Shown: positions 1-44,827 of the stretch, in pieces
How the letters are laid out: every line of letters begins with the position of its first letter
Numbering within the stretch: position 1 is the first letter of the stretch
Source of the DNA: Altibacter sp.
GTDB lineage: Bacteria > Bacteroidota > Bacteroidia > Flavobacteriales > Flavobacteriaceae
NCBI GenBank assembly: GCA_002696485.1
Contig: NZTP01000005.1
Coordinates: 1 to 44,827 of the forward strand
Length of the DNA: 44,827 nucleotides
Reading direction: 5' to 3'
Notes under the pieces: generated by a model
What the model was told of the DNA's origin: nothing
Database searches by the model: none
Seen by the model: the letters and a program-made list of their open reading frames with translations, nothing else
Position numbers and translations under genes: made by a program

Positions 1-2417
1 ATCACTCGTTGCATACGTACTTGCCAAAACTTGTTATGGCAGGATGCAGGGTAGCCATTTGTGATCAACTGGAAGATCCTAAACAAACCAAAACGATTGT
101 AAAAAGAGGCGTTACCGAACTTGCCACACCCGGCGTAGCTTTGAACGATGATATCCTGCAGTCTAAATCCAATAACTTTTTGGCAGCACTTCATTTTGGA
201 AGTGATGCTGTAGGCGTTTCCTTTTTAGATGTCTCCACAGGCGAGTTCTTGACCGCTCAGGGATCTGTAGAATATATTGACAAATTACTTCAGAATTTTA
301 ACCCTTCGGAAATACTTTTCAGTAAACAAAAGCGACGGTTATTCGCCGAAACGTTTGGAGACAATTACCATATCTTCCATCTTGAGGACTGGGTTTTCCA
401 AAGCGATTATGCGTTGGAGAGTCTTTACAAACAATTTGATGTAAAGAACCTAAAAGGATTTGGGGTCGATCATCTCAATGCAGGGATCATCGCTTCGGGA
501 GCTGTATTACACTACTTGGGGGAAACACAGCACAATAGATTGTCGCACATTACAAAGATCTCTAGAATTGCCGAGGATGACTATGTATGGATGGACCGAT
601 TTACCATTCGGAATTTAGAACTGTATCATTCGCAACATCAACAAGCGGTTACCTTGTTGGACGTTATCGACAAGACCATTTCACCCATGGGAGGCCGTAT
701 GTTGAAACGTTGGATGGCGCTTCCGCTGAAGGACTCAGAAAAAATTACGCGTCGGCATGAGGTGGTGAGTTATTTGCTGGCCAATGCGCCTACCCTCACT
801 ACCATTCAGCAACATATTAAACGCATAGGCGATCTGGAGCGACTGGTCTCAAAAGTGGCCACCGGAAAAGTGAATCCACGTGAAGTGATCCATTTGAAGA
901 ATTCACTGGAAGCAATCGTTCCGGTAAAGGCAGAAGCCCTAGCGTCTGAAAATCACTCGGTTCAGCGTATTGGTGAACAATTGCAATTATGTGAGTCCTT
1001 GCGGGCAAAGATCAAGGAAACCCTAAACGATGCTGCACCCGTACATATTTTAAAAGGAAACGCAATAGCTTCGGGTTTTCATGAAGACCTCGATGCCTTA
1101 CGGGCTATTTCAACGGGAGGCAAGGAATATATAGAGGACATGTTGGAACGGGAGACCCGGCGCACGGGAATCACCTCGTTAAAGATTGCTTCCAACAACG
1201 TGTTTGGTTACTATATTGAAGTGCGGAACACCCACAAAGATAAGGTGCCCGAAGACTGGGTGAGAAAACAAACTTTAGTAAGTGCAGAACGCTATATCAC
1301 CAATGAGCTTAAGGAATATGAATCTAAGATCTTGGGTGCTGAAGAGAAAATCGCGGTACTGGAACAGCAGCTATATAATGAGCTGGTGGAATGGATGTTG
1401 CCTTTTATTGGTGCCGTCCAACAGAATGCAGTATTGATCGCCGAGCTGGATTGTCTGTGTTCTTTCGCAACGCAAGCGAAACAAGCGAATTATTCCAGAC
1501 CGCTGCTGGATGACACTTTCGACCTTGATATTAAAGAAGGGCGTCACCCTGTGATCGAAAAGCAGTTGCCGCCGGATGCCCCCTATATTGCCAACGATGT
1601 TTTTCTGGATAGGGAAAATCAACAGATCATCATGATCACAGGTCCAAACATGAGCGGAAAGTCTGCCATACTTCGGCAAACTGCTCTTATTGTACTGCTT
1701 GCCCAAATGGGCAGTTTCGTACCCGCAGCAGCCGTACGAATGGGTTGCGTCGATAAAATCTTCACGCGTGTAGGGGCCAGTGACAATATATCAATGGGTG
1801 AGTCGACCTTTATGGTCGAGATGAACGAAACGGCCAGTATCTTGAATAATATTTCTGAACGCAGTTTGGTACTGTTGGATGAGATTGGAAGGGGGACCAG
1901 CACCTACGATGGTATTTCCATTGCATGGGCCATAAGCGAATATTTGCATGAACATCCATCTAGGGCAAAGACTTTGTTTGCAACACATTACCACGAGTTG
2001 AACGAAATGACCGAAACTTTTGCCCGCATTAAGAACTATAATGTTTCGGTAAAAGAATTGAAGGATACGGTATTATTTCTTCGGAAATTAGTTCCCGGAG
2101 GTTCTCACCACAGTTTCGGGATTCATGTAGCAAAAATGGCAGGAATGCCACCTGCTGTGTTGCATCGTGCCAACAAGATCCTTAAACGATTGGAGAAGTC
2201 GCATTCTTCCGAAGAACTCACGGAAGAAATGAAAGCATTATCTAAAGAAGAAATGCAATTAAGTTTTTTTAAATTGGATGACCCCTTATTGGAAGAGATT
2301 CGCGATGAAATCCTTGATATTGATATTGATACGCTCACCCCTGTGGAAGCCCTTATGAAGTTGAATGAGATCAAACGTATGTTGCAACGAAATGCTTCGG
2401 TCAAGATGAAAAAGTAA
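1..2417 (+). CDS. mutS: DNA mismatch repair protein MutS (5' end cut by window)
   Basis: Mismatch-recognition ATPase of methyl-independent mismatch repair, working with MutL. The reading frame is open from base 3 with no stop, so the gene starts upstream. About 804 residues are visible and roughly 60-70 N-terminal residues, including the Phe-x-Glu mismatch-probing motif, are missing. The first visible stretch matches the end of the MutS mismatch-binding domain ([10 protein letters not shown]). The C-terminal ATPase has Walker A GPNMSGKS and Walker [15 protein letters not shown], followed by the conserved ATHYHEL segment and the [11 protein letters not shown] helix near the end. Family length is about 850-880 residues. 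The gene is followed by tRNA-Gly on the same strand, which has its own promoter. Confidence 0.97.
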
Positions 2418-2452
2418 GAGTAGTGCGGTCTTAATTTTTTTAAGAAATAGCT

Positions 2453-2481
2453 TTGCTTTTGCAGTAAATATTTTAAATTTG
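2453..2481 (+). promoter_or_regulatory. Predicted Bacteroidota-type promoter of the tRNA-Gly/tRNA-Leu unit
   Basis: TTG at 2453-2455 and TAAATTTG at 2474-2481 match the -33 and -7 elements (TTG, TAnnTTTG) with an 18-nt spacer. The expected transcript start is near 2487, about 50 nt before tRNA-Gly. This is one of the cleanest promoter matches in the window. Confidence 0.7.
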
Positions 2482-2536
2482 CACCTGCTTGCCGCTGAGG
2501 TAGGCGCACTTTGTAAGAAGTGTATTTTTGAAAAAC

Positions 2537-2609
2537 GCGAAAATAGCTCAGTTGGTAGAGCGCCACCTTGCCAAGGTGGAGGTCGCGGGTTCGAATCCCG
2601 TTTTTCGCT
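2537..2609 (+). tRNA. tRNA-Gly (anticodon GCC)
   Basis: A 73-nt cloverleaf is visible. The acceptor stem pairs GCGAAAA with TTTTCGC. The anticodon stem is CCACC/GGTGG around loop TTGCCAA, giving anticodon GCC. The T arm is GCGGG-TTCGAAT-CCCGT and the discriminator is T, as expected for glycine. No CCA is encoded. The last 21-22 nt recur 111 bp downstream as an isolated fragment. Confidence 0.97.
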
Positions 2610-2672
2610 CAGAGGAAATGGAATTCATGCTTTGACCTTTCAAGTATGGCAAAAATTGAAAACTCCGCGACA

Positions 2673-2721
2673 GTCGCGGGCCTGCCTGCCGGTAGGCAAG
2701 TTCGAATCCCGTTTTTCGCTC
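2673..2721 (+). pseudogene. Duplicated 3' fragment of tRNA-Gly interrupted by a palindrome
   Basis: Bases 2700-2721 exactly repeat 2589-2610, the T loop through acceptor 3' strand of the tRNA-Gly gene. The 8 bases 2673-2680 (GTCGCGGG) repeat the sequence just upstream in the intact tRNA. The two parts are separated here by a 19-bp insertion. The acceptor 5' strand, D arm and anticodon arm are absent, so it cannot fold as a tRNA. It could be an integration scar or a processing/repeat artefact. No integrase lies nearby. Confidence 0.8.
2681..2699. repeat. GC-rich palindromic insert within tRNA-Gly fragment
   Basis: The 19-bp insert contains TGCCT (2683-2687) and AGGCA (2694-2698) as inverted arms around GCCGGT. 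It resembles the short CCTGCCTGCCGG-type palindromes often scattered through flavobacterial intergenic regions; that resemblance is from memory and was not tested. Just upstream, CCGCGAC-A-GTCGCGG forms a second perfect inverted repeat. Confidence 0.6.
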
Positions 2722-2736
2722 GATACCAAAATTACT

Positions 2737-2822
2737 GCTGAAGTGGTGGAATTGGTAGACACGCTGGACTTAAAATCCAGTGGACAGAAATGTCCGTACG
2801 GGTTCAAGTCCCGTCTTCAGTA
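2737..2822 (+). tRNA. tRNA-Leu (anticodon TAA)
   Basis: An 86-nt class II tRNA with a long variable arm. The acceptor stem is GCTGAAG/CTTCAGT, with G1-T72 as a wobble. The anticodon stem CTGGA/TCCAG encloses loop CTTAAAA, giving anticodon TAA. The variable arm is TGGACAGAAATGTCCGT-like, and the T arm is ACGGG-TTCAAGT-CCCGT. Discriminator A fits leucine. CCA is not encoded. It is probably co-transcribed with tRNA-Gly and ends at the terminator just downstream. Confidence 0.97.
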
Positions 2823-2823
2823 C

Positions 2824-2850
2824 AAAAGCTCCCAAACGGGAGCTTTTTTT
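2824..2850 (+). terminator. Intrinsic terminator after tRNA-Leu (bidirectional)
   Basis: The stem AAAAGCTCCC/GGGAGCTTTT has a 4-nt loop (AAAC) and a T-tract to 2850. The A-run on the other side lets it also serve the convergent minus-strand gene, whose stop codon overlaps it. Confidence 0.9.
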
Positions 2851-3367
2851 AAAGATCATCACTTAATATCTTCTTGATCTCCTCGTCCACATCCTTTTTA
2901 AGATCGTCTGATGCAATGCTTCTTTTGCTTATTCGGTACGAAATATACATAAGGAAGAAAAGGATGGGCAAGATGGCCGGCAGGGAATACCAAAAATCGA
3001 ATTCATCAATATACTGGATCTTATAATTGATAACGCCCGAGAGTTGAAATAGGAACATGGTGAGTGGCACTAAAATAGCGTATTTCCACCAATTTCCGGA
3101 TGTTAAGAACCAGATGCCGGTCAATAAGACGAAGGTTATTTTTGTTAAAAGTGCATGCAAATAGGCTTGCACATTGTTAAATCCGCCGGAATCTATAGTT
3201 CCAAAAGGAGTGTCCCAAGTACTCGTTTCGGCGGGTGCGTACTTATACATATAAAATAAAAAAGGTGTTGCTATCAAAAAAGCAGATAGCAACACCCCAT
3301 TGATAATATTTTTCTTTCTATCCGTTTGGTGGAACTTCGTATTTGTCTTTGTCAATTTGTTGCTCAT
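2849..3367 (-). CDS. Hypothetical membrane protein, about 4 TM segments
   Basis: 172 residues, family not recognised. A basic N-terminus (residues 1-20, ending DRKKN) precedes a first hydrophobic segment (about 24-41). There is a short polar loop with TWDTPFGTID, then hydrophobic segments at roughly 72-88, 91-110 and 126-143, and a charged C-terminal tail rich in Asp/Lys/Glu. The basic residues before the first segment support this start, although it lies inside the upstream 40-codon lipoprotein gene (50-nt overlap in another frame). That overlap suggests translational coupling. A later GTG start would remove the basic cap. Confidence 0.7.
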   Translation of the reverse strand: MSNKLTKTNTKFHQTDRKKNIINGVLLSAFLIATPFLFYMYKYAPAETSTWDTPFGTIDSGGFNNVQAYLHALLTKITFVLLTGIWFLTSGNWWKYAILVPLTMFLFQLSGVINYKIQYIDEFDFWYSLPAILPILFFLMYISYRISKRSIASDDLKKDVDEEIKKILSDDL

Positions 3368-3440
3368 CGGTGCTTAATGCTTCTGGGGTGCAACTTGCCG
3401 CTAGTGCAAGTATCGCTAAAATAAACATAAGTTTTTTCAT
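3318..3440 (-). CDS. Tiny lipoprotein, 40 residues
   Basis: ATG at 3440 down to TAG at 3318-3320. The protein begins MKKLMFILAILALAASC, a textbook lipoprotein signal with lipobox AASC and lipidated Cys17. Only 23 acidic/polar residues follow, ending EVPPNG. The mature product would be a short peptide anchored to a membrane. No enzymatic domain is possible. It overlaps the start of the membrane-protein gene downstream, suggesting the two are translated together. Similar tiny MKK...C lipoproteins occur in many flavobacteria, so I consider it real. Confidence 0.7.
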   Translation of the reverse strand: MKKLMFILAILALAASCTPEALSTDEQQIDKDKYEVPPNG

Positions 3441-3488
3441 AATAACTGTATTTGTAGGTTAAATTCCTGACGAAGATATACAGTTATT
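3441..3488. repeat. 11-bp perfect inverted repeat abutting the tiny lipoprotein start
   Basis: AATAACTGTAT (3441-3451) and ATACAGTTATT (3478-3488) are exact inverted copies separated by 26 bp. The left arm directly touches the lipoprotein start codon. A possible -7 element (TATCTTCG read on the minus strand) lies between the arms. It could be a 5'-UTR hairpin or an operator flanking the promoter. Confidence 0.6.
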
Positions 3489-3544
3489 AGTAAATTTCTA
3501 ATAGTGCAAAGAAACTAAGTTTTTAGTACTTTTATCGATTTTAT

Positions 3545-3976
3545 TTACTTTTTATCGATTATTCTACTATAAATTTTATGAACAATCGTATTTCCTAAGG
3601 GAAAATATAAGGCAAAAAAGAGTGCCATACCTAAAGCAAATACATGAGGTCCAAAGGTGCGATCAAGAATGTTGTTCGGGTAGATATACGAGGTTTGAAA
3701 AGCATATCCTCCAAACTCGAGAATTCCCATAGCTACAAGTCCGTAAGCATATTGTGTAAAAAAACTGTACTCCTTTAAAACAATGGAGATCGGCACCATA
3801 TAGAAGATATAGGTGGGAATGATTTGCCACCAATGGGTAAATTTGGCGATCTCCGTAAGAATCCCGATATAATTCATCAATACGCCCCACACGAGATACA
3901 CTACAATATAGATATATACCCTGGTTTTTTCAACCAAGCGTACTTTGCGGTACATTTGCATGAAAGCATCTTTCAT
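3545..3976 (-). CDS. Hypothetical integral membrane protein, 4 TM
   Basis: 143 residues, family not recognised. Hydrophobic segments lie at about 20-40, 48-66, 73-92 and 110-130, with positively charged ends (MYRKVRLVEKTR before TM1 and HKIYSRIIDKK after TM4). That predicts both termini on the cytoplasmic side. No catalytic motif is visible. It stands alone: a terminator lies upstream of it (serving the lipoprotein gene) and about 100 bp separate it from the next gene downstream. Confidence 0.75.
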   Translation of the reverse strand: MKDAFMQMYRKVRLVEKTRVYIYIVVYLVWGVLMNYIGILTEIAKFTHWWQIIPTYIFYMVPISIVLKEYSFFTQYAYGLVAMGILEFGGYAFQTSYIYPNNILDRTFGPHVFALGMALFFALYFPLGNTIVHKIYSRIIDKK

Positions 3977-4003
3977 AGGAGAATAATCTTACTAATGATA
4001 AAT

Positions 4004-4030
4004 AAAAAGCCTCGCATAGCGAGGCTTTTT
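4004..4030 (-). terminator. Bidirectional intrinsic terminator
   Basis: GCCTCGC (4009-4015) pairs with GCGAGGC (4019-4025) across an ATA loop, flanked by AAAAA and TTTTT. It ends transcription of the lipoprotein gene at 4052-4291. Confidence 0.9.
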
Positions 4031-4051
4031 ATGTTTTAATGATTACCCATA

Positions 4052-4291
4052 TTACATGGCATCATCATTGCCTTCTACTTCATCTTCTACTTCTTGAGCA
4101 GCGTTCTCCATAGCATCGCCGGTCTCTTCAGCAGCATTTTCCATAGCATCGCCGGCATCATCCATGGCATCTTCGGTATCATCTACCATCTCTTCCATGG
4201 CATCTTCTGCTTTTTCTTCCTTGGTCTCTCTACATGAGTAGATAGAGAATACTAAGCTTAAAGCAGCGAATGATAAAATAAGTTTTTTCAT
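4052..4291 (-). CDS. Small acidic lipoprotein, SCRET family (copy 1)
   Basis: 79 residues. The signal peptide MKKLILSFAALSLVFSIYSC has a lipobox ending at Cys20, followed directly by RETKEEKAED. The mature part is almost entirely Glu, Asp, Ala and Met, with repeated blocks of the type (D/E)DAM-E-N-A-A-E, so it is probably helical and strongly acidic. It is a close paralogue of the gene upstream at 4360-4605 and a more distant one of the pair at 7619-8118. Function unknown. It is likely a membrane-anchored periplasmic or surface lipoprotein. Confidence 0.8.
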   Translation of the reverse strand: MKKLILSFAALSLVFSIYSCRETKEEKAEDAMEEMVDDTEDAMDDAGDAMENAAEETGDAMENAAQEVEDEVEGNDDAM

Positions 4292-4359
4292 AATTATTGT
4301 GATTAGTGATTAATATATAGTAAATGTAATATATTTTTTAATTTTTGTATCTCTCAGGC

Positions 4360-4605
4360 TTAATTTTCGTTCATATCGTCTGTACCTTCAATTTCCTCTT
4401 CGATCTCTTCACCCGCTTTTTCAATGGCTTCTCCTGTTTCTTGCATAGCCTCTTCAATAGCCTCTCCGGCTTTGTCTAAATTTTCTTCGGTGTCTTGTGC
4501 TGCTGCTTCAATAGCTTCTTCGGCTTTTTCACCCGTAGTTTCGCGACAGGAATACGTGGCGAAAACTATGCTAAGTGCAGCTGCAGATAGAATTAGTTTT
4601 TTCAT
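4360..4605 (-). CDS. Small acidic lipoprotein, SCRET family (copy 2)
   Basis: 81 residues. The signal peptide MKKLILSAAALSIVFATYSC has lipidated Cys20, then RETTGEKAEEAIEAAAQ. The mature part has an 8-11 residue periodicity of the form (G)EAIEEA-x-x-(E)TGEAIEKAGEEIEEE, consistent with one acidic amphipathic helix. It shares nearly the same signal peptide and the same C-R-E-T start as copy 1, 68 bp downstream on the same strand, so this is a recent tandem duplication. No enzymatic motif. Function not known. Confidence 0.8.
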   Translation of the reverse strand: MKKLILSAAALSIVFATYSCRETTGEKAEEAIEAAAQDTEENLDKAGEAIEEAMQETGEAIEKAGEEIEEEIEGTDDMNEN

Positions 4606-4654
4606 ATTATATGATTTTTAGGTTATTAGCGTATAAAATTAAGTAATTTTTTAG

Positions 4655-5419
4655 TTAGGGGCGCTTTTCTATCAAATATTTCCAATACCGCTTGGGTACG
4701 TGTTGGTGATGCAGCCTCGTATTTTTTCGAGATGTAATGTTCGTGCTTTTAAAATAGTTCTTCCAAAGCGCTTCAAACTGCATTTCTTCTTCAGCATATC
4801 CAACATTTGGAGAAAGAGCGCCTGGATCAAATTTGAAGGTAATAATTTCAACGCGTACCAAATCGTAGTAGATCCCGTACTTTCGCTTCAGGTCGTAAAT
4901 GATCCATTTTTGATCGGCATACCGATGTTTGAAATGTGATATATTGAGAGGTAATACATTAAAATCCGGGGAAATAACAGCAAAGTACACACCTTCTTTG
5001 GTTTGTCGGAAACGCACAAAGGCATCCAAGCGATGTTTTTCCCGATCCACCATTTTTACAACTTTTGATAGTCGCAATATGTCAGGATCGCTATAATTTT
5101 GAGAAATAGGACTGCTGGCTTTTAGTTGTTTCTGAATAAAAATCAGCATGGACTCTTCACTCCCTGCTATTTCTGAAAGATAGGCTTTGTAAATAAGTCG
5201 TAACCCATGGTGACTGCATTTCTGCTTCAAAGTCTTCCAAACTCTTTTGGCGTGTGTGACATTGGTTTGCACAACCTCTTTTTCGTCAAATAAAGTATGA
5301 GCATGATCATACTGAGCTTCTCTAAGAATACGAATCTTAGAAAGTCTTTCGTCGTACACCTTAAATACAACCGAAAGAAAACCGTCAAAAGACCCATCAT
5401 ATATAAGAAATTTGATCAT
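4655..5419 (-). CDS. DUF4130 / TIGR03915-type putative DNA-metabolism protein
   Basis: 254 residues. I recognise this as the partner of the radical SAM DNA repair/modification protein encoded just upstream. The N-terminus (IYDGSFDGFLSVVFKVYDER) and the C-terminal half (ISPDFNVLPLNISHFKHRYADQ, then DLKRKYGIYYD and a VPKRYWKYL ending) are typical of DUF4130 proteins. The start codon overlaps the stop region of the radical SAM gene by 4 bp, a tight translational coupling that supports joint action. The biochemical reaction is not established. The family is assigned to DNA metabolism mostly through this conserved pairing. A terminator is not obvious at its 3' end. Confidence 0.88.
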   Translation of the reverse strand: MIKFLIYDGSFDGFLSVVFKVYDERLSKIRILREAQYDHAHTLFDEKEVVQTNVTHAKRVWKTLKQKCSHHGLRLIYKAYLSEIAGSEESMLIFIQKQLKASSPISQNYSDPDILRLSKVVKMVDREKHRLDAFVRFRQTKEGVYFAVISPDFNVLPLNISHFKHRYADQKWIIYDLKRKYGIYYDLVRVEIITFKFDPGALSPNVGYAEEEMQFEALWKNYFKSTNITSRKNTRLHHQHVPKRYWKYLIEKRP

Positions 5420-6699
5420 CCAACCATAGGTGTGACTGGATCAAACAAATTTAATTGTCCATTCAGCATTCCCCGAAATTTATGCTTCGATTCCTGAAGG
5501 ATCAATCCTTTAATTTGAGCCGCCGTTCTGTCCTTGGTCTCGAAACTAGGAGCGTCACAGACAATAAAATATTTTGCGCGATTTGCTGCAATACCCAACG
5601 CTTTTAAATGATCCCAATGAAGCCGTCTAAAACGTCTGGCCTGAAGTATCTTATGCACCGATTTGAGTCCAATGCCGGGTACTCTGGCGATCATCCCTCG
5701 GTCTGCTTTATTAATATCCACCGGGAAGAGCGCCAGATTCCTTAAGGCCCAGCTCAATTTTGGATCGATGTCCGAATCGAGATTAGGGTGTTCCTTAGAT
5801 AATAATTCTCTAATGTCGAATCCGTAAAACCGAAGTAGCCAATCGGTTTGATACAGCCTGTTCTCACGTAATAATGGGACATTGGTGCCAATGGATGGCA
5901 ATCGCGCATCGTAACTAATGGGAATATACCCCGAATAGTACACACGTTTCAGATTGTATTTTTTATATAAGTAAGCCGAATTGTACATGATCTCCGCATC
6001 TGTTTCCCCCGCAGCTCCTATGATCATTTGGGTACTTTGACCTGCCGGCGCATAGACCGGGGTGTTCTTGATAATTTTCCGCTCCGAGCGATACTGAATG
6101 ATCTCATTTTTCACTTTCTCCATGGGCCGAAGAAAATCGTTTCTTTTTTTATCGGGTGCAAGAAGTTTCAATCCTTCAACCGATGGAATTTCAATGTTCA
6201 CACTTAATCTGTCGGCATAGAGCCCGGCTTCACGCATTAAAGCATCACTGGCTCCGGGAATGGATTTTAAATGAATGTATCCATTGAAATTTTCTTCCTT
6301 CCGAAGTTTCTTGGCGACAGCGATCAAGCGCTCCATGGTATAGTCGGCATTCTTAAAGATCCCGCTGCTTAAGAACAGCCCTTCTATATAATTTCTTCGG
6401 TAAAAAGCAATGGTGAGATCCACCACTTCCTGCACCTTAAAAGCTGCTCTGGGTATATCATTGCTTTTGCGTGTGACACAATAGGCGCAATCGAAGATGC
6501 AATAATTTGTGAGAAGTATTTTTAGCAAAGAAACACAACGGCCGTCTTCGGTATAACTATGGCATATGCCCATGCCGCTGCTATTTCCTAATCCTTTATT
6601 TTTATTGGTACGCTTACTGCCGCTCGAGGCACATGAAACGTCGTATTTGGCGGCGTCCGCCAGGATATTCAACTTTTCTTTGATTCGTTCGTAATTCAT
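5416..6699 (-). CDS. Putative DNA modification/repair radical SAM protein (TIGR03916 type)
   Basis: 427 residues. It carries a radical-SAM Fe-S motif of form CxxxCxxC at Cys67, Cys71 and Cys74 within NYCIFDCAYCVTRKS. Other cysteines occur early (Cys23, Cys46, Cys55). A C-terminal helix-hairpin-helix region at about 335-375 (RVPGIGLKSVHKIL) suggests DNA binding, and GQLNLFD near the end is typical. Known for the family: proposed DNA repair or modification, always paired with a DUF4130 protein, as here. It is transcribed divergently from an S24 regulator. Its predicted -7 element (TATTTTTG on the minus strand, 6721-6728) is overlapped by inverted-repeat operators, so it is very likely under that regulator's control. 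Confidence 0.92.
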   Translation of the reverse strand: MNYERIKEKLNILADAAKYDVSCASSGSKRTNKNKGLGNSSGMGICHSYTEDGRCVSLLKILLTNYCIFDCAYCVTRKSNDIPRAAFKVQEVVDLTIAFYRRNYIEGLFLSSGIFKNADYTMERLIAVAKKLRKEENFNGYIHLKSIPGASDALMREAGLYADRLSVNIEIPSVEGLKLLAPDKKRNDFLRPMEKVKNEIIQYRSERKIIKNTPVYAPAGQSTQMIIGAAGETDAEIMYNSAYLYKKYNLKRVYYSGYIPISYDARLPSIGTNVPLLRENRLYQTDWLLRFYGFDIRELLSKEHPNLDSDIDPKLSWALRNLALFPVDINKADRGMIARVPGIGLKSVHKILQARRFRRLHWDHLKALGIAANRAKYFIVCDAPSFETKDRTAAQIKGLILQESKHKFRGMLNGQLNLFDPVTPMVG

Positions 6700-6707
6700 T
6701 TCATGTA

Positions 6708-6785
6708 TTTGGAAAGATTACAAAAATATGGAATATATCCATTTAAATAGGAATAGTTCCATAAAATATTTGGATAATTTCCAAA
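6708..6785. promoter_or_regulatory. Four tandem inverted-repeat operators, TTTGGA-N5-TCCAAA type
   Basis: Four 17-bp sites fill the divergent intergenic region. Site 1, 6708-6724: TTTGGA-AAGAT-TACAAA. Site 2, 6727-6743: TATGGA-ATATA-TCCATT. Site 3, 6747-6763: ATAGGA-ATAGT-TCCATA. Site 4, 6769-6785: TTTGGA-TAATT-TCCAAA, a perfect inverted repeat. Three keep GGA-N5-TCC; site 1 has one change in the right half. Start-to-start spacing is 19, 20 and 22 bp, about two helical turns, so dimers would sit on one face of the DNA. The likely ligand is the adjacent HTH-S24 protein; that assignment is inference. Confidence 0.85.
6721..6728 (-). promoter_or_regulatory. Predicted -7 element of the radical SAM repair operon
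   Basis: Read on the minus strand this is TATTTTTG, a full match to TAnnTTTG, ending about 22 bp before the start codon. No clear TTG lies 17-19 nt upstream. It overlaps the right end of operator site 1 and the left edge of site 2, so a bound repressor would block it. Confidence 0.55.
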
Positions 6786-6799
6786 TAAATGTAACTTTG
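6770..6799 (+). promoter_or_regulatory. Predicted promoter of the S24 regulator gene
   Basis: TTG at 6770-6772 and TAACTTTG at 6792-6799 match the Bacteroidota -33 and -7 elements with a 19-nt spacer. The TTG lies inside operator site 4, which predicts autorepression. The expected transcript start (about 6803-6806) coincides with the start codon, so the message may be leaderless. Confidence 0.6.
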
Positions 6800-6802
6800 G
6801 GT

Positions 6803-7573
6803 ATGGATTCAAAATTGTCAATAGAAGCGAAACGCTTCAAGAAAGTGCGTGAAGAACTCAATCACACGCAGCAATCCTTTGCCGACCTCCTGCAGATCGG
6901 TGCTACCACTGCCGATATAGAGCGTGGTAAAACAAAACTTAGTGGGAAGGTGGTGATGGAACTCCTGCGGCAATTCAATATTAATCCGTTGTGGTTGTTT
7001 GGTGAAAGTTATACGCAATTTGTGAATATAAATGGTGGTGACGTAAGTCCGAAGGTGCTTACACTCGATACAGAATCCAATGACACCATTCTTTTGGTCA
7101 ATCAAAAGGCAGCCGCTGGGTACCCGCATAACATTCAGGATGTGGATTGGTATGAATCGCTCCCATCATTCTCAATTCCGCTACCGCAATACCGAAACGC
7201 GACGTATCGAGGATTTCAGGTGGAAGGGGATAGTATGTTGCCAAATATTCGGCCTAACGAGTGGGTCTTAGGAAGAGCAGTTCCCAGTATTTCCGAAGCG
7301 AACGACAGTAAGATTTATATTGTGGTGCTGCGGGATTCCGTATTGGTAAAGAAATTGCAAAAAATACCCAATAATCCACAAAAAGTTCGATTACTTTCCT
7401 TAAATCCCGAATATCTTCCCATTGATGTAGAGATCTCGAACATACAGGAATTGTGGTTGGTAAACAGTAAATTGACATTTGGAATTGACGAGCCTTCAGA
7501 AAGTAGTTTGCTGCAGCAATTGCAACAGTCCATGCAAGAACTAAAAGGGCAAATCTCAAATTTAAAAGCATAA
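6803..7573 (+). CDS. HTH (Cro/CI-type) regulator with LexA/UmuD-like S24 self-cleavage domain
   Basis: 256 residues from ATG 6803. An in-frame ATG at 6728 lies within the operators, so I reject it. Residues 1-66 form an XRE-type helix-turn-helix (HTQQSFADLLQIGATTADIERG). Residues about 95-225 are a peptidase S24 domain. The cleavage site AAAGYP puts Ala105-Gly106 where LexA and UmuD have Ala-Gly. The nucleophile is Ser144 in EGDSM and the general base is probably Lys183 in VLVKKL. All required residues are intact, so self-cleavage is plausible. The C-terminus (about 230-256) is Gln-rich and helical. The gene is divergent from the repair operon and shares an operator array with it. Predicted role: damage-responsive repressor of itself and the repair pair. 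Confidence 0.92.
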   Translation: MDSKLSIEAKRFKKVREELNHTQQSFADLLQIGATTADIERGKTKLSGKVVMELLRQFNINPLWLFGESYTQFVNINGGDVSPKVLTLDTESNDTILLVNQKAAAGYPHNIQDVDWYESLPSFSIPLPQYRNATYRGFQVEGDSMLPNIRPNEWVLGRAVPSISEANDSKIYIVVLRDSVLVKKLQKIPNNPQKVRLLSLNPEYLPIDVEISNIQELWLVNSKLTFGIDEPSESSLLQQLQQSMQELKGQISNLKA

Positions 7574-7574
7574 A

Positions 7575-7600
7575 AAGAGGCGACATTTCTGTCGCCTCTT
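7575..7600 (-). terminator. Intrinsic terminator between regulator and lipoprotein gene
   Basis: AAGAGGCGACA (7575-7585) pairs perfectly with TGTCGCCTCTT (7590-7600) around a TTTC loop. The T-run is better on the minus strand, so it mainly ends the SCRET lipoprotein operon, but it can also stop the regulator transcript. Confidence 0.85.
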
Positions 7601-7618
7601 ATAAACTAACAAATTATA

Positions 7619-7876
7619 TTAGTTGTCATTATCGGTCTTTACCTTAATCTTGGTATCACCGTCATCTTCTTTAATCTTCACCGATTTATCCTCGGTTTCC
7701 ATCTTGATCTTGGTGTCGCCGTCATCTTCTTTCACTTTAATCTCGGCGCCTTCTTCCTCCATTTCTTGGATCAAGGCCTCGCTTTCGGTCATTTCTTCCT
7801 CTTTCGTTTCTCTGCAAGAAGTAAAAGAAGTCCCCATGAATAATAGGGTTACTGCAATAATTGCTACTTTTTTCAT
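7619..7876 (-). CDS. Small lipoprotein, SCRET family (copy 3), with KIKEDDGDTKIK repeats
   Basis: 85 residues. The signal peptide MKKVAIIAVTLLFMGTSFTSC ends at lipidated Cys21, followed by RETKEEEMTESEA. The second half has a repeat: VKEDDGDTKIKMETEDKS is followed by VKIKEDDGDTKIKVKTD. The alternating Lys-Ile-Lys pattern looks like beta strands, unlike the helical copies 1 and 2. It is second in a two-gene unit, 14 bp after copy 4. Function unknown. Long Ser-rich frames on the opposite strand are shadows of the Glu/Asp codons. Confidence 0.8.
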   Translation of the reverse strand: MKKVAIIAVTLLFMGTSFTSCRETKEEEMTESEALIQEMEEEGAEIKVKEDDGDTKIKMETEDKSVKIKEDDGDTKIKVKTDNDN

Positions 7877-7890
7877 ATAGATCTGTTTAA

Positions 7891-8118
7891 TTAATCGTCG
7901 TTTCCAATTTTGTCGATCTCTTCGTTGATTTCCTCATTAATCTCTTTGTCCACTTCTTTAGCGGTACGCTCCAAGATCCCTTCCGATTCTTCAACCGCCT
8001 CATTGGTTTCTACTTCAACCTCTCGTACCACTTCTTTGGTTTCAGTTTTAGTTTCTCTACACGATGTAGTGGCCAATGCCGCTAGAACGATTGCAATTGA
8101 TAAGATTATTCTTTTCAT
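7891..8118 (-). CDS. Small lipoprotein, SCRET family (copy 4)
   Basis: 75 residues. The signal peptide MKRIILSIAIVLAALATTSC has lipidated Cys20, then RETKTETKEVVREVEVE. The rest is charged and probably coiled, with INEEINEEIDKI near the end. It is the first gene of a two-gene unit with copy 3. A perfect -7 match (TAGCTTTG on the minus strand at 8149-8156) lies 31 bp upstream of the start. Like the other three copies it keeps the signature Ser-Cys-Arg-Glu-Thr across the processing site while the mature part diverges. Function unknown. Confidence 0.8.
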   Translation of the reverse strand: MKRIILSIAIVLAALATTSCRETKTETKEVVREVEVETNEAVEESEGILERTAKEVDKEINEEINEEIDKIGNDD

Positions 8119-8148
8119 TTTCTAATAGGTTTGTGTTAATAGCTAAAA

Positions 8149-8156
8149 CAAAGCTA
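8149..8156 (-). promoter_or_regulatory. Predicted -7 element of the SCRET copy 4/3 operon
   Basis: TAGCTTTG on the minus strand matches TAnnTTTG exactly. No TTG is seen at the usual -33 distance. The rest of 8119-8258 contains no other feature I can support. Confidence 0.45.
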
Positions 8157-8258
8157 CATTTTTTAACATTTGGTCCTTCGTAAAGTTTTATTAAAGTTTC
8201 TAAACGAAATCTTATCATCTTCACCAAAGTTGTTGAATTAATCTCTGAAAATGAGGGG

Positions 8259-9515
8259 TTATTTGATTTGTCCCTTGACATTTATCTGTCTAAGGTAGTT
8301 CATCGTCTTCTCTGTTGCTCCCGTATTTTTATGTACAAAATGGCCGCAGATCATACCGGTTTTTACTCTGAAGGATGTATCTGAAATGAGCTTTTGCTCT
8401 ATCTCTTTGTACGCTTCCGGAGCGTCCACCGAAAAAAGACCTGCCAATTGCTCTAACCGTTGTGCTTCGGGAAAGTTTGAATAATTTTTTCCTATAATAA
8501 TAGGAATGCCGAAAGTGGCCGGTTCAAGAATATTGTGCAAACCGGTTGCGCCCATGGCCCCGCCAACATAAGCGATGTCTCCATAGCTGTAAATTTTGGT
8601 AAGAATACCAATTGTATCAACAATAAGGACTTGGTATTCTGAAAGGTGTTTTCCTTTCTTTTCTGAATAAAGCACGCTGGACTTTGTTATTTTTTTTCTG
8701 AAAGCATCAATCTTCGGCATGTCGATCTTATGGGGGGCTATTACGTATTTTACAAACGGTGTAGACGTATTGATCGCCGTTAACAGAACCGCTTCATCTT
8801 CAGGCCAAGTGCTTCCGCATACTATACACAAAGTATCTCCTTTAAATTGCTCCATGAAATCAAGTGTATTGTCCTTCTCAATTTGCTGTGATACACGATC
8901 GAAACGCGTGTCGCCGCTTACGGTCACATTCTTCAAGTTAAGGCTTTGCAGCAATTCTTCGGAAACTCGATCTTGCACGAAAATATGCTCGAAGCTTCGC
9001 AAAGCGTTACGCATAAATCCTCCGTACGATTTAAAAAATATTTGCTCCTTCCGAAACAAACCCGAGACCAAGAGCGTAGGGATCCCCTCTTTTTTTAATG
9101 TCCAAAGATAATTGGGCCAAAATTCGTATTTCACGAAAATAACCAGCGAAGGATGGATGGCCTTGACGAATCGCGTTGCATTTTGTCGCGTATCCATAGG
9201 CAAGTAGACGACCACATCGGCCAAAGGAGTGTCTTTCTTGACCTCAAAACCCGATGGCGAAAAGAACGAAACGAGTATCTTATAGTGGGAAAATTCTTTT
9301 CTAACGGCTTCCATAATTGGAACTCCCTGTTCAAATTCTCCTAAAGAAGCACAATGAAACCAAATGGTTTTATCCTCTGGGCCAATATGTTCTTCAAGCG
9401 TGTCAAAAACGTGAACCCGACCTTGAACGAAGAGCTTCATTTTTTTACTGAAATACTGTGCAACCCACAGATGAACGTAAGCAATTCGAGTTAAGAAGCT
9501 GTATAAAATGCGCAT
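8259..9515 (-). CDS. waaA: 3-deoxy-D-manno-octulosonic acid (Kdo) transferase
   Basis: 418 residues from ATG 9515 (MRILYSFLTRIAYVHLW). A start 17 codons further upstream is possible but less likely. This membrane-associated GT30 glycosyltransferase adds Kdo from CMP-Kdo to lipid A at the inner membrane. The signature HCASLGEFEQG places the catalytic Glu60 near the N-terminal domain. The C-terminal Rossmann domain has DTIGILTKIYSYGDIAYVGG and GLHNILEPATFGIPIIIG, both typical of the family. Length is normal (about 410-425). It is divergent from a sugar aminotransferase gene and so sits next to surface-polysaccharide functions. Confidence 0.95.
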   Translation of the reverse strand: MRILYSFLTRIAYVHLWVAQYFSKKMKLFVQGRVHVFDTLEEHIGPEDKTIWFHCASLGEFEQGVPIMEAVRKEFSHYKILVSFFSPSGFEVKKDTPLADVVVYLPMDTRQNATRFVKAIHPSLVIFVKYEFWPNYLWTLKKEGIPTLLVSGLFRKEQIFFKSYGGFMRNALRSFEHIFVQDRVSEELLQSLNLKNVTVSGDTRFDRVSQQIEKDNTLDFMEQFKGDTLCIVCGSTWPEDEAVLLTAINTSTPFVKYVIAPHKIDMPKIDAFRKKITKSSVLYSEKKGKHLSEYQVLIVDTIGILTKIYSYGDIAYVGGAMGATGLHNILEPATFGIPIIIGKNYSNFPEAQRLEQLAGLFSVDAPEAYKEIEQKLISDTSFRVKTGMICGHFVHKNTGATEKTMNYLRQINVKGQIK

Positions 9516-9614
9516 GTATAATTCCTGAAATGCTAAAATACGAATTACATTGTTTGCCGTTTTCAATTTTCGTAGTTTTACAGGAAGATTAGAAATCTAG
9601 AGTTCTTCAACAGC

Positions 9615-10775
9615 ATGAAAAAAATTCAAATGGTTGACCTAAAGGGTCAGTATGAACATATAAAAGACAAGGTAAATGCCTCGGTACTCGATGTGATCGA
9701 GTCTACAGCCTTCATTAATGGTCCCGAAGTACATCAATTTCAAAAAGAATTGGAAGAATATCTGGATGTAAAACACGTAATTCCGTGTGCAAACGGAACA
9801 GATGCCCTACAAATCGCTATGATGGGCTTAGGATTGAAGCCGGGTGATGAAGTGATCACTGCCGATTTTACCTTTGCTGCAACAGTGGAAGTGATTGCAT
9901 TGTTAGGATTAACTCCGGTTCTTGTCGATGTCGATCCTGTGACCTTCAATATAGACGTTGAAGCCATTCGCAATGCCATTACGCCTAAAACGAAAGCAAT
10001 CGTACCTGTACATTTGTTCGGGCTGGCAGCCGATATGGACAGCATCATGGAGATCGCCAATGAACACGATTTATACGTCATCGAGGATAACGCCCAAGGC
10101 ATTGGTGCTACCTATACCGGTAAGGATGGCTCAAAGAAGAAAGTAGGTGGTATCGGCCATGTGGCGTCCACCTCGTTCTTTCCTTCTAAGAATTTAGGAT
10201 GTTATGGGGATGGGGGCGCTATTTTCACCAATGATGACGCGCTGGCTCATACCATACGTGGAATCGTAAATCACGGAATGTACATTCGCTATCACCATGA
10301 CGTAGTGGGTGTCAACTCGCGTCTGGATTCCATACAGGCAACGATTCTTCGTGCCAAGTTACCGCATCTTGATGCCTATAATGCGGCTCGAAGAAATGCA
10401 GCCCGAAAATACACCAACGCCTTTGCAGGAAATCTTAAGATAATTACCCCAACCGGTTTTTGTGATGCGGGTAATTCAATTTGTGAGGTCTGCGACTGTC
10501 ATGTGTTTCACCAATACACATTGCGTATTATTGACGCAGATCGCGACGCCTTAGTCCAACATTTGAATGCGCATGACATCCCATGTGGAGTCTATTATCC
10601 CATCCCGTTGCATTTACAAAAAGCGTATGCAGATGATCGCTATAATGAAGCCGATTTTACCGTCACAAATCAATTGGTGCGGGAAGTGATCTCACTCCCG
10701 ATGCATACCGAACTCGACGATGAACAAATAGACTTTATAACTGCCACGGTTAAAAATTTCATCGATCAACAATGA
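9615..10775 (+). CDS. DegT/DnrJ/EryC1/StrS family sugar aminotransferase
   Basis: 386 residues. PLP-dependent enzyme that aminates a nucleotide-linked keto-sugar. The cofactor lysine is Lys192 in SFFPSKNLGCYGDGGA. Also visible are the N-terminal NGPEVHQFQKELEEYL, the ANGTDALQIA phosphate-binding region, IEDNAQGIGA with the PLP-ring Asp, and HQYTLRI near the C-terminus. Its stop overlaps the start of galE (ATGA), so the two form an operon, consistent with nucleotide-sugar supply for lipopolysaccharide or exopolysaccharide. The exact sugar cannot be read from sequence; WecE-, PglE- or perosamine-type activity are all possible. Confidence 0.93.
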   Translation: MKKIQMVDLKGQYEHIKDKVNASVLDVIESTAFINGPEVHQFQKELEEYLDVKHVIPCANGTDALQIAMMGLGLKPGDEVITADFTFAATVEVIALLGLTPVLVDVDPVTFNIDVEAIRNAITPKTKAIVPVHLFGLAADMDSIMEIANEHDLYVIEDNAQGIGATYTGKDGSKKKVGGIGHVASTSFFPSKNLGCYGDGGAIFTNDDALAHTIRGIVNHGMYIRYHHDVVGVNSRLDSIQATILRAKLPHLDAYNAARRNAARKYTNAFAGNLKIITPTGFCDAGNSICEVCDCHVFHQYTLRIIDADRDALVQHLNAHDIPCGVYYPIPLHLQKAYADDRYNEADFTVTNQLVREVISLPMHTELDDEQIDFITATVKNFIDQQ

Positions 10776-11794
10776 AAAAAATACTTGTAACCGGGGGACT
10801 GGGGTATATTGGATCGCATACAGTAGTTGAACTTCAAAATTCCGGCTTTGAGGTGATTATTATAGATAATCTTTCCAATTCAAGCCTTAACGTGCTTGAA
10901 GGAATCACTTCTATAACAAAAAAACCCCCTGTTTTTGAACGTTTGGATCTTAGGATCAAAGCAGATGTCATAGATTTTTTTCAACGGCATGAAAATATTG
11001 CTGGCGTAATTCACTTTGCGGCAAGCAAAGCTGTTGGTGAAAGTGTAGCACAACCACTCTATTATTACGAGAATAATATAAGTACGCTTATCTATTTACT
11101 TCAGGAATGCAAAGCCCATAGTATTAATAACTTTATTTTCAGTTCCTCGTGTACGGTCTACGGAGAGCCGGATTCATTACCTATTACCGAAGAAGCTCCT
11201 GTAAAAAAGGCAACTTCTCCTTACGGCAATACAAAACAGATCAGTGAAGAGATCCTTGAAGATACCTGTTCGGTTCACCCGCAATTCCGTTGTATTGCAT
11301 TGCGTTATTTTAATCCCATAGGGGCACATGATTCTGCAATGATCGGAGAACTTCCCGTAGGCGTACCTCAAAATCTTGTGCCATTTATTACACAAACCGC
11401 AGCAGGGGTTCGTAAAGAGCTTGCTATCTTCGGAAATGATTATAACACTTCGGACGGGAGCTGTATTCGGGATTATATTCATGTGGTCGATCTGGCGAAA
11501 GCTCATGTCGTTGCGCTGGAACGTCTTCTTAAAAAGGCCAATGCTTCAAATTTTGAGATCTTTAATGTAGGCACCGGCAAAGGGACCTCTGTATTAGAAA
11601 TTGTAGAAGCCTTTGAAGCGGTTAGTGAATTAAAATTGCCGTATAGGATCGTTGAAAGACGGCCGGGGGATGTAGTATCGGTGTACGCAGATACTACAAA
11701 GGCGAATGAAATTTTAGAATGGAAAGCCGAAAGATCCTTGAAGGATGCCTTATCTTCAGCTTGGAAATGGGAACAGCATATTAGAAATTTATAA
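10772..11794 (+). CDS. galE: UDP-glucose 4-epimerase
   Basis: 340 residues. Short-chain dehydrogenase superfamily enzyme interconverting UDP-glucose and UDP-galactose. The NAD-binding motif GGLGYIGSHT is at residues 7-16, followed by IIIDNLSNSS. The catalytic set is the SSSCTVYG segment plus YGNTK (Tyr-x-x-x-Lys). Family features RYFNPIGAHDSAMIGE, RDYIHVVDLA and the C-terminal RRPGDV are all present. It is translationally coupled to the upstream aminotransferase. The following amidohydrolase starts 10 bp after its stop, so three genes probably share one transcript. Confidence 0.96.
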   Translation: MKKILVTGGLGYIGSHTVVELQNSGFEVIIIDNLSNSSLNVLEGITSITKKPPVFERLDLRIKADVIDFFQRHENIAGVIHFAASKAVGESVAQPLYYYENNISTLIYLLQECKAHSINNFIFSSSCTVYGEPDSLPITEEAPVKKATSPYGNTKQISEEILEDTCSVHPQFRCIALRYFNPIGAHDSAMIGELPVGVPQNLVPFITQTAAGVRKELAIFGNDYNTSDGSCIRDYIHVVDLAKAHVVALERLLKKANASNFEIFNVGTGKGTSVLEIVEAFEAVSELKLPYRIVERRPGDVVSVYADTTKANEILEWKAERSLKDALSSAWKWEQHIRNL

Positions 11795-11804
11795 TACGAT
11801 ATAT

Positions 11805-13079
11805 ATGAAAAAATTGATGCTTATTGCCCTGTTGGTGAGTTTCTTCGGAAGCAGTGCCCAAGAGACCTTACTCCATTGCGGAAAAATTATAGATACAAAA
11901 AATGGAAAGGTTCTCAACTCCAAAACAATTGTTGTTTCGGGAAAGAAGATTATTCGTGTGGAAGATGGTTTTACCAACCCCAAAGCAGCAGACAAGGTTA
12001 TTGATCTAAAAAATAAGACAGTCATGCCCGGATTGATCGATATGCATGTCCACATTGAAGGAGAGACGAACCCAAATCGGTATCTGGAAGCATTCACTCT
12101 TAACGATGCCGATGTTGCGTTCAATGCCGCCGAAATTGCCGAGCGCACCTTGATGGCGGGTTTTACCACTGTACGGGACCTTGGGGGTAGCGGGGTGAAC
12201 GTTGCTTTACGAAATGCCATAGCGAAAGGCAAAATTGTGGGACCTCGAATCTTTACTGCTGAAAAAGCATTGGGAACCACTGGAGGTCATGCAGATCCTT
12301 CCAATGGCCAAAAGAAGGAGTTAATGGGCGATCCGGGTCCTAAAGAAGGGGTGGTCAATGGCGTAGCAGATGCTTATAAAGCCGTACGACAGCGCTATAA
12401 AAATGGTGCCGATTGGATCAAGATCACTGCTACCGGAGGCGTTTTGAGTGTCGCGAAGAATGGTCAGAATCCCCAATTCACAGAAGAAGAAGTTGCAGCG
12501 GTTGTTCAAGCTGCAAAGGATTATGGAATGAAAGTAGCTGCGCACGCACACGGTATAGAAGGAATGCAACGCGCCATTCGCGCAGGTGTCGCAACCATAG
12601 AGCACGGATCGCTTATGGATAAGGAGACCGCCGCCTTAATGAAACAATATGGTACCTATTTAGTTCCTACAATTTCGGCAGGAAAATACGTTGCCGAAAA
12701 AGCCAAGATTGACGGTTATTATCCGGCCATCATTGTACCCAAGGCTCTGGAGATAGGTTCAAAAATCCAAAATATGTACGCAATGGCCTATAAAGAAGGT
12801 GTGAAGATCGCTTTCGGAACGGATGCCGGCGTCTTTCCTCATGGTGAGAACGGAAAAGAGTTTAGATATATGGCAGAAGCCGGGATGCCTGCAATGGCTA
12901 CATTACAGTCTGCAACCATTACTAACGCAAGTATTCTTGATATGGAGAACGAATTGGGCCAATTGGCTGCTGGATTCATTGCAGATATCGTAGCGGTGAA
13001 TGAGGACCCTACTCAAAAGATCGAAACGATGGAGAATGTAGTCTTTGTAATGAAAGAAGGCGTTGTCTACAAGAATTAA
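11805..13079 (+). CDS. Secreted metal-dependent amidohydrolase (imidazolonepropionase-like)
   Basis: 424 residues from ATG 11805, chosen because it begins a clear signal peptide (MKKLMLIALLVSFFGSSAQ). The frame extends 20 codons further up into galE, which I reject. Metal ligands visible: His81 and His83 in GLIDMHVH, a likely carboxylated Lys in WIKITATGG, His residues in AAHAHGIEGM and TIEHGS, and Asp in FGTDAG. Such periplasmic members often act as prolidases or cyclic-amide hydrolases, but the substrate cannot be told from sequence. It is probably the last gene of the aminotransferase-galE transcript, although its function is not obviously related. Confidence 0.9.
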   Translation: MKKLMLIALLVSFFGSSAQETLLHCGKIIDTKNGKVLNSKTIVVSGKKIIRVEDGFTNPKAADKVIDLKNKTVMPGLIDMHVHIEGETNPNRYLEAFTLNDADVAFNAAEIAERTLMAGFTTVRDLGGSGVNVALRNAIAKGKIVGPRIFTAEKALGTTGGHADPSNGQKKELMGDPGPKEGVVNGVADAYKAVRQRYKNGADWIKITATGGVLSVAKNGQNPQFTEEEVAAVVQAAKDYGMKVAAHAHGIEGMQRAIRAGVATIEHGSLMDKETAALMKQYGTYLVPTISAGKYVAEKAKIDGYYPAIIVPKALEIGSKIQNMYAMAYKEGVKIAFGTDAGVFPHGENGKEFRYMAEAGMPAMATLQSATITNASILDMENELGQLAAGFIADIVAVNEDPTQKIETMENVVFVMKEGVVYKN

Positions 13080-13163
13080 CAGCGGTTTAACGAAGCTTTA
13101 ACGCCCTGCCCTTGGGTTTGCACAAAAGCCTTTGTTTCTTTGCAACCAATGAAACGTTGTATT

Positions 13164-13355
13164 ATGAAGTTAGTGACCGTTAAACGAAAAACAAAAAAGG
13201 AAAAAAGATTTACAGAACAGATGGGGATGCTTACCGCAAAGGTAGTATACATTCAAAAAGCATTCTTACGTGTTCCTTTCAAAACCATCCATAAATACCG
13301 AGAAACATATTACGGAGAAATAAAGGACTGCAATGATTGCAGATTAAGCGCCTAA
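13164..13355 (+). CDS. Small basic hypothetical protein, 63 residues
   Basis: It begins MKLVTVKRKTKKEKRF and ends GEIKDCNDCRLSA, with a basic N-terminal half and a Cys-x-x-Cys pair near the end. An upstream ATG at 13149 is possible. I prefer 13164 because a weak -7 element (TTTCTTTG at 13135-13142) would put the transcript start near 13148. The gene has its own strong terminator, which supports it being expressed. No known domain is recognised. The CxxC close to the terminus could bind metal or be redox active, but that is speculation. Confidence 0.6.
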   Translation: MKLVTVKRKTKKEKRFTEQMGMLTAKVVYIQKAFLRVPFKTIHKYRETYYGEIKDCNDCRLSA

Positions 13356-13383
13356 AAAAGCCCTCATTCGAGGGCTTTTTTTT
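13354..13383. terminator. Bidirectional intrinsic terminator
   Basis: GCCCTC (13360-13365) pairs with GAGGGC (13370-13375) across ATTC, flanked by A and T runs. It serves the small basic protein gene on the plus strand and fabD on the minus strand. Confidence 0.92.
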
Positions 13384-14266
13384 ATAAGTTTGCTTTTTCA
13401 GTTTCTACAGAAGGGCTAATCTTTTTTACAAGCCCTTGAAGTACGTTTCCGGGTCCTACTTCTATGAAGTGTGTGGCGCCGTCCTTCACCATATTTTGAA
13501 CACTCTGCGTCCATTTTACAGGTGCAGTTAATTGAAAAATTAGATTCTTTTTGATCTCTTCAGGTTTAGTTACTGCAAAAGTAGACACATTCTGGTAGAT
13601 AGGGCAAGCCGGTTCTGTAAATTGTGTTGCTTCAATAGCAGCTGCCAATTCTTCTCGGGCGGGTTCCATTAACGGACTGTGGAATGCACCTCCAACCGGT
13701 AACAATAAGGCACGACGGGCGCCTGCTTCTTTTAGCGCTTCACAGGCCCTGTTGACAGCTTCTATGTCTCCACTTATTACTAGCTGACCGGGACAGTTGT
13801 AGTTGGCTGCAACCACGATTCCTGTGGTGTCTGCACAAATGGCTTCCACCAAATGATCATCCAATCCTAAAACGGCAGCCATGGTAGACGGTGTTTCTTC
13901 ACAAGCCTTTTGCATCGCAAGTGCACGTTTATATACTAATTCCAATCCGTCGCTAAACGCGATGGTCCTATTGGCCACTAGGGCGGAGATCTCTCCTAAG
14001 GAATGTCCGGCTACCATATCGGGTTGAAAGGCATCGCCCATCACTTCCGCTAAAATTGTGGAGTGTAAGAATATAGCAGGTTGTGTCACCTTTGTCTCCT
14101 TCAAAGCATCGGCTGTGCCTTCAAACATGACCTTGGTGATATTGAATCCTAGGATCTCGTTGGCTTGATTAAAAAGGTCCTTTGCCTTTGCAGAAGCTTC
14201 GTATAGATCTTGACCCATGCCCGTAAACTGGGCGCCCTGTCCGGGGAATATATAAGCTTTTTTCAT
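13382..14266 (-). CDS. fabD: Malonyl-CoA:ACP transacylase
   Basis: 294 residues. It transfers malonyl from CoA to acyl carrier protein at the start of type II fatty acid synthesis in the cytoplasm. N-terminal FPGQGAQFTGMG is the family signature. The nucleophile is Ser89 in AGHSLGE, and the partner His196 lies in GGAFHSPLM. The C-terminal EVGPGNVLQGL is typical. Length is normal. It is transcribed alone: a terminator hairpin precedes it (serving the upstream gene) and a shared bidirectional terminator follows it. Confidence 0.97.
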   Translation of the reverse strand: MKKAYIFPGQGAQFTGMGQDLYEASAKAKDLFNQANEILGFNITKVMFEGTADALKETKVTQPAIFLHSTILAEVMGDAFQPDMVAGHSLGEISALVANRTIAFSDGLELVYKRALAMQKACEETPSTMAAVLGLDDHLVEAICADTTGIVVAANYNCPGQLVISGDIEAVNRACEALKEAGARRALLLPVGGAFHSPLMEPAREELAAAIEATQFTEPACPIYQNVSTFAVTKPEEIKKNLIFQLTAPVKWTQSVQNMVKDGATHFIEVGPGNVLQGLVKKISPSVETEKANL

Positions 14267-14321
14267 TTTGATTGGTTTTTGAGGTTTGTTGACGCTTCAG
14301 TACGCCGAAAGTGTAAAATTA

Positions 14322-14362
14322 ACATAAAAATTCCCCTTTCCGAAGTTTCAGAAAGAGGAATT
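14322..14362 (-). terminator. Predicted terminator after the pyridoxamine-oxidase-like gene
   Basis: AATTCCCCTTTC (14329-14340) and GAAAGAGGAATT (14351-14362) pair over 12 positions with one wobble. On the minus strand the stem is followed by TTTTTATG. Confidence 0.65.
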
Positions 14363-14381
14363 CATAGTACCCCCGCTTGTA

Positions 14382-14882
14382 TTATAATTTCATTTTCCCA
14401 CTTACCCCAATATCTTGATTGGCGCCGGTAAGTGCGGCTTTTGCCATTTTAAAAAGTACGACCAGCTTATTCTCGTCTGTATCCCAATAGGCCGCTTCCT
14501 GCGGAACGAATTTGATCGCCGTGGTATTCGAGTCTTCCGGACCGTTAAGATAGGCATTATCGGCGCTATCGTAAATGTCTTCGATTGCTTCTGAATTAGT
14601 AATGATTTGTGCTTCGCCATACACACTAAGAAACTTCATTTCGCCGGGACCGCTATATAAAAGTTGTACAGCGCTGTCACGCAAAATATGTGCATTATGG
14701 TCACTGTCCATTCCGCTTAAGAACCAAATGTTCCCATCTTCATCTACCTTTTTTGTATCCATAGGGATGGCTGCCAAGGGTCGCTTTCCCAAATTGGTAA
14801 CCATCATTGCAATACTAACATCTTCTACCATGGAGCGTAATTTCTTTTTGGCTTCGTCATTATATAAATTCTCTGTACTCAT
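14382..14882 (-). CDS. Pyridoxamine 5'-phosphate oxidase-like protein (general stress protein 26 type)
   Basis: 166 residues with the split-barrel flavin-binding fold of general stress protein 26 homologues. Recognised from VEDVSIAMMVTNLGKRPLAAIPMD, then GNIWFLSGMDSDHN and FLSVYGEAQII, the strand order of these small FMN/F420-binding proteins. The C-terminal AAYWDTDENKLVVLFKMAKAAL is also typical. The true ligand and reaction are unknown for most members; they are usually annotated as stress-associated. A stand-alone gene with its own predicted terminator. Confidence 0.85.
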   Translation of the reverse strand: MSTENLYNDEAKKKLRSMVEDVSIAMMVTNLGKRPLAAIPMDTKKVDEDGNIWFLSGMDSDHNAHILRDSAVQLLYSGPGEMKFLSVYGEAQIITNSEAIEDIYDSADNAYLNGPEDSNTTAIKFVPQEAAYWDTDENKLVVLFKMAKAALTGANQDIGVSGKMKL

Positions 14883-14963
14883 AGTTCTAGTTTTTCTTTT
14901 AAAGATACCGGTAATTTATAGTGGCTCTAGCCAAAGCAGTGCTAAAGTATTTTGAAAGTTTTG

Positions 14964-15809
14964 TTAAGAGTATCGTGCCAAGATGGACTGAACCTGATGG
15001 AGATAACCACTTCCGAAGAGATTTAAATGCACTAAAACATAATACAACTGCCAAAGTTGGATTCTGGATTCCCAAGCGTCCTCAAGCGGAGCACAGTTTG
15101 CATACGCCGAAAAAACTGATTTGGGAAAACCACCGAATAATTGCATCATTGCAAGGTCCATCTCTCGGGATCCAAACGCCACCGCCGGATCTATAAGGAC
15201 GGGATTTTTATCTGCTGCAATCAAGTAGTTCCCATTCCAAAGATCTCCATGTATCAACGAAGGTCTATGGGTGGGGATCTCTTCGGAAAGGACCTTGTAA
15301 AAAGCGTTTAAGTTTCCAAACGTATATCCTTTTTCTGAAGCCTGTTTAAATTGAGGTTCCAATCGTTGGGTGATATAAAAATCGGCTGCCGTTGTTTGCC
15401 AATGATTGGCTTGCGGTAACCTGCCAATGTAATTAGCGTGGTCCAAACCGAAATGCTGATGGGTCTGTGAATGTAATTGAGAAAGTGCTTCTGCAAACGC
15501 TTCCCATATATTCGCTGAAGCATTGCCGGAAGGAATATATTCCATTAATAGATAGCATTTTGTGGCTACGGTGTCATGCCCAATCACCTTCGGAATTTTA
15601 AAACTGTTACTTTGTCGTAACAGTTCGAGTCCTTTCGCTTCGGCTTCAAACATACCCGGATAGCGTACCGCTTGGTTGATTTTTAATACGTATTCATGAT
15701 CAGAACTTTGTATACGGAAGACCTCATTGATGTCACCACCCGATAACGGCAAAACAGCTTTAATACGTAGGGAATGTCTTGAAGTGATATGTTCCAGTAC
15801 TTGCTTCAT
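14964..15809 (-). CDS. Fructosamine kinase family protein
   Basis: 281 residues. Protein-kinase-like fold enzyme that phosphorylates ketosamines on glycated proteins or small amines, allowing deglycation. The catalytic loop IHGDLWNGN and the metal-binding IDPAVAFGSREMDLAM are clear. The N-terminal segment LPLSGGDINEVFRI corresponds to the nucleotide-binding loop, and YVLKIN has the ATP-contacting lysine. LMEYIPSG is the hinge. It follows folA by 24 bp on the same strand, so it is probably the last gene of a 2TM protein-folA-kinase transcript. Confidence 0.9.
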   Translation of the reverse strand: MKQVLEHITSRHSLRIKAVLPLSGGDINEVFRIQSSDHEYVLKINQAVRYPGMFEAEAKGLELLRQSNSFKIPKVIGHDTVATKCYLLMEYIPSGNASANIWEAFAEALSQLHSQTHQHFGLDHANYIGRLPQANHWQTTAADFYITQRLEPQFKQASEKGYTFGNLNAFYKVLSEEIPTHRPSLIHGDLWNGNYLIAADKNPVLIDPAVAFGSREMDLAMMQLFGGFPKSVFSAYANCAPLEDAWESRIQLWQLYYVLVHLNLFGSGYLHQVQSILARYS

Positions 15810-15833
15810 GAAGCATACGAACTGCTGCGCTTG

Positions 15834-16316
15834 CTATTTTCGCATCCAGGTTTGATAAGTGAAGGAATAGTCATGGCGATCGTCTTTTTCGTGATGAATT
15901 TCTTTGATCAGTTCCCAGTCATTCAATGAAATTTCGGGAAAGAAAGCATCGGCATCGAAAGTTCCGTGTACTCGTGTAAGCTCGATCCTGTCTGCCACCG
16001 CCATACTCATTTTATAGATCTCGCCCCCTCCAATAATGAAGGGTTGTACATCTCCGGACGCTTTTAAAAGGGCTTCGTCCAAACTGTGGACCACAATGGC
16101 TCCTTCTCTTTGGTACTCCGTATTGCGAGTTATCACAACGTGGGTACGGTTGGGGAGTGGCTTGGGGAAAGACTCGAACGTCTTTCGTCCCATAATGATG
16201 TGGTGTCCCGTAGTAAGTTGTTTAAATCTTTTGAAATCATCAGGCAGGTGCCAGACCAAGTCATTGTCCTTTCCTAATTCATTGTTCTCACCGGCCGCTG
16301 CTATTAAAGTGATCAT
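15834..16316 (-). CDS. folA: Dihydrofolate reductase
   Basis: 160 residues. NADPH-dependent reduction of dihydrofolate to tetrahydrofolate, which regenerates the cofactor consumed by ThyA (encoded about 5 kb away). N-terminal LIAAAGENNELGKDNDLVWHLPDDFKRFK contains the substrate-binding loop and the catalytic acid. IMGRKTFESFPKPLPNRTHVVITRN and FIIGGGEIY are the NADPH-binding elements. The start codon overlaps the stop of the upstream 2TM-domain gene (ATGA), indicating coupling. Confidence 0.97.
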   Translation of the reverse strand: MITLIAAAGENNELGKDNDLVWHLPDDFKRFKQLTTGHHIIMGRKTFESFPKPLPNRTHVVITRNTEYQREGAIVVHSLDEALLKASGDVQPFIIGGGEIYKMSMAVADRIELTRVHGTFDADAFFPEISLNDWELIKEIHHEKDDRHDYSFTYQTWMRK

Positions 16317-16735
16317 TGTACGTCTGGGGGAAGAGGGTTCGAAGGTTTGTTTTTTTTTAATTCCGGCAGTTGTAGTTCGGAATCGACCTTCTGCTGGAGC
16401 TCACTGATACGCGCTGCTTGCTTTGCTTTTAATTTTTCCAGCTGTCGGTCTTCCCATTCCTTTCCCATAAAGGAATTCATGATGAAAACATTGAATACAT
16501 GGATAAGGAACAAGAATGCCCAAATGAGTATCGCCCATACAAACCAATTGGTTATGAAAAAGTCGTTACCTATGCCTAACACAGGGTTAATAATGATAAG
16601 TAATAGCGAGCCAACCAGAAAAACGATAAAATGTTGCATTAATCGCTTCTTCTGTTTTACGCGGGCTCTTGCATACTCGTACTGCTCACGCTGTTCCGAA
16701 TCAATTCTTTCTTTTTTATTGGTTTTTGAAAACAT
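16313..16735 (-). CDS. 2TM domain-containing membrane protein
   Basis: 140 residues. It matches the 2TM domain family common in Bacteroidota: a charged N-terminus (RVKQKKRLMQHF), a first hydrophobic helix about 36-55, a loop with FFITNWFVWA, and a second helix about 63-84. FMGKEWEDRQLEKLK follows, then a charged coiled-coil-like tail (roughly 95-128). It is likely an inner-membrane protein with both ends in the cytoplasm. Function unknown. In some family members the domain sits next to histidine kinase parts. Overlaps folA by 4 bp. Confidence 0.85.
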   Translation of the reverse strand: MFSKTNKKERIDSEQREQYEYARARVKQKKRLMQHFIVFLVGSLLLIIINPVLGIGNDFFITNWFVWAILIWAFLFLIHVFNVFIMNSFMGKEWEDRQLEKLKAKQAARISELQQKVDSELQLPELKKNKPSNPLPPDVQ

Positions 16736-16831
16736 AGTTGGTTACATTTATACGATAGCCGTGTGTCGTGTTTAAACAATACACCGCTCACCGTAAATTT
16801 ACCTAATTTTCATTGTATAGACCTGTGTCTT

Positions 16832-17908
16832 ATGGAAGATTTAAGAAAAGAGTTTCCTGTACTTTCTAAATATACTTACTTGAACACCGCTTCTTCGGGG
16901 CTTATTTCAAGGTCACTGCTACAGTGGCGGCGCGAACATGACCAAAAGTTGATGGAAGACGCAAGTGTTTTTCGGGATGCACACAGGTTGGTCTTGGAGG
17001 GGGTAAAAAAGGAGGTTGCTCAGTTTATGGATGCTTCCCATAATGAAATTGCTCTTGTACCTAACTTCTCATTTGGATTGAATACCTTACTCGAAGGGCT
17101 TCCTCAAAAACAAAAAGTGCTGTTATTGGAGAAGGATTATCCTTCCGTAAACTGGGCTTTCGAACATCGTGATTTCGATGTGTGTTATGCTGCCATAGAC
17201 GAGCACCTTGAGCAAAATATTGAAAGGGCCGTAGTTGAGCATCAACCCGATATCTTCGCGTTTAGTTTGGTACAATATCTTAACGGGATCAAGATCGACC
17301 TTACTTTCTTAAAGCAATTGAAAGCATACCATCCGGCGCTTCTGCTCATTGCGGACGGCACCCAATATGTAGGAACCGAAGTATTCAGTTTTTCTGAAAG
17401 CCCCATCGATATTTTAGGCGCGAGTTGTTACAAATGGTTGCTGGCCGGCTATGGAAATGGTTTCTTCATCGTAAAGGATATAATGCATTCTAAAATTTTC
17501 CCTTCGACGATTGGATTTAATTCGGCCGAAGCAATGTACAGCAAACGGGAAGAGATCTCTTTTATGAAACATTTTGAACCGGGACATCAGGACACACTTA
17601 ATTACGGCAGTTTGGGGCACGCACTACAACACCTTCAAACCATAGGTATGGAAACGGTTTCAAAAAGGGTGCGAACCCTTTCAAGTAAAGCTAAAACACA
17701 GTTTGTACAGTTGGGGCTGCTCGAAGCTTCGGTAGTGCAGCGAGAGCAGCATTCGAATATCTTTTCCATAAAAGGGGATGAGGCGTTATTTCAGAAACTA
17801 AAAGAGGAAAATATCATCTGTTCACAACGGGGTCATGGGATTCGGGTGGGCTTTCATTTTTATAACACCGAAGCAGACCTAGATAAATTACTCTCCGTAG
17901 TTAGATAA
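16832..17908 (+). CDS. Aminotransferase class V / cysteine desulfurase-like PLP enzyme
   Basis: 358 residues from ATG 16832 (MEDLRKEFPVLSKYTYLNTASSG). The frame extends 23 codons upstream but the family N-terminus fits this start. Fold-type I PLP enzyme: LIADGTQYVG holds the Asp-x-x-Gln that contacts the cofactor, and the Schiff-base lysine is in GASCYKWLLAGYG. LNTASSG near the start and GIRVGFHFYNTEADLDKLL at the end are typical. The substrate is unknown. It is convergent with the egtB-egtD-DUF3124 operon. Mycobacterial EgtE, which finishes ergothioneine synthesis, is a PLP enzyme of related fold, so a role there is possible but unproven. Confidence 0.88.
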   Translation: MEDLRKEFPVLSKYTYLNTASSGLISRSLLQWRREHDQKLMEDASVFRDAHRLVLEGVKKEVAQFMDASHNEIALVPNFSFGLNTLLEGLPQKQKVLLLEKDYPSVNWAFEHRDFDVCYAAIDEHLEQNIERAVVEHQPDIFAFSLVQYLNGIKIDLTFLKQLKAYHPALLLIADGTQYVGTEVFSFSESPIDILGASCYKWLLAGYGNGFFIVKDIMHSKIFPSTIGFNSAEAMYSKREEISFMKHFEPGHQDTLNYGSLGHALQHLQTIGMETVSKRVRTLSSKAKTQFVQLGLLEASVVQREQHSNIFSIKGDEALFQKLKEENIICSQRGHGIRVGFHFYNTEADLDKLLSVVR

Positions 17909-17912
17909 ACTA

Positions 17913-17940
17913 CCAATTGCATAATTGGCAACTATTTTTT
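17913..17940 (+). terminator. Weak hairpin between convergent genes
   Basis: CCAATT (17913-17918) and AATTGG (17923-17928) form an AT-rich stem, followed shortly by ACTATTTTTTT. A plausible but weak terminator for the class V aminotransferase gene. Confidence 0.35.
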
Positions 17941-18447
17941 TCGAATGCCCTGTGTAGTGAAAGAGATCCCTTGCTGTCCTCTTGTGGAGATCATGACAGC
18001 CTCAAAGAAAGGTATAAGTTGTTGTTTTCGCACAGCCCAATCAAATACGAAGTTGGCTCCGCTGCCTCCTGTCTTATCATCTTCATTCACAACGATCTCG
18101 ATAGTCTCCATGGGTTTAACAATTACCGGAAATTCCAAATAGGTGCGAATTCGTTCCCCGTGGGTATTGAAATAATCGGCTTTATAAAGGTAGACGGTAT
18201 CGGTTAAACTAATATTGCGAATGCTTACAGTAGCCGTAAGGTCGAATGTAAAATTCTCGTTGCGTTGGTAGATCTCTGAGTATACCGGAAGATACGTACT
18301 TCCTTTTTCCAAAACGCTGTCGGCGATGGTAGTAGTCATCTTGCGTTCATGCCAATTATTCTTGGGAGGATTGGATATTTCTTCCTTTAGCGGACTTTCA
18401 CATGCTATGACTGCAAAAAGCAGTAAGGCGAGGAGGTAATAGTTCAT
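17932..18447 (-). CDS. DUF3124 family lipoprotein
   Basis: 171 residues. The signal peptide MNYYLLALLLFAVIAC ends in a lipobox with Cys16. The mature part contains STYLPVYSEIYQRNENFTFDLTATVSIRN and IVVNEDDKTGGSGANFVFDW, which I recognise as DUF3124. This is a beta-sandwich-like, functionally uncharacterised family of exported proteins. It starts 4 bp after egtD, so it is the third gene of the ergothioneine-type operon. Whether it has any role in thiol metabolism is unknown; co-transcription is the only evidence. Confidence 0.85.
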   Translation of the reverse strand: MNYYLLALLLFAVIACESPLKEEISNPPKNNWHERKMTTTIADSVLEKGSTYLPVYSEIYQRNENFTFDLTATVSIRNISLTDTVYLYKADYFNTHGERIRTYLEFPVIVKPMETIEIVVNEDDKTGGSGANFVFDWAVRKQQLIPFFEAVMISTRGQQGISFTTQGIRKK

Positions 18448-18451
18448 ATTA

Positions 18452-19438
18452 TTATTCTTTAGACTCCCTCACTTTGGTGAAGGCATAGTTCTTATAATAA
18501 TTTTTGCTGTCCGTAAAAGAGTTTTCGATCCTCAGTCCGGACGCTTCCGCCAACCAAGCTACGATTTTATCGGTATATTTTTGAGAAATTTCTGTATGAA
18601 TAGTCTCCCAGGGATCAAAAGTGATATCAAGATCTAAGGATTTCAGACGGACATGCTGTGCTTCGGTGGCAACCAAATAGCTCTTTGCTGTACCGGTTTG
18701 AGGATCATATACTTCCCAGTGTTTGAATTTTGCAACGTCAAAATTTCCTTCCAATTCTCTGTTGATTCGAATCAACAGATTCTTATTAAAGGCGGCAGTA
18801 ACCCCGGTGGGATCGTTATACGCATCCAAGATGGTTTGTGGGTCTTTTTTTTGATCGAAGCCCATGAATAAAATATCATCTTGGTTCATGGTCTCTCCTA
18901 ATTTTGTTAGAAATTGGATGGCTCGTGGGTGTAATAGATTTCCAATGTTGGAGCCCAGTACCATGATCACTTTTTTACGGGATTTAAAATGTTGTAATCG
19001 TTCCAGTACTTCAAAATACTCTCCGGTCTCCCCGTCTACTTTTACCTCCGGCATTTCTTCAGCCAAAGTACGCGTAAGTCCGGTAATGGCATTCTCACTA
19101 ATATCGATGGGTTTGTAGGTGAAATCGAAGCGGTTTTCGGCTAAATGCTTCAAGAGTACTTTGGTTTTCTTCCCGTCCCCGGCACCCAATTCAATTAAAT
19201 CGAAACCGGTGGCTTCATTTTTAAACAAACCGGCAATCGCTTGTGTATGTGAAGTGAGGATCTCCATCTCACAGTTTGTAAGATAGTACTCCGGCAAGGC
19301 CATAATATCTTGAAACAGCTTATCGCCGGCCTGATCGTATATATACTTAGAATACAAGAACTTAGGCTCGCTAGTGAGACCTTCGAAGACATCTTTCTTA
19401 AAAGGCGTATCAAGTTGGGTGGCGCTGGATAGTATCAT
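18452..19438 (-). CDS. egtD: L-histidine N-alpha-methyltransferase (ergothioneine biosynthesis)
   Basis: 328 residues. SAM-dependent trimethylation of histidine to hercynine, the first step of ergothioneine synthesis. Family motifs: ALPEYYLTNCEMEIL near residue 48, the SAM site IELGAGDGKKTKVLL, PIDISENAI, and LGSNIGNLL. The C-terminal IHTEISQKYT is the histidine-pocket region. Length matches the family (about 320). It lies 16 bp after egtB and 4 bp before the DUF3124 gene. Ovothiol-type (OvoA) systems would fuse a methyltransferase to the sulfoxide synthase; here they are separate, which favours ergothioneine. Confidence 0.94.
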   Translation of the reverse strand: MILSSATQLDTPFKKDVFEGLTSEPKFLYSKYIYDQAGDKLFQDIMALPEYYLTNCEMEILTSHTQAIAGLFKNEATGFDLIELGAGDGKKTKVLLKHLAENRFDFTYKPIDISENAITGLTRTLAEEMPEVKVDGETGEYFEVLERLQHFKSRKKVIMVLGSNIGNLLHPRAIQFLTKLGETMNQDDILFMGFDQKKDPQTILDAYNDPTGVTAAFNKNLLIRINRELEGNFDVAKFKHWEVYDPQTGTAKSYLVATEAQHVRLKSLDLDITFDPWETIHTEISQKYTDKIVAWLAEASGLRIENSFTDSKNYYKNYAFTKVRESKE

Positions 19439-19454
19439 AAAGCAATTCTCGTGA

Positions 19455-20618
19455 TTATTTGGCCAGCCGTATTCCGGTAAATTGCCAGCGTAAATGTGTT
19501 TGAAAAAAATTACGGTAAGTCGGTCGGGTATGCTTTATTGGAGTCGCTACGGAACCGCCCCGCAATACTTTTTGATTAACCATGAACTTCCCGTTGTATT
19601 CGCCAATGGCTCCCGGAGCTTTGGTATAACCGGGGTACGGCAAATAAGCGCTTTCGGTCCATTCCCAACGACTTCCCCAGTCAAAATTGTGCTGCGCCGC
19701 TTCCCATTCGAACTCGGTAGGAAGTCTGCATCCTTTCCATTGGGCATAAGCAAATGCTTCAAAGTAGGAAATGTGAGTTACTGGTGCCTCGTTTTCTATC
19801 TTCTGAAGACCCTTCAGTGTATATTGAAACCATTCCCCGTCAATAGAATGCCAATACATAGGTTGCGTGATCTTTTCTTGCTGAAGCCAATCCCAGGCTT
19901 CGGCATGCCATAATAGCGGGTCTTTATATCCTTCCGAAGCAATAAAATCCATATACGCTGCATTGGTGACCAACTTGTTGGAAATGGAATAGGGTTGTAA
20001 ATAGACTTTGTGAGGCCTTAACTCGTTGTCGTAGCAAAATTCATGGGGGGCATCATGCCCAATAGCGTAGATGCCTTCTTCCATGGAGATCCATGCCGCG
20101 GACACCTTCTGAACAGGATTTTCTGAAAAGGAATTGGAATAGGCCGGTAACAACGGATTGTGACCTAAAATATACTTAATATCCGTGAGTAGTAATTCTT
20201 GATGTTGCTTTTCATGGTGAATACCAATAAGAAGCATTTCTGTAAGCGCGGAAGCATCTTCAGTCTTCAAAAACGCTTCAAGTTCGGTGGTTACATAATG
20301 TCTGTAATCATACACCTTCGCCACTCCGGGACGGGAAAGGTTGCCGCGATCACTTCGCACCACTCGTTTTCCTACAGACTCGTAATAACTGTTGAACACA
20401 AATGCAAAATCGTCATGGAATAAGGTGTAGCCGGGTTTGTGGGGTTTCAAAATAAATTCTTCAAAGAACCAGGTAGTATGGCCCAAATGCCATTTGGGTG
20501 GTGACACATCCACAATGGGTTGAACCACGTAGTCTTCTATTTCCAATGGCTTACAGATGGCTTCGGTATGGTGTCGGGTTTCCAGAAATAGGGAAACCAA
20601 AGTTTCAGTTTCAATCAT
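19455..20618 (-). CDS. egtB: Ergothioneine biosynthesis sulfoxide synthase EgtB
   Basis: 387 residues. Non-haem iron enzyme that joins hercynine to a cysteine-type thiol with O2. The DinB-like N-terminal domain supplies iron ligands: His47 in KWHLGHTTWFFEEF, and His135 and His139 in HHEKQHQE. The C-terminal FGE-sulfatase domain (about 175-387) has CRLPTEFEWEAA, RWEWTESAY and RPTYRNFF. No EgtA or EgtC genes are nearby, so the enzyme may use free cysteine as some bacterial EgtBs do; this is inference. The start codon follows a terminator-like U-tract with no gap. First gene of egtB-egtD-DUF3124. Confidence 0.94.
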   Translation of the reverse strand: MIETETLVSLFLETRHHTEAICKPLEIEDYVVQPIVDVSPPKWHLGHTTWFFEEFILKPHKPGYTLFHDDFAFVFNSYYESVGKRVVRSDRGNLSRPGVAKVYDYRHYVTTELEAFLKTEDASALTEMLLIGIHHEKQHQELLLTDIKYILGHNPLLPAYSNSFSENPVQKVSAAWISMEEGIYAIGHDAPHEFCYDNELRPHKVYLQPYSISNKLVTNAAYMDFIASEGYKDPLLWHAEAWDWLQQEKITQPMYWHSIDGEWFQYTLKGLQKIENEAPVTHISYFEAFAYAQWKGCRLPTEFEWEAAQHNFDWGSRWEWTESAYLPYPGYTKAPGAIGEYNGKFMVNQKVLRGGSVATPIKHTRPTYRNFFQTHLRWQFTGIRLAK

Positions 20619-20649
20619 AAAAAAAGGAGTTGGTTGTTACCCACTCCTT
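20619..20649 (-). terminator. Intrinsic terminator abutting the egtB start codon
   Basis: On the minus strand AAGGAGT pairs with ACTCCTT (20643-20649 with 20624-20630). An inner GGT/ACC pair adds to the stem, and seven T run directly into the egtB ATG. It ends the thyA-TonB-like transcript and could also act as an attenuator for egtB. A near-consensus -7 (TATCTTTA, 20649-20656) lies just upstream. Confidence 0.75.
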
Positions 20650-20695
20650 AAAGATATTAAAACTAAAATGTAAAGATGTTTAGAGAATGTTAAAG

Positions 20696-21193
20696 CTAAT
20701 TCCCCTTGGCAGTGCGTTCGCGCTTTAAGCGTTCTCTTTTTTCTTTTTTCGATTCTTCTATTTCGAAAACGATAGGGAGAGAATAAAGCACGCCTACGGT
20801 CTCGCCTTTTTGCATTCCGGGTTTCATTTGTGGCAGCAGATCTACGACTCGGGTCGCTTCCATCTCTAAAATAGGATGTGGTGCCCGTGCACGTACATCT
20901 ACAACATAGCCTTCTCTGTTTATTTTGAATTGTACAAATATGCGCTGTTTCCCAGCCGGAAGGTCTAACGCTTCTGCCAAAGATTTGTTGAAATTCTGTA
21001 CCACATGTTGGGTGATCTTTTCAGACATACAACTTTTTAACTCTACGTTATCCTTGCCGGTACATCCCGGATAGACGGGAACGTTTTCTATGATCGCAAA
21101 ACCAACATCCTCATTGGTTGTATTTTTTTCATCTTGTCCGTACGTTAGGCATGACACCAACACGAAAGCACTTAGTAGAAAAGTTTTTATCAT
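20696..21193 (-). CDS. Periplasmic TonB C-terminal-domain protein (second of pair)
   Basis: 165 residues. The signal peptide MIKTFLLSAFVLVSCLTYGQ is followed by a short linker and the flavobacterial TonB-domain pattern VPVYPGC...LKSCMSEKITQHVVQNFN, then VQFKINREGYVVDVRARAPHPILEMEATRVVDLLPQMKPG. It lacks the N-terminal membrane anchor and Pro-rich span of true TonB, so it cannot by itself transmit proton-motive force. The two cysteines in the PGC...SC segment are conserved in the upstream neighbour and may form a disulfide. The C-terminus is very basic (KKEKRERLKRERTAKGN). It starts 2 bp after its paralogue. Confidence 0.82.
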   Translation of the reverse strand: MIKTFLLSAFVLVSCLTYGQDEKNTTNEDVGFAIIENVPVYPGCTGKDNVELKSCMSEKITQHVVQNFNKSLAEALDLPAGKQRIFVQFKINREGYVVDVRARAPHPILEMEATRVVDLLPQMKPGMQKGETVGVLYSLPIVFEIEESKKEKRERLKRERTAKGN

Positions 21194-21195
21194 CT

Positions 21196-21630
21196 TTATT
21201 TACCTGTTTTGAAAGTAAAAGGTACAGTATATTTAATCGCCCGGGGTTTGCCACCCATCATGCCGGGTTTGGCCATTTTAGGGATCGCCATAATATTTCT
21301 TTTGGCCTCCGCTTGTAAGGCAGGTGTTCCACCACTTACATTTTTAACTTCTACCATTCCTTTTTCATTTACAATGAACTCTACAATCACTTTGCCCTCC
21401 ACATTGTTTTTGTATTCTTCTGCAGGATATTTAAAATTTTTTGAAATATGCTGCGCTAGTTTCTGATTAAAACAGTTCTTTCGGGAAGTGGCGCTACTGC
21501 TTTCACAGCCGGGCCAAATCGGTGGAATTTCATTTAGGGTTACGGTGTTATTTTGAACGTTCCCCCATTCTTCTTGGGCAAAGAGCGTGGTGGAAAATAC
21601 GATGCAAAGAATTAATAATACTTTTTTCAT
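21196..21630 (-). CDS. Periplasmic TonB C-terminal-domain protein (first of pair)
   Basis: 144 residues. Signal peptide MKKVLLILCIVFSTTLFAQ, then IPPIWPGCESSSATSRKNCFNQKLAQHISKNF and the TonB-like core VEGKVIVEFIVNEKGMVEVKNVSGG, ending in PRAIKYTVPFTFKTGK. It is a normal-looking energy-transducer C-terminal fold without a membrane anchor or proline-rich segment. It shares the PGC-x(8)-C spacing and QH(I/V)xxNF motif with the downstream paralogue, so a tandem duplication is likely. It lies 27 bp after thyA on the same strand. Confidence 0.82.
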   Translation of the reverse strand: MKKVLLILCIVFSTTLFAQEEWGNVQNNTVTLNEIPPIWPGCESSSATSRKNCFNQKLAQHISKNFKYPAEEYKNNVEGKVIVEFIVNEKGMVEVKNVSGGTPALQAEAKRNIMAIPKMAKPGMMGGKPRAIKYTVPFTFKTGK

Positions 21631-21657
21631 GTAGGATTTTATTTTAAGTTTTTTAGA

Positions 21658-22482
21658 CTAAATGGCGACCGCGCCTTTAATATGAGGGTGCGGATTGTAA
21701 TCTACCAATGTAAAGTCATCAAATTTGAAGCCAAATATATCTTTTACTTCCGGATTAAGCAACATTTTTGGCAGCGGTCTTGGTTCACGGGATAATTGAA
21801 GCTCAACTTGTTCCATGTGGTTGCTATAAATATGCGCATCGCCAAAGGTGTGCACAAAATCGCCCGCTTCGTAGCCGCACACTTGAGCGACCATCATGGT
21901 GAGAAGCGCGTAGGAAGCAATATTAAAGGGTACCCCTAAGAAGATGTCGGCACTGCGTTGATACAGCTGACATGATAATTTCCCATTAGCCACATAGAAC
22001 TGAAAGAAGGCATGACAAGGTGGAAGCGCAGCTTTTCCATTGGCCACATTTTCGCTGAAGGGCTTGGAAGTGTCCGGCAATACCCCTGGATTCCAAGCAC
22101 TAACCAACATGCGGCGGCTATCAGGATTTTTCTTTAAGGTTTCGATCACTTCGGAAATCTGATCGATCTCCTCACTGTTCCAATTCCTCCATTGATGTCC
22201 GTAGACCGGTCCCAGATCGCCCTTGTCATCCGCCCACTCGTTCCATATGCGCACACCGTTCTCTTGGAGGTATTTAATATTGGTATCCCCATTCAGAAAC
22301 CACAACAATTCATAGATAATGGATTTTAAATGCAATTTTTTGGTAGTCACCATCGGAAAACCCTCGCTGAGGTCAAAACGCATTTGGTAGCCAAACACGC
22401 TCTTCGTACCGGTTCCAGTACGATCCTCTTTGCTATTACCATTTTCAAGTACGTGTTTCAATAATTCGTGGTATTGCTTCAT
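21658..22482 (-). CDS. thyA: Thymidylate synthase
   Basis: 274 residues. Converts dUMP to dTMP using methylene-tetrahydrofolate, giving dihydrofolate for FolA. The nucleophile is Cys156 in [13 protein letters not shown]. Phosphate-binding Arg residues lie in EDRTGTGT and [32 protein letters not shown] and the C-terminal [10 protein letters not shown] are hallmark segments. Length is that of the short bacterial form. It appears to head a transcript with the two TonB-like genes. Confidence 0.98.
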
Positions 22483-22624
22483 TTACTTTTTGCTTTTAAT
22501 GGGTTAAATGTAAAAAACACCTGCACGATTTTAAACTGAAATAATCTCCTTTTATTACAAGTTATTAACCTCTGTTGTAATTTGTTAAAATTGTTATACC
22601 TTAGAGTATTAGTTTATGCAGATA

Positions 22625-22990
22625 ATGGAAAGAACCTATTCGCTGTCCAGTGGTATACTCAACTGTTTTCCCACCTATGCCATTTTTGATTTTACTGCCG
22701 AACGCTACGATCTGAAAGAGGCAAAAGAATTTGGAAAGGTAATAGATACCCATTATAAGGGAAGAAAATGTGTCGTTATTTCAACGCGTAAATTGACCAA
22801 AAGTATCAATCCTGAAGTTTATACAGCAGTAACGTCAAAATCTGTTATTGCCATTGCCATTGTTTCTGAAAATGAAGCGGTACGAAAAGAAGCGGTCAAA
22901 GAACAATCTTTGTGCCAAGGTGCCTTCAGTTATTTTAAAACCATCGATGAAGCTGTAAATTGGGCAGATACCGTGGTGAAGAACTCTTAA
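22625..22990 (+). CDS. Hypothetical cytoplasmic protein, STAS/SpoIIAA-like (uncertain)
   Basis: 121 residues from ATG 22625 (MERTYSLSSG). ATG 22616 is an alternative three codons earlier. No signal peptide or membrane segment. The alternating pattern (YAIFDFTAERYDLKEAKEFGKVIDTHYKGRKCVVISTRK, then SVIAIAIVSENE and FSYFKTIDEAVNWADTVV) suggests an alpha/beta STAS or SpoIIAA-like fold, frequent among small flavobacterial proteins. I could not identify a function. It is convergent with the nucleoside transporter gene, overlapping by 4 bp. Its upstream region (22483-22624) is AT-rich with no convincing promoter. Confidence 0.7.
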   Translation: MERTYSLSSGILNCFPTYAIFDFTAERYDLKEAKEFGKVIDTHYKGRKCVVISTRKLTKSINPEVYTAVTSKSVIAIAIVSENEAVRKEAVKEQSLCQGAFSYFKTIDEAVNWADTVVKNS

Positions 22991-24717
22991 CCTATCAACA
23001 TTCCGGCAATGGTAGCAGTCAACAATGCAGCTACCGTACCTCCAATGAGTGCTTTGATCCCAAAACGAGCCAAGGTAGTGCGTTGACTTGGAGCCAAGAC
23101 GCCAATGCCTCCTATCTGAATTCCGATAGAGGCAAAGTTTGCAAATCCACACAGGGCATACGTTGCAATCACGATAGACCGGTAATTGACAATAGCACCT
23201 GCTTGTTTTAACTCACTCAAGGATGCATACGCAAAAAATTCATTTAAGATGGTCTTCTCTCCAAGCAACTGTCCTACCACCCGAATATCCTCGACCGGTA
23301 CTCCAATGATCCAGGCTACGGGCGCAAATACATTTCCTAAAATATACTGCATGGAGAAGCCGGTATATCGTCCATCTGTACTGGAAGCGATTCGATCGTT
23401 CAAGCCGGTAGGTCCGCCAATCCAATCTACGGTGATCCAATTGAACACCGCAATGACCGCAGTAAATACAAGCAACATCGCACCTACATTTACCGCCAGT
23501 TTTAAACCTTCGGTCGTGCCGCGAGAGATGGCGTCCAATACGTTGGATCCAATCTTATCTTTTGAAATATCCAACTTGCGATCCACTTCTTCCGTTTCAG
23601 GATAAAGCATCTTTGCTATGATAATAGCAGCAGGTGCCGACATAATGGAAGCTGTGAGTAAATGTTTTGCAAAAATGATCTTTTCAGCATCGCTGTCACC
23701 TCCCAAAAAGGCGATAAATGCTGCCAATACGCCCCCTGCAATAGTCGCCATACCTCCCACCATTAGGCAGAGCATTTCAGACTTGGTCATTCGGTCCAGA
23801 TAAGGTTTTACCACTAAGGGTGCTTCTGTTTGACCAATAAATATATTCGCAGCAGCCGCAAGACTTTCGGCTCCAGATAGTCGCATGGTCTTGCTCATCA
23901 CCCAAGCAAATGCTTTTACAAATTTTTGAAGAATACCTAAATAATAGAGTAAAGAGGTAAATGCCGAAAAGAATACAATGGTGGGTAATACTTTAAATGC
24001 AAAAATGTAACCGAAGGTGTCCATATCTGTCACCAAGCCCCCGAAAAGGAATTCGGCTCCTTTTTCACTAAAGTTGAGGAAGGTAACTACTTTGTCCGAG
24101 ATCCAATCGAAGAAGGATGCGACAAAGGAAACTTTTAAGACTAAAACCGCAAAGACCACTTGCAGGCCCAAGCCGGTCGCCACCAGCTTCCAATCGATCT
24201 TTTTTCGGTTGCTGCTTAACAGGAAGCACACCAATAATAGAAACCCCATTCCCAGGATTCCCCGTAACACGCTACTTGTGCTAATTCCCACACCCAGATT
24301 GGGATCCAGGGCGATGCTACCATCGGTCTTTGTCGTTGCAATCACTTGGGTAGCTTCAGTTTGGGTCGGGCTGGTAAAGGAATAGATGGTTTTATTTTCT
24401 GAAAATACCAACGTGGAGTCGGTTAGGGTTGATACCCTGTAGCGGCGTATGGTGTCGTTAGGTTGGTCGTAGAAAAGTACCAATAGATTATTCTGAAAGA
24501 TATAATCGCCGGATGCTTTAAGGGTATCCTTCGCTTCCAACCGGTACTCGAACGCACCATCCTTTAGAGTAAAAAAGTCTGAAGCTTCGTTGATCGTAAC
24601 AAGCGATTTACCTTCTTGCGATTCGATGGCGGAAAACTTCCATTTTTTTTCAAGGGTTTGTCCGAAGCTCACTGCTTGCAGAAGGAGCAGTATCGCGAGG
24701 AGTATGTAAGTACGCAT
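22987..24717 (-). CDS. CNT-family nucleoside transporter with N-terminal exported domain
   Basis: 576 residues. Residues about 140-576 are a concentrative nucleoside transporter (NupC family): EKGAEFLFGG, FFSAFTSLLYYLGILQ, then NIFIGQTEAPLVVKPYL and MVGGMATIAGGVLAAFIA. The later helices include MLLVFTAVIAVFNW, GNVFAPVAWIIGVP, CGFANFASIGIQIGG and a C-terminal gate. It would import nucleosides with Na+ or H+. Unusually, a signal peptide (MRTYILLAILLLLQAVSFGQ) and an extra roughly 110-residue beta-rich, lipocalin-like domain (KWKFSAIESQEGKSL onward) come first; it would be periplasmic. It follows the bifunctional nuclease gene by 3 bp, suggesting co-transcription. Confidence 0.9.
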   Translation of the reverse strand: MRTYILLAILLLLQAVSFGQTLEKKWKFSAIESQEGKSLVTINEASDFFTLKDGAFEYRLEAKDTLKASGDYIFQNNLLVLFYDQPNDTIRRYRVSTLTDSTLVFSENKTIYSFTSPTQTEATQVIATTKTDGSIALDPNLGVGISTSSVLRGILGMGFLLLVCFLLSSNRKKIDWKLVATGLGLQVVFAVLVLKVSFVASFFDWISDKVVTFLNFSEKGAEFLFGGLVTDMDTFGYIFAFKVLPTIVFFSAFTSLLYYLGILQKFVKAFAWVMSKTMRLSGAESLAAAANIFIGQTEAPLVVKPYLDRMTKSEMLCLMVGGMATIAGGVLAAFIAFLGGDSDAEKIIFAKHLLTASIMSAPAAIIIAKMLYPETEEVDRKLDISKDKIGSNVLDAISRGTTEGLKLAVNVGAMLLVFTAVIAVFNWITVDWIGGPTGLNDRIASSTDGRYTGFSMQYILGNVFAPVAWIIGVPVEDIRVVGQLLGEKTILNEFFAYASLSELKQAGAIVNYRSIVIATYALCGFANFASIGIQIGGIGVLAPSQRTTLARFGIKALIGGTVAALLTATIAGMLIG

Positions 24718-24720
24718 ACG

Positions 24721-25353
24721 CTATTTTTGCCTTTTGGAGATTTCATCCCGAATTCGGGCCGCTTTTTCGTAATCTTCGTTCGCGACCGCCTCATCCAGCA
24801 TCTGATTTAATTCTTTGGAAGTGAACGAGGTGTAATCCTCTCCGGTGACCTTCATGGATTCCTTATCTTCTCCCATGATCAACTCTTCGATGACTACTTC
24901 TTCCGATTTAGAACTCACGTCCTTTTTCCGTTTTGGAGTAGTCTTTAAATAAATGCCCGCCTTGTCTAGAATATTCTTATATGTGAAAATAGGTGCGTTG
25001 AAACGAAGCGCTAATGCAATGGCATCGCTGGTGCGGGCATCGATGATCTCTTCGATCTTGTCTCGCTCACAAATGATACTTGAATAAAAAACACCGTCTA
25101 CCAGCTTGTGAATAATGACCTGCTTGACCACAATATCGAACCGATCTGAAAAATTCTTAAAAAGGTCGTGCGTTAACGGGCGCGGAGGTTTGATCTCTTT
25201 CTCCAGTGCGATCGCGATGGATTGGGCTTCAAAGGCACCAATAACAATGGGTAATTTTCGGTCCCCGTCCACCTCACTTAAAATGAGCGCATAGGCCCCA
25301 TTTTGAGTTTGACTGTAAGAAATACCTTTTATGTTAAGTCGAACTAAGCTCAT
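24721..25353 (-). CDS. Bifunctional nuclease family (DUF151) protein with UVR motif
   Basis: 210 residues. The N-terminal DUF151 domain has LRKLPIVIGAFEAQSIAIALE-type sequence, RPLTHDLF and DARTSDAIALALRFNAPI. The C-terminus has a UvrB/UvrC-like motif (LNQMLDEAVANEDYEKAARIRDEI), a helical hairpin used for protein contacts. Members are linked to nucleic acid cleavage in some organisms, but the bacterial role is little known. It is the first gene of a pair with the nucleoside transporter, so salvage of nucleosides after nucleic acid breakdown is an attractive reading, though only inferred. Confidence 0.9.
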   Translation of the reverse strand: MSLVRLNIKGISYSQTQNGAYALILSEVDGDRKLPIVIGAFEAQSIAIALEKEIKPPRPLTHDLFKNFSDRFDIVVKQVIIHKLVDGVFYSSIICERDKIEEIIDARTSDAIALALRFNAPIFTYKNILDKAGIYLKTTPKRKKDVSSKSEEVVIEELIMGEDKESMKVTGEDYTSFTSKELNQMLDEAVANEDYEKAARIRDEISKRQK

Positions 25354-25364
25354 ATTTCAGAATC

Positions 25365-25412
25365 AAAAAAGCTGTTTAAACAAGGACGTTTCCTTCTCTA
25401 AACAGCCCTTTT
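25365..25412. terminator. Terminator of the etfBA operon
   Basis: GCTGTTTA (25371-25378) pairs with TAAACAGC (25399-25406), and an inner AAGGA/TCCTT strengthens the stem. A-run and T-run flank it, so it can work in both directions. Confidence 0.8.
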
Positions 25413-25415
25413 TTC

Positions 25416-25453
25416 AAGGCACAAAATACTAAAAATTATGCGTTTTGTGCCTT
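25416..25453. repeat. Second inverted repeat overlapping the etfA stop codon
   Basis: AAGGCACAAAA (25416-25426) and TTTTGTGCCTT (25443-25453) are perfect 11-bp inverted copies with a 16-bp spacer. The right arm encodes the last residues of EtfA. It lies directly upstream (in transcript order) of the main terminator, giving two tandem 3' hairpins. Confidence 0.65.
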
Positions 25454-26404
25454 AAAGGCTTTTAATTTTTCGGTGAGTTGCGGAACCACCTCAAAAGCGT
25501 CCCCTACGATCCCGTAGTCGGCTGCCTTAAAAAACGGAGCTTCAGGATCGTTATTGATCACCACCTTCACTTTAGAGGAATTGATCCCCGCCAAGTGTTG
25601 TATCGCACCGCTAATTCCAATAGCAATATAGAGATTAGACGCAACGGGTTTTCCGGTTTGCCCCACGTGTTCACTGTGAGGTCGCCAACCCATATCACTA
25701 ACAGGTTTTGAACAAGCAGTTGCCGCACCTAGGGTTTCAGCAAGTTCTTCAATCAGTCCCCAGTTCTCCGGACCTTTTAATCCGCGACCCCCAGACACAA
25801 CAATCTCTGCATCAGCAATCGTAACCTTATCGGTGGCTTTATCTACGGAAACAACTTCTACTGAAAAATCATCATCACTCAGTTGAGGCGAAAATGCTTC
25901 GGTGGTAGCAGCGGCACTTTTTTCCTTTAATCCGAAGGCATTTTTGGCCAAACCAATCACTTTCACATCGGTGGTGATCTCGGTAGTGGCGAACGCTTTG
26001 TTCGTGAACACACTGTGCTTTACGTTAAAGGGCGAAGTGCTTGCGGGAAGTTCGGTCACATTAGGTACGTAACCTGCTTCCAAATTGACGGCAACCAACG
26101 GCGCCATGAACTTAGCATTGGCACTAGAGGTTAAAACAACCACTTTTGCACCTTCGGCTTTGGCTGCCTGAGCGACCGCGTCGGCATAGGCTTCTGCATT
26201 GAATTTCGATAATTTATCATTGGATACCTCAAGAACCTTATCTGCTCCGTACACCCCTAGTTGGGATGCATCTCCTCCATTAACAGCTACCGCTGTAACT
26301 GTGGTTCCCATCATCGCTGCGATACCTTTCGCATAAGAAACAGCTTCCAAAGCGATCTTTTTAAAGTTTCCTTCTTCTGATTCGGTATATACTAAAATTG
26401 ACAT
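25436..26404 (-). CDS. etfA: Electron transfer flavoprotein alpha subunit
   Basis: 322 residues. The FAD-carrying subunit of ETF, which takes electrons from acyl-CoA dehydrogenases. The N-terminal half is the alpha/beta domain (MSILVYTESEEGNFKKIALEA). The C-terminal FAD domain shows VVSGGRGLKGPENW, then ATACSKPVSDMGWRPHSEHVGQTGK, YIAIGISGAIQHLAGI, and INNDPEAPFFKAADYGIVGD, the standard signatures. Length is normal. It follows etfB by 14 bp. Confidence 0.97.
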   Translation of the reverse strand: MSILVYTESEEGNFKKIALEAVSYAKGIAAMMGTTVTAVAVNGGDASQLGVYGADKVLEVSNDKLSKFNAEAYADAVAQAAKAEGAKVVVLTSSANAKFMAPLVAVNLEAGYVPNVTELPASTSPFNVKHSVFTNKAFATTEITTDVKVIGLAKNAFGLKEKSAAATTEAFSPQLSDDDFSVEVVSVDKATDKVTIADAEIVVSGGRGLKGPENWGLIEELAETLGAATACSKPVSDMGWRPHSEHVGQTGKPVASNLYIAIGISGAIQHLAGINSSKVKVVINNDPEAPFFKAADYGIVGDAFEVVPQLTEKLKAFKAQNA

Positions 26405-26418
26405 ATTCTTTTTTTTTA

Positions 26419-27159
26419 TTAAATCACTTTTGCTTCATTATGTAAAAGATCGATCAATGTATCTACATTGTCCACCAGTTTCACGGCACCTTTAGGGGCG
26501 GGCTTTTCGAAGCTTTTCACCTGAGTTTCAGCTGAAGCGTCCACAGGTTCCTTCACGTTTAAAGGCTTTGAACGTGCTTGCATGATCCCTCGCATGTTCG
26601 GGATACGAAGGTCGCTTTCTTCCACCAGCCCTTTCTGGCCTCCAATCACCAATGGGAGTGAGGTGCTTACTGTTTCTTTTCCACCATCGATTTCACGAAT
26701 GGCCGTGGCTTTGTCGCCGTTAATATCAAGATTGATACATGTATTCACAAAATTGGCACCTGTTAGTTTCGCTAGCATTCCGGGAACCATACCTCCGTTG
26801 TAATCGATGGATTCTCTTCCGGCGATTACCAGATCGTAGCTGCCTTCTTTTACCACATTCGCCAATTGTTTTGCGACCGAGTAGCCATCTGTCGCAGCGG
26901 TATTCACTCGAATGGCTTCATCGGCACCAATGGCAAGAGCTTTGCGCAGCGTAGGTTCGGTTTCTGGACCGCCAACATTCACAACATGTACGGTTGCTCC
27001 TTGTTTTTCTTTAAACCACATGGCGCGTGTCAACCCGAATTCGTCGTTGGGATTGATCACGAACTGCACTCCGTTGGTGTCGAATTTGGTATCACCTTCT
27101 GTAAAATTGATCTTTGAAGTCGTGTCCGGTACGTGACTAATACAGACTAATATTTTCAT
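26419..27159 (-). CDS. etfB: Electron transfer flavoprotein beta subunit
   Basis: 246 residues. AMP-binding partner of EtfA. MKILVCISHVPDTTSKI and FVINPNDEFGLTRAMWFKE at the N-terminus and VIAGRESIDYNGGMVPGMLA mid-protein are characteristic. LVIGGQKGLVEESDLRIPNMRGIMQARSKP is the family signature region. First gene of etfBA. A possible -7 element (TATCTTCG, minus strand, 27232-27239) would give a 5' UTR of about 65 nt containing a 7-bp hairpin at 27198-27220. Confidence 0.96.
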   Translation of the reverse strand: MKILVCISHVPDTTSKINFTEGDTKFDTNGVQFVINPNDEFGLTRAMWFKEKQGATVHVVNVGGPETEPTLRKALAIGADEAIRVNTAATDGYSVAKQLANVVKEGSYDLVIAGRESIDYNGGMVPGMLAKLTGANFVNTCINLDINGDKATAIREIDGGKETVSTSLPLVIGGQKGLVEESDLRIPNMRGIMQARSKPLNVKEPVDASAETQVKSFEKPAPKGAVKLVDNVDTLIDLLHNEAKVI

Positions 27160-27197
27160 AAATAAGCAGTATTTGTATTTGTAAGTTTTTTACATCT

Positions 27198-27220
27198 TCG
27201 GAAGCAATAAATACTTCCGA
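27198..27220 (-). promoter_or_regulatory. Hairpin in the predicted etfB 5' UTR
   Basis: TCGGAAG (27198-27204) and CTTCCGA (27214-27220) pair perfectly around a 9-nt loop. No gene ends here on either strand, so it is more likely leader structure than a terminator. The rest of 27160-27419 is AT-rich and holds the two divergent promoters. Confidence 0.45.
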
Positions 27221-27308
27221 TTTTTGCGGTACGAAGATACAGATATATTTCGAAATTTTGCTGTGCATGCATAATAAAATTTGGTTAAAACTTTCTATTT
27301 ATTATACC

Positions 27309-27334
27309 TTGACGTTTAAATAATAGTATTTTTG
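27309..27334 (+). promoter_or_regulatory. Possible pdhB promoter
   Basis: TATTTTTG at 27327-27334 matches the -7 consensus. TTG at 27309-27311 is only 15 nt away, shorter than the usual 17-19, so the -33 assignment is doubtful. The predicted 5' UTR (about 80 nt) contains a 12-bp palindrome, CCGCTATAGCGG at 27400-27411, just before the start codon. Confidence 0.4.
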
Positions 27335-27419
27335 TCCTTCTTGTCTCAATAGCATTTGAGATTTCAGAAAAAATGAATCTGTTACAACTTTAAATATGTC
27401 CGCTATAGCGGGATACCGT

Positions 27420-28397
27420 ATGAAGACACTCCAGTTCAGAGAAGCCGTTTGCGAAGCCATGAGCGAAGAAATGCGCCGTGATGAAAGTATTTATTTAATG
27501 GGCGAAGAAGTCGCCGAATACAATGGTGCTTATAAGGCCAGTAAAGGGATGCTGGACGAGTTTGGTGCCAAACGTGTGATCGACACTCCTATTAGTGAGT
27601 TAGGGTTTTCCGGTATAGGCGTGGGATCTGCCATGAATGGCAATCGCCCCATTATTGAATTTATGACTTTTAATTTTTCATTGGTAGGTATCGATCAGAT
27701 CATCAACAATGCTGCTAAAATGCGACAGATGAGTGGCGGACAAATTAATATTCCTATCGTTTTCCGCGGTCCTACGGCTTCGGCTGGTCAGTTAGCAGCC
27801 ACCCACTCGCAGGCTTTCGAGAGTTGGTACGCCAATTGCCCGGGCTTAAAAGTAGTAGTCCCCAGCAATCCGGCAGATGCGAAAGGTCTATTAAAAAGTG
27901 CCATTCGTGATGACGATCCGGTGATCTTTATGGAAAGTGAACAGATGTATGGGGACAAAGGGGAGGTGCCTGAAGGCGAATACCTAATTCCGTTAGGCGT
28001 TGCAGAAATTAAGCGGAAAGGAACCGATGTCACCATTGTTTCCTTCGGGAAAATTATTAAGGAGGCTTACAAAGCAGCAGAGGCGTTGTCTGAAGAAGGC
28101 ATCGAGTGTGAAGTAATTGACCTACGCACCGTGAGACCTATGGACCATAAAACCATCCTTGAGTCTGTTAAAAAGACCAATCGTTTGGTGATCCTGGAAG
28201 AAGCTTGGCCTTTTGGCAATGTCGCCACAGAGATCACCTATCAGGTGCAAAGCCAAGCGTTCGATTATCTGGACGCTCCTATTGTAAAGATCAACACGGC
28301 AGACACGCCTGCGCCTTACTCTCCCGTTCTTTTAGAGGAATGGCTGCCCAACAGCGAAGATGTAATTAAAGCAGTGAAAAAAGTATTATACAAGTAG
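27420..28397 (+). CDS. pdhB: Pyruvate dehydrogenase E1 component, beta subunit
   Basis: 325 residues from ATG 27420 (MKTLQFREAVCEAMSEEM), the usual family start; eight more in-frame codons upstream are unlikely to be translated. It forms the heterotetrameric E1 with PdhA and decarboxylates pyruvate using thiamine diphosphate. GEEVAEYNGAYKASKGM, DTPISELGFSGIGVGSAMNG, then EFMTFNFSLVGIDQIINNAAKMR and GPTASAGQLAATHSQ are diagnostic. The C-terminal transketolase domain has VEVIDLRTVRPMD-like and EEAWPFGNVATEI segments. pdhA and the E2 gene are not in the window. Confidence 0.95.
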   Translation: MKTLQFREAVCEAMSEEMRRDESIYLMGEEVAEYNGAYKASKGMLDEFGAKRVIDTPISELGFSGIGVGSAMNGNRPIIEFMTFNFSLVGIDQIINNAAKMRQMSGGQINIPIVFRGPTASAGQLAATHSQAFESWYANCPGLKVVVPSNPADAKGLLKSAIRDDDPVIFMESEQMYGDKGEVPEGEYLIPLGVAEIKRKGTDVTIVSFGKIIKEAYKAAEALSEEGIECEVIDLRTVRPMDHKTILESVKKTNRLVILEEAWPFGNVATEITYQVQSQAFDYLDAPIVKINTADTPAPYSPVLLEEWLPNSEDVIKAVKKVLYK

Positions 28398-28460
28398 CTA
28401 CGGCGAACTTCTTTTAATTAGAATTCATTCGTTACCCAAATTTGTAAGGAGCACCTTATT

Positions 28461-30953
28461 ATGAAGCACCACGTTATCCTATTTTTTTTTCTGCTGTCTA
28501 CAGCAGCCGTCGCTCAAACAAAGGTAAGCGGTGTGATCATAGGGGATGGTGGTGAACCCATTCCTTTTGCCAATGTTATATTTAAAGACTCCAATGAGGG
28601 TACGATCTCAAATGAGGATGGTCGATTTTACCTAGAAAGCGACGAAACCTATGCTGCCGTAGTCTTTTCATTTATTGGTTATTCAAGTAAAGAAGTAGCC
28701 TTGACACAACGTGCTACGTATAATATGACCATAACATTAGGCGAAGAAGCCGCAGCACTAAACGAGGTCGTCATTATAAGCGGAAATCAATCCAAAAAGA
28801 ACAATCCGGCCATCGACATCCTTCGAAAGATTTGGGAGAACAGGAGAGAGAACGGGACAAAGAAATTCGCGCAGTACCAATATAACAAATACGAAAAACT
28901 GGAGTTCGATCTTAATACGATCGATTCGTCATTGATAAAAAGTAGGGTCTTCAACGGAATGGAATTCGTTTTCGATCAAGTGGATACTTCCAATATTACG
29001 GGAAATACCTACTTGCCGATCTTCATCAATGAAGCTTTTTCTAAAGTGTATGGAGATAATGTACTCAACGAAGAAAAAGAGGTGTTGGAGGGGAATAAGA
29101 ATTCAGGATTTAGTAACAACCAAACACTTATTGCCTTTGTTAAAGATCTGTACAGCGAGTACGATGTATATGATAATTACCTTAAGTTCTTCGACAAGGC
29201 CTTTACCAGTCCACTCTCACGTACCGGGATCGATGTCTATAATTATGTGTTGCTGGACAGTGCCTATCGCGGAAATAAATGGTGCTATAACATTGTCTAC
29301 TACCCGCGGCGAAAAAATGAGCTCACCTTTAAAGGCGACTTTTGGGTCAATGATACCACGTGGGCGATCAAGGAGATCAATCTTCAAGCATCCAAAAGTG
29401 CTAACCTGAATTGGGTACGGGAGGTGTATATTGAACAAGAATTTGAAGTACTTAACGATTCGATTTTTCTTATAACTAGAGATTATTTTTTGAGTGATTT
29501 TAGTCTTCGGAAGAAAGAAGGGGCGCGTGGTATCTACGGAAAAAGGACCACCTTGTACGACAACTATGTGTTCGATATTCCGAAGGATAAGAAATTCTAC
29601 AGTGAACAGGTTGATCCCTATCAATATGAAGTCTATAACCGTCCGGATGAATTTTGGGAGCAAAACCGAATGGAGCAACTAAGCAAGGATGAGAAGGGCG
29701 TTTATAAGATGCTGGATACCCTAAAGACAGTGCCTAGATTTAAGACTTTGTACAACTTGGGTGCAGTATTGGCTTCGGGTTATTATGAAGTCAATAATTT
29801 TGATATCGGACCCGTATTCTCAGTCTTCGGATTCAATGAGGCAGAAGGACTGCGAATCCGTCTCGGCGGGAGAACCTATTTTAGTCAAAATGACCCTTGG
29901 CGTATTGAAGGGTTTGGTGCCTACGGATTTAAGGACGACCGCTTTAAATACGGAATTTCGGCAAAATGGTTGTTAGATCGAAGGACTCGACTTACGATAT
30001 TTGCCGGAAACCGAAAGGATGTGGAGCAGACCGGGGCGAGCCTTACAAACAGTAATGATGTGTTGGGGCGCAGTTTGGCTTCATCTTCCCTTATTTCGGT
30101 AGGGGCGAACGACAGGCTCTCTCGTATCAATCTCACGACCGCAGGATTCTCAATTGAACCTTCCAAGAATTTTATCGTTCGCTTAACAGGATCGTACCGC
30201 ACATTACGATCGGCGACAGACACCTTTAGTATCGACTACTTCGTCAAAGAGAACGGGGAGTTCACGGGTGAGGTACGAAGCGAGATCTCACAACCGGAAA
30301 TAGAACTGGCATTTAACTTTACACCGGGACGTAAAACATCGGGCTATGGTGTAGAACAAACGGTAATCAACGATGGTGACTTTCCAAGTTTCTATTTGGG
30401 CTATACATATGGCCTAAAGGATGTTTTTAGTGGCGATTTCGAATACCAAAAACTACAGGCGCTCTATACACAGCCTTGGAATATTGGTGGTTTAGGGAGA
30501 CTGTATTCTACTGTGGAAGTTGGAAAAACTTTTGGAGAAGTGCCTTTAAGTCTTTTAAACCCTATTCCCGGGAATCAAACTTATTTCAGTTTGTACAACA
30601 CCTTTACGCAATTGGACTTTTATGAATTTGTTAGTGACACCTATTCTTCATTGCACTTGCAACATAATTTTGGAGGCCGTTTATTTTCCAGAATACCCGG
30701 ACTGCGTAAATTGAATTTGCGAGAAGTAATTGGATTCCGAGCAGTGTATGGAGAAATTTCCGACAAAAATATAGCGCTCAATGCTTCAGGGATACCTTAC
30801 AGAGCTCCCAACGATATCTATTACGAGTATAGCTTCGGAATAGGCAATATTTTCAGGATATTCCGACTGGATTTCAACTTCCGAGGAAATTATTTGGACA
30901 ACCCCGACGCCCGAAAATTTGGTATAACGGGCATCTTTGGATTCTCATTTTAG
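28461..30953 (+). CDS. DUF5686 outer-membrane protein with carboxypeptidase-regulatory-like domain
   Basis: 830 residues. A signal peptide (MKHHVILFFFLLSTAAVAQ) is followed by a CarboxypepD-regulatory-like beta-sandwich (about 20-105: KVSGVIIGDGGEPIPFANVIF, FSFIGYSSKEV). A long DUF5686 region follows, and the C-terminus ends in beta-strand pairs finishing with a terminal Phe (ITGIFGFSF), typical of an outer-membrane beta-barrel. The family is widespread in Bacteroidota, with unknown function. A strong AAGGAG ribosome-binding site lies 10 nt before the start, unusual for this phylum. It follows pdhB by 63 bp but is probably separate. Confidence 0.88.
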   Translation: MKHHVILFFFLLSTAAVAQTKVSGVIIGDGGEPIPFANVIFKDSNEGTISNEDGRFYLESDETYAAVVFSFIGYSSKEVALTQRATYNMTITLGEEAAALNEVVIISGNQSKKNNPAIDILRKIWENRRENGTKKFAQYQYNKYEKLEFDLNTIDSSLIKSRVFNGMEFVFDQVDTSNITGNTYLPIFINEAFSKVYGDNVLNEEKEVLEGNKNSGFSNNQTLIAFVKDLYSEYDVYDNYLKFFDKAFTSPLSRTGIDVYNYVLLDSAYRGNKWCYNIVYYPRRKNELTFKGDFWVNDTTWAIKEINLQASKSANLNWVREVYIEQEFEVLNDSIFLITRDYFLSDFSLRKKEGARGIYGKRTTLYDNYVFDIPKDKKFYSEQVDPYQYEVYNRPDEFWEQNRMEQLSKDEKGVYKMLDTLKTVPRFKTLYNLGAVLASGYYEVNNFDIGPVFSVFGFNEAEGLRIRLGGRTYFSQNDPWRIEGFGAYGFKDDRFKYGISAKWLLDRRTRLTIFAGNRKDVEQTGASLTNSNDVLGRSLASSSLISVGANDRLSRINLTTAGFSIEPSKNFIVRLTGSYRTLRSATDTFSIDYFVKENGEFTGEVRSEISQPEIELAFNFTPGRKTSGYGVEQTVINDGDFPSFYLGYTYGLKDVFSGDFEYQKLQALYTQPWNIGGLGRLYSTVEVGKTFGEVPLSLLNPIPGNQTYFSLYNTFTQLDFYEFVSDTYSSLHLQHNFGGRLFSRIPGLRKLNLREVIGFRAVYGEISDKNIALNASGIPYRAPNDIYYEYSFGIGNIFRIFRLDFNFRGNYLDNPDARKFGITGIFGFSF

Positions 30954-31059
30954 AATTTTTTGTACATTTAAGTACCATCCCTGCAATTAGAAACCTAATA
31001 ATATTCACCTTACATGTGTTTTTATGCTTAGGTAGAAATGCTGAATTAGGAGAAAACAT

Positions 31060-31104
31060 ATGTTCAAAACCTTAGAAACTATTTTGATTTATAGTTTATA
31101 TTGA
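31060..31104 (+). CDS. Possible 14-codon leader or small ORF upstream of ppa
   Basis: ATG 31060 to TGA 31104, encoding MFKTLETILIYSLY, preceded by AGGAG at good spacing. It ends 7 bp before a strong terminator hairpin. It may be a leader peptide, part of a small RNA, or chance. No promoter is clear upstream. The remaining bases 30954-31059 show nothing else I can support. Confidence 0.2.
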   Translation: MFKTLETILIYSLY

Positions 31105-31111
31105 TTTAAGC

Positions 31112-31144
31112 GGGCTTGCAAATTATTTGTAAGCCCTTTTTTTA
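31112..31144 (+). terminator. Intrinsic terminator before ppa
   Basis: GGGCTTGCAA (31112-31121) pairs with TTGTAAGCCC (31127-31136) with one wobble, followed by eight T. It ends the DUF5686 gene transcript, or a small transcript from the intergenic region. Confidence 0.85.
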
Positions 31145-31164
31145 TTCAAACCATTCTATTTGCG

Positions 31165-31172
31165 TATTTTTG
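31165..31172 (+). promoter_or_regulatory. Predicted -7 element of ppa
   Basis: TATTTTTG matches TAnnTTTG and lies 36 bp before the ppa start codon, just beyond the terminator. No TTG is seen at the -33 distance. Confidence 0.5.
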
Positions 31173-31208
31173 CACTCCCAAAATCCGTACCCCTTTAACA
31201 TACACATA

Positions 31209-31736
31209 ATGACTACTGAAAAGAGACGCACCTTCGATGTTTTGATCGAAATCCCAAAAGGAAGTCGCAACAAATATGAATACGATTTTAAACTGAAGAA
31301 GATTCGTTTCGACCGAATGTTATTCTCTTCCATGATGTATCCCGCCGATTACGGTTTTATTCCCGAAACTCTGGCGCTGGACGGAGATCCATTGGATGTG
31401 CTGGTATTGGGAGGAGAACCTACCTTTCCAATGTGTGTGATGGAAGTAAAACCCATTGGGGTATTTCACATGGCCGATGAGAAAGGTCCCGATGAAAAAG
31501 TAATTTGTGTTCCAGTGTCCGATCCTATATGGAATAGCTTGAACGATCTTTCCGATGTAAATCCGCATATCGTTAAAGAGATCGAACATTTTTTTCAAGT
31601 GTATAAAGACTTGGAAAAAAAGAGGGTAGATGTAGGCGGCTGGGGAGATGCTTCCGAAGCCTATGATATTCTCCACAAGTGTGTCGATCGCTACGAAACG
31701 AGCGATCATAAAAGGAATAAAAACTTCACGATTTAA
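31209..31736 (+). CDS. ppa: Inorganic pyrophosphatase (soluble, family I)
   Basis: 175 residues from ATG 31209. The frame extends 31 codons further up through the promoter, so I reject that start. It hydrolyses pyrophosphate to phosphate in the cytoplasm. Family I signatures: EIPKGSRNKYEYD, then MMYPADYGFIPETLALDGDPLDVLVL with the metal-binding Asp cluster, and DEKVICVPVSDP. The C-terminal EHFFQVYKDLEKKRVDVGGWGD is typical. Soluble PPase directly before a membrane PPase gene makes this a pyrophosphate-handling locus, although the latter has its own promoter. Confidence 0.97.
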   Translation: MTTEKRRTFDVLIEIPKGSRNKYEYDFKLKKIRFDRMLFSSMMYPADYGFIPETLALDGDPLDVLVLGGEPTFPMCVMEVKPIGVFHMADEKGPDEKVICVPVSDPIWNSLNDLSDVNPHIVKEIEHFFQVYKDLEKKRVDVGGWGDASEAYDILHKCVDRYETSDHKRNKNFTI

Positions 31737-31809
31737 TAAGCAGCTCGCAATTAATTGAAAGCCCTTGTCAATAAGCCATAGAAGGATTTTTTAATTCCAC
31801 CTAATTTCC

Positions 31810-31817
31810 TACTTTTG
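31810..31817 (+). promoter_or_regulatory. Predicted -7 element of hppA
   Basis: TACTTTTG is an exact TAnnTTTG match 41 bp before the hppA start. At the -33 distance the sequence is TTT, so that element is weak. Confidence 0.55.
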
Positions 31818-31858
31818 CAGTCGCAAATTTGAAATGATTTCTAATTAACTAAACTATA

Positions 31859-34345
31859 ATGGAACAGAACATTATTTATGTGCCAATTGCACTTTCGGTC
31901 CTCGGACTCCTTTTCATGCTCGTTAAGATGAGCTGGGTAAAAAAGCAAGCCGCAGGAAGCGAGCGCATGCAGTTTATTTCCAAAAGTATCAAAGAAGGTG
32001 CGCTGGCATTTTTGAATGCTGAATACCGTCTTTTGGTCATATTCGCTGTGATCGCTGCTGTATTACTATATATTGTTTCTACGATGGTAGAATCGACCAG
32101 TTGGATGATCGTACCGGCATTTATCTTCGGGGCTATCTTTTCGGCATTGGCCGGAAACATTGGGATGCGCATCGCTACCGAAGCAAATACGCGTACCGCC
32201 GAAGCTGCCAAGACTAGTTTACCTCAGGCATTGAAAGTCTCATTTGGCGGAGGAACCGTCATGGGATTAGGTGTTGCCGGATTGGCAGTATTAGGCCTTA
32301 GTTTATTCTTTATGTTCTTCGTAGGACAGTTTATTGTTGATGGGGGTGATTTTTACGCTCAGATGACCATTGTTCTGGAAGCTCTTGCAGGATTCTCCCT
32401 TGGAGCAGAATCGATCGCACTCTTCGCACGTGTTGGAGGTGGGATCTATACCAAGGCAGCCGATGTGGGGGCCGATCTTGTTGGTAAAGTAGAAGCGGGT
32501 ATTCCCGAGGATGATCCTAGAAACCCGGCAACCATCGCCGATAACGTTGGTGACAACGTGGGTGATGTAGCAGGTATGGGTGCAGACCTTTTTGGATCCT
32601 ATGTAGCAACAGTTTTAGCTGCGATGGTTCTTGGAAATTATGTAATCCGCGATATGTCCCTAAACGGTCAATTTACTGACGCCTTTAGTAATATGGGACC
32701 CATCTTGCTTCCTATTGTGATTGCGGGTGTTGGGATTTTGGCTTCCATTATTGGAACCTTTTTCGTGAAAATTAGCAGCAACGATGCAAAAGAGTCACAA
32801 GTTCAAAAAGCATTAGATATGGGGAACTGGGCTGCGATCCTTCTAACGTTGATCGCCAGTTACTTCTTGATCGATTGGATGCTTCCCGAGACTATGAACA
32901 TGAAGTTCTTTGGAGAAGGATATAAAGAAATTGCCTCGATCAACGTATTTTATTCGGCATGTATCGGGTTGGCCGTAGGAGCTTTGATCTCCTTTGTAAC
33001 GGCATACTACACCAGTCTTGGTAAAAAGCCGGTACTGGATATCGTTAAGAACTCATCTACCGGAGCGGCAACCAATATCATTGCCGGATTGGCAGTGGGG
33101 ATGAAATCTACCTTTGCGTCGGTATTGTTGTTTGCCGCAGCAATCTACGGATCCTACGAACTGGCAGGTTTTTACGGTGTTGCACTAGCAGCTTCTGCCA
33201 TGATGGCGACGACTGCCATGCAGTTGGCAATTGACGCCTTTGGACCTATTGCCGATAATGCAGGGGGTGTTGCTGAAATGAGCGAATTGGAACCTCACGT
33301 TCGTGAACGAACCGACATATTAGACTCAGTAGGAAATACTACGGCGGCTGTGGGTAAAGGGTTTGCGATCGCTTCGGCAGCATTAACAGCATTGGCGTTA
33401 TTTGCAGCCTATGTTACCTTCACAGGTATCGACGGGATCAACATCTTTAGAGCCGATGTTTTGGCAATGTTATTTGTTGGAGGAATGATTCCTGTGGTTT
33501 TCTCTGCCATGGCTATGAAATCGGTTGGAAAAGCAGCGATGGAAATGGTGCAGGAAGTTCGTCGTCAGTTTCGTGAAATCCCGGGAATTATGGAAGGAAC
33601 CGGAACGCCGGAGTATGCTAAATGTGTTGATATTTCTACAAAAGCGGCACTAAAGGAAATGTTGCTTCCGGGTCTTTTAACCATTATCACACCTATCATC
33701 ATCGGATTGATCTTTGGAGCAGAGCCTTTAGGAGGCTATATGGCCGGAGTATGTGTGAGTGGTGTAATGTGGGCGATCTTCCAGAATAATGCTGGAGGTG
33801 CATGGGATAATGCTAAGAAGTCCTTTGAGGCCGGTGTCATGATCAATGGTGAAATGACTTACAAAGGAAGTGACGCGCACAAAGCAGCGGTTACAGGTGA
33901 TACAGTTGGTGATCCATTTAAAGATACCTCCGGACCTTCTATGAATATCTTGATCAAGTTAACATGTTTGGTAGGATTGGTAATTGCTCCTATCTTAGGA
34001 GATCACGGAACTGTAGCTATGGATGCTGCGGATAATCTTACTGAAGAAATGGTTTTTATTGATGAAGATGGAAATGAAACTATTCTTACCAATACTGAAG
34101 CAGAGCAAGCCGGAAGTGCTGCCGTGGTAACTAAAGAAATACAAGTTGAATATTCGGTTGACGGAGACGTGACAACAGCGAACGTGACTATAGAGATCAC
34201 TAAGGATGGTGAAACCACAAAAGATACGCAAACATTTACGGGAACTGAAGCTGAGGTAAAAGCCAAGGTAAAAGCGCTCACTGAAACTGAAGAGACTGCT
34301 ACTCAAAAAAATGTAGTTAAGAAAGTGGAAAAACGAATCAACTAG
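31859..34345 (+). CDS. hppA: K+-dependent membrane pyrophosphatase (ion pump) with acidic C-terminal extension
   Basis: 828 residues. It couples PPi hydrolysis to H+ or Na+ export across the inner membrane. The substrate-binding signature lies in [20 protein letters not shown] and the following [20 protein letters not shown]. Sixteen or so hydrophobic helices end near residue 712 ([14 protein letters not shown]). [10 protein letters not shown] has Ala where K+-independent enzymes carry Lys, predicting K+ dependence. Ion specificity cannot be decided from what I see. Residues about 717-828 form an extra hydrophilic Glu/Thr-rich tail ([27 protein letters not shown], then a Lys-rich end). By family topology the tail would face the periplasm. 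Confidence 0.95.
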
Positions 34346-34380
34346 TCCTACAAGTTGGTTTAATTCCTAAATTATCCTTA

Positions 34381-34407
34381 AAACCCTGCCACTCGCAGGG
34401 TTTTTTT
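34381..34407 (+). terminator. Intrinsic terminator after hppA
   Basis: AAACCCTGC (34381-34389) pairs with GCAGGGTTT (34395-34403) around CACTC, followed by further T residues. Confidence 0.92.
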
Positions 34408-34432
34408 GTGGATTTCACTATCTTAGTATTAG

Positions 34433-35698
34433 ATGAACTACGAAGACCTTATTACATTAGGGATTGCTTTTGGACTGGGATTGTTGGTAGGTGTTCAACG
34501 AGAACGCACCGACAATAAAATGGCCGGGGTGCGTACCTTTACTCTTATTTCCATCTTGGGAGTTGTTTCGGGATTTCTTACCCGAGAATTTGATAATCCG
34601 TTTATTTTACCGGTCTTGGGACTCTCCATTACGGCACTTTTGATCATGGCCAATGTGATTAAAGTGAAGAAAATCAATGATATTGATATTGGTCAAACGA
34701 CCGAAGTTGCAGCTTTGCTTATGTTCGCCATTGGCGCCTATCTTGTTATGGGAAGTCAAGTCATTGGGGTGATATTGGGAGGTACTTTGGCAATTCTGTT
34801 ATATGTAAAAGAGCATTTACATAATTTTATAGATCGATTGAAAGATAAGGACCTTGCTGCTATTATGACCTTTGCGGGGATCTCGCTGGTCATCTTACCT
34901 ATTCTTCCCAATCAAACCTATGGACCACTTGATGTGCTTAATCCACGAAACATATGGTTTATGGTAACTTTGATCGTTGGGATTAGTGTGGTAGGTTATT
35001 TCATTTATAAGTTCGTTGGAAAAAAGGTTGGAATCATATCGAATGGTGTGTTAGGAGGACTCATTAGCAGTACCGCTACCACAGTAAGTTATGCAAGGAA
35101 AACAGCCGACTCCAAAGACATTGACAAGATCGCAGCCTTTGTGATCACGGCAGCCTCGACTATTGCCTTAGCACGTATTTTGGTGGAAGTAGGTATCGTG
35201 ATCCCTGAAAAATTACCGCAGATCATGCTGCCCATTTTAGTAGAATTTGTGATCATGATTCTTTTGTGTATTGGACTATTTTATATAATCAATAAGGATG
35301 GAGGAGATGACGAAATGCCGGAACCTAAAAATCCTGCCCAATTTAAAAGTGCATTGATCTTCGGATTGCTGTACGGATTTATCCTATTGGCTGTGGCTTT
35401 TACCAAAGAAGAATTTGGTAACAATGCGCTTTATATTGTCTCCATAATTAGTGGTCTTACCGATGTGGATGCGATCACACTATCGTTATCACAATTAATG
35501 AAAGGAGACGGTTTGGAGGTATCCACAGGATGGCGACTTATTTTGTTGGCCTCCTTGTCCAATCTTCTTTTTAAAGGGATTATGGCAGCCGTATTAGGAA
35601 CACGTCGATTGGCAAAATGGGTTGCAATTTCCTTTGGGATCTCGATTGTCACCGGATTGTTGATTATGTGGTTGTGGCCGGAATCCTGGCACTTTTAA
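34433..35698 (+). CDS. MgtC/SapB-DUF4010 family membrane protein
   Basis: 421 residues, about 12 hydrophobic segments. The N-terminus LGIAFGLGLLVGVQRERTDNKMAGVRTFTLISILG is the MgtC/SapB-like signature. The C-terminal part (LIFGLLYGFILLAVAFTKEEFGNNALYIVSIISGLTDVDAITLS) is DUF4010. Inner-membrane protein of unknown transport or sensing role. MgtC-type domains are linked to Mg2+ limitation and acid stress in other bacteria, but that cannot be transferred safely. It ends 1 bp before the App1-like gene starts, so the two are probably co-transcribed. Confidence 0.88.
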   Translation: MNYEDLITLGIAFGLGLLVGVQRERTDNKMAGVRTFTLISILGVVSGFLTREFDNPFILPVLGLSITALLIMANVIKVKKINDIDIGQTTEVAALLMFAIGAYLVMGSQVIGVILGGTLAILLYVKEHLHNFIDRLKDKDLAAIMTFAGISLVILPILPNQTYGPLDVLNPRNIWFMVTLIVGISVVGYFIYKFVGKKVGIISNGVLGGLISSTATTVSYARKTADSKDIDKIAAFVITAASTIALARILVEVGIVIPEKLPQIMLPILVEFVIMILLCIGLFYIINKDGGDDEMPEPKNPAQFKSALIFGLLYGFILLAVAFTKEEFGNNALYIVSIISGLTDVDAITLSLSQLMKGDGLEVSTGWRLILLASLSNLLFKGIMAAVLGTRRLAKWVAISFGISIVTGLLIMWLWPESWHF

Positions 35699-35699
35699 T

Positions 35700-36704
35700 A
35701 TGGGATGGTTCAAGAAAGATCCGCTTCAAATTATCGTTTTCCAAAGCTATGGCACAGACGACCATCTGTATATACGCGGAAGAGCATTGGAAGATGAGAA
35801 TATAAACCTTTCAAAAAAAGGTTTTTTCAGTCTACTGAAAAATTCTATCAAACGTTTTGAAACCGATGAGGTAGCACATACAAAACTCAGGATCAAACTT
35901 CCCGATGACAGGATATTTTACACCACTACCGATGCGAAAGGCTATTTTAAATTTTCAGAAACCATCCATGGCCTAACACCGCTGTGCAATGAAGAGCATT
36001 GGTTACACATAGAACTGGCCTTTGAAGATGAGCACCCGGGTTGGGTCATAAAGAATAACAATCGATTTCCCGGCGACGTCCTAATTCCGGATAGCAATCC
36101 GGGATTCGGGGTGGTGAGTGACATTGACGATACGATTATACATACCGGTGTCGCTTCATTTTTAAAGTTGAAACTGGTCTTTAATACCTTTTTTAGAAAT
36201 GCGGAAAGCAGGTCGCCCTTGGAAGGCGCATCAAAATTCTATCACCTGTTACATCGCGGCAGGGATGGTGCAAGTGCGAACCCCATGTTCTATGCGAGTC
36301 ACAGTCCTTGGAATCTTTACCGATATTTAGAACTGTTCTTGAAAACGAACAATTTTCCGAAGGGACCCATCCTGCTTCGGAATTTACCAAGACCGTTTGG
36401 AAAGAAAGATCCTTCAGAAAAACCACAGAAACAAAAAGAGATTCTAGATATTCTTACCACGTATCCTGCGATGAAATTTATTTTGGTAGGAGACAGTGGA
36501 GAGCATGATGCCGATATTTACATAGAAATAGCGGAAAAATTTCCAGATCGCATCTTAGCGATCTATTTAAGAAGTGTAAAACACAAAAAGAAGGTCTTAC
36601 GGGTAAAGAGCCTGTTTTCAGAATATAAGACAACCCCGGCACTTCTGGTAGAGGACAGTGCAGAGGCCATTGTGCATGCTCGCTCTCTGGGATTTATTGA
36701 ATAG
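35700..36704 (+). CDS. App1-like (DUF2183) HAD-type phosphatase
   Basis: 334 residues. The N-terminal half is a beta-rich domain (IIVFQSYGTDDHLYIRGRALED, LPDDRIFYTTTDAKGYFKF). The catalytic half starts at SDIDDTIIHTG with Asp141 and Asp143, and has YASHSPWNLYRYLELFL and ILVGDSGEHDADIY (third HAD motif). Yeast App1 is a phosphatidate phosphatase; bacterial homologues are uncharacterised. It is coupled to the DUF4010 gene and its 3' end overlaps that of convergent ppk1 by 11 bp. A lipid- or phosphate-related role near the PPi/polyP genes is plausible. Confidence 0.9.
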   Translation: MGWFKKDPLQIIVFQSYGTDDHLYIRGRALEDENINLSKKGFFSLLKNSIKRFETDEVAHTKLRIKLPDDRIFYTTTDAKGYFKFSETIHGLTPLCNEEHWLHIELAFEDEHPGWVIKNNNRFPGDVLIPDSNPGFGVVSDIDDTIIHTGVASFLKLKLVFNTFFRNAESRSPLEGASKFYHLLHRGRDGASANPMFYASHSPWNLYRYLELFLKTNNFPKGPILLRNLPRPFGKKDPSEKPQKQKEILDILTTYPAMKFILVGDSGEHDADIYIEIAEKFPDRILAIYLRSVKHKKKVLRVKSLFSEYKTTPALLVEDSAEAIVHARSLGFIE

Positions 36705-38727
36705 ATTCTTGAAAATAATCGTACGTCGCCAATTGCGCCTGAACTTCAGGTTTGTTATGCGGAACGTAGTTATTGTTCTGGTCGGCATCGATAATTCGGG
36801 CCTTTACGTTATCTCTTAATTGAATTTGCAGGAGGTCTTTAATAGTTTTCTTGTGATTTTGATCGTAAATTGGGGTCACCACTTCTATCCTATGATTTAG
36901 ATTACGCGTCATCCAATCGGCAGAACCAATATAGACGATTTCCTCCCCATTGTTTCCAAAAATATATACGCGTCCATGCTCTAAAAAGCGATCGACAATG
37001 GAGGTTACCGTAATGTTCTCACTCTGTCCTTTTATCCCCGGAACCAACGAACAGATCCCGCGAATGAGCAATTGTACATTCACTCCTGCATTACTGGCGC
37101 GGTACAACAATTTTATCATGTCTTTGTCTTCCAGACTGTTCATTTTCAAAAGAATATGACTTTCTTTTCCGGCCTGGGCGAATTCGATCTCGTTATTGAC
37201 CAGTTCGGTGAATTTTACACGCGAGGTGAAAGGGGAAACCAGCAATCTTTTGGTTTTGGGTACAATGATAGTACGTTCAAGCACCAAAAAAACTTTGTTG
37301 AGCTCTTTCGTGATCTTCGAATGAGCAGTCATTAGACCAAAGTCAGTGTATAAGGTAGCCGTTTTTTCATTGAAATTTCCGGTAGCTATGTAGGCATAGC
37401 GTTTCGGTTTTTCCTCTTCGTCTCGCTCAATATACAGGATCTTAGAATGTACTTTAATGTCCGGGTAACTATAGATTACCTTGGCACCGTTCTTTTCGAA
37501 GATGGCACCCCATTTTAAATTATTGTGTTCATCAAAGCGCGCTTTTACCTCAATGAACACGGTCACTTTTTTTCCGTTCTTGGCAGCTTTGGTTATCGCA
37601 TCGTTCAACCGGGATTCACTGGCCGCGCGATAGATGGTGATTTTTATTTTTGTGACATGCGGATCGTCTGCCGCTTCTTCGATCAATTGTATCACAGGTT
37701 CGAAAGACTGATACGGGTAATGTAATAAGTGATCTTTCTTTTCGATCGCTTTCAGTATTGAAGGTTCTTTCAAGACAGGATGTGGGAGCGGCGCTAAAGG
37801 AGTGTTCGACAGATCTTTATGGGTAGGGTTGGGAAACTCGAAAAAATCCTTGAAATTATGATAAGGCCCACCCAAAACAATGTCGGCAGTACTTGCATCC
37901 AACGCATTCTTGAGCGTTTCTACAAACGTCTTTGGCATTGCACTATCTACGAGCACTCGTGTGGCCTGACCCGTGGCCCGCTTTGGGAGCGATTTTTCAA
38001 TCTTATCTTTTAGATTTCCTGAGAACTCATCCTCGATGTACAATTCTGCATCTCTGGAGATCTTTATACAATAATAGGTGGTTTTTTCTTCCTTTTCCGG
38101 GGTCTGGTTGAGGTTGTACTTTAAAATATCATCGATAAAGGTAATGTAGTACTTTCCTTGTATCTTCGGAAAAACAAAGAACCGCGGTTCATCTTTTGGG
38201 ATCTCGACTAACTGGTATTGAGTCTCTGAAACGATACCGGCGAGATACAGTGCTTCATTCTCTACAAATATGGGATCTGAATGTTTGAAATCGAACTTTT
38301 TGGCGTTTAGGGAATCTTTCAGCGTGTCACAATAATACGATTTAGCAATTTCCTTTTGAGTTGCGGTAAACTGCTTGTGATGGATCAAGAAGATATTCTC
38401 TTGTTCCAAGGCAGGGATTATTTGCTTCTGAAAGATTTGGCCAAACTCATCTTGTTGCAGATCCACTTGTTTTTTGATCTCACGAAGCACCTTGTTCGGT
38501 TTGGTGATCAATTTTTTCCGAAGCGGCTTTTCAACATTTTTTATTTGTCGTATATCTGAAACGCGCACCCTGAAAAATTCGTCCAGATTCGAAGAGTAGA
38601 TCGCTAAGAATTTGATGCGTTCGAACAGGGGATTTCTTTTGTCTGCAGCTTCCTGAAGGACCCGATGGTTGAATCGCAGCCAAGACAGGTCACGATGATA
38701 GTATTTGGTGTTGTAGAGTGATGCCAT
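36694..38727 (-). CDS. ppk1: Polyphosphate kinase 1
   Basis: 677 residues. Reversibly makes polyphosphate from ATP, peripheral at the inner membrane. The N-terminal domain has YYHRDLSWLRFNHRVLQEA and YSSNLDEFFRVRVSDIRQ. The catalytic domains have HYPYQSFEPVIQLIEEAADDP and KVTVFIEVKARFDEHNN. The likely phosphorylated His is in PDIKVHSKILYI, followed by YAYIATGNFNEKTATLYTDFGLMT. The C-terminal RVYIFGNNGEEIVYIGSADWMTRNLNHRIE is diagnostic. Length is normal. It starts 51 bp after the deoxynucleoside kinase gene and ends head-to-head with the App1-like gene. Confidence 0.97.
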   Translation of the reverse strand: MASLYNTKYYHRDLSWLRFNHRVLQEAADKRNPLFERIKFLAIYSSNLDEFFRVRVSDIRQIKNVEKPLRKKLITKPNKVLREIKKQVDLQQDEFGQIFQKQIIPALEQENIFLIHHKQFTATQKEIAKSYYCDTLKDSLNAKKFDFKHSDPIFVENEALYLAGIVSETQYQLVEIPKDEPRFFVFPKIQGKYYITFIDDILKYNLNQTPEKEEKTTYYCIKISRDAELYIEDEFSGNLKDKIEKSLPKRATGQATRVLVDSAMPKTFVETLKNALDASTADIVLGGPYHNFKDFFEFPNPTHKDLSNTPLAPLPHPVLKEPSILKAIEKKDHLLHYPYQSFEPVIQLIEEAADDPHVTKIKITIYRAASESRLNDAITKAAKNGKKVTVFIEVKARFDEHNNLKWGAIFEKNGAKVIYSYPDIKVHSKILYIERDEEEKPKRYAYIATGNFNEKTATLYTDFGLMTAHSKITKELNKVFLVLERTIIVPKTKRLLVSPFTSRVKFTELVNNEIEFAQAGKESHILLKMNSLEDKDMIKLLYRASNAGVNVQLLIRGICSLVPGIKGQSENITVTSIVDRFLEHGRVYIFGNNGEEIVYIGSADWMTRNLNHRIEVVTPIYDQNHKKTIKDLLQIQLRDNVKARIIDADQNNNYVPHNKPEVQAQLATYDYFQESIQ

Positions 38728-38778
38728 AAGTCACCGCAAAGTAAGCGATTAAAAAGGCAGTCAAGTGTAAGAGAAATG

Positions 38779-39399
38779 TTAAGTTTTAAATAAACCGTGC
38801 AGCTCTGCATCGATCTTGTTTATGACTTCCCCCAGATGCTCCGGATTGTCAACAAAATCAAGACTGTCGACATCGAGCACGATCAAATTACCTTTGTCGT
38901 ATTCATGCACCCAAGCTTCATAGCGTTCGTTCAAACGGCTTAGATAGTCGATGCTTATGGAATTTTCATATTCGCGTCCTCGCTTGTGGATCTGATTCAC
39001 CAGATTTGGTATAGAACTTCGAAGATAGATCAACAGGTCCGGACCTTCGGTAACACTTTCCATAAGATCGAACAACGAGCGGTAATTTTCATAGTCCCTG
39101 TTGGTCATAAGACCCATGGCATGGAGATTTGGCGCAAAGATATAGGCGTCTTCATAGATGGTGCGATCCTGTACAATGTCTTTCCCGCTCTTGCGTATAT
39201 CGAGGATTTGTCTAAACCTACTGTTTAAGAAATAGATCTGAAGGTTAAAAGACCAGCGTTCCATTTGGTTGTAGAAATCGTCAAGGTACGGGTTATCCTC
39301 TACATCCTCAAAATGGGCTTTCCATTTATAATGTTTTGCCAGTAAACGCGTTAAGGTGGTTTTTCCGGAGCCTATGTTCCCTGCGATCGCGACGTGCAT
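38779..39399 (-). CDS. Deoxynucleoside kinase
   Basis: 206 residues. Salvage enzyme that phosphorylates deoxynucleosides with ATP. The P-loop is AIAGNIGSGKTTLTRLLA. ERWSFNLQIYFLNSRFRQ and VQDRTIYEDAYIFAPN (the Asp-Arg motif) identify the dCK/dGK-type family, and YLRSSIPNLVNQIHKRGREYE is the lid region. Substrate preference cannot be read. It follows the exported hypothetical gene by 5 bp and precedes ppk1, probably in one transcript. Confidence 0.93.
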   Translation of the reverse strand: MHVAIAGNIGSGKTTLTRLLAKHYKWKAHFEDVEDNPYLDDFYNQMERWSFNLQIYFLNSRFRQILDIRKSGKDIVQDRTIYEDAYIFAPNLHAMGLMTNRDYENYRSLFDLMESVTEGPDLLIYLRSSIPNLVNQIHKRGREYENSISIDYLSRLNERYEAWVHEYDKGNLIVLDVDSLDFVDNPEHLGEVINKIDAELHGLFKT

Positions 39400-39404
39400 A
39401 AATC

Positions 39405-40202
39405 TTACTGCTTAGGTGGTGTTAGTGAAAAAGTGAGAATATTAATTCCGTCATAAATATACAGTAAATCTTGACTAAGCTGCAAGTCTTTTATAGGGTT
39501 TTCGGGCAGTTCAATTTTTATGGGATGAATGGTTTTTTCTGAATTTTCCTTCGGAAGCATCTGTATCGTATACAACGCATTCGCTTTGAGGGCCAACACC
39601 TTTTCGTTCTGCTGAATGATCTTTTCGAAATTCATGGCTTCCATTTCCGAAAGCAAGCTTCCGTAGACGTTGAAAGCGCGTAACATACGTTCGGTTAACA
39701 TAAAACAATAATTGAAATTACTGGCCTGCGATAGCAATTTCCCCGAAAAAGGTTGCGAAACGATGGTCTTCCTGTTACTGCGATAATCGAACAACTCGAG
39801 TTGTTGGGTATCTACATTAAATATCCAAAGAAGGTTATTTCCGGCATTGGTGGCGGTACTAACAGTTACGAATTGAGGTAGATTGTTGAAGTTGATCCGC
39901 TCGATCTCATTCAATCTGTTGTCAACAAAGACTACGGTATTTACTGTTTCGTAAAAGATTACAATCTTTAATGGATTGATAATATCCACCGAAGCAATTT
40001 TTCCTAATTGGAAATCACTGTATACATACACACCTTCCGAACCTTGCTTGTGGAGAATATTGTCTTTAATAAAATAGAGTTGCTTGTAATTGTCAAACCC
40101 AATAAATTTGTCGGCTTGCAACGGTAACGTGGCCACAGGTTTCAATTCCTGGCTAAAAAGACATGGAACTGAGATAAAAAATAGAAAAGCGAATAGTTTC
40201 AT
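39405..40202 (-). CDS. Hypothetical exported protein (possible beta-propeller)
   Basis: 265 residues from ATG 40202, chosen because the signal peptide (MKLFAFLFFISVPCLFSQ) starts there. A start six codons further up is possible. The mature part is a series of short strands (LYFIKDNILHKQGSEGVYVYSD, KIVIFYETVNTVVFVDNRLNEIERINF, LLWIFNVDTQQLELFDYRSNRKT) at about 40-residue intervals, suggesting a beta-propeller. No catalytic motif. Similar proteins are common in flavobacteria next to a dNK gene, from memory only. Function unknown. Confidence 0.8.
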   Translation of the reverse strand: MKLFAFLFFISVPCLFSQELKPVATLPLQADKFIGFDNYKQLYFIKDNILHKQGSEGVYVYSDFQLGKIASVDIINPLKIVIFYETVNTVVFVDNRLNEIERINFNNLPQFVTVSTATNAGNNLLWIFNVDTQQLELFDYRSNRKTIVSQPFSGKLLSQASNFNYCFMLTERMLRAFNVYGSLLSEMEAMNFEKIIQQNEKVLALKANALYTIQMLPKENSEKTIHPIKIELPENPIKDLQLSQDLLYIYDGINILTFSLTPPKQ

Positions 40203-40303
40203 AGGGACCACAAGGTACAAAATGAACGGCTATAATAGAATGTTTGTAACTTGTAACGCTTAAAAAAATCGATCGTCCTTTTACCAACACCAACGATACA
40301 ATT

Positions 40304-41128
40304 ATGCTCATAAAACTAGAACTATCGCTATTTTGCCTCCTTTTTGCTCTGGGAACGCTCGCCGCACAGGATTTCAGTGGGATCGCGACATATAAGACAG
40401 ACAGAAAAGTTGATTTAAAACTGAGCGATGACTCCTCAGATGCAATAAAGGCACAGTTGGCAGCCCAAGTGAGGAGACAATTTCAGAAGGAGTATGCACT
40501 TACTTTTACAGCCAACGAAGCACTTTATAAAGAAATTAAAAGTCTTGAGAAACCACAGGCAGCATCTTCCGGCGGGATCAATATTGTAGTGCAAGGGACC
40601 ACGGATATATTGTATCGAAATATAGCAGAGAACCTATATCTCAATGAAACGGAGATCATGAGCAAACCTTTCTTAATACGCGACACCCTTGAGAAACCCA
40701 AATGGAAATTGCAAAAGGATGTCAAGAACATTGGGGAATACACCTGCTTTAAGGCCACTTATACCCGTGAAGTGACCGAACAGATTTTCGATAGTGCTAC
40801 CGATAGTCTGCTGGAAGTTAAGAAGAATCAAATAACAACAGCGTGGTATACCTTGGATATTCCGGTACCACACGGACCCGACACATATTGGGGGCTTCCG
40901 GGTTTGATCTTGGAAGTTAATGATGGCGATCTAACCATCCTTTGCTCAAAAATCGTCCTGAACCCGGAGAAAGGCATTGATCTCCAGCGTCCAAAAGCTG
41001 GTAAGGAGGTAAGCCAAGTAGAATATGATATAATACGGGATAAGAAATCTAAAGAAATGTTAGAGCAGTTCCAAAGTAGCGGGCGCCGTGAGAAAGGCAA
41101 TAATGTTCAAATTCGCATTGGTGGTTAG
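40304..41128 (+). CDS. GLPGLI family exported protein (copy 1)
   Basis: 274 residues. Signal peptide ending LGTLAAQ, then DFSGIATYKTDRKVDL. The family signature is in VPHGPDTYWGLPGLILEVNDGDL. Also visible are YKEIKSLEKP, NLYLNETEIMSKPFLIRD and the core WKLQKDVKNIGEYTCFKATYT. The C-terminus ends VQIRIGG. GLPGLI proteins are periplasmic or outer-membrane-associated Bacteroidota proteins of unknown function, frequently next to TonB-receptor-like genes, as here. It has a closely related copy 100 bp downstream. Confidence 0.92.
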   Translation: MLIKLELSLFCLLFALGTLAAQDFSGIATYKTDRKVDLKLSDDSSDAIKAQLAAQVRRQFQKEYALTFTANEALYKEIKSLEKPQAASSGGINIVVQGTTDILYRNIAENLYLNETEIMSKPFLIRDTLEKPKWKLQKDVKNIGEYTCFKATYTREVTEQIFDSATDSLLEVKKNQITTAWYTLDIPVPHGPDTYWGLPGLILEVNDGDLTILCSKIVLNPEKGIDLQRPKAGKEVSQVEYDIIRDKKSKEMLEQFQSSGRREKGNNVQIRIGG

Positions 41129-41230
41129 AGCCATGGAGCGCTGTTAAACCTTATAAATAAATAATAGTCGAAGGATCGTGTAACAAAATGTGTATTTTGG
41201 TACCTAACAGTATATCCTAATATGTAAACT

Positions 41231-42121
41231 ATGAAAGTATTTATTTTTCTGGCACTTGTTTGCTGTTCCATAACCACATTTGCTCAAAACATTAGCGGTC
41301 AGGCTTATTACGAATCTAAAACTACCATAGATATGGACAATTTTGGAGGGCGAGAAATGAGTGAGGATATAAAAAAACAGATCGCAGAGCGCATGCGTAG
41401 TATGTTGGAAAAGACCTATATTCTTACCTTCAACAATACTGAGTCTATTTACAAAGAAGAAGAAAAACTGGAAGCAGGCGCCGGTAATGCCGGTTTTGGT
41501 ATGATGATGAGTAGTTTTTCGGCAGGTCCCCAGTATAAGAACATCGAGAAGAACTTACTGTTGGAAGAGCGAGAGTTCTTCGGAAAACAATTTCTTATAA
41601 AGGATTCTCTAACCTCTTTGGAGTGGACCGTCGAAAAAGAATCAAAACAAATAGGCCAGTATATCGCATTCAAAGCGACTGCCATTAAAAAGATCGATCC
41701 CAACGATATTAGTATGGCCCGTCCTCGAAAAAGGGATCGTGAGGCCAATGAAAAGAAAGAGGGAGAAGCATTGAAGGATTCTACAAAGACCGAAAATGAG
41801 GATCCTTGGGAGCAGGTTGAGATTCCTAAAGAAGTGATCATTACGGCGTGGTTCACCCCACAAATTCCCGTAGGGAATGGTCCTGCAGAGTACGCAGGAT
41901 TGCCGGGCCTCATCTTAGAATTGAACGTGTATAGAACCACATTGCTGTGTTCAAAGATCGTTATGAACCCTAAAGCCGCCGAAGTTATAGAGCCTCTTAC
42001 TAAAGGAAAGGAAGTAACACGGGCAGAATTCAACCAAATTGTAAAAGAGAAGACCGATGAGATGCGCGAGAATTTTCGTGGCGGCGGAAGACGCGGTGGC
42101 GGGATGCGCTTTGGTGGGTAA
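41231..42121 (+). CDS. GLPGLI family exported protein (copy 2)
   Basis: 296 residues. Signal peptide MKVFIFLALVCCSITTFAQ, then NISGQAYYESKTTIDMD. The signature is in VGNGPAEYAGLPGLILELNVYR. Compared with copy 1 it has an inserted charged segment of about 25-30 residues (RPRKRDREANEKKEGEALKD) before the signature, and a Gly/Arg-rich tail (FRGGGRRGGGMRFGG). The shared framework (YKEEEKLEAG, NLLLEEREFFGKQFLIKDS, WTVEKESKQIGQY) shows they are paralogues from a tandem duplication. It precedes the TonB-receptor-like gene by 52 bp, suggesting co-transcription. Confidence 0.92.
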   Translation: MKVFIFLALVCCSITTFAQNISGQAYYESKTTIDMDNFGGREMSEDIKKQIAERMRSMLEKTYILTFNNTESIYKEEEKLEAGAGNAGFGMMMSSFSAGPQYKNIEKNLLLEEREFFGKQFLIKDSLTSLEWTVEKESKQIGQYIAFKATAIKKIDPNDISMARPRKRDREANEKKEGEALKDSTKTENEDPWEQVEIPKEVIITAWFTPQIPVGNGPAEYAGLPGLILELNVYRTTLLCSKIVMNPKAAEVIEPLTKGKEVTRAEFNQIVKEKTDEMRENFRGGGRRGGGMRFGG

Positions 42122-42173
42122 TAATTAATGCTTCAGCAAATAGCCTAATGAACCAATATTACACCAACCAACT

Positions 42174-44827
42174 ATGAGAATCCTTTTCGGGGCAGTGCTG
42201 CTCCTCTTTTCCGTATCGCTTTCGGCACAAAGCGTAAAGGTACGCGGGTTTATCAAGGACAGCATTGGCGAACCCCTCGAATTTGCCAATGTGATCGCTG
42301 CCGTAAAAGAATCCGGTGACATAGAAGCATATGCTATTACCAATTACGAAGGGCGCTATCAACTGGAATTACCCATAAACAATACCTATGTGCTTCGCGC
42401 CAGTTTTTTGGGCTATGAGACGAGCGTATACGAGCTTACAATTGCAGCAGAGGCTGAACCTGTGCAACAGGATTTTATTCTGAATTCCATAGCAGATGAA
42501 CTCGAGGGTGTGGAGATTGTTTATGAAATGCCCGTAACCGTTAAAGGCGATACCATTGTCTATAACGCCGATTCGTTCACAACCGGAGAAGAGCGAAAGC
42601 TGGGGGATGTGATGAAGAAATTGCCGGGGGTAGAAGTAAACGACGAAGGGGAGATCGAAGTGGAGGGCAAGGCTGTGACCAAGGTCATGGTGGAAGGAAA
42701 GGATTTCTTTGACGGTGATTCTAAACTAGCGACCAAAAATATCCCGGCCGATGCGGTGGACAAGGTGGAAGTGCTGCGCAATTACAATGAGGTAGATCAA
42801 ATGCGAGGCTTAGGGAACGATCAGGACAACGTCGCGATCAATATCAAGCTGAAAGAAGGCAAAAAGAACTTTTGGTTCGGGGAAGTGACCGCCGGAGGCG
42901 GTACAGTAGGAGAAGATGAAGCGGGATATCTAGTGCATCCGAAACTATTTTATTACAGTCCGAAATACAGTCTTAATTTTATTACAGACTTCAATAATAT
43001 CGGCGAAGTGCCTTTTACGTTTCGGGATTACTTTAATTTTACGGGTGGATTTAGAAACTTCAATCGCGGTGGAGGTACCAATTTCGAGATCAGCGAAAGT
43101 GACTTGGGGTTTGCCGTAGCACAGAACAATAGAGCCAATGCCATCGAGACGAAGTTTTTGGCGGGAAACTTTAGCTGGGCGGCCACCGAGACATTGGATC
43201 TAAGCGGATTTGCGATACTTTCAGACAATAGTACCAATATCGTTAACAATTCCATACGGCAGTACATTGCATCCGGAGCTACCGAAAATACGAATGCAGT
43301 GAGCGATCAACAAAGTAAATTAGCGATGTTGAAACTTAGCGGGGTGTATAAACCCAACGTGAACTTTCAGATGGATTACGATGCCTTGCTGAAAACTTCA
43401 GAACAAACCGAAGACGACACCACGCGTTCTACGGTCATGGGTCGTACGAATAACATTTCCGAAGTAAAGGAGAATAAACCCGTATCGGTCAATCAAAACG
43501 CCAACATCTATTATACGCTGGATGAGAAGAATATTTTTGCGGCACAAGTGCAACATCTCTACCAGGACGAGGATCCATTTTACAGAGCTGTACAGGACTC
43601 TATTCCGTTTCGGGGAATATTTACAATGTTTGATCCCAGTAACCCTACCAACGAGACCTTCAATCCGTTGCAGCCGGCCAATCGGTACAATATCAATCAG
43701 ACCCGAAATGTAGTAACCAGTAAGCTCGATGCCAAGATCGATTATTATTATGTGCTAAACAATACCAGTAATTTGAATGTAACGCTGGGAAGTACCTTGA
43801 GTCATCAAAAATTCAACTCCGGAATCTTTCAAATTTTGGATAATGGTGCTGTGAATCCGTTTACTGCATCCGATTTCAATAACGATGTGGCCTTTGGTTT
43901 TACCGATGCATTTTTAGGATTGCATTACAAGGTAAAAACAGGGAAGTTTATAGTTACACCCGGTCTCACCCTTCATAACTATAATGTGAAGAACGAACAA
44001 CTGGGCACTATCATCACTCAAAATGATTGGACGCTCCTGCCGGATGTCAATGTGATCCTTGAGCTTAAGAAAAGTGAAAGTCTGCGGTTCAATTACAGCA
44101 TCAATGCGCAATATACCGATGTGAACGACTACGCTCAAGCCTTTGTATTTAATAACTACAACCGATTGTTTCGAGGGAACCGATTCTTGGAGAATGCTCT
44201 GTCACACAATTACAATCTTACCTACTTCAGTTTTAATCTCTTCAACTATACCAACATTAGCGGTTCTTTAAATTATTCCAGACGCATCAACGGTTTTAAA
44301 AGCAATTCAGAGATTATAGCGATCAACCAAGTGAGCAGTCCGTTCAACATCGACAGTAATTTTCCCGATGAGACCTTTTCGGCCGTAGGCCGTTTCAGTA
44401 AGACCGTAAAGAAGATACAGTTTAATCTTACGGCCAATGCTTCTTTGAACAGATCCAACAATCTTGTGAACGACGAAATACGGGAAAGTGAGAGCTTTAC
44501 TCAAAATTATCGGGGGAGTGTGCGGTCAAATTTTAAGGATTGGCCCAATTTTGAAGTAGGGTATCGCCTTACTTTGAACGATTACGACAACGGAGGACTG
44601 CAACAAACCTTCCGTACCCACCGACCGTATATTAACACAGATATCAATTTTCTGAAAGATTTTACGCTAAGTGCCGAATGGGATTATTATAACTACACCA
44701 ATAATACCAACACAGTGGAGAACACCTATTCCTTTATCAATGCCGATCTCTACTACCAAAAAGGGGACAGCAACTGGGAATTTCAATTGCAGGCAACCAA
44801 CCTGCTGGATACCGGATTTATAAATAA
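42174..44827 (+). CDS. TonB-dependent-receptor-like outer-membrane protein (3' end cut by window)
   Basis: ATG 42174 opens a signal peptide (MRILFGAVLLLFSVSLSAQ). About 884 codons are visible and the frame is still open at the last base. Domains: carboxypeptidase-regulatory-like (about 20-105: VRGFIKDSIGEPLEFANVI, LRASFLGYETSV), then a plug-like region (YNADSFTTGEERKLGDVMKKLPG, KVMVEGKDFFDGDSK, DKVEVLRNYNEVDQM). A long run of beta-strand barrel sequence follows, of the outer-membrane beta-barrel type found in Bacteroidota. No frameshift was found when I read it through. No partner SusD-like gene is visible. It follows two GLPGLI genes and likely works with them. Confidence 0.9.
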   Translation, partial: MRILFGAVLLLFSVSLSAQSVKVRGFIKDSIGEPLEFANVIAAVKESGDIEAYAITNYEGRYQLELPINNTYVLRASFLGYETSVYELTIAAEAEPVQQDFILNSIADELEGVEIVYEMPVTVKGDTIVYNADSFTTGEERKLGDVMKKLPGVEVNDEGEIEVEGKAVTKVMVEGKDFFDGDSKLATKNIPADAVDKVEVLRNYNEVDQMRGLGNDQDNVAINIKLKEGKKNFWFGEVTAGGGTVGEDEAGYLVHPKLFYYSPKYSLNFITDFNNIGEVPFTFRDYFNFTGGFRNFNRGGGTNFEISESDLGFAVAQNNRANAIETKFLAGNFSWAATETLDLSGFAILSDNSTNIVNNSIRQYIASGATENTNAVSDQQSKLAMLKLSGVYKPNVNFQMDYDALLKTSEQTEDDTTRSTVMGRTNNISEVKENKPVSVNQNANIYYTLDEKNIFAAQVQHLYQDEDPFYRAVQDSIPFRGIFTMFDPSNPTNETFNPLQPANRYNINQTRNVVTSKLDAKIDYYYVLNNTSNLNVTLGSTLSHQKFNSGIFQILDNGAVNPFTASDFNNDVAFGFTDAFLGLHYKVKTGKFIVTPGLTLHNYNVKNEQLGTIITQNDWTLLPDVNVILELKKSESLRFNYSINAQYTDVNDYAQAFVFNNYNRLFRGNRFLENALSHNYNLTYFSFNLFNYTNISGSLNYSRRINGFKSNSEIIAINQVSSPFNIDSNFPDETFSAVGRFSKTVKKIQFNLTANASLNRSNNLVNDEIRESESFTQNYRGSVRSNFKDWPNFEVGYRLTLNDYDNGGLQQTFRTHRPYINTDINFLKDFTLSAEWDYYNYTNNTNTVENTYSFINADLYYQKGDSNWEFQLQATNLLDTGFIN

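Follow-up and report, generated by a model that had tools for sequence, protein, structure and literature searches.

Two groups of non-canonical LexA proteins are described in Bacteroidetes in the available text of PMC8565304, one associated with the motif GGA-N5-TCC, mainly in Flavobacteriaceae, and the other with CTAA-N5-TTAG. Targets named in that text include dinB with dnaE, splB (COG1533) and an operon of COG1573 and COG4277. In Salegentibacter agarivorans, whose tested protein WP_075324850.1 belongs to the GGA-N5-TCC group, binding to the motif and induction by mitomycin C were shown, recA was not induced, and cleavage of LexA was argued from conserved residues, with no direct demonstration in the same text. 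Canonical LexA has in common with the regulator described here an S24 domain with cleavage residues and, presumably, the logic of a damage switch, but it carries a winged DNA-binding domain in place of a phage-type HTH_3 and recognizes a different operator. HdiR and UmuDAb, as presented in the available text of PMC8565304, are likewise S24 regulators that replace LexA and control error-prone polymerases; they come from other lineages and are likened here by description, not by sequence. Among the gene families concerned, TIGR03916 (putative DNA modification/repair radical SAM protein) and its partner TIGR03915 form a pair with no established reaction. PMC3765255 predicts that the partner, DUF4130, is an enzyme related to mutagenesis and links it to SplB-like radical SAM proteins and uracil-DNA glycosylases (UDGs). 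A literature search found no account of the reaction of the radical SAM/DUF4130 pair and no mention of TIGR03916.

The locus analyzed lies in a 44,827-nucleotide stretch of DNA from Altibacter sp. (the window). In it, an S24 regulator gene is located head-to-head with a radical SAM/DUF4130 operon. As far as the group is characterized in the available text of PMC8565304, the features in common are HTH_3 and S24 domains, an Ala-Gly site, a Ser-Lys dyad, occurrence in Flavobacteriaceae, tandem autoregulatory sites, and targets comprising dinB with dnaE, a SplB-type (COG1533-like) radical SAM gene and the radical SAM/DUF4130 operon. The features of the group that were tested here were all found, and the locus is therefore a further member of the published group. 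It differs in the head-to-head position of the regulator and the operon, in the lack of a UDG domain in the partner protein, and in having only three promoters with tandem sites, with none at umuDC or recA.

The regulator and its divergent promoter

The regulator (positions 6803..7573, + strand; 256 aa) is of the non-canonical LexA type. A Pfam search identified HTH_3 (29.7 bits; cut-off 23) and Peptidase_S24 (47.9 bits; cut-off 23.3), and the LexA DNA-binding family was absent from its matches at E ≤ 1. The mechanically called ORF opens at 6728, inside the operators, and orthologs start at the codon matching the ATG at 6803. Counted from this start, the cleavage site A105-G106 and the catalytic residues S144 and K183 were exactly where a previous sequence-only reading of the locus had placed them, and they did not vary in any of 23 aligned regulators, namely the window's own plus 22 of 29 full-length sequences from the named loci described below. 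That reading had also called for a survey of whether genomes with this locus lack lexA; in a profile search of the genome the regulator was the only PF00717 match, so that this model gives no sign of an additional LexA or UmuD. The UmuD-type NCBIfam model NF007621 scored 26.2 bits against the regulator, below its cut-off of 110. A sequence search of the PDB returned nothing at E ≤ 0.01, and a profile search of the same database gave weak HTH and LexA matches.

The intergenic region contains three GGA-N5-TCC palindromes and one half-site, corroborating the shared operators of the sequence-only reading. Sequence inspection and a motif scan identified the cores GGAATATATCC (6730..6740) and GGAATAGTTCC (6750..6760) and the palindrome TTTGGATAATTTCCAAA (6769..6785; core 6772-6782), and inspection added a degenerate core, GGAAAGATTAC (6711..6721), which constitutes the half-site. 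From 6711 through 6772, the distances between the four cores are 19, 20 and 22 nt. When the promoter was subjected to 5000 dinucleotide shuffles, two or more cores never occurred, and a single core occurred in 138 shuffles. A candidate regulator promoter, TTG-N19-TAACTTTG (6770..6799, + strand), ends 3 nt before the ATG; its TTG is overlapped by the proximal operator, an arrangement that suits repression. The consensus behind this candidate is the one we take to apply here. Among 30 orthologs, TAnnTTTG was found at the promoter position in 15 and a suitably placed TTG in 12, indicating that the candidate promoter is only partly conserved.

The radical SAM/DUF4130 pair

The genes encoding the radical SAM protein (5416..6699; 427 aa) and the DUF4130 protein (4655..5419; 254 aa) are on the minus strand, the stop codon of the former and the start codon of the latter overlapping as ATGA. 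Their products scored above the cut-offs of TIGR03916 (658.8 bits; cut-off 343.5) and TIGR03915 (264.6 bits; cut-off 112.25), respectively, and the regulator is thus divergent from a translationally coupled pair, as previously noticed. The cysteines of the CxxxCxxC motif of the radical SAM protein, C67, C71 and C74, were invariant in 37 of 37 cases, and a weak helix-hairpin-helix match fell below its cut-off.

The label and the interpretation given to the COG1573-COG4277 operon in the available text of PMC8565304, as well as the link between DUF4130 and UDGs in a figure legend of PMC3765255, would favor a role of the pair in base excision as a uracil-DNA glycosylase system. Against this, no UDG family was found by Pfam search in either protein of the pair at E ≤ 1, and the best 80 of 235 radical SAM loci yielded 79 DUF4130 ORFs, of which 76 were of 200–300 aa, three were shorter and none was longer. 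The uracil-excision reading therefore does not fit this form of the pair, and we regard it as improbable. Most likely, the two proteins act jointly on damaged DNA, with no uracil glycosylase of their own.

Structural predictions were also inspected. The model of the DUF4130 protein was good (pLDDT 88, pTM 0.80), and Foldseek matched it to four PDB chains at E ≤ 0.001, from 7d62 (E 2e-4 and 6e-4) and 8a8k (about 6e-4), with TM-scores not above 0.44. These chains are all DHH-type phosphoesterases. No DHH motif was present in the DUF4130 alignment columns inspected, no UDG structure appeared among the 50 of 502 matches listed, and a DUF4130 profile gave chance-level matches only against the PDB; the modeled likeness to DHH-type phosphoesterases is no more than a hint. 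For the radical SAM protein, the model was too poor to be of use (pLDDT 65.5), its structural matches being generic radical SAM enzymes.

The distribution of DUF4130 was analyzed in a drawn set of 120 genomes of Flavobacteriaceae from 119 genera. It was found in 44 genomes, 31 of which also contain the radical SAM gene and 12 of which do not, a C-terminal fragment being present in the remaining one (G116). In 30 of the 31 partnered cases the two genes are adjacent, and in one (G020) they are apart. All 12 partner-free genes are located head-to-head with the regulator, with at least two GGA sites in between in 12 of 12. The comparison of motifs took in 30 of the 31 partnered proteins: a PKRYW motif was present in 30 of 30 of these versus 0 of 12 partner-free proteins, and an E-x-H-R motif in 30 of 30 versus 1 of 12. 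A tree of 42 DUF4130 proteins, built on an alignment that includes the columns of both motifs, needed three changes of label between partnered and partner-free, at least two of them forced by well-supported branches; several partner-free proteins are on very long branches, which are unsure. Probably, the radical SAM partner was lost more than once and loss of constraint on DUF4130 followed, which suggests that the two proteins depend on each other; alternatively, the partner-free genes may simply be decaying. It is tentatively conceivable, if doubtful, that the two proteins of the pair together form an SOS-induced, glycosylase-free enzyme for lesion processing, with the PKRYW tail and an EKHRM helix of DUF4130 serving the radical SAM partner, and that a DUF4130 protein deprived of this partner loses the motifs and diverges fast, yet keeps its head-to-head position and the operators of the regulator, having been repurposed as an SOS accessory.

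Operator sites in the genome and in relatives

Single GGA-N5-TCC cores are not rare in the Altibacter genome (96 and 79 matches per strand versus 74 and 73 in a reversed control), and it is the tandem arrangement that stands out. A tandem pattern with A or T at the outer spacer bases occurred at three places in the genome and nowhere in the reversed control. These were the divergent promoter of the regulator and the radical SAM/DUF4130 pair; the promoter (C66) of a gene for a 1003-aa DNA polymerase III alpha/error-prone-type (dnaE-type) protein and, downstream of it, a Pol IV-type dinB; and the promoter (C70) of a PA0069-family radical SAM gene (NF033668, 466.3 bits; cut-off 360). No site was found in the 150 nt upstream of a second dinB gene (C88), and no GGA-N5-TCC in the 1470 nt upstream of recA (C93). 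Since the assembly (3.02 Mb) consists of 94 contigs and is 95.8% complete, targets may have been missed. The sequence-only reading had presented the pair as the target of the circuit; operators do adjoin it, but target promoters number at least three, of which that of the pair is one.

Other scans were less selective. A looser tandem pattern added one G+C-rich repeat on C30, which disappeared once the outer spacer bases were required to be A or T, and a loose scan with WTTKGAN5TCMAAW allowing one mismatch, which gave 376 matches per strand versus 160 in the reversed control, was replaced by the tandem patterns. Strong single sites were hardly enriched (27 versus 18 in the reversed control): six are in the three target promoters, 19 inside mechanically called ORFs of at least 100 aa, and two in neither. 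These two, on C94 and on C11, the latter 61 nt upstream of a 453-aa ORF with 7TMR-DISM and LuxR-type domains, were left out of the target set because they are single. Three perfect single sites, C41:49563, C55:41935 and C84:7167, fall within long ORFs and were dropped as chance matches.

In the drawn set of 120 genomes, 49 contained a regulator ortholog at E ≤ 1e-70, a cut set in a gap of the distribution, the next match being at 7.4e-27. The tandem operator was present in 47 of these 49 genomes (all but G039 and G119) versus 6 of the 71 others (G018, G035, G037, G047, G054 and G060), and the reversed tandem pattern matched in 2 of 120; the association between operator and ortholog gave a Fisher p of 3.9e-24, a value not corrected for relatedness of the genomes. 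Upstream of the regulator, each of the best 30 of 49 orthologs had at least one site and 26 had two or more within 110 nt; the spacing of neighboring cores was 18–23 nt in 37 of 42 pairs. The radical SAM gene was found in 31 genomes, 22 with the ortholog and 9 without. Seventeen of the 22 genes are head-to-head with the regulator, with sites in 17 of 17. In two genomes (G009 and G096), the pair closes a dinB-dnaE-radical SAM-DUF4130 run divergent from the regulator; in two others (G074 and G085), it is apart from the regulator and has two sites of its own; in G056, which has both genes, no site was found upstream of the radical SAM gene. None of the nine radical SAM genes in genomes without the ortholog had a site within 300 nt. 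The run in G009 opens with a 275-aa MCGR-type ORF, named by eye and presumably of the SOS-response-associated peptidase type, and a 98-aa ORF, which puts the operators about 1.3 kb from dinB.

A second, named set consisted of the best 80 of 235 radical SAM loci. The regulator is divergent upstream in 32 of them, with at least two intervening sites in 32 of 32, and DUF4130 is within 350 nt downstream of the radical SAM gene in 78 of 80. Of the other 48 loci, 6 had at least one GGA site within 300 nt and 18 had CTAA-N5-TTAG, with both motifs in none and neither in 24. The arrangement of the window is shared by Patiriisocius marinus (L157), a relative that can be cultured. In the S. agarivorans locus (L204), the radical SAM operon has one strict site, and the stretch covered does not include the regulator. 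The four Aquimarina loci have a DUF559 ORF between the regulator and the radical SAM gene. The shared operator and the pairing of the genes thus recur in relatives; their absence would have refuted the sequence-only reading by its own criterion.

Combined, these observations very probably reflect a LexA-like regulator that binds tandem GGA-N5-TCC palindromes and would thereby silence its own promoter, the divergent radical SAM/DUF4130 operon, the operon of the dnaE-type polymerase and dinB, and the PA0069-family radical SAM gene. Upon DNA damage, RecA filaments would stimulate its self-cleavage at A105-G106 by S144 and K183, and all four units would be derepressed; binding and induction are predicted here by analogy with S. 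agarivorans, as reported in the available text of PMC8565304. A phage-repressor-like regulator of purely local reach, acting on its own gene and the adjacent pair and on nothing else, with no global damage switch, could be suggested by the phage-repressor type of HTH_3 and by the pair being the neighboring target, but it is unlikely, given the same tandem operator upstream of dnaE-dinB and of the PA0069-family gene in the same genome, the operators at the pair where it is apart from the regulator (G074 and G085), and the fact that no phage genes were noticed by eye among nearby ORFs. Least probable, by a little, is that the regulator has these same targets but responds to a different signal, or activates them instead of being a cleavable repressor: the available text of PMC8565304 leaves activation possible, non-cleavable mutants being absent, but the cleavage residues are invariant in the 23 aligned regulators, the proximal operator overlaps the candidate promoter, and the target set is made up of translesion polymerases and genes of repair type.

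Significance for SOS control in Flavobacteriaceae

What the sequence-only reading had noticed is confirmed, and its interpretation as a damage-switch circuit is supported. The replacement of LexA that it proposed agrees with the domains, operators, targets and relatives, but is not new, the circuit being that of the group published in PMC8565304, as far as the available text describes it. Independent whole-genome counts indicate that this published flavobacterial SOS switch covers the present organism, in which its targets are few, at three promoters. Whereas the SOS circuit was already known, the form of the pair without a UDG domain and the loss of motif in 12 of 12 partner-free DUF4130 proteins are added here. 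Among the best 80 of 235 loci, the SOS motif present at the radical SAM/DUF4130 pair differs between Bacteroidota, being GGA-N5-TCC in some and CTAA-N5-TTAG in others. With this double association, no glycosylase, and two proteins that appear to depend on each other, the reaction of the pair becomes a concretely testable question.

Regulator and pair genes without their partners

The radical SAM/DUF4130 pair was searched for and not found in G086, a genome of the same genus as the window; its regulator (locus L027) is 95% identical and retains three GGA-N5-TCC operator sites. In genome G116, no match to the radical SAM gene was found on searching, and a 70-aa open frame (L154; G116:C7:144624-144758) matches TIGR03915, the DUF4130 family, at positions 197-241, corresponding to the C-terminal part only. 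This frame could be either a remnant or a stand-alone tail. At two loci, L050 and L051, where the DUF4130 gene next to the regulator is partner-free, it is followed by an ORF named by eye as uvrA-like.

ORFs lying between the regulator and the radical SAM gene

Four Aquimarina loci (L183, L189, L191 and L207) carry, at about 3631-4008, a DUF559 ORF placed between the operators of the regulator and the radical SAM gene, whose start it overlaps; the assignment to DUF559 (restriction-endonuclease-like) was made by Pfam for L183 and L189. At locus L142 of genome G009, a 275-aa ORF of the MCGR type and a 98-aa ORF (7342-8464) head a run that continues as dinB-dnaE-radicalSAM-DUF4130 and is, as a whole, divergent from the regulator. 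By eye, the 275-aa ORF was named as of the SOS-response-associated peptidase type.

Surroundings and distribution of the locus

On either side of the regulator/pair locus, the window contains small lipoprotein-like ORFs, all on the minus strand (4052-4291, 4360-4605, 7619-7876 and 7891-8118). The four share an SCRET motif, and a Pfam search of them returned nothing over its cut-off. A similar ORF lies close to the regulator at two other loci (L031 and L041). The window also holds a mutS-like ORF, named by eye (9-2417), after which come genes for tRNA-Gly (gcc; 2537-2610) and tRNA-Leu (taa; 2737-2823).

One contig, recorded as part of a Saccharospirillaceae MAG, has a regulator/pair locus of the flavobacterial type (L158). 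Likely, this contig was misbinned or its locus was acquired by transfer.
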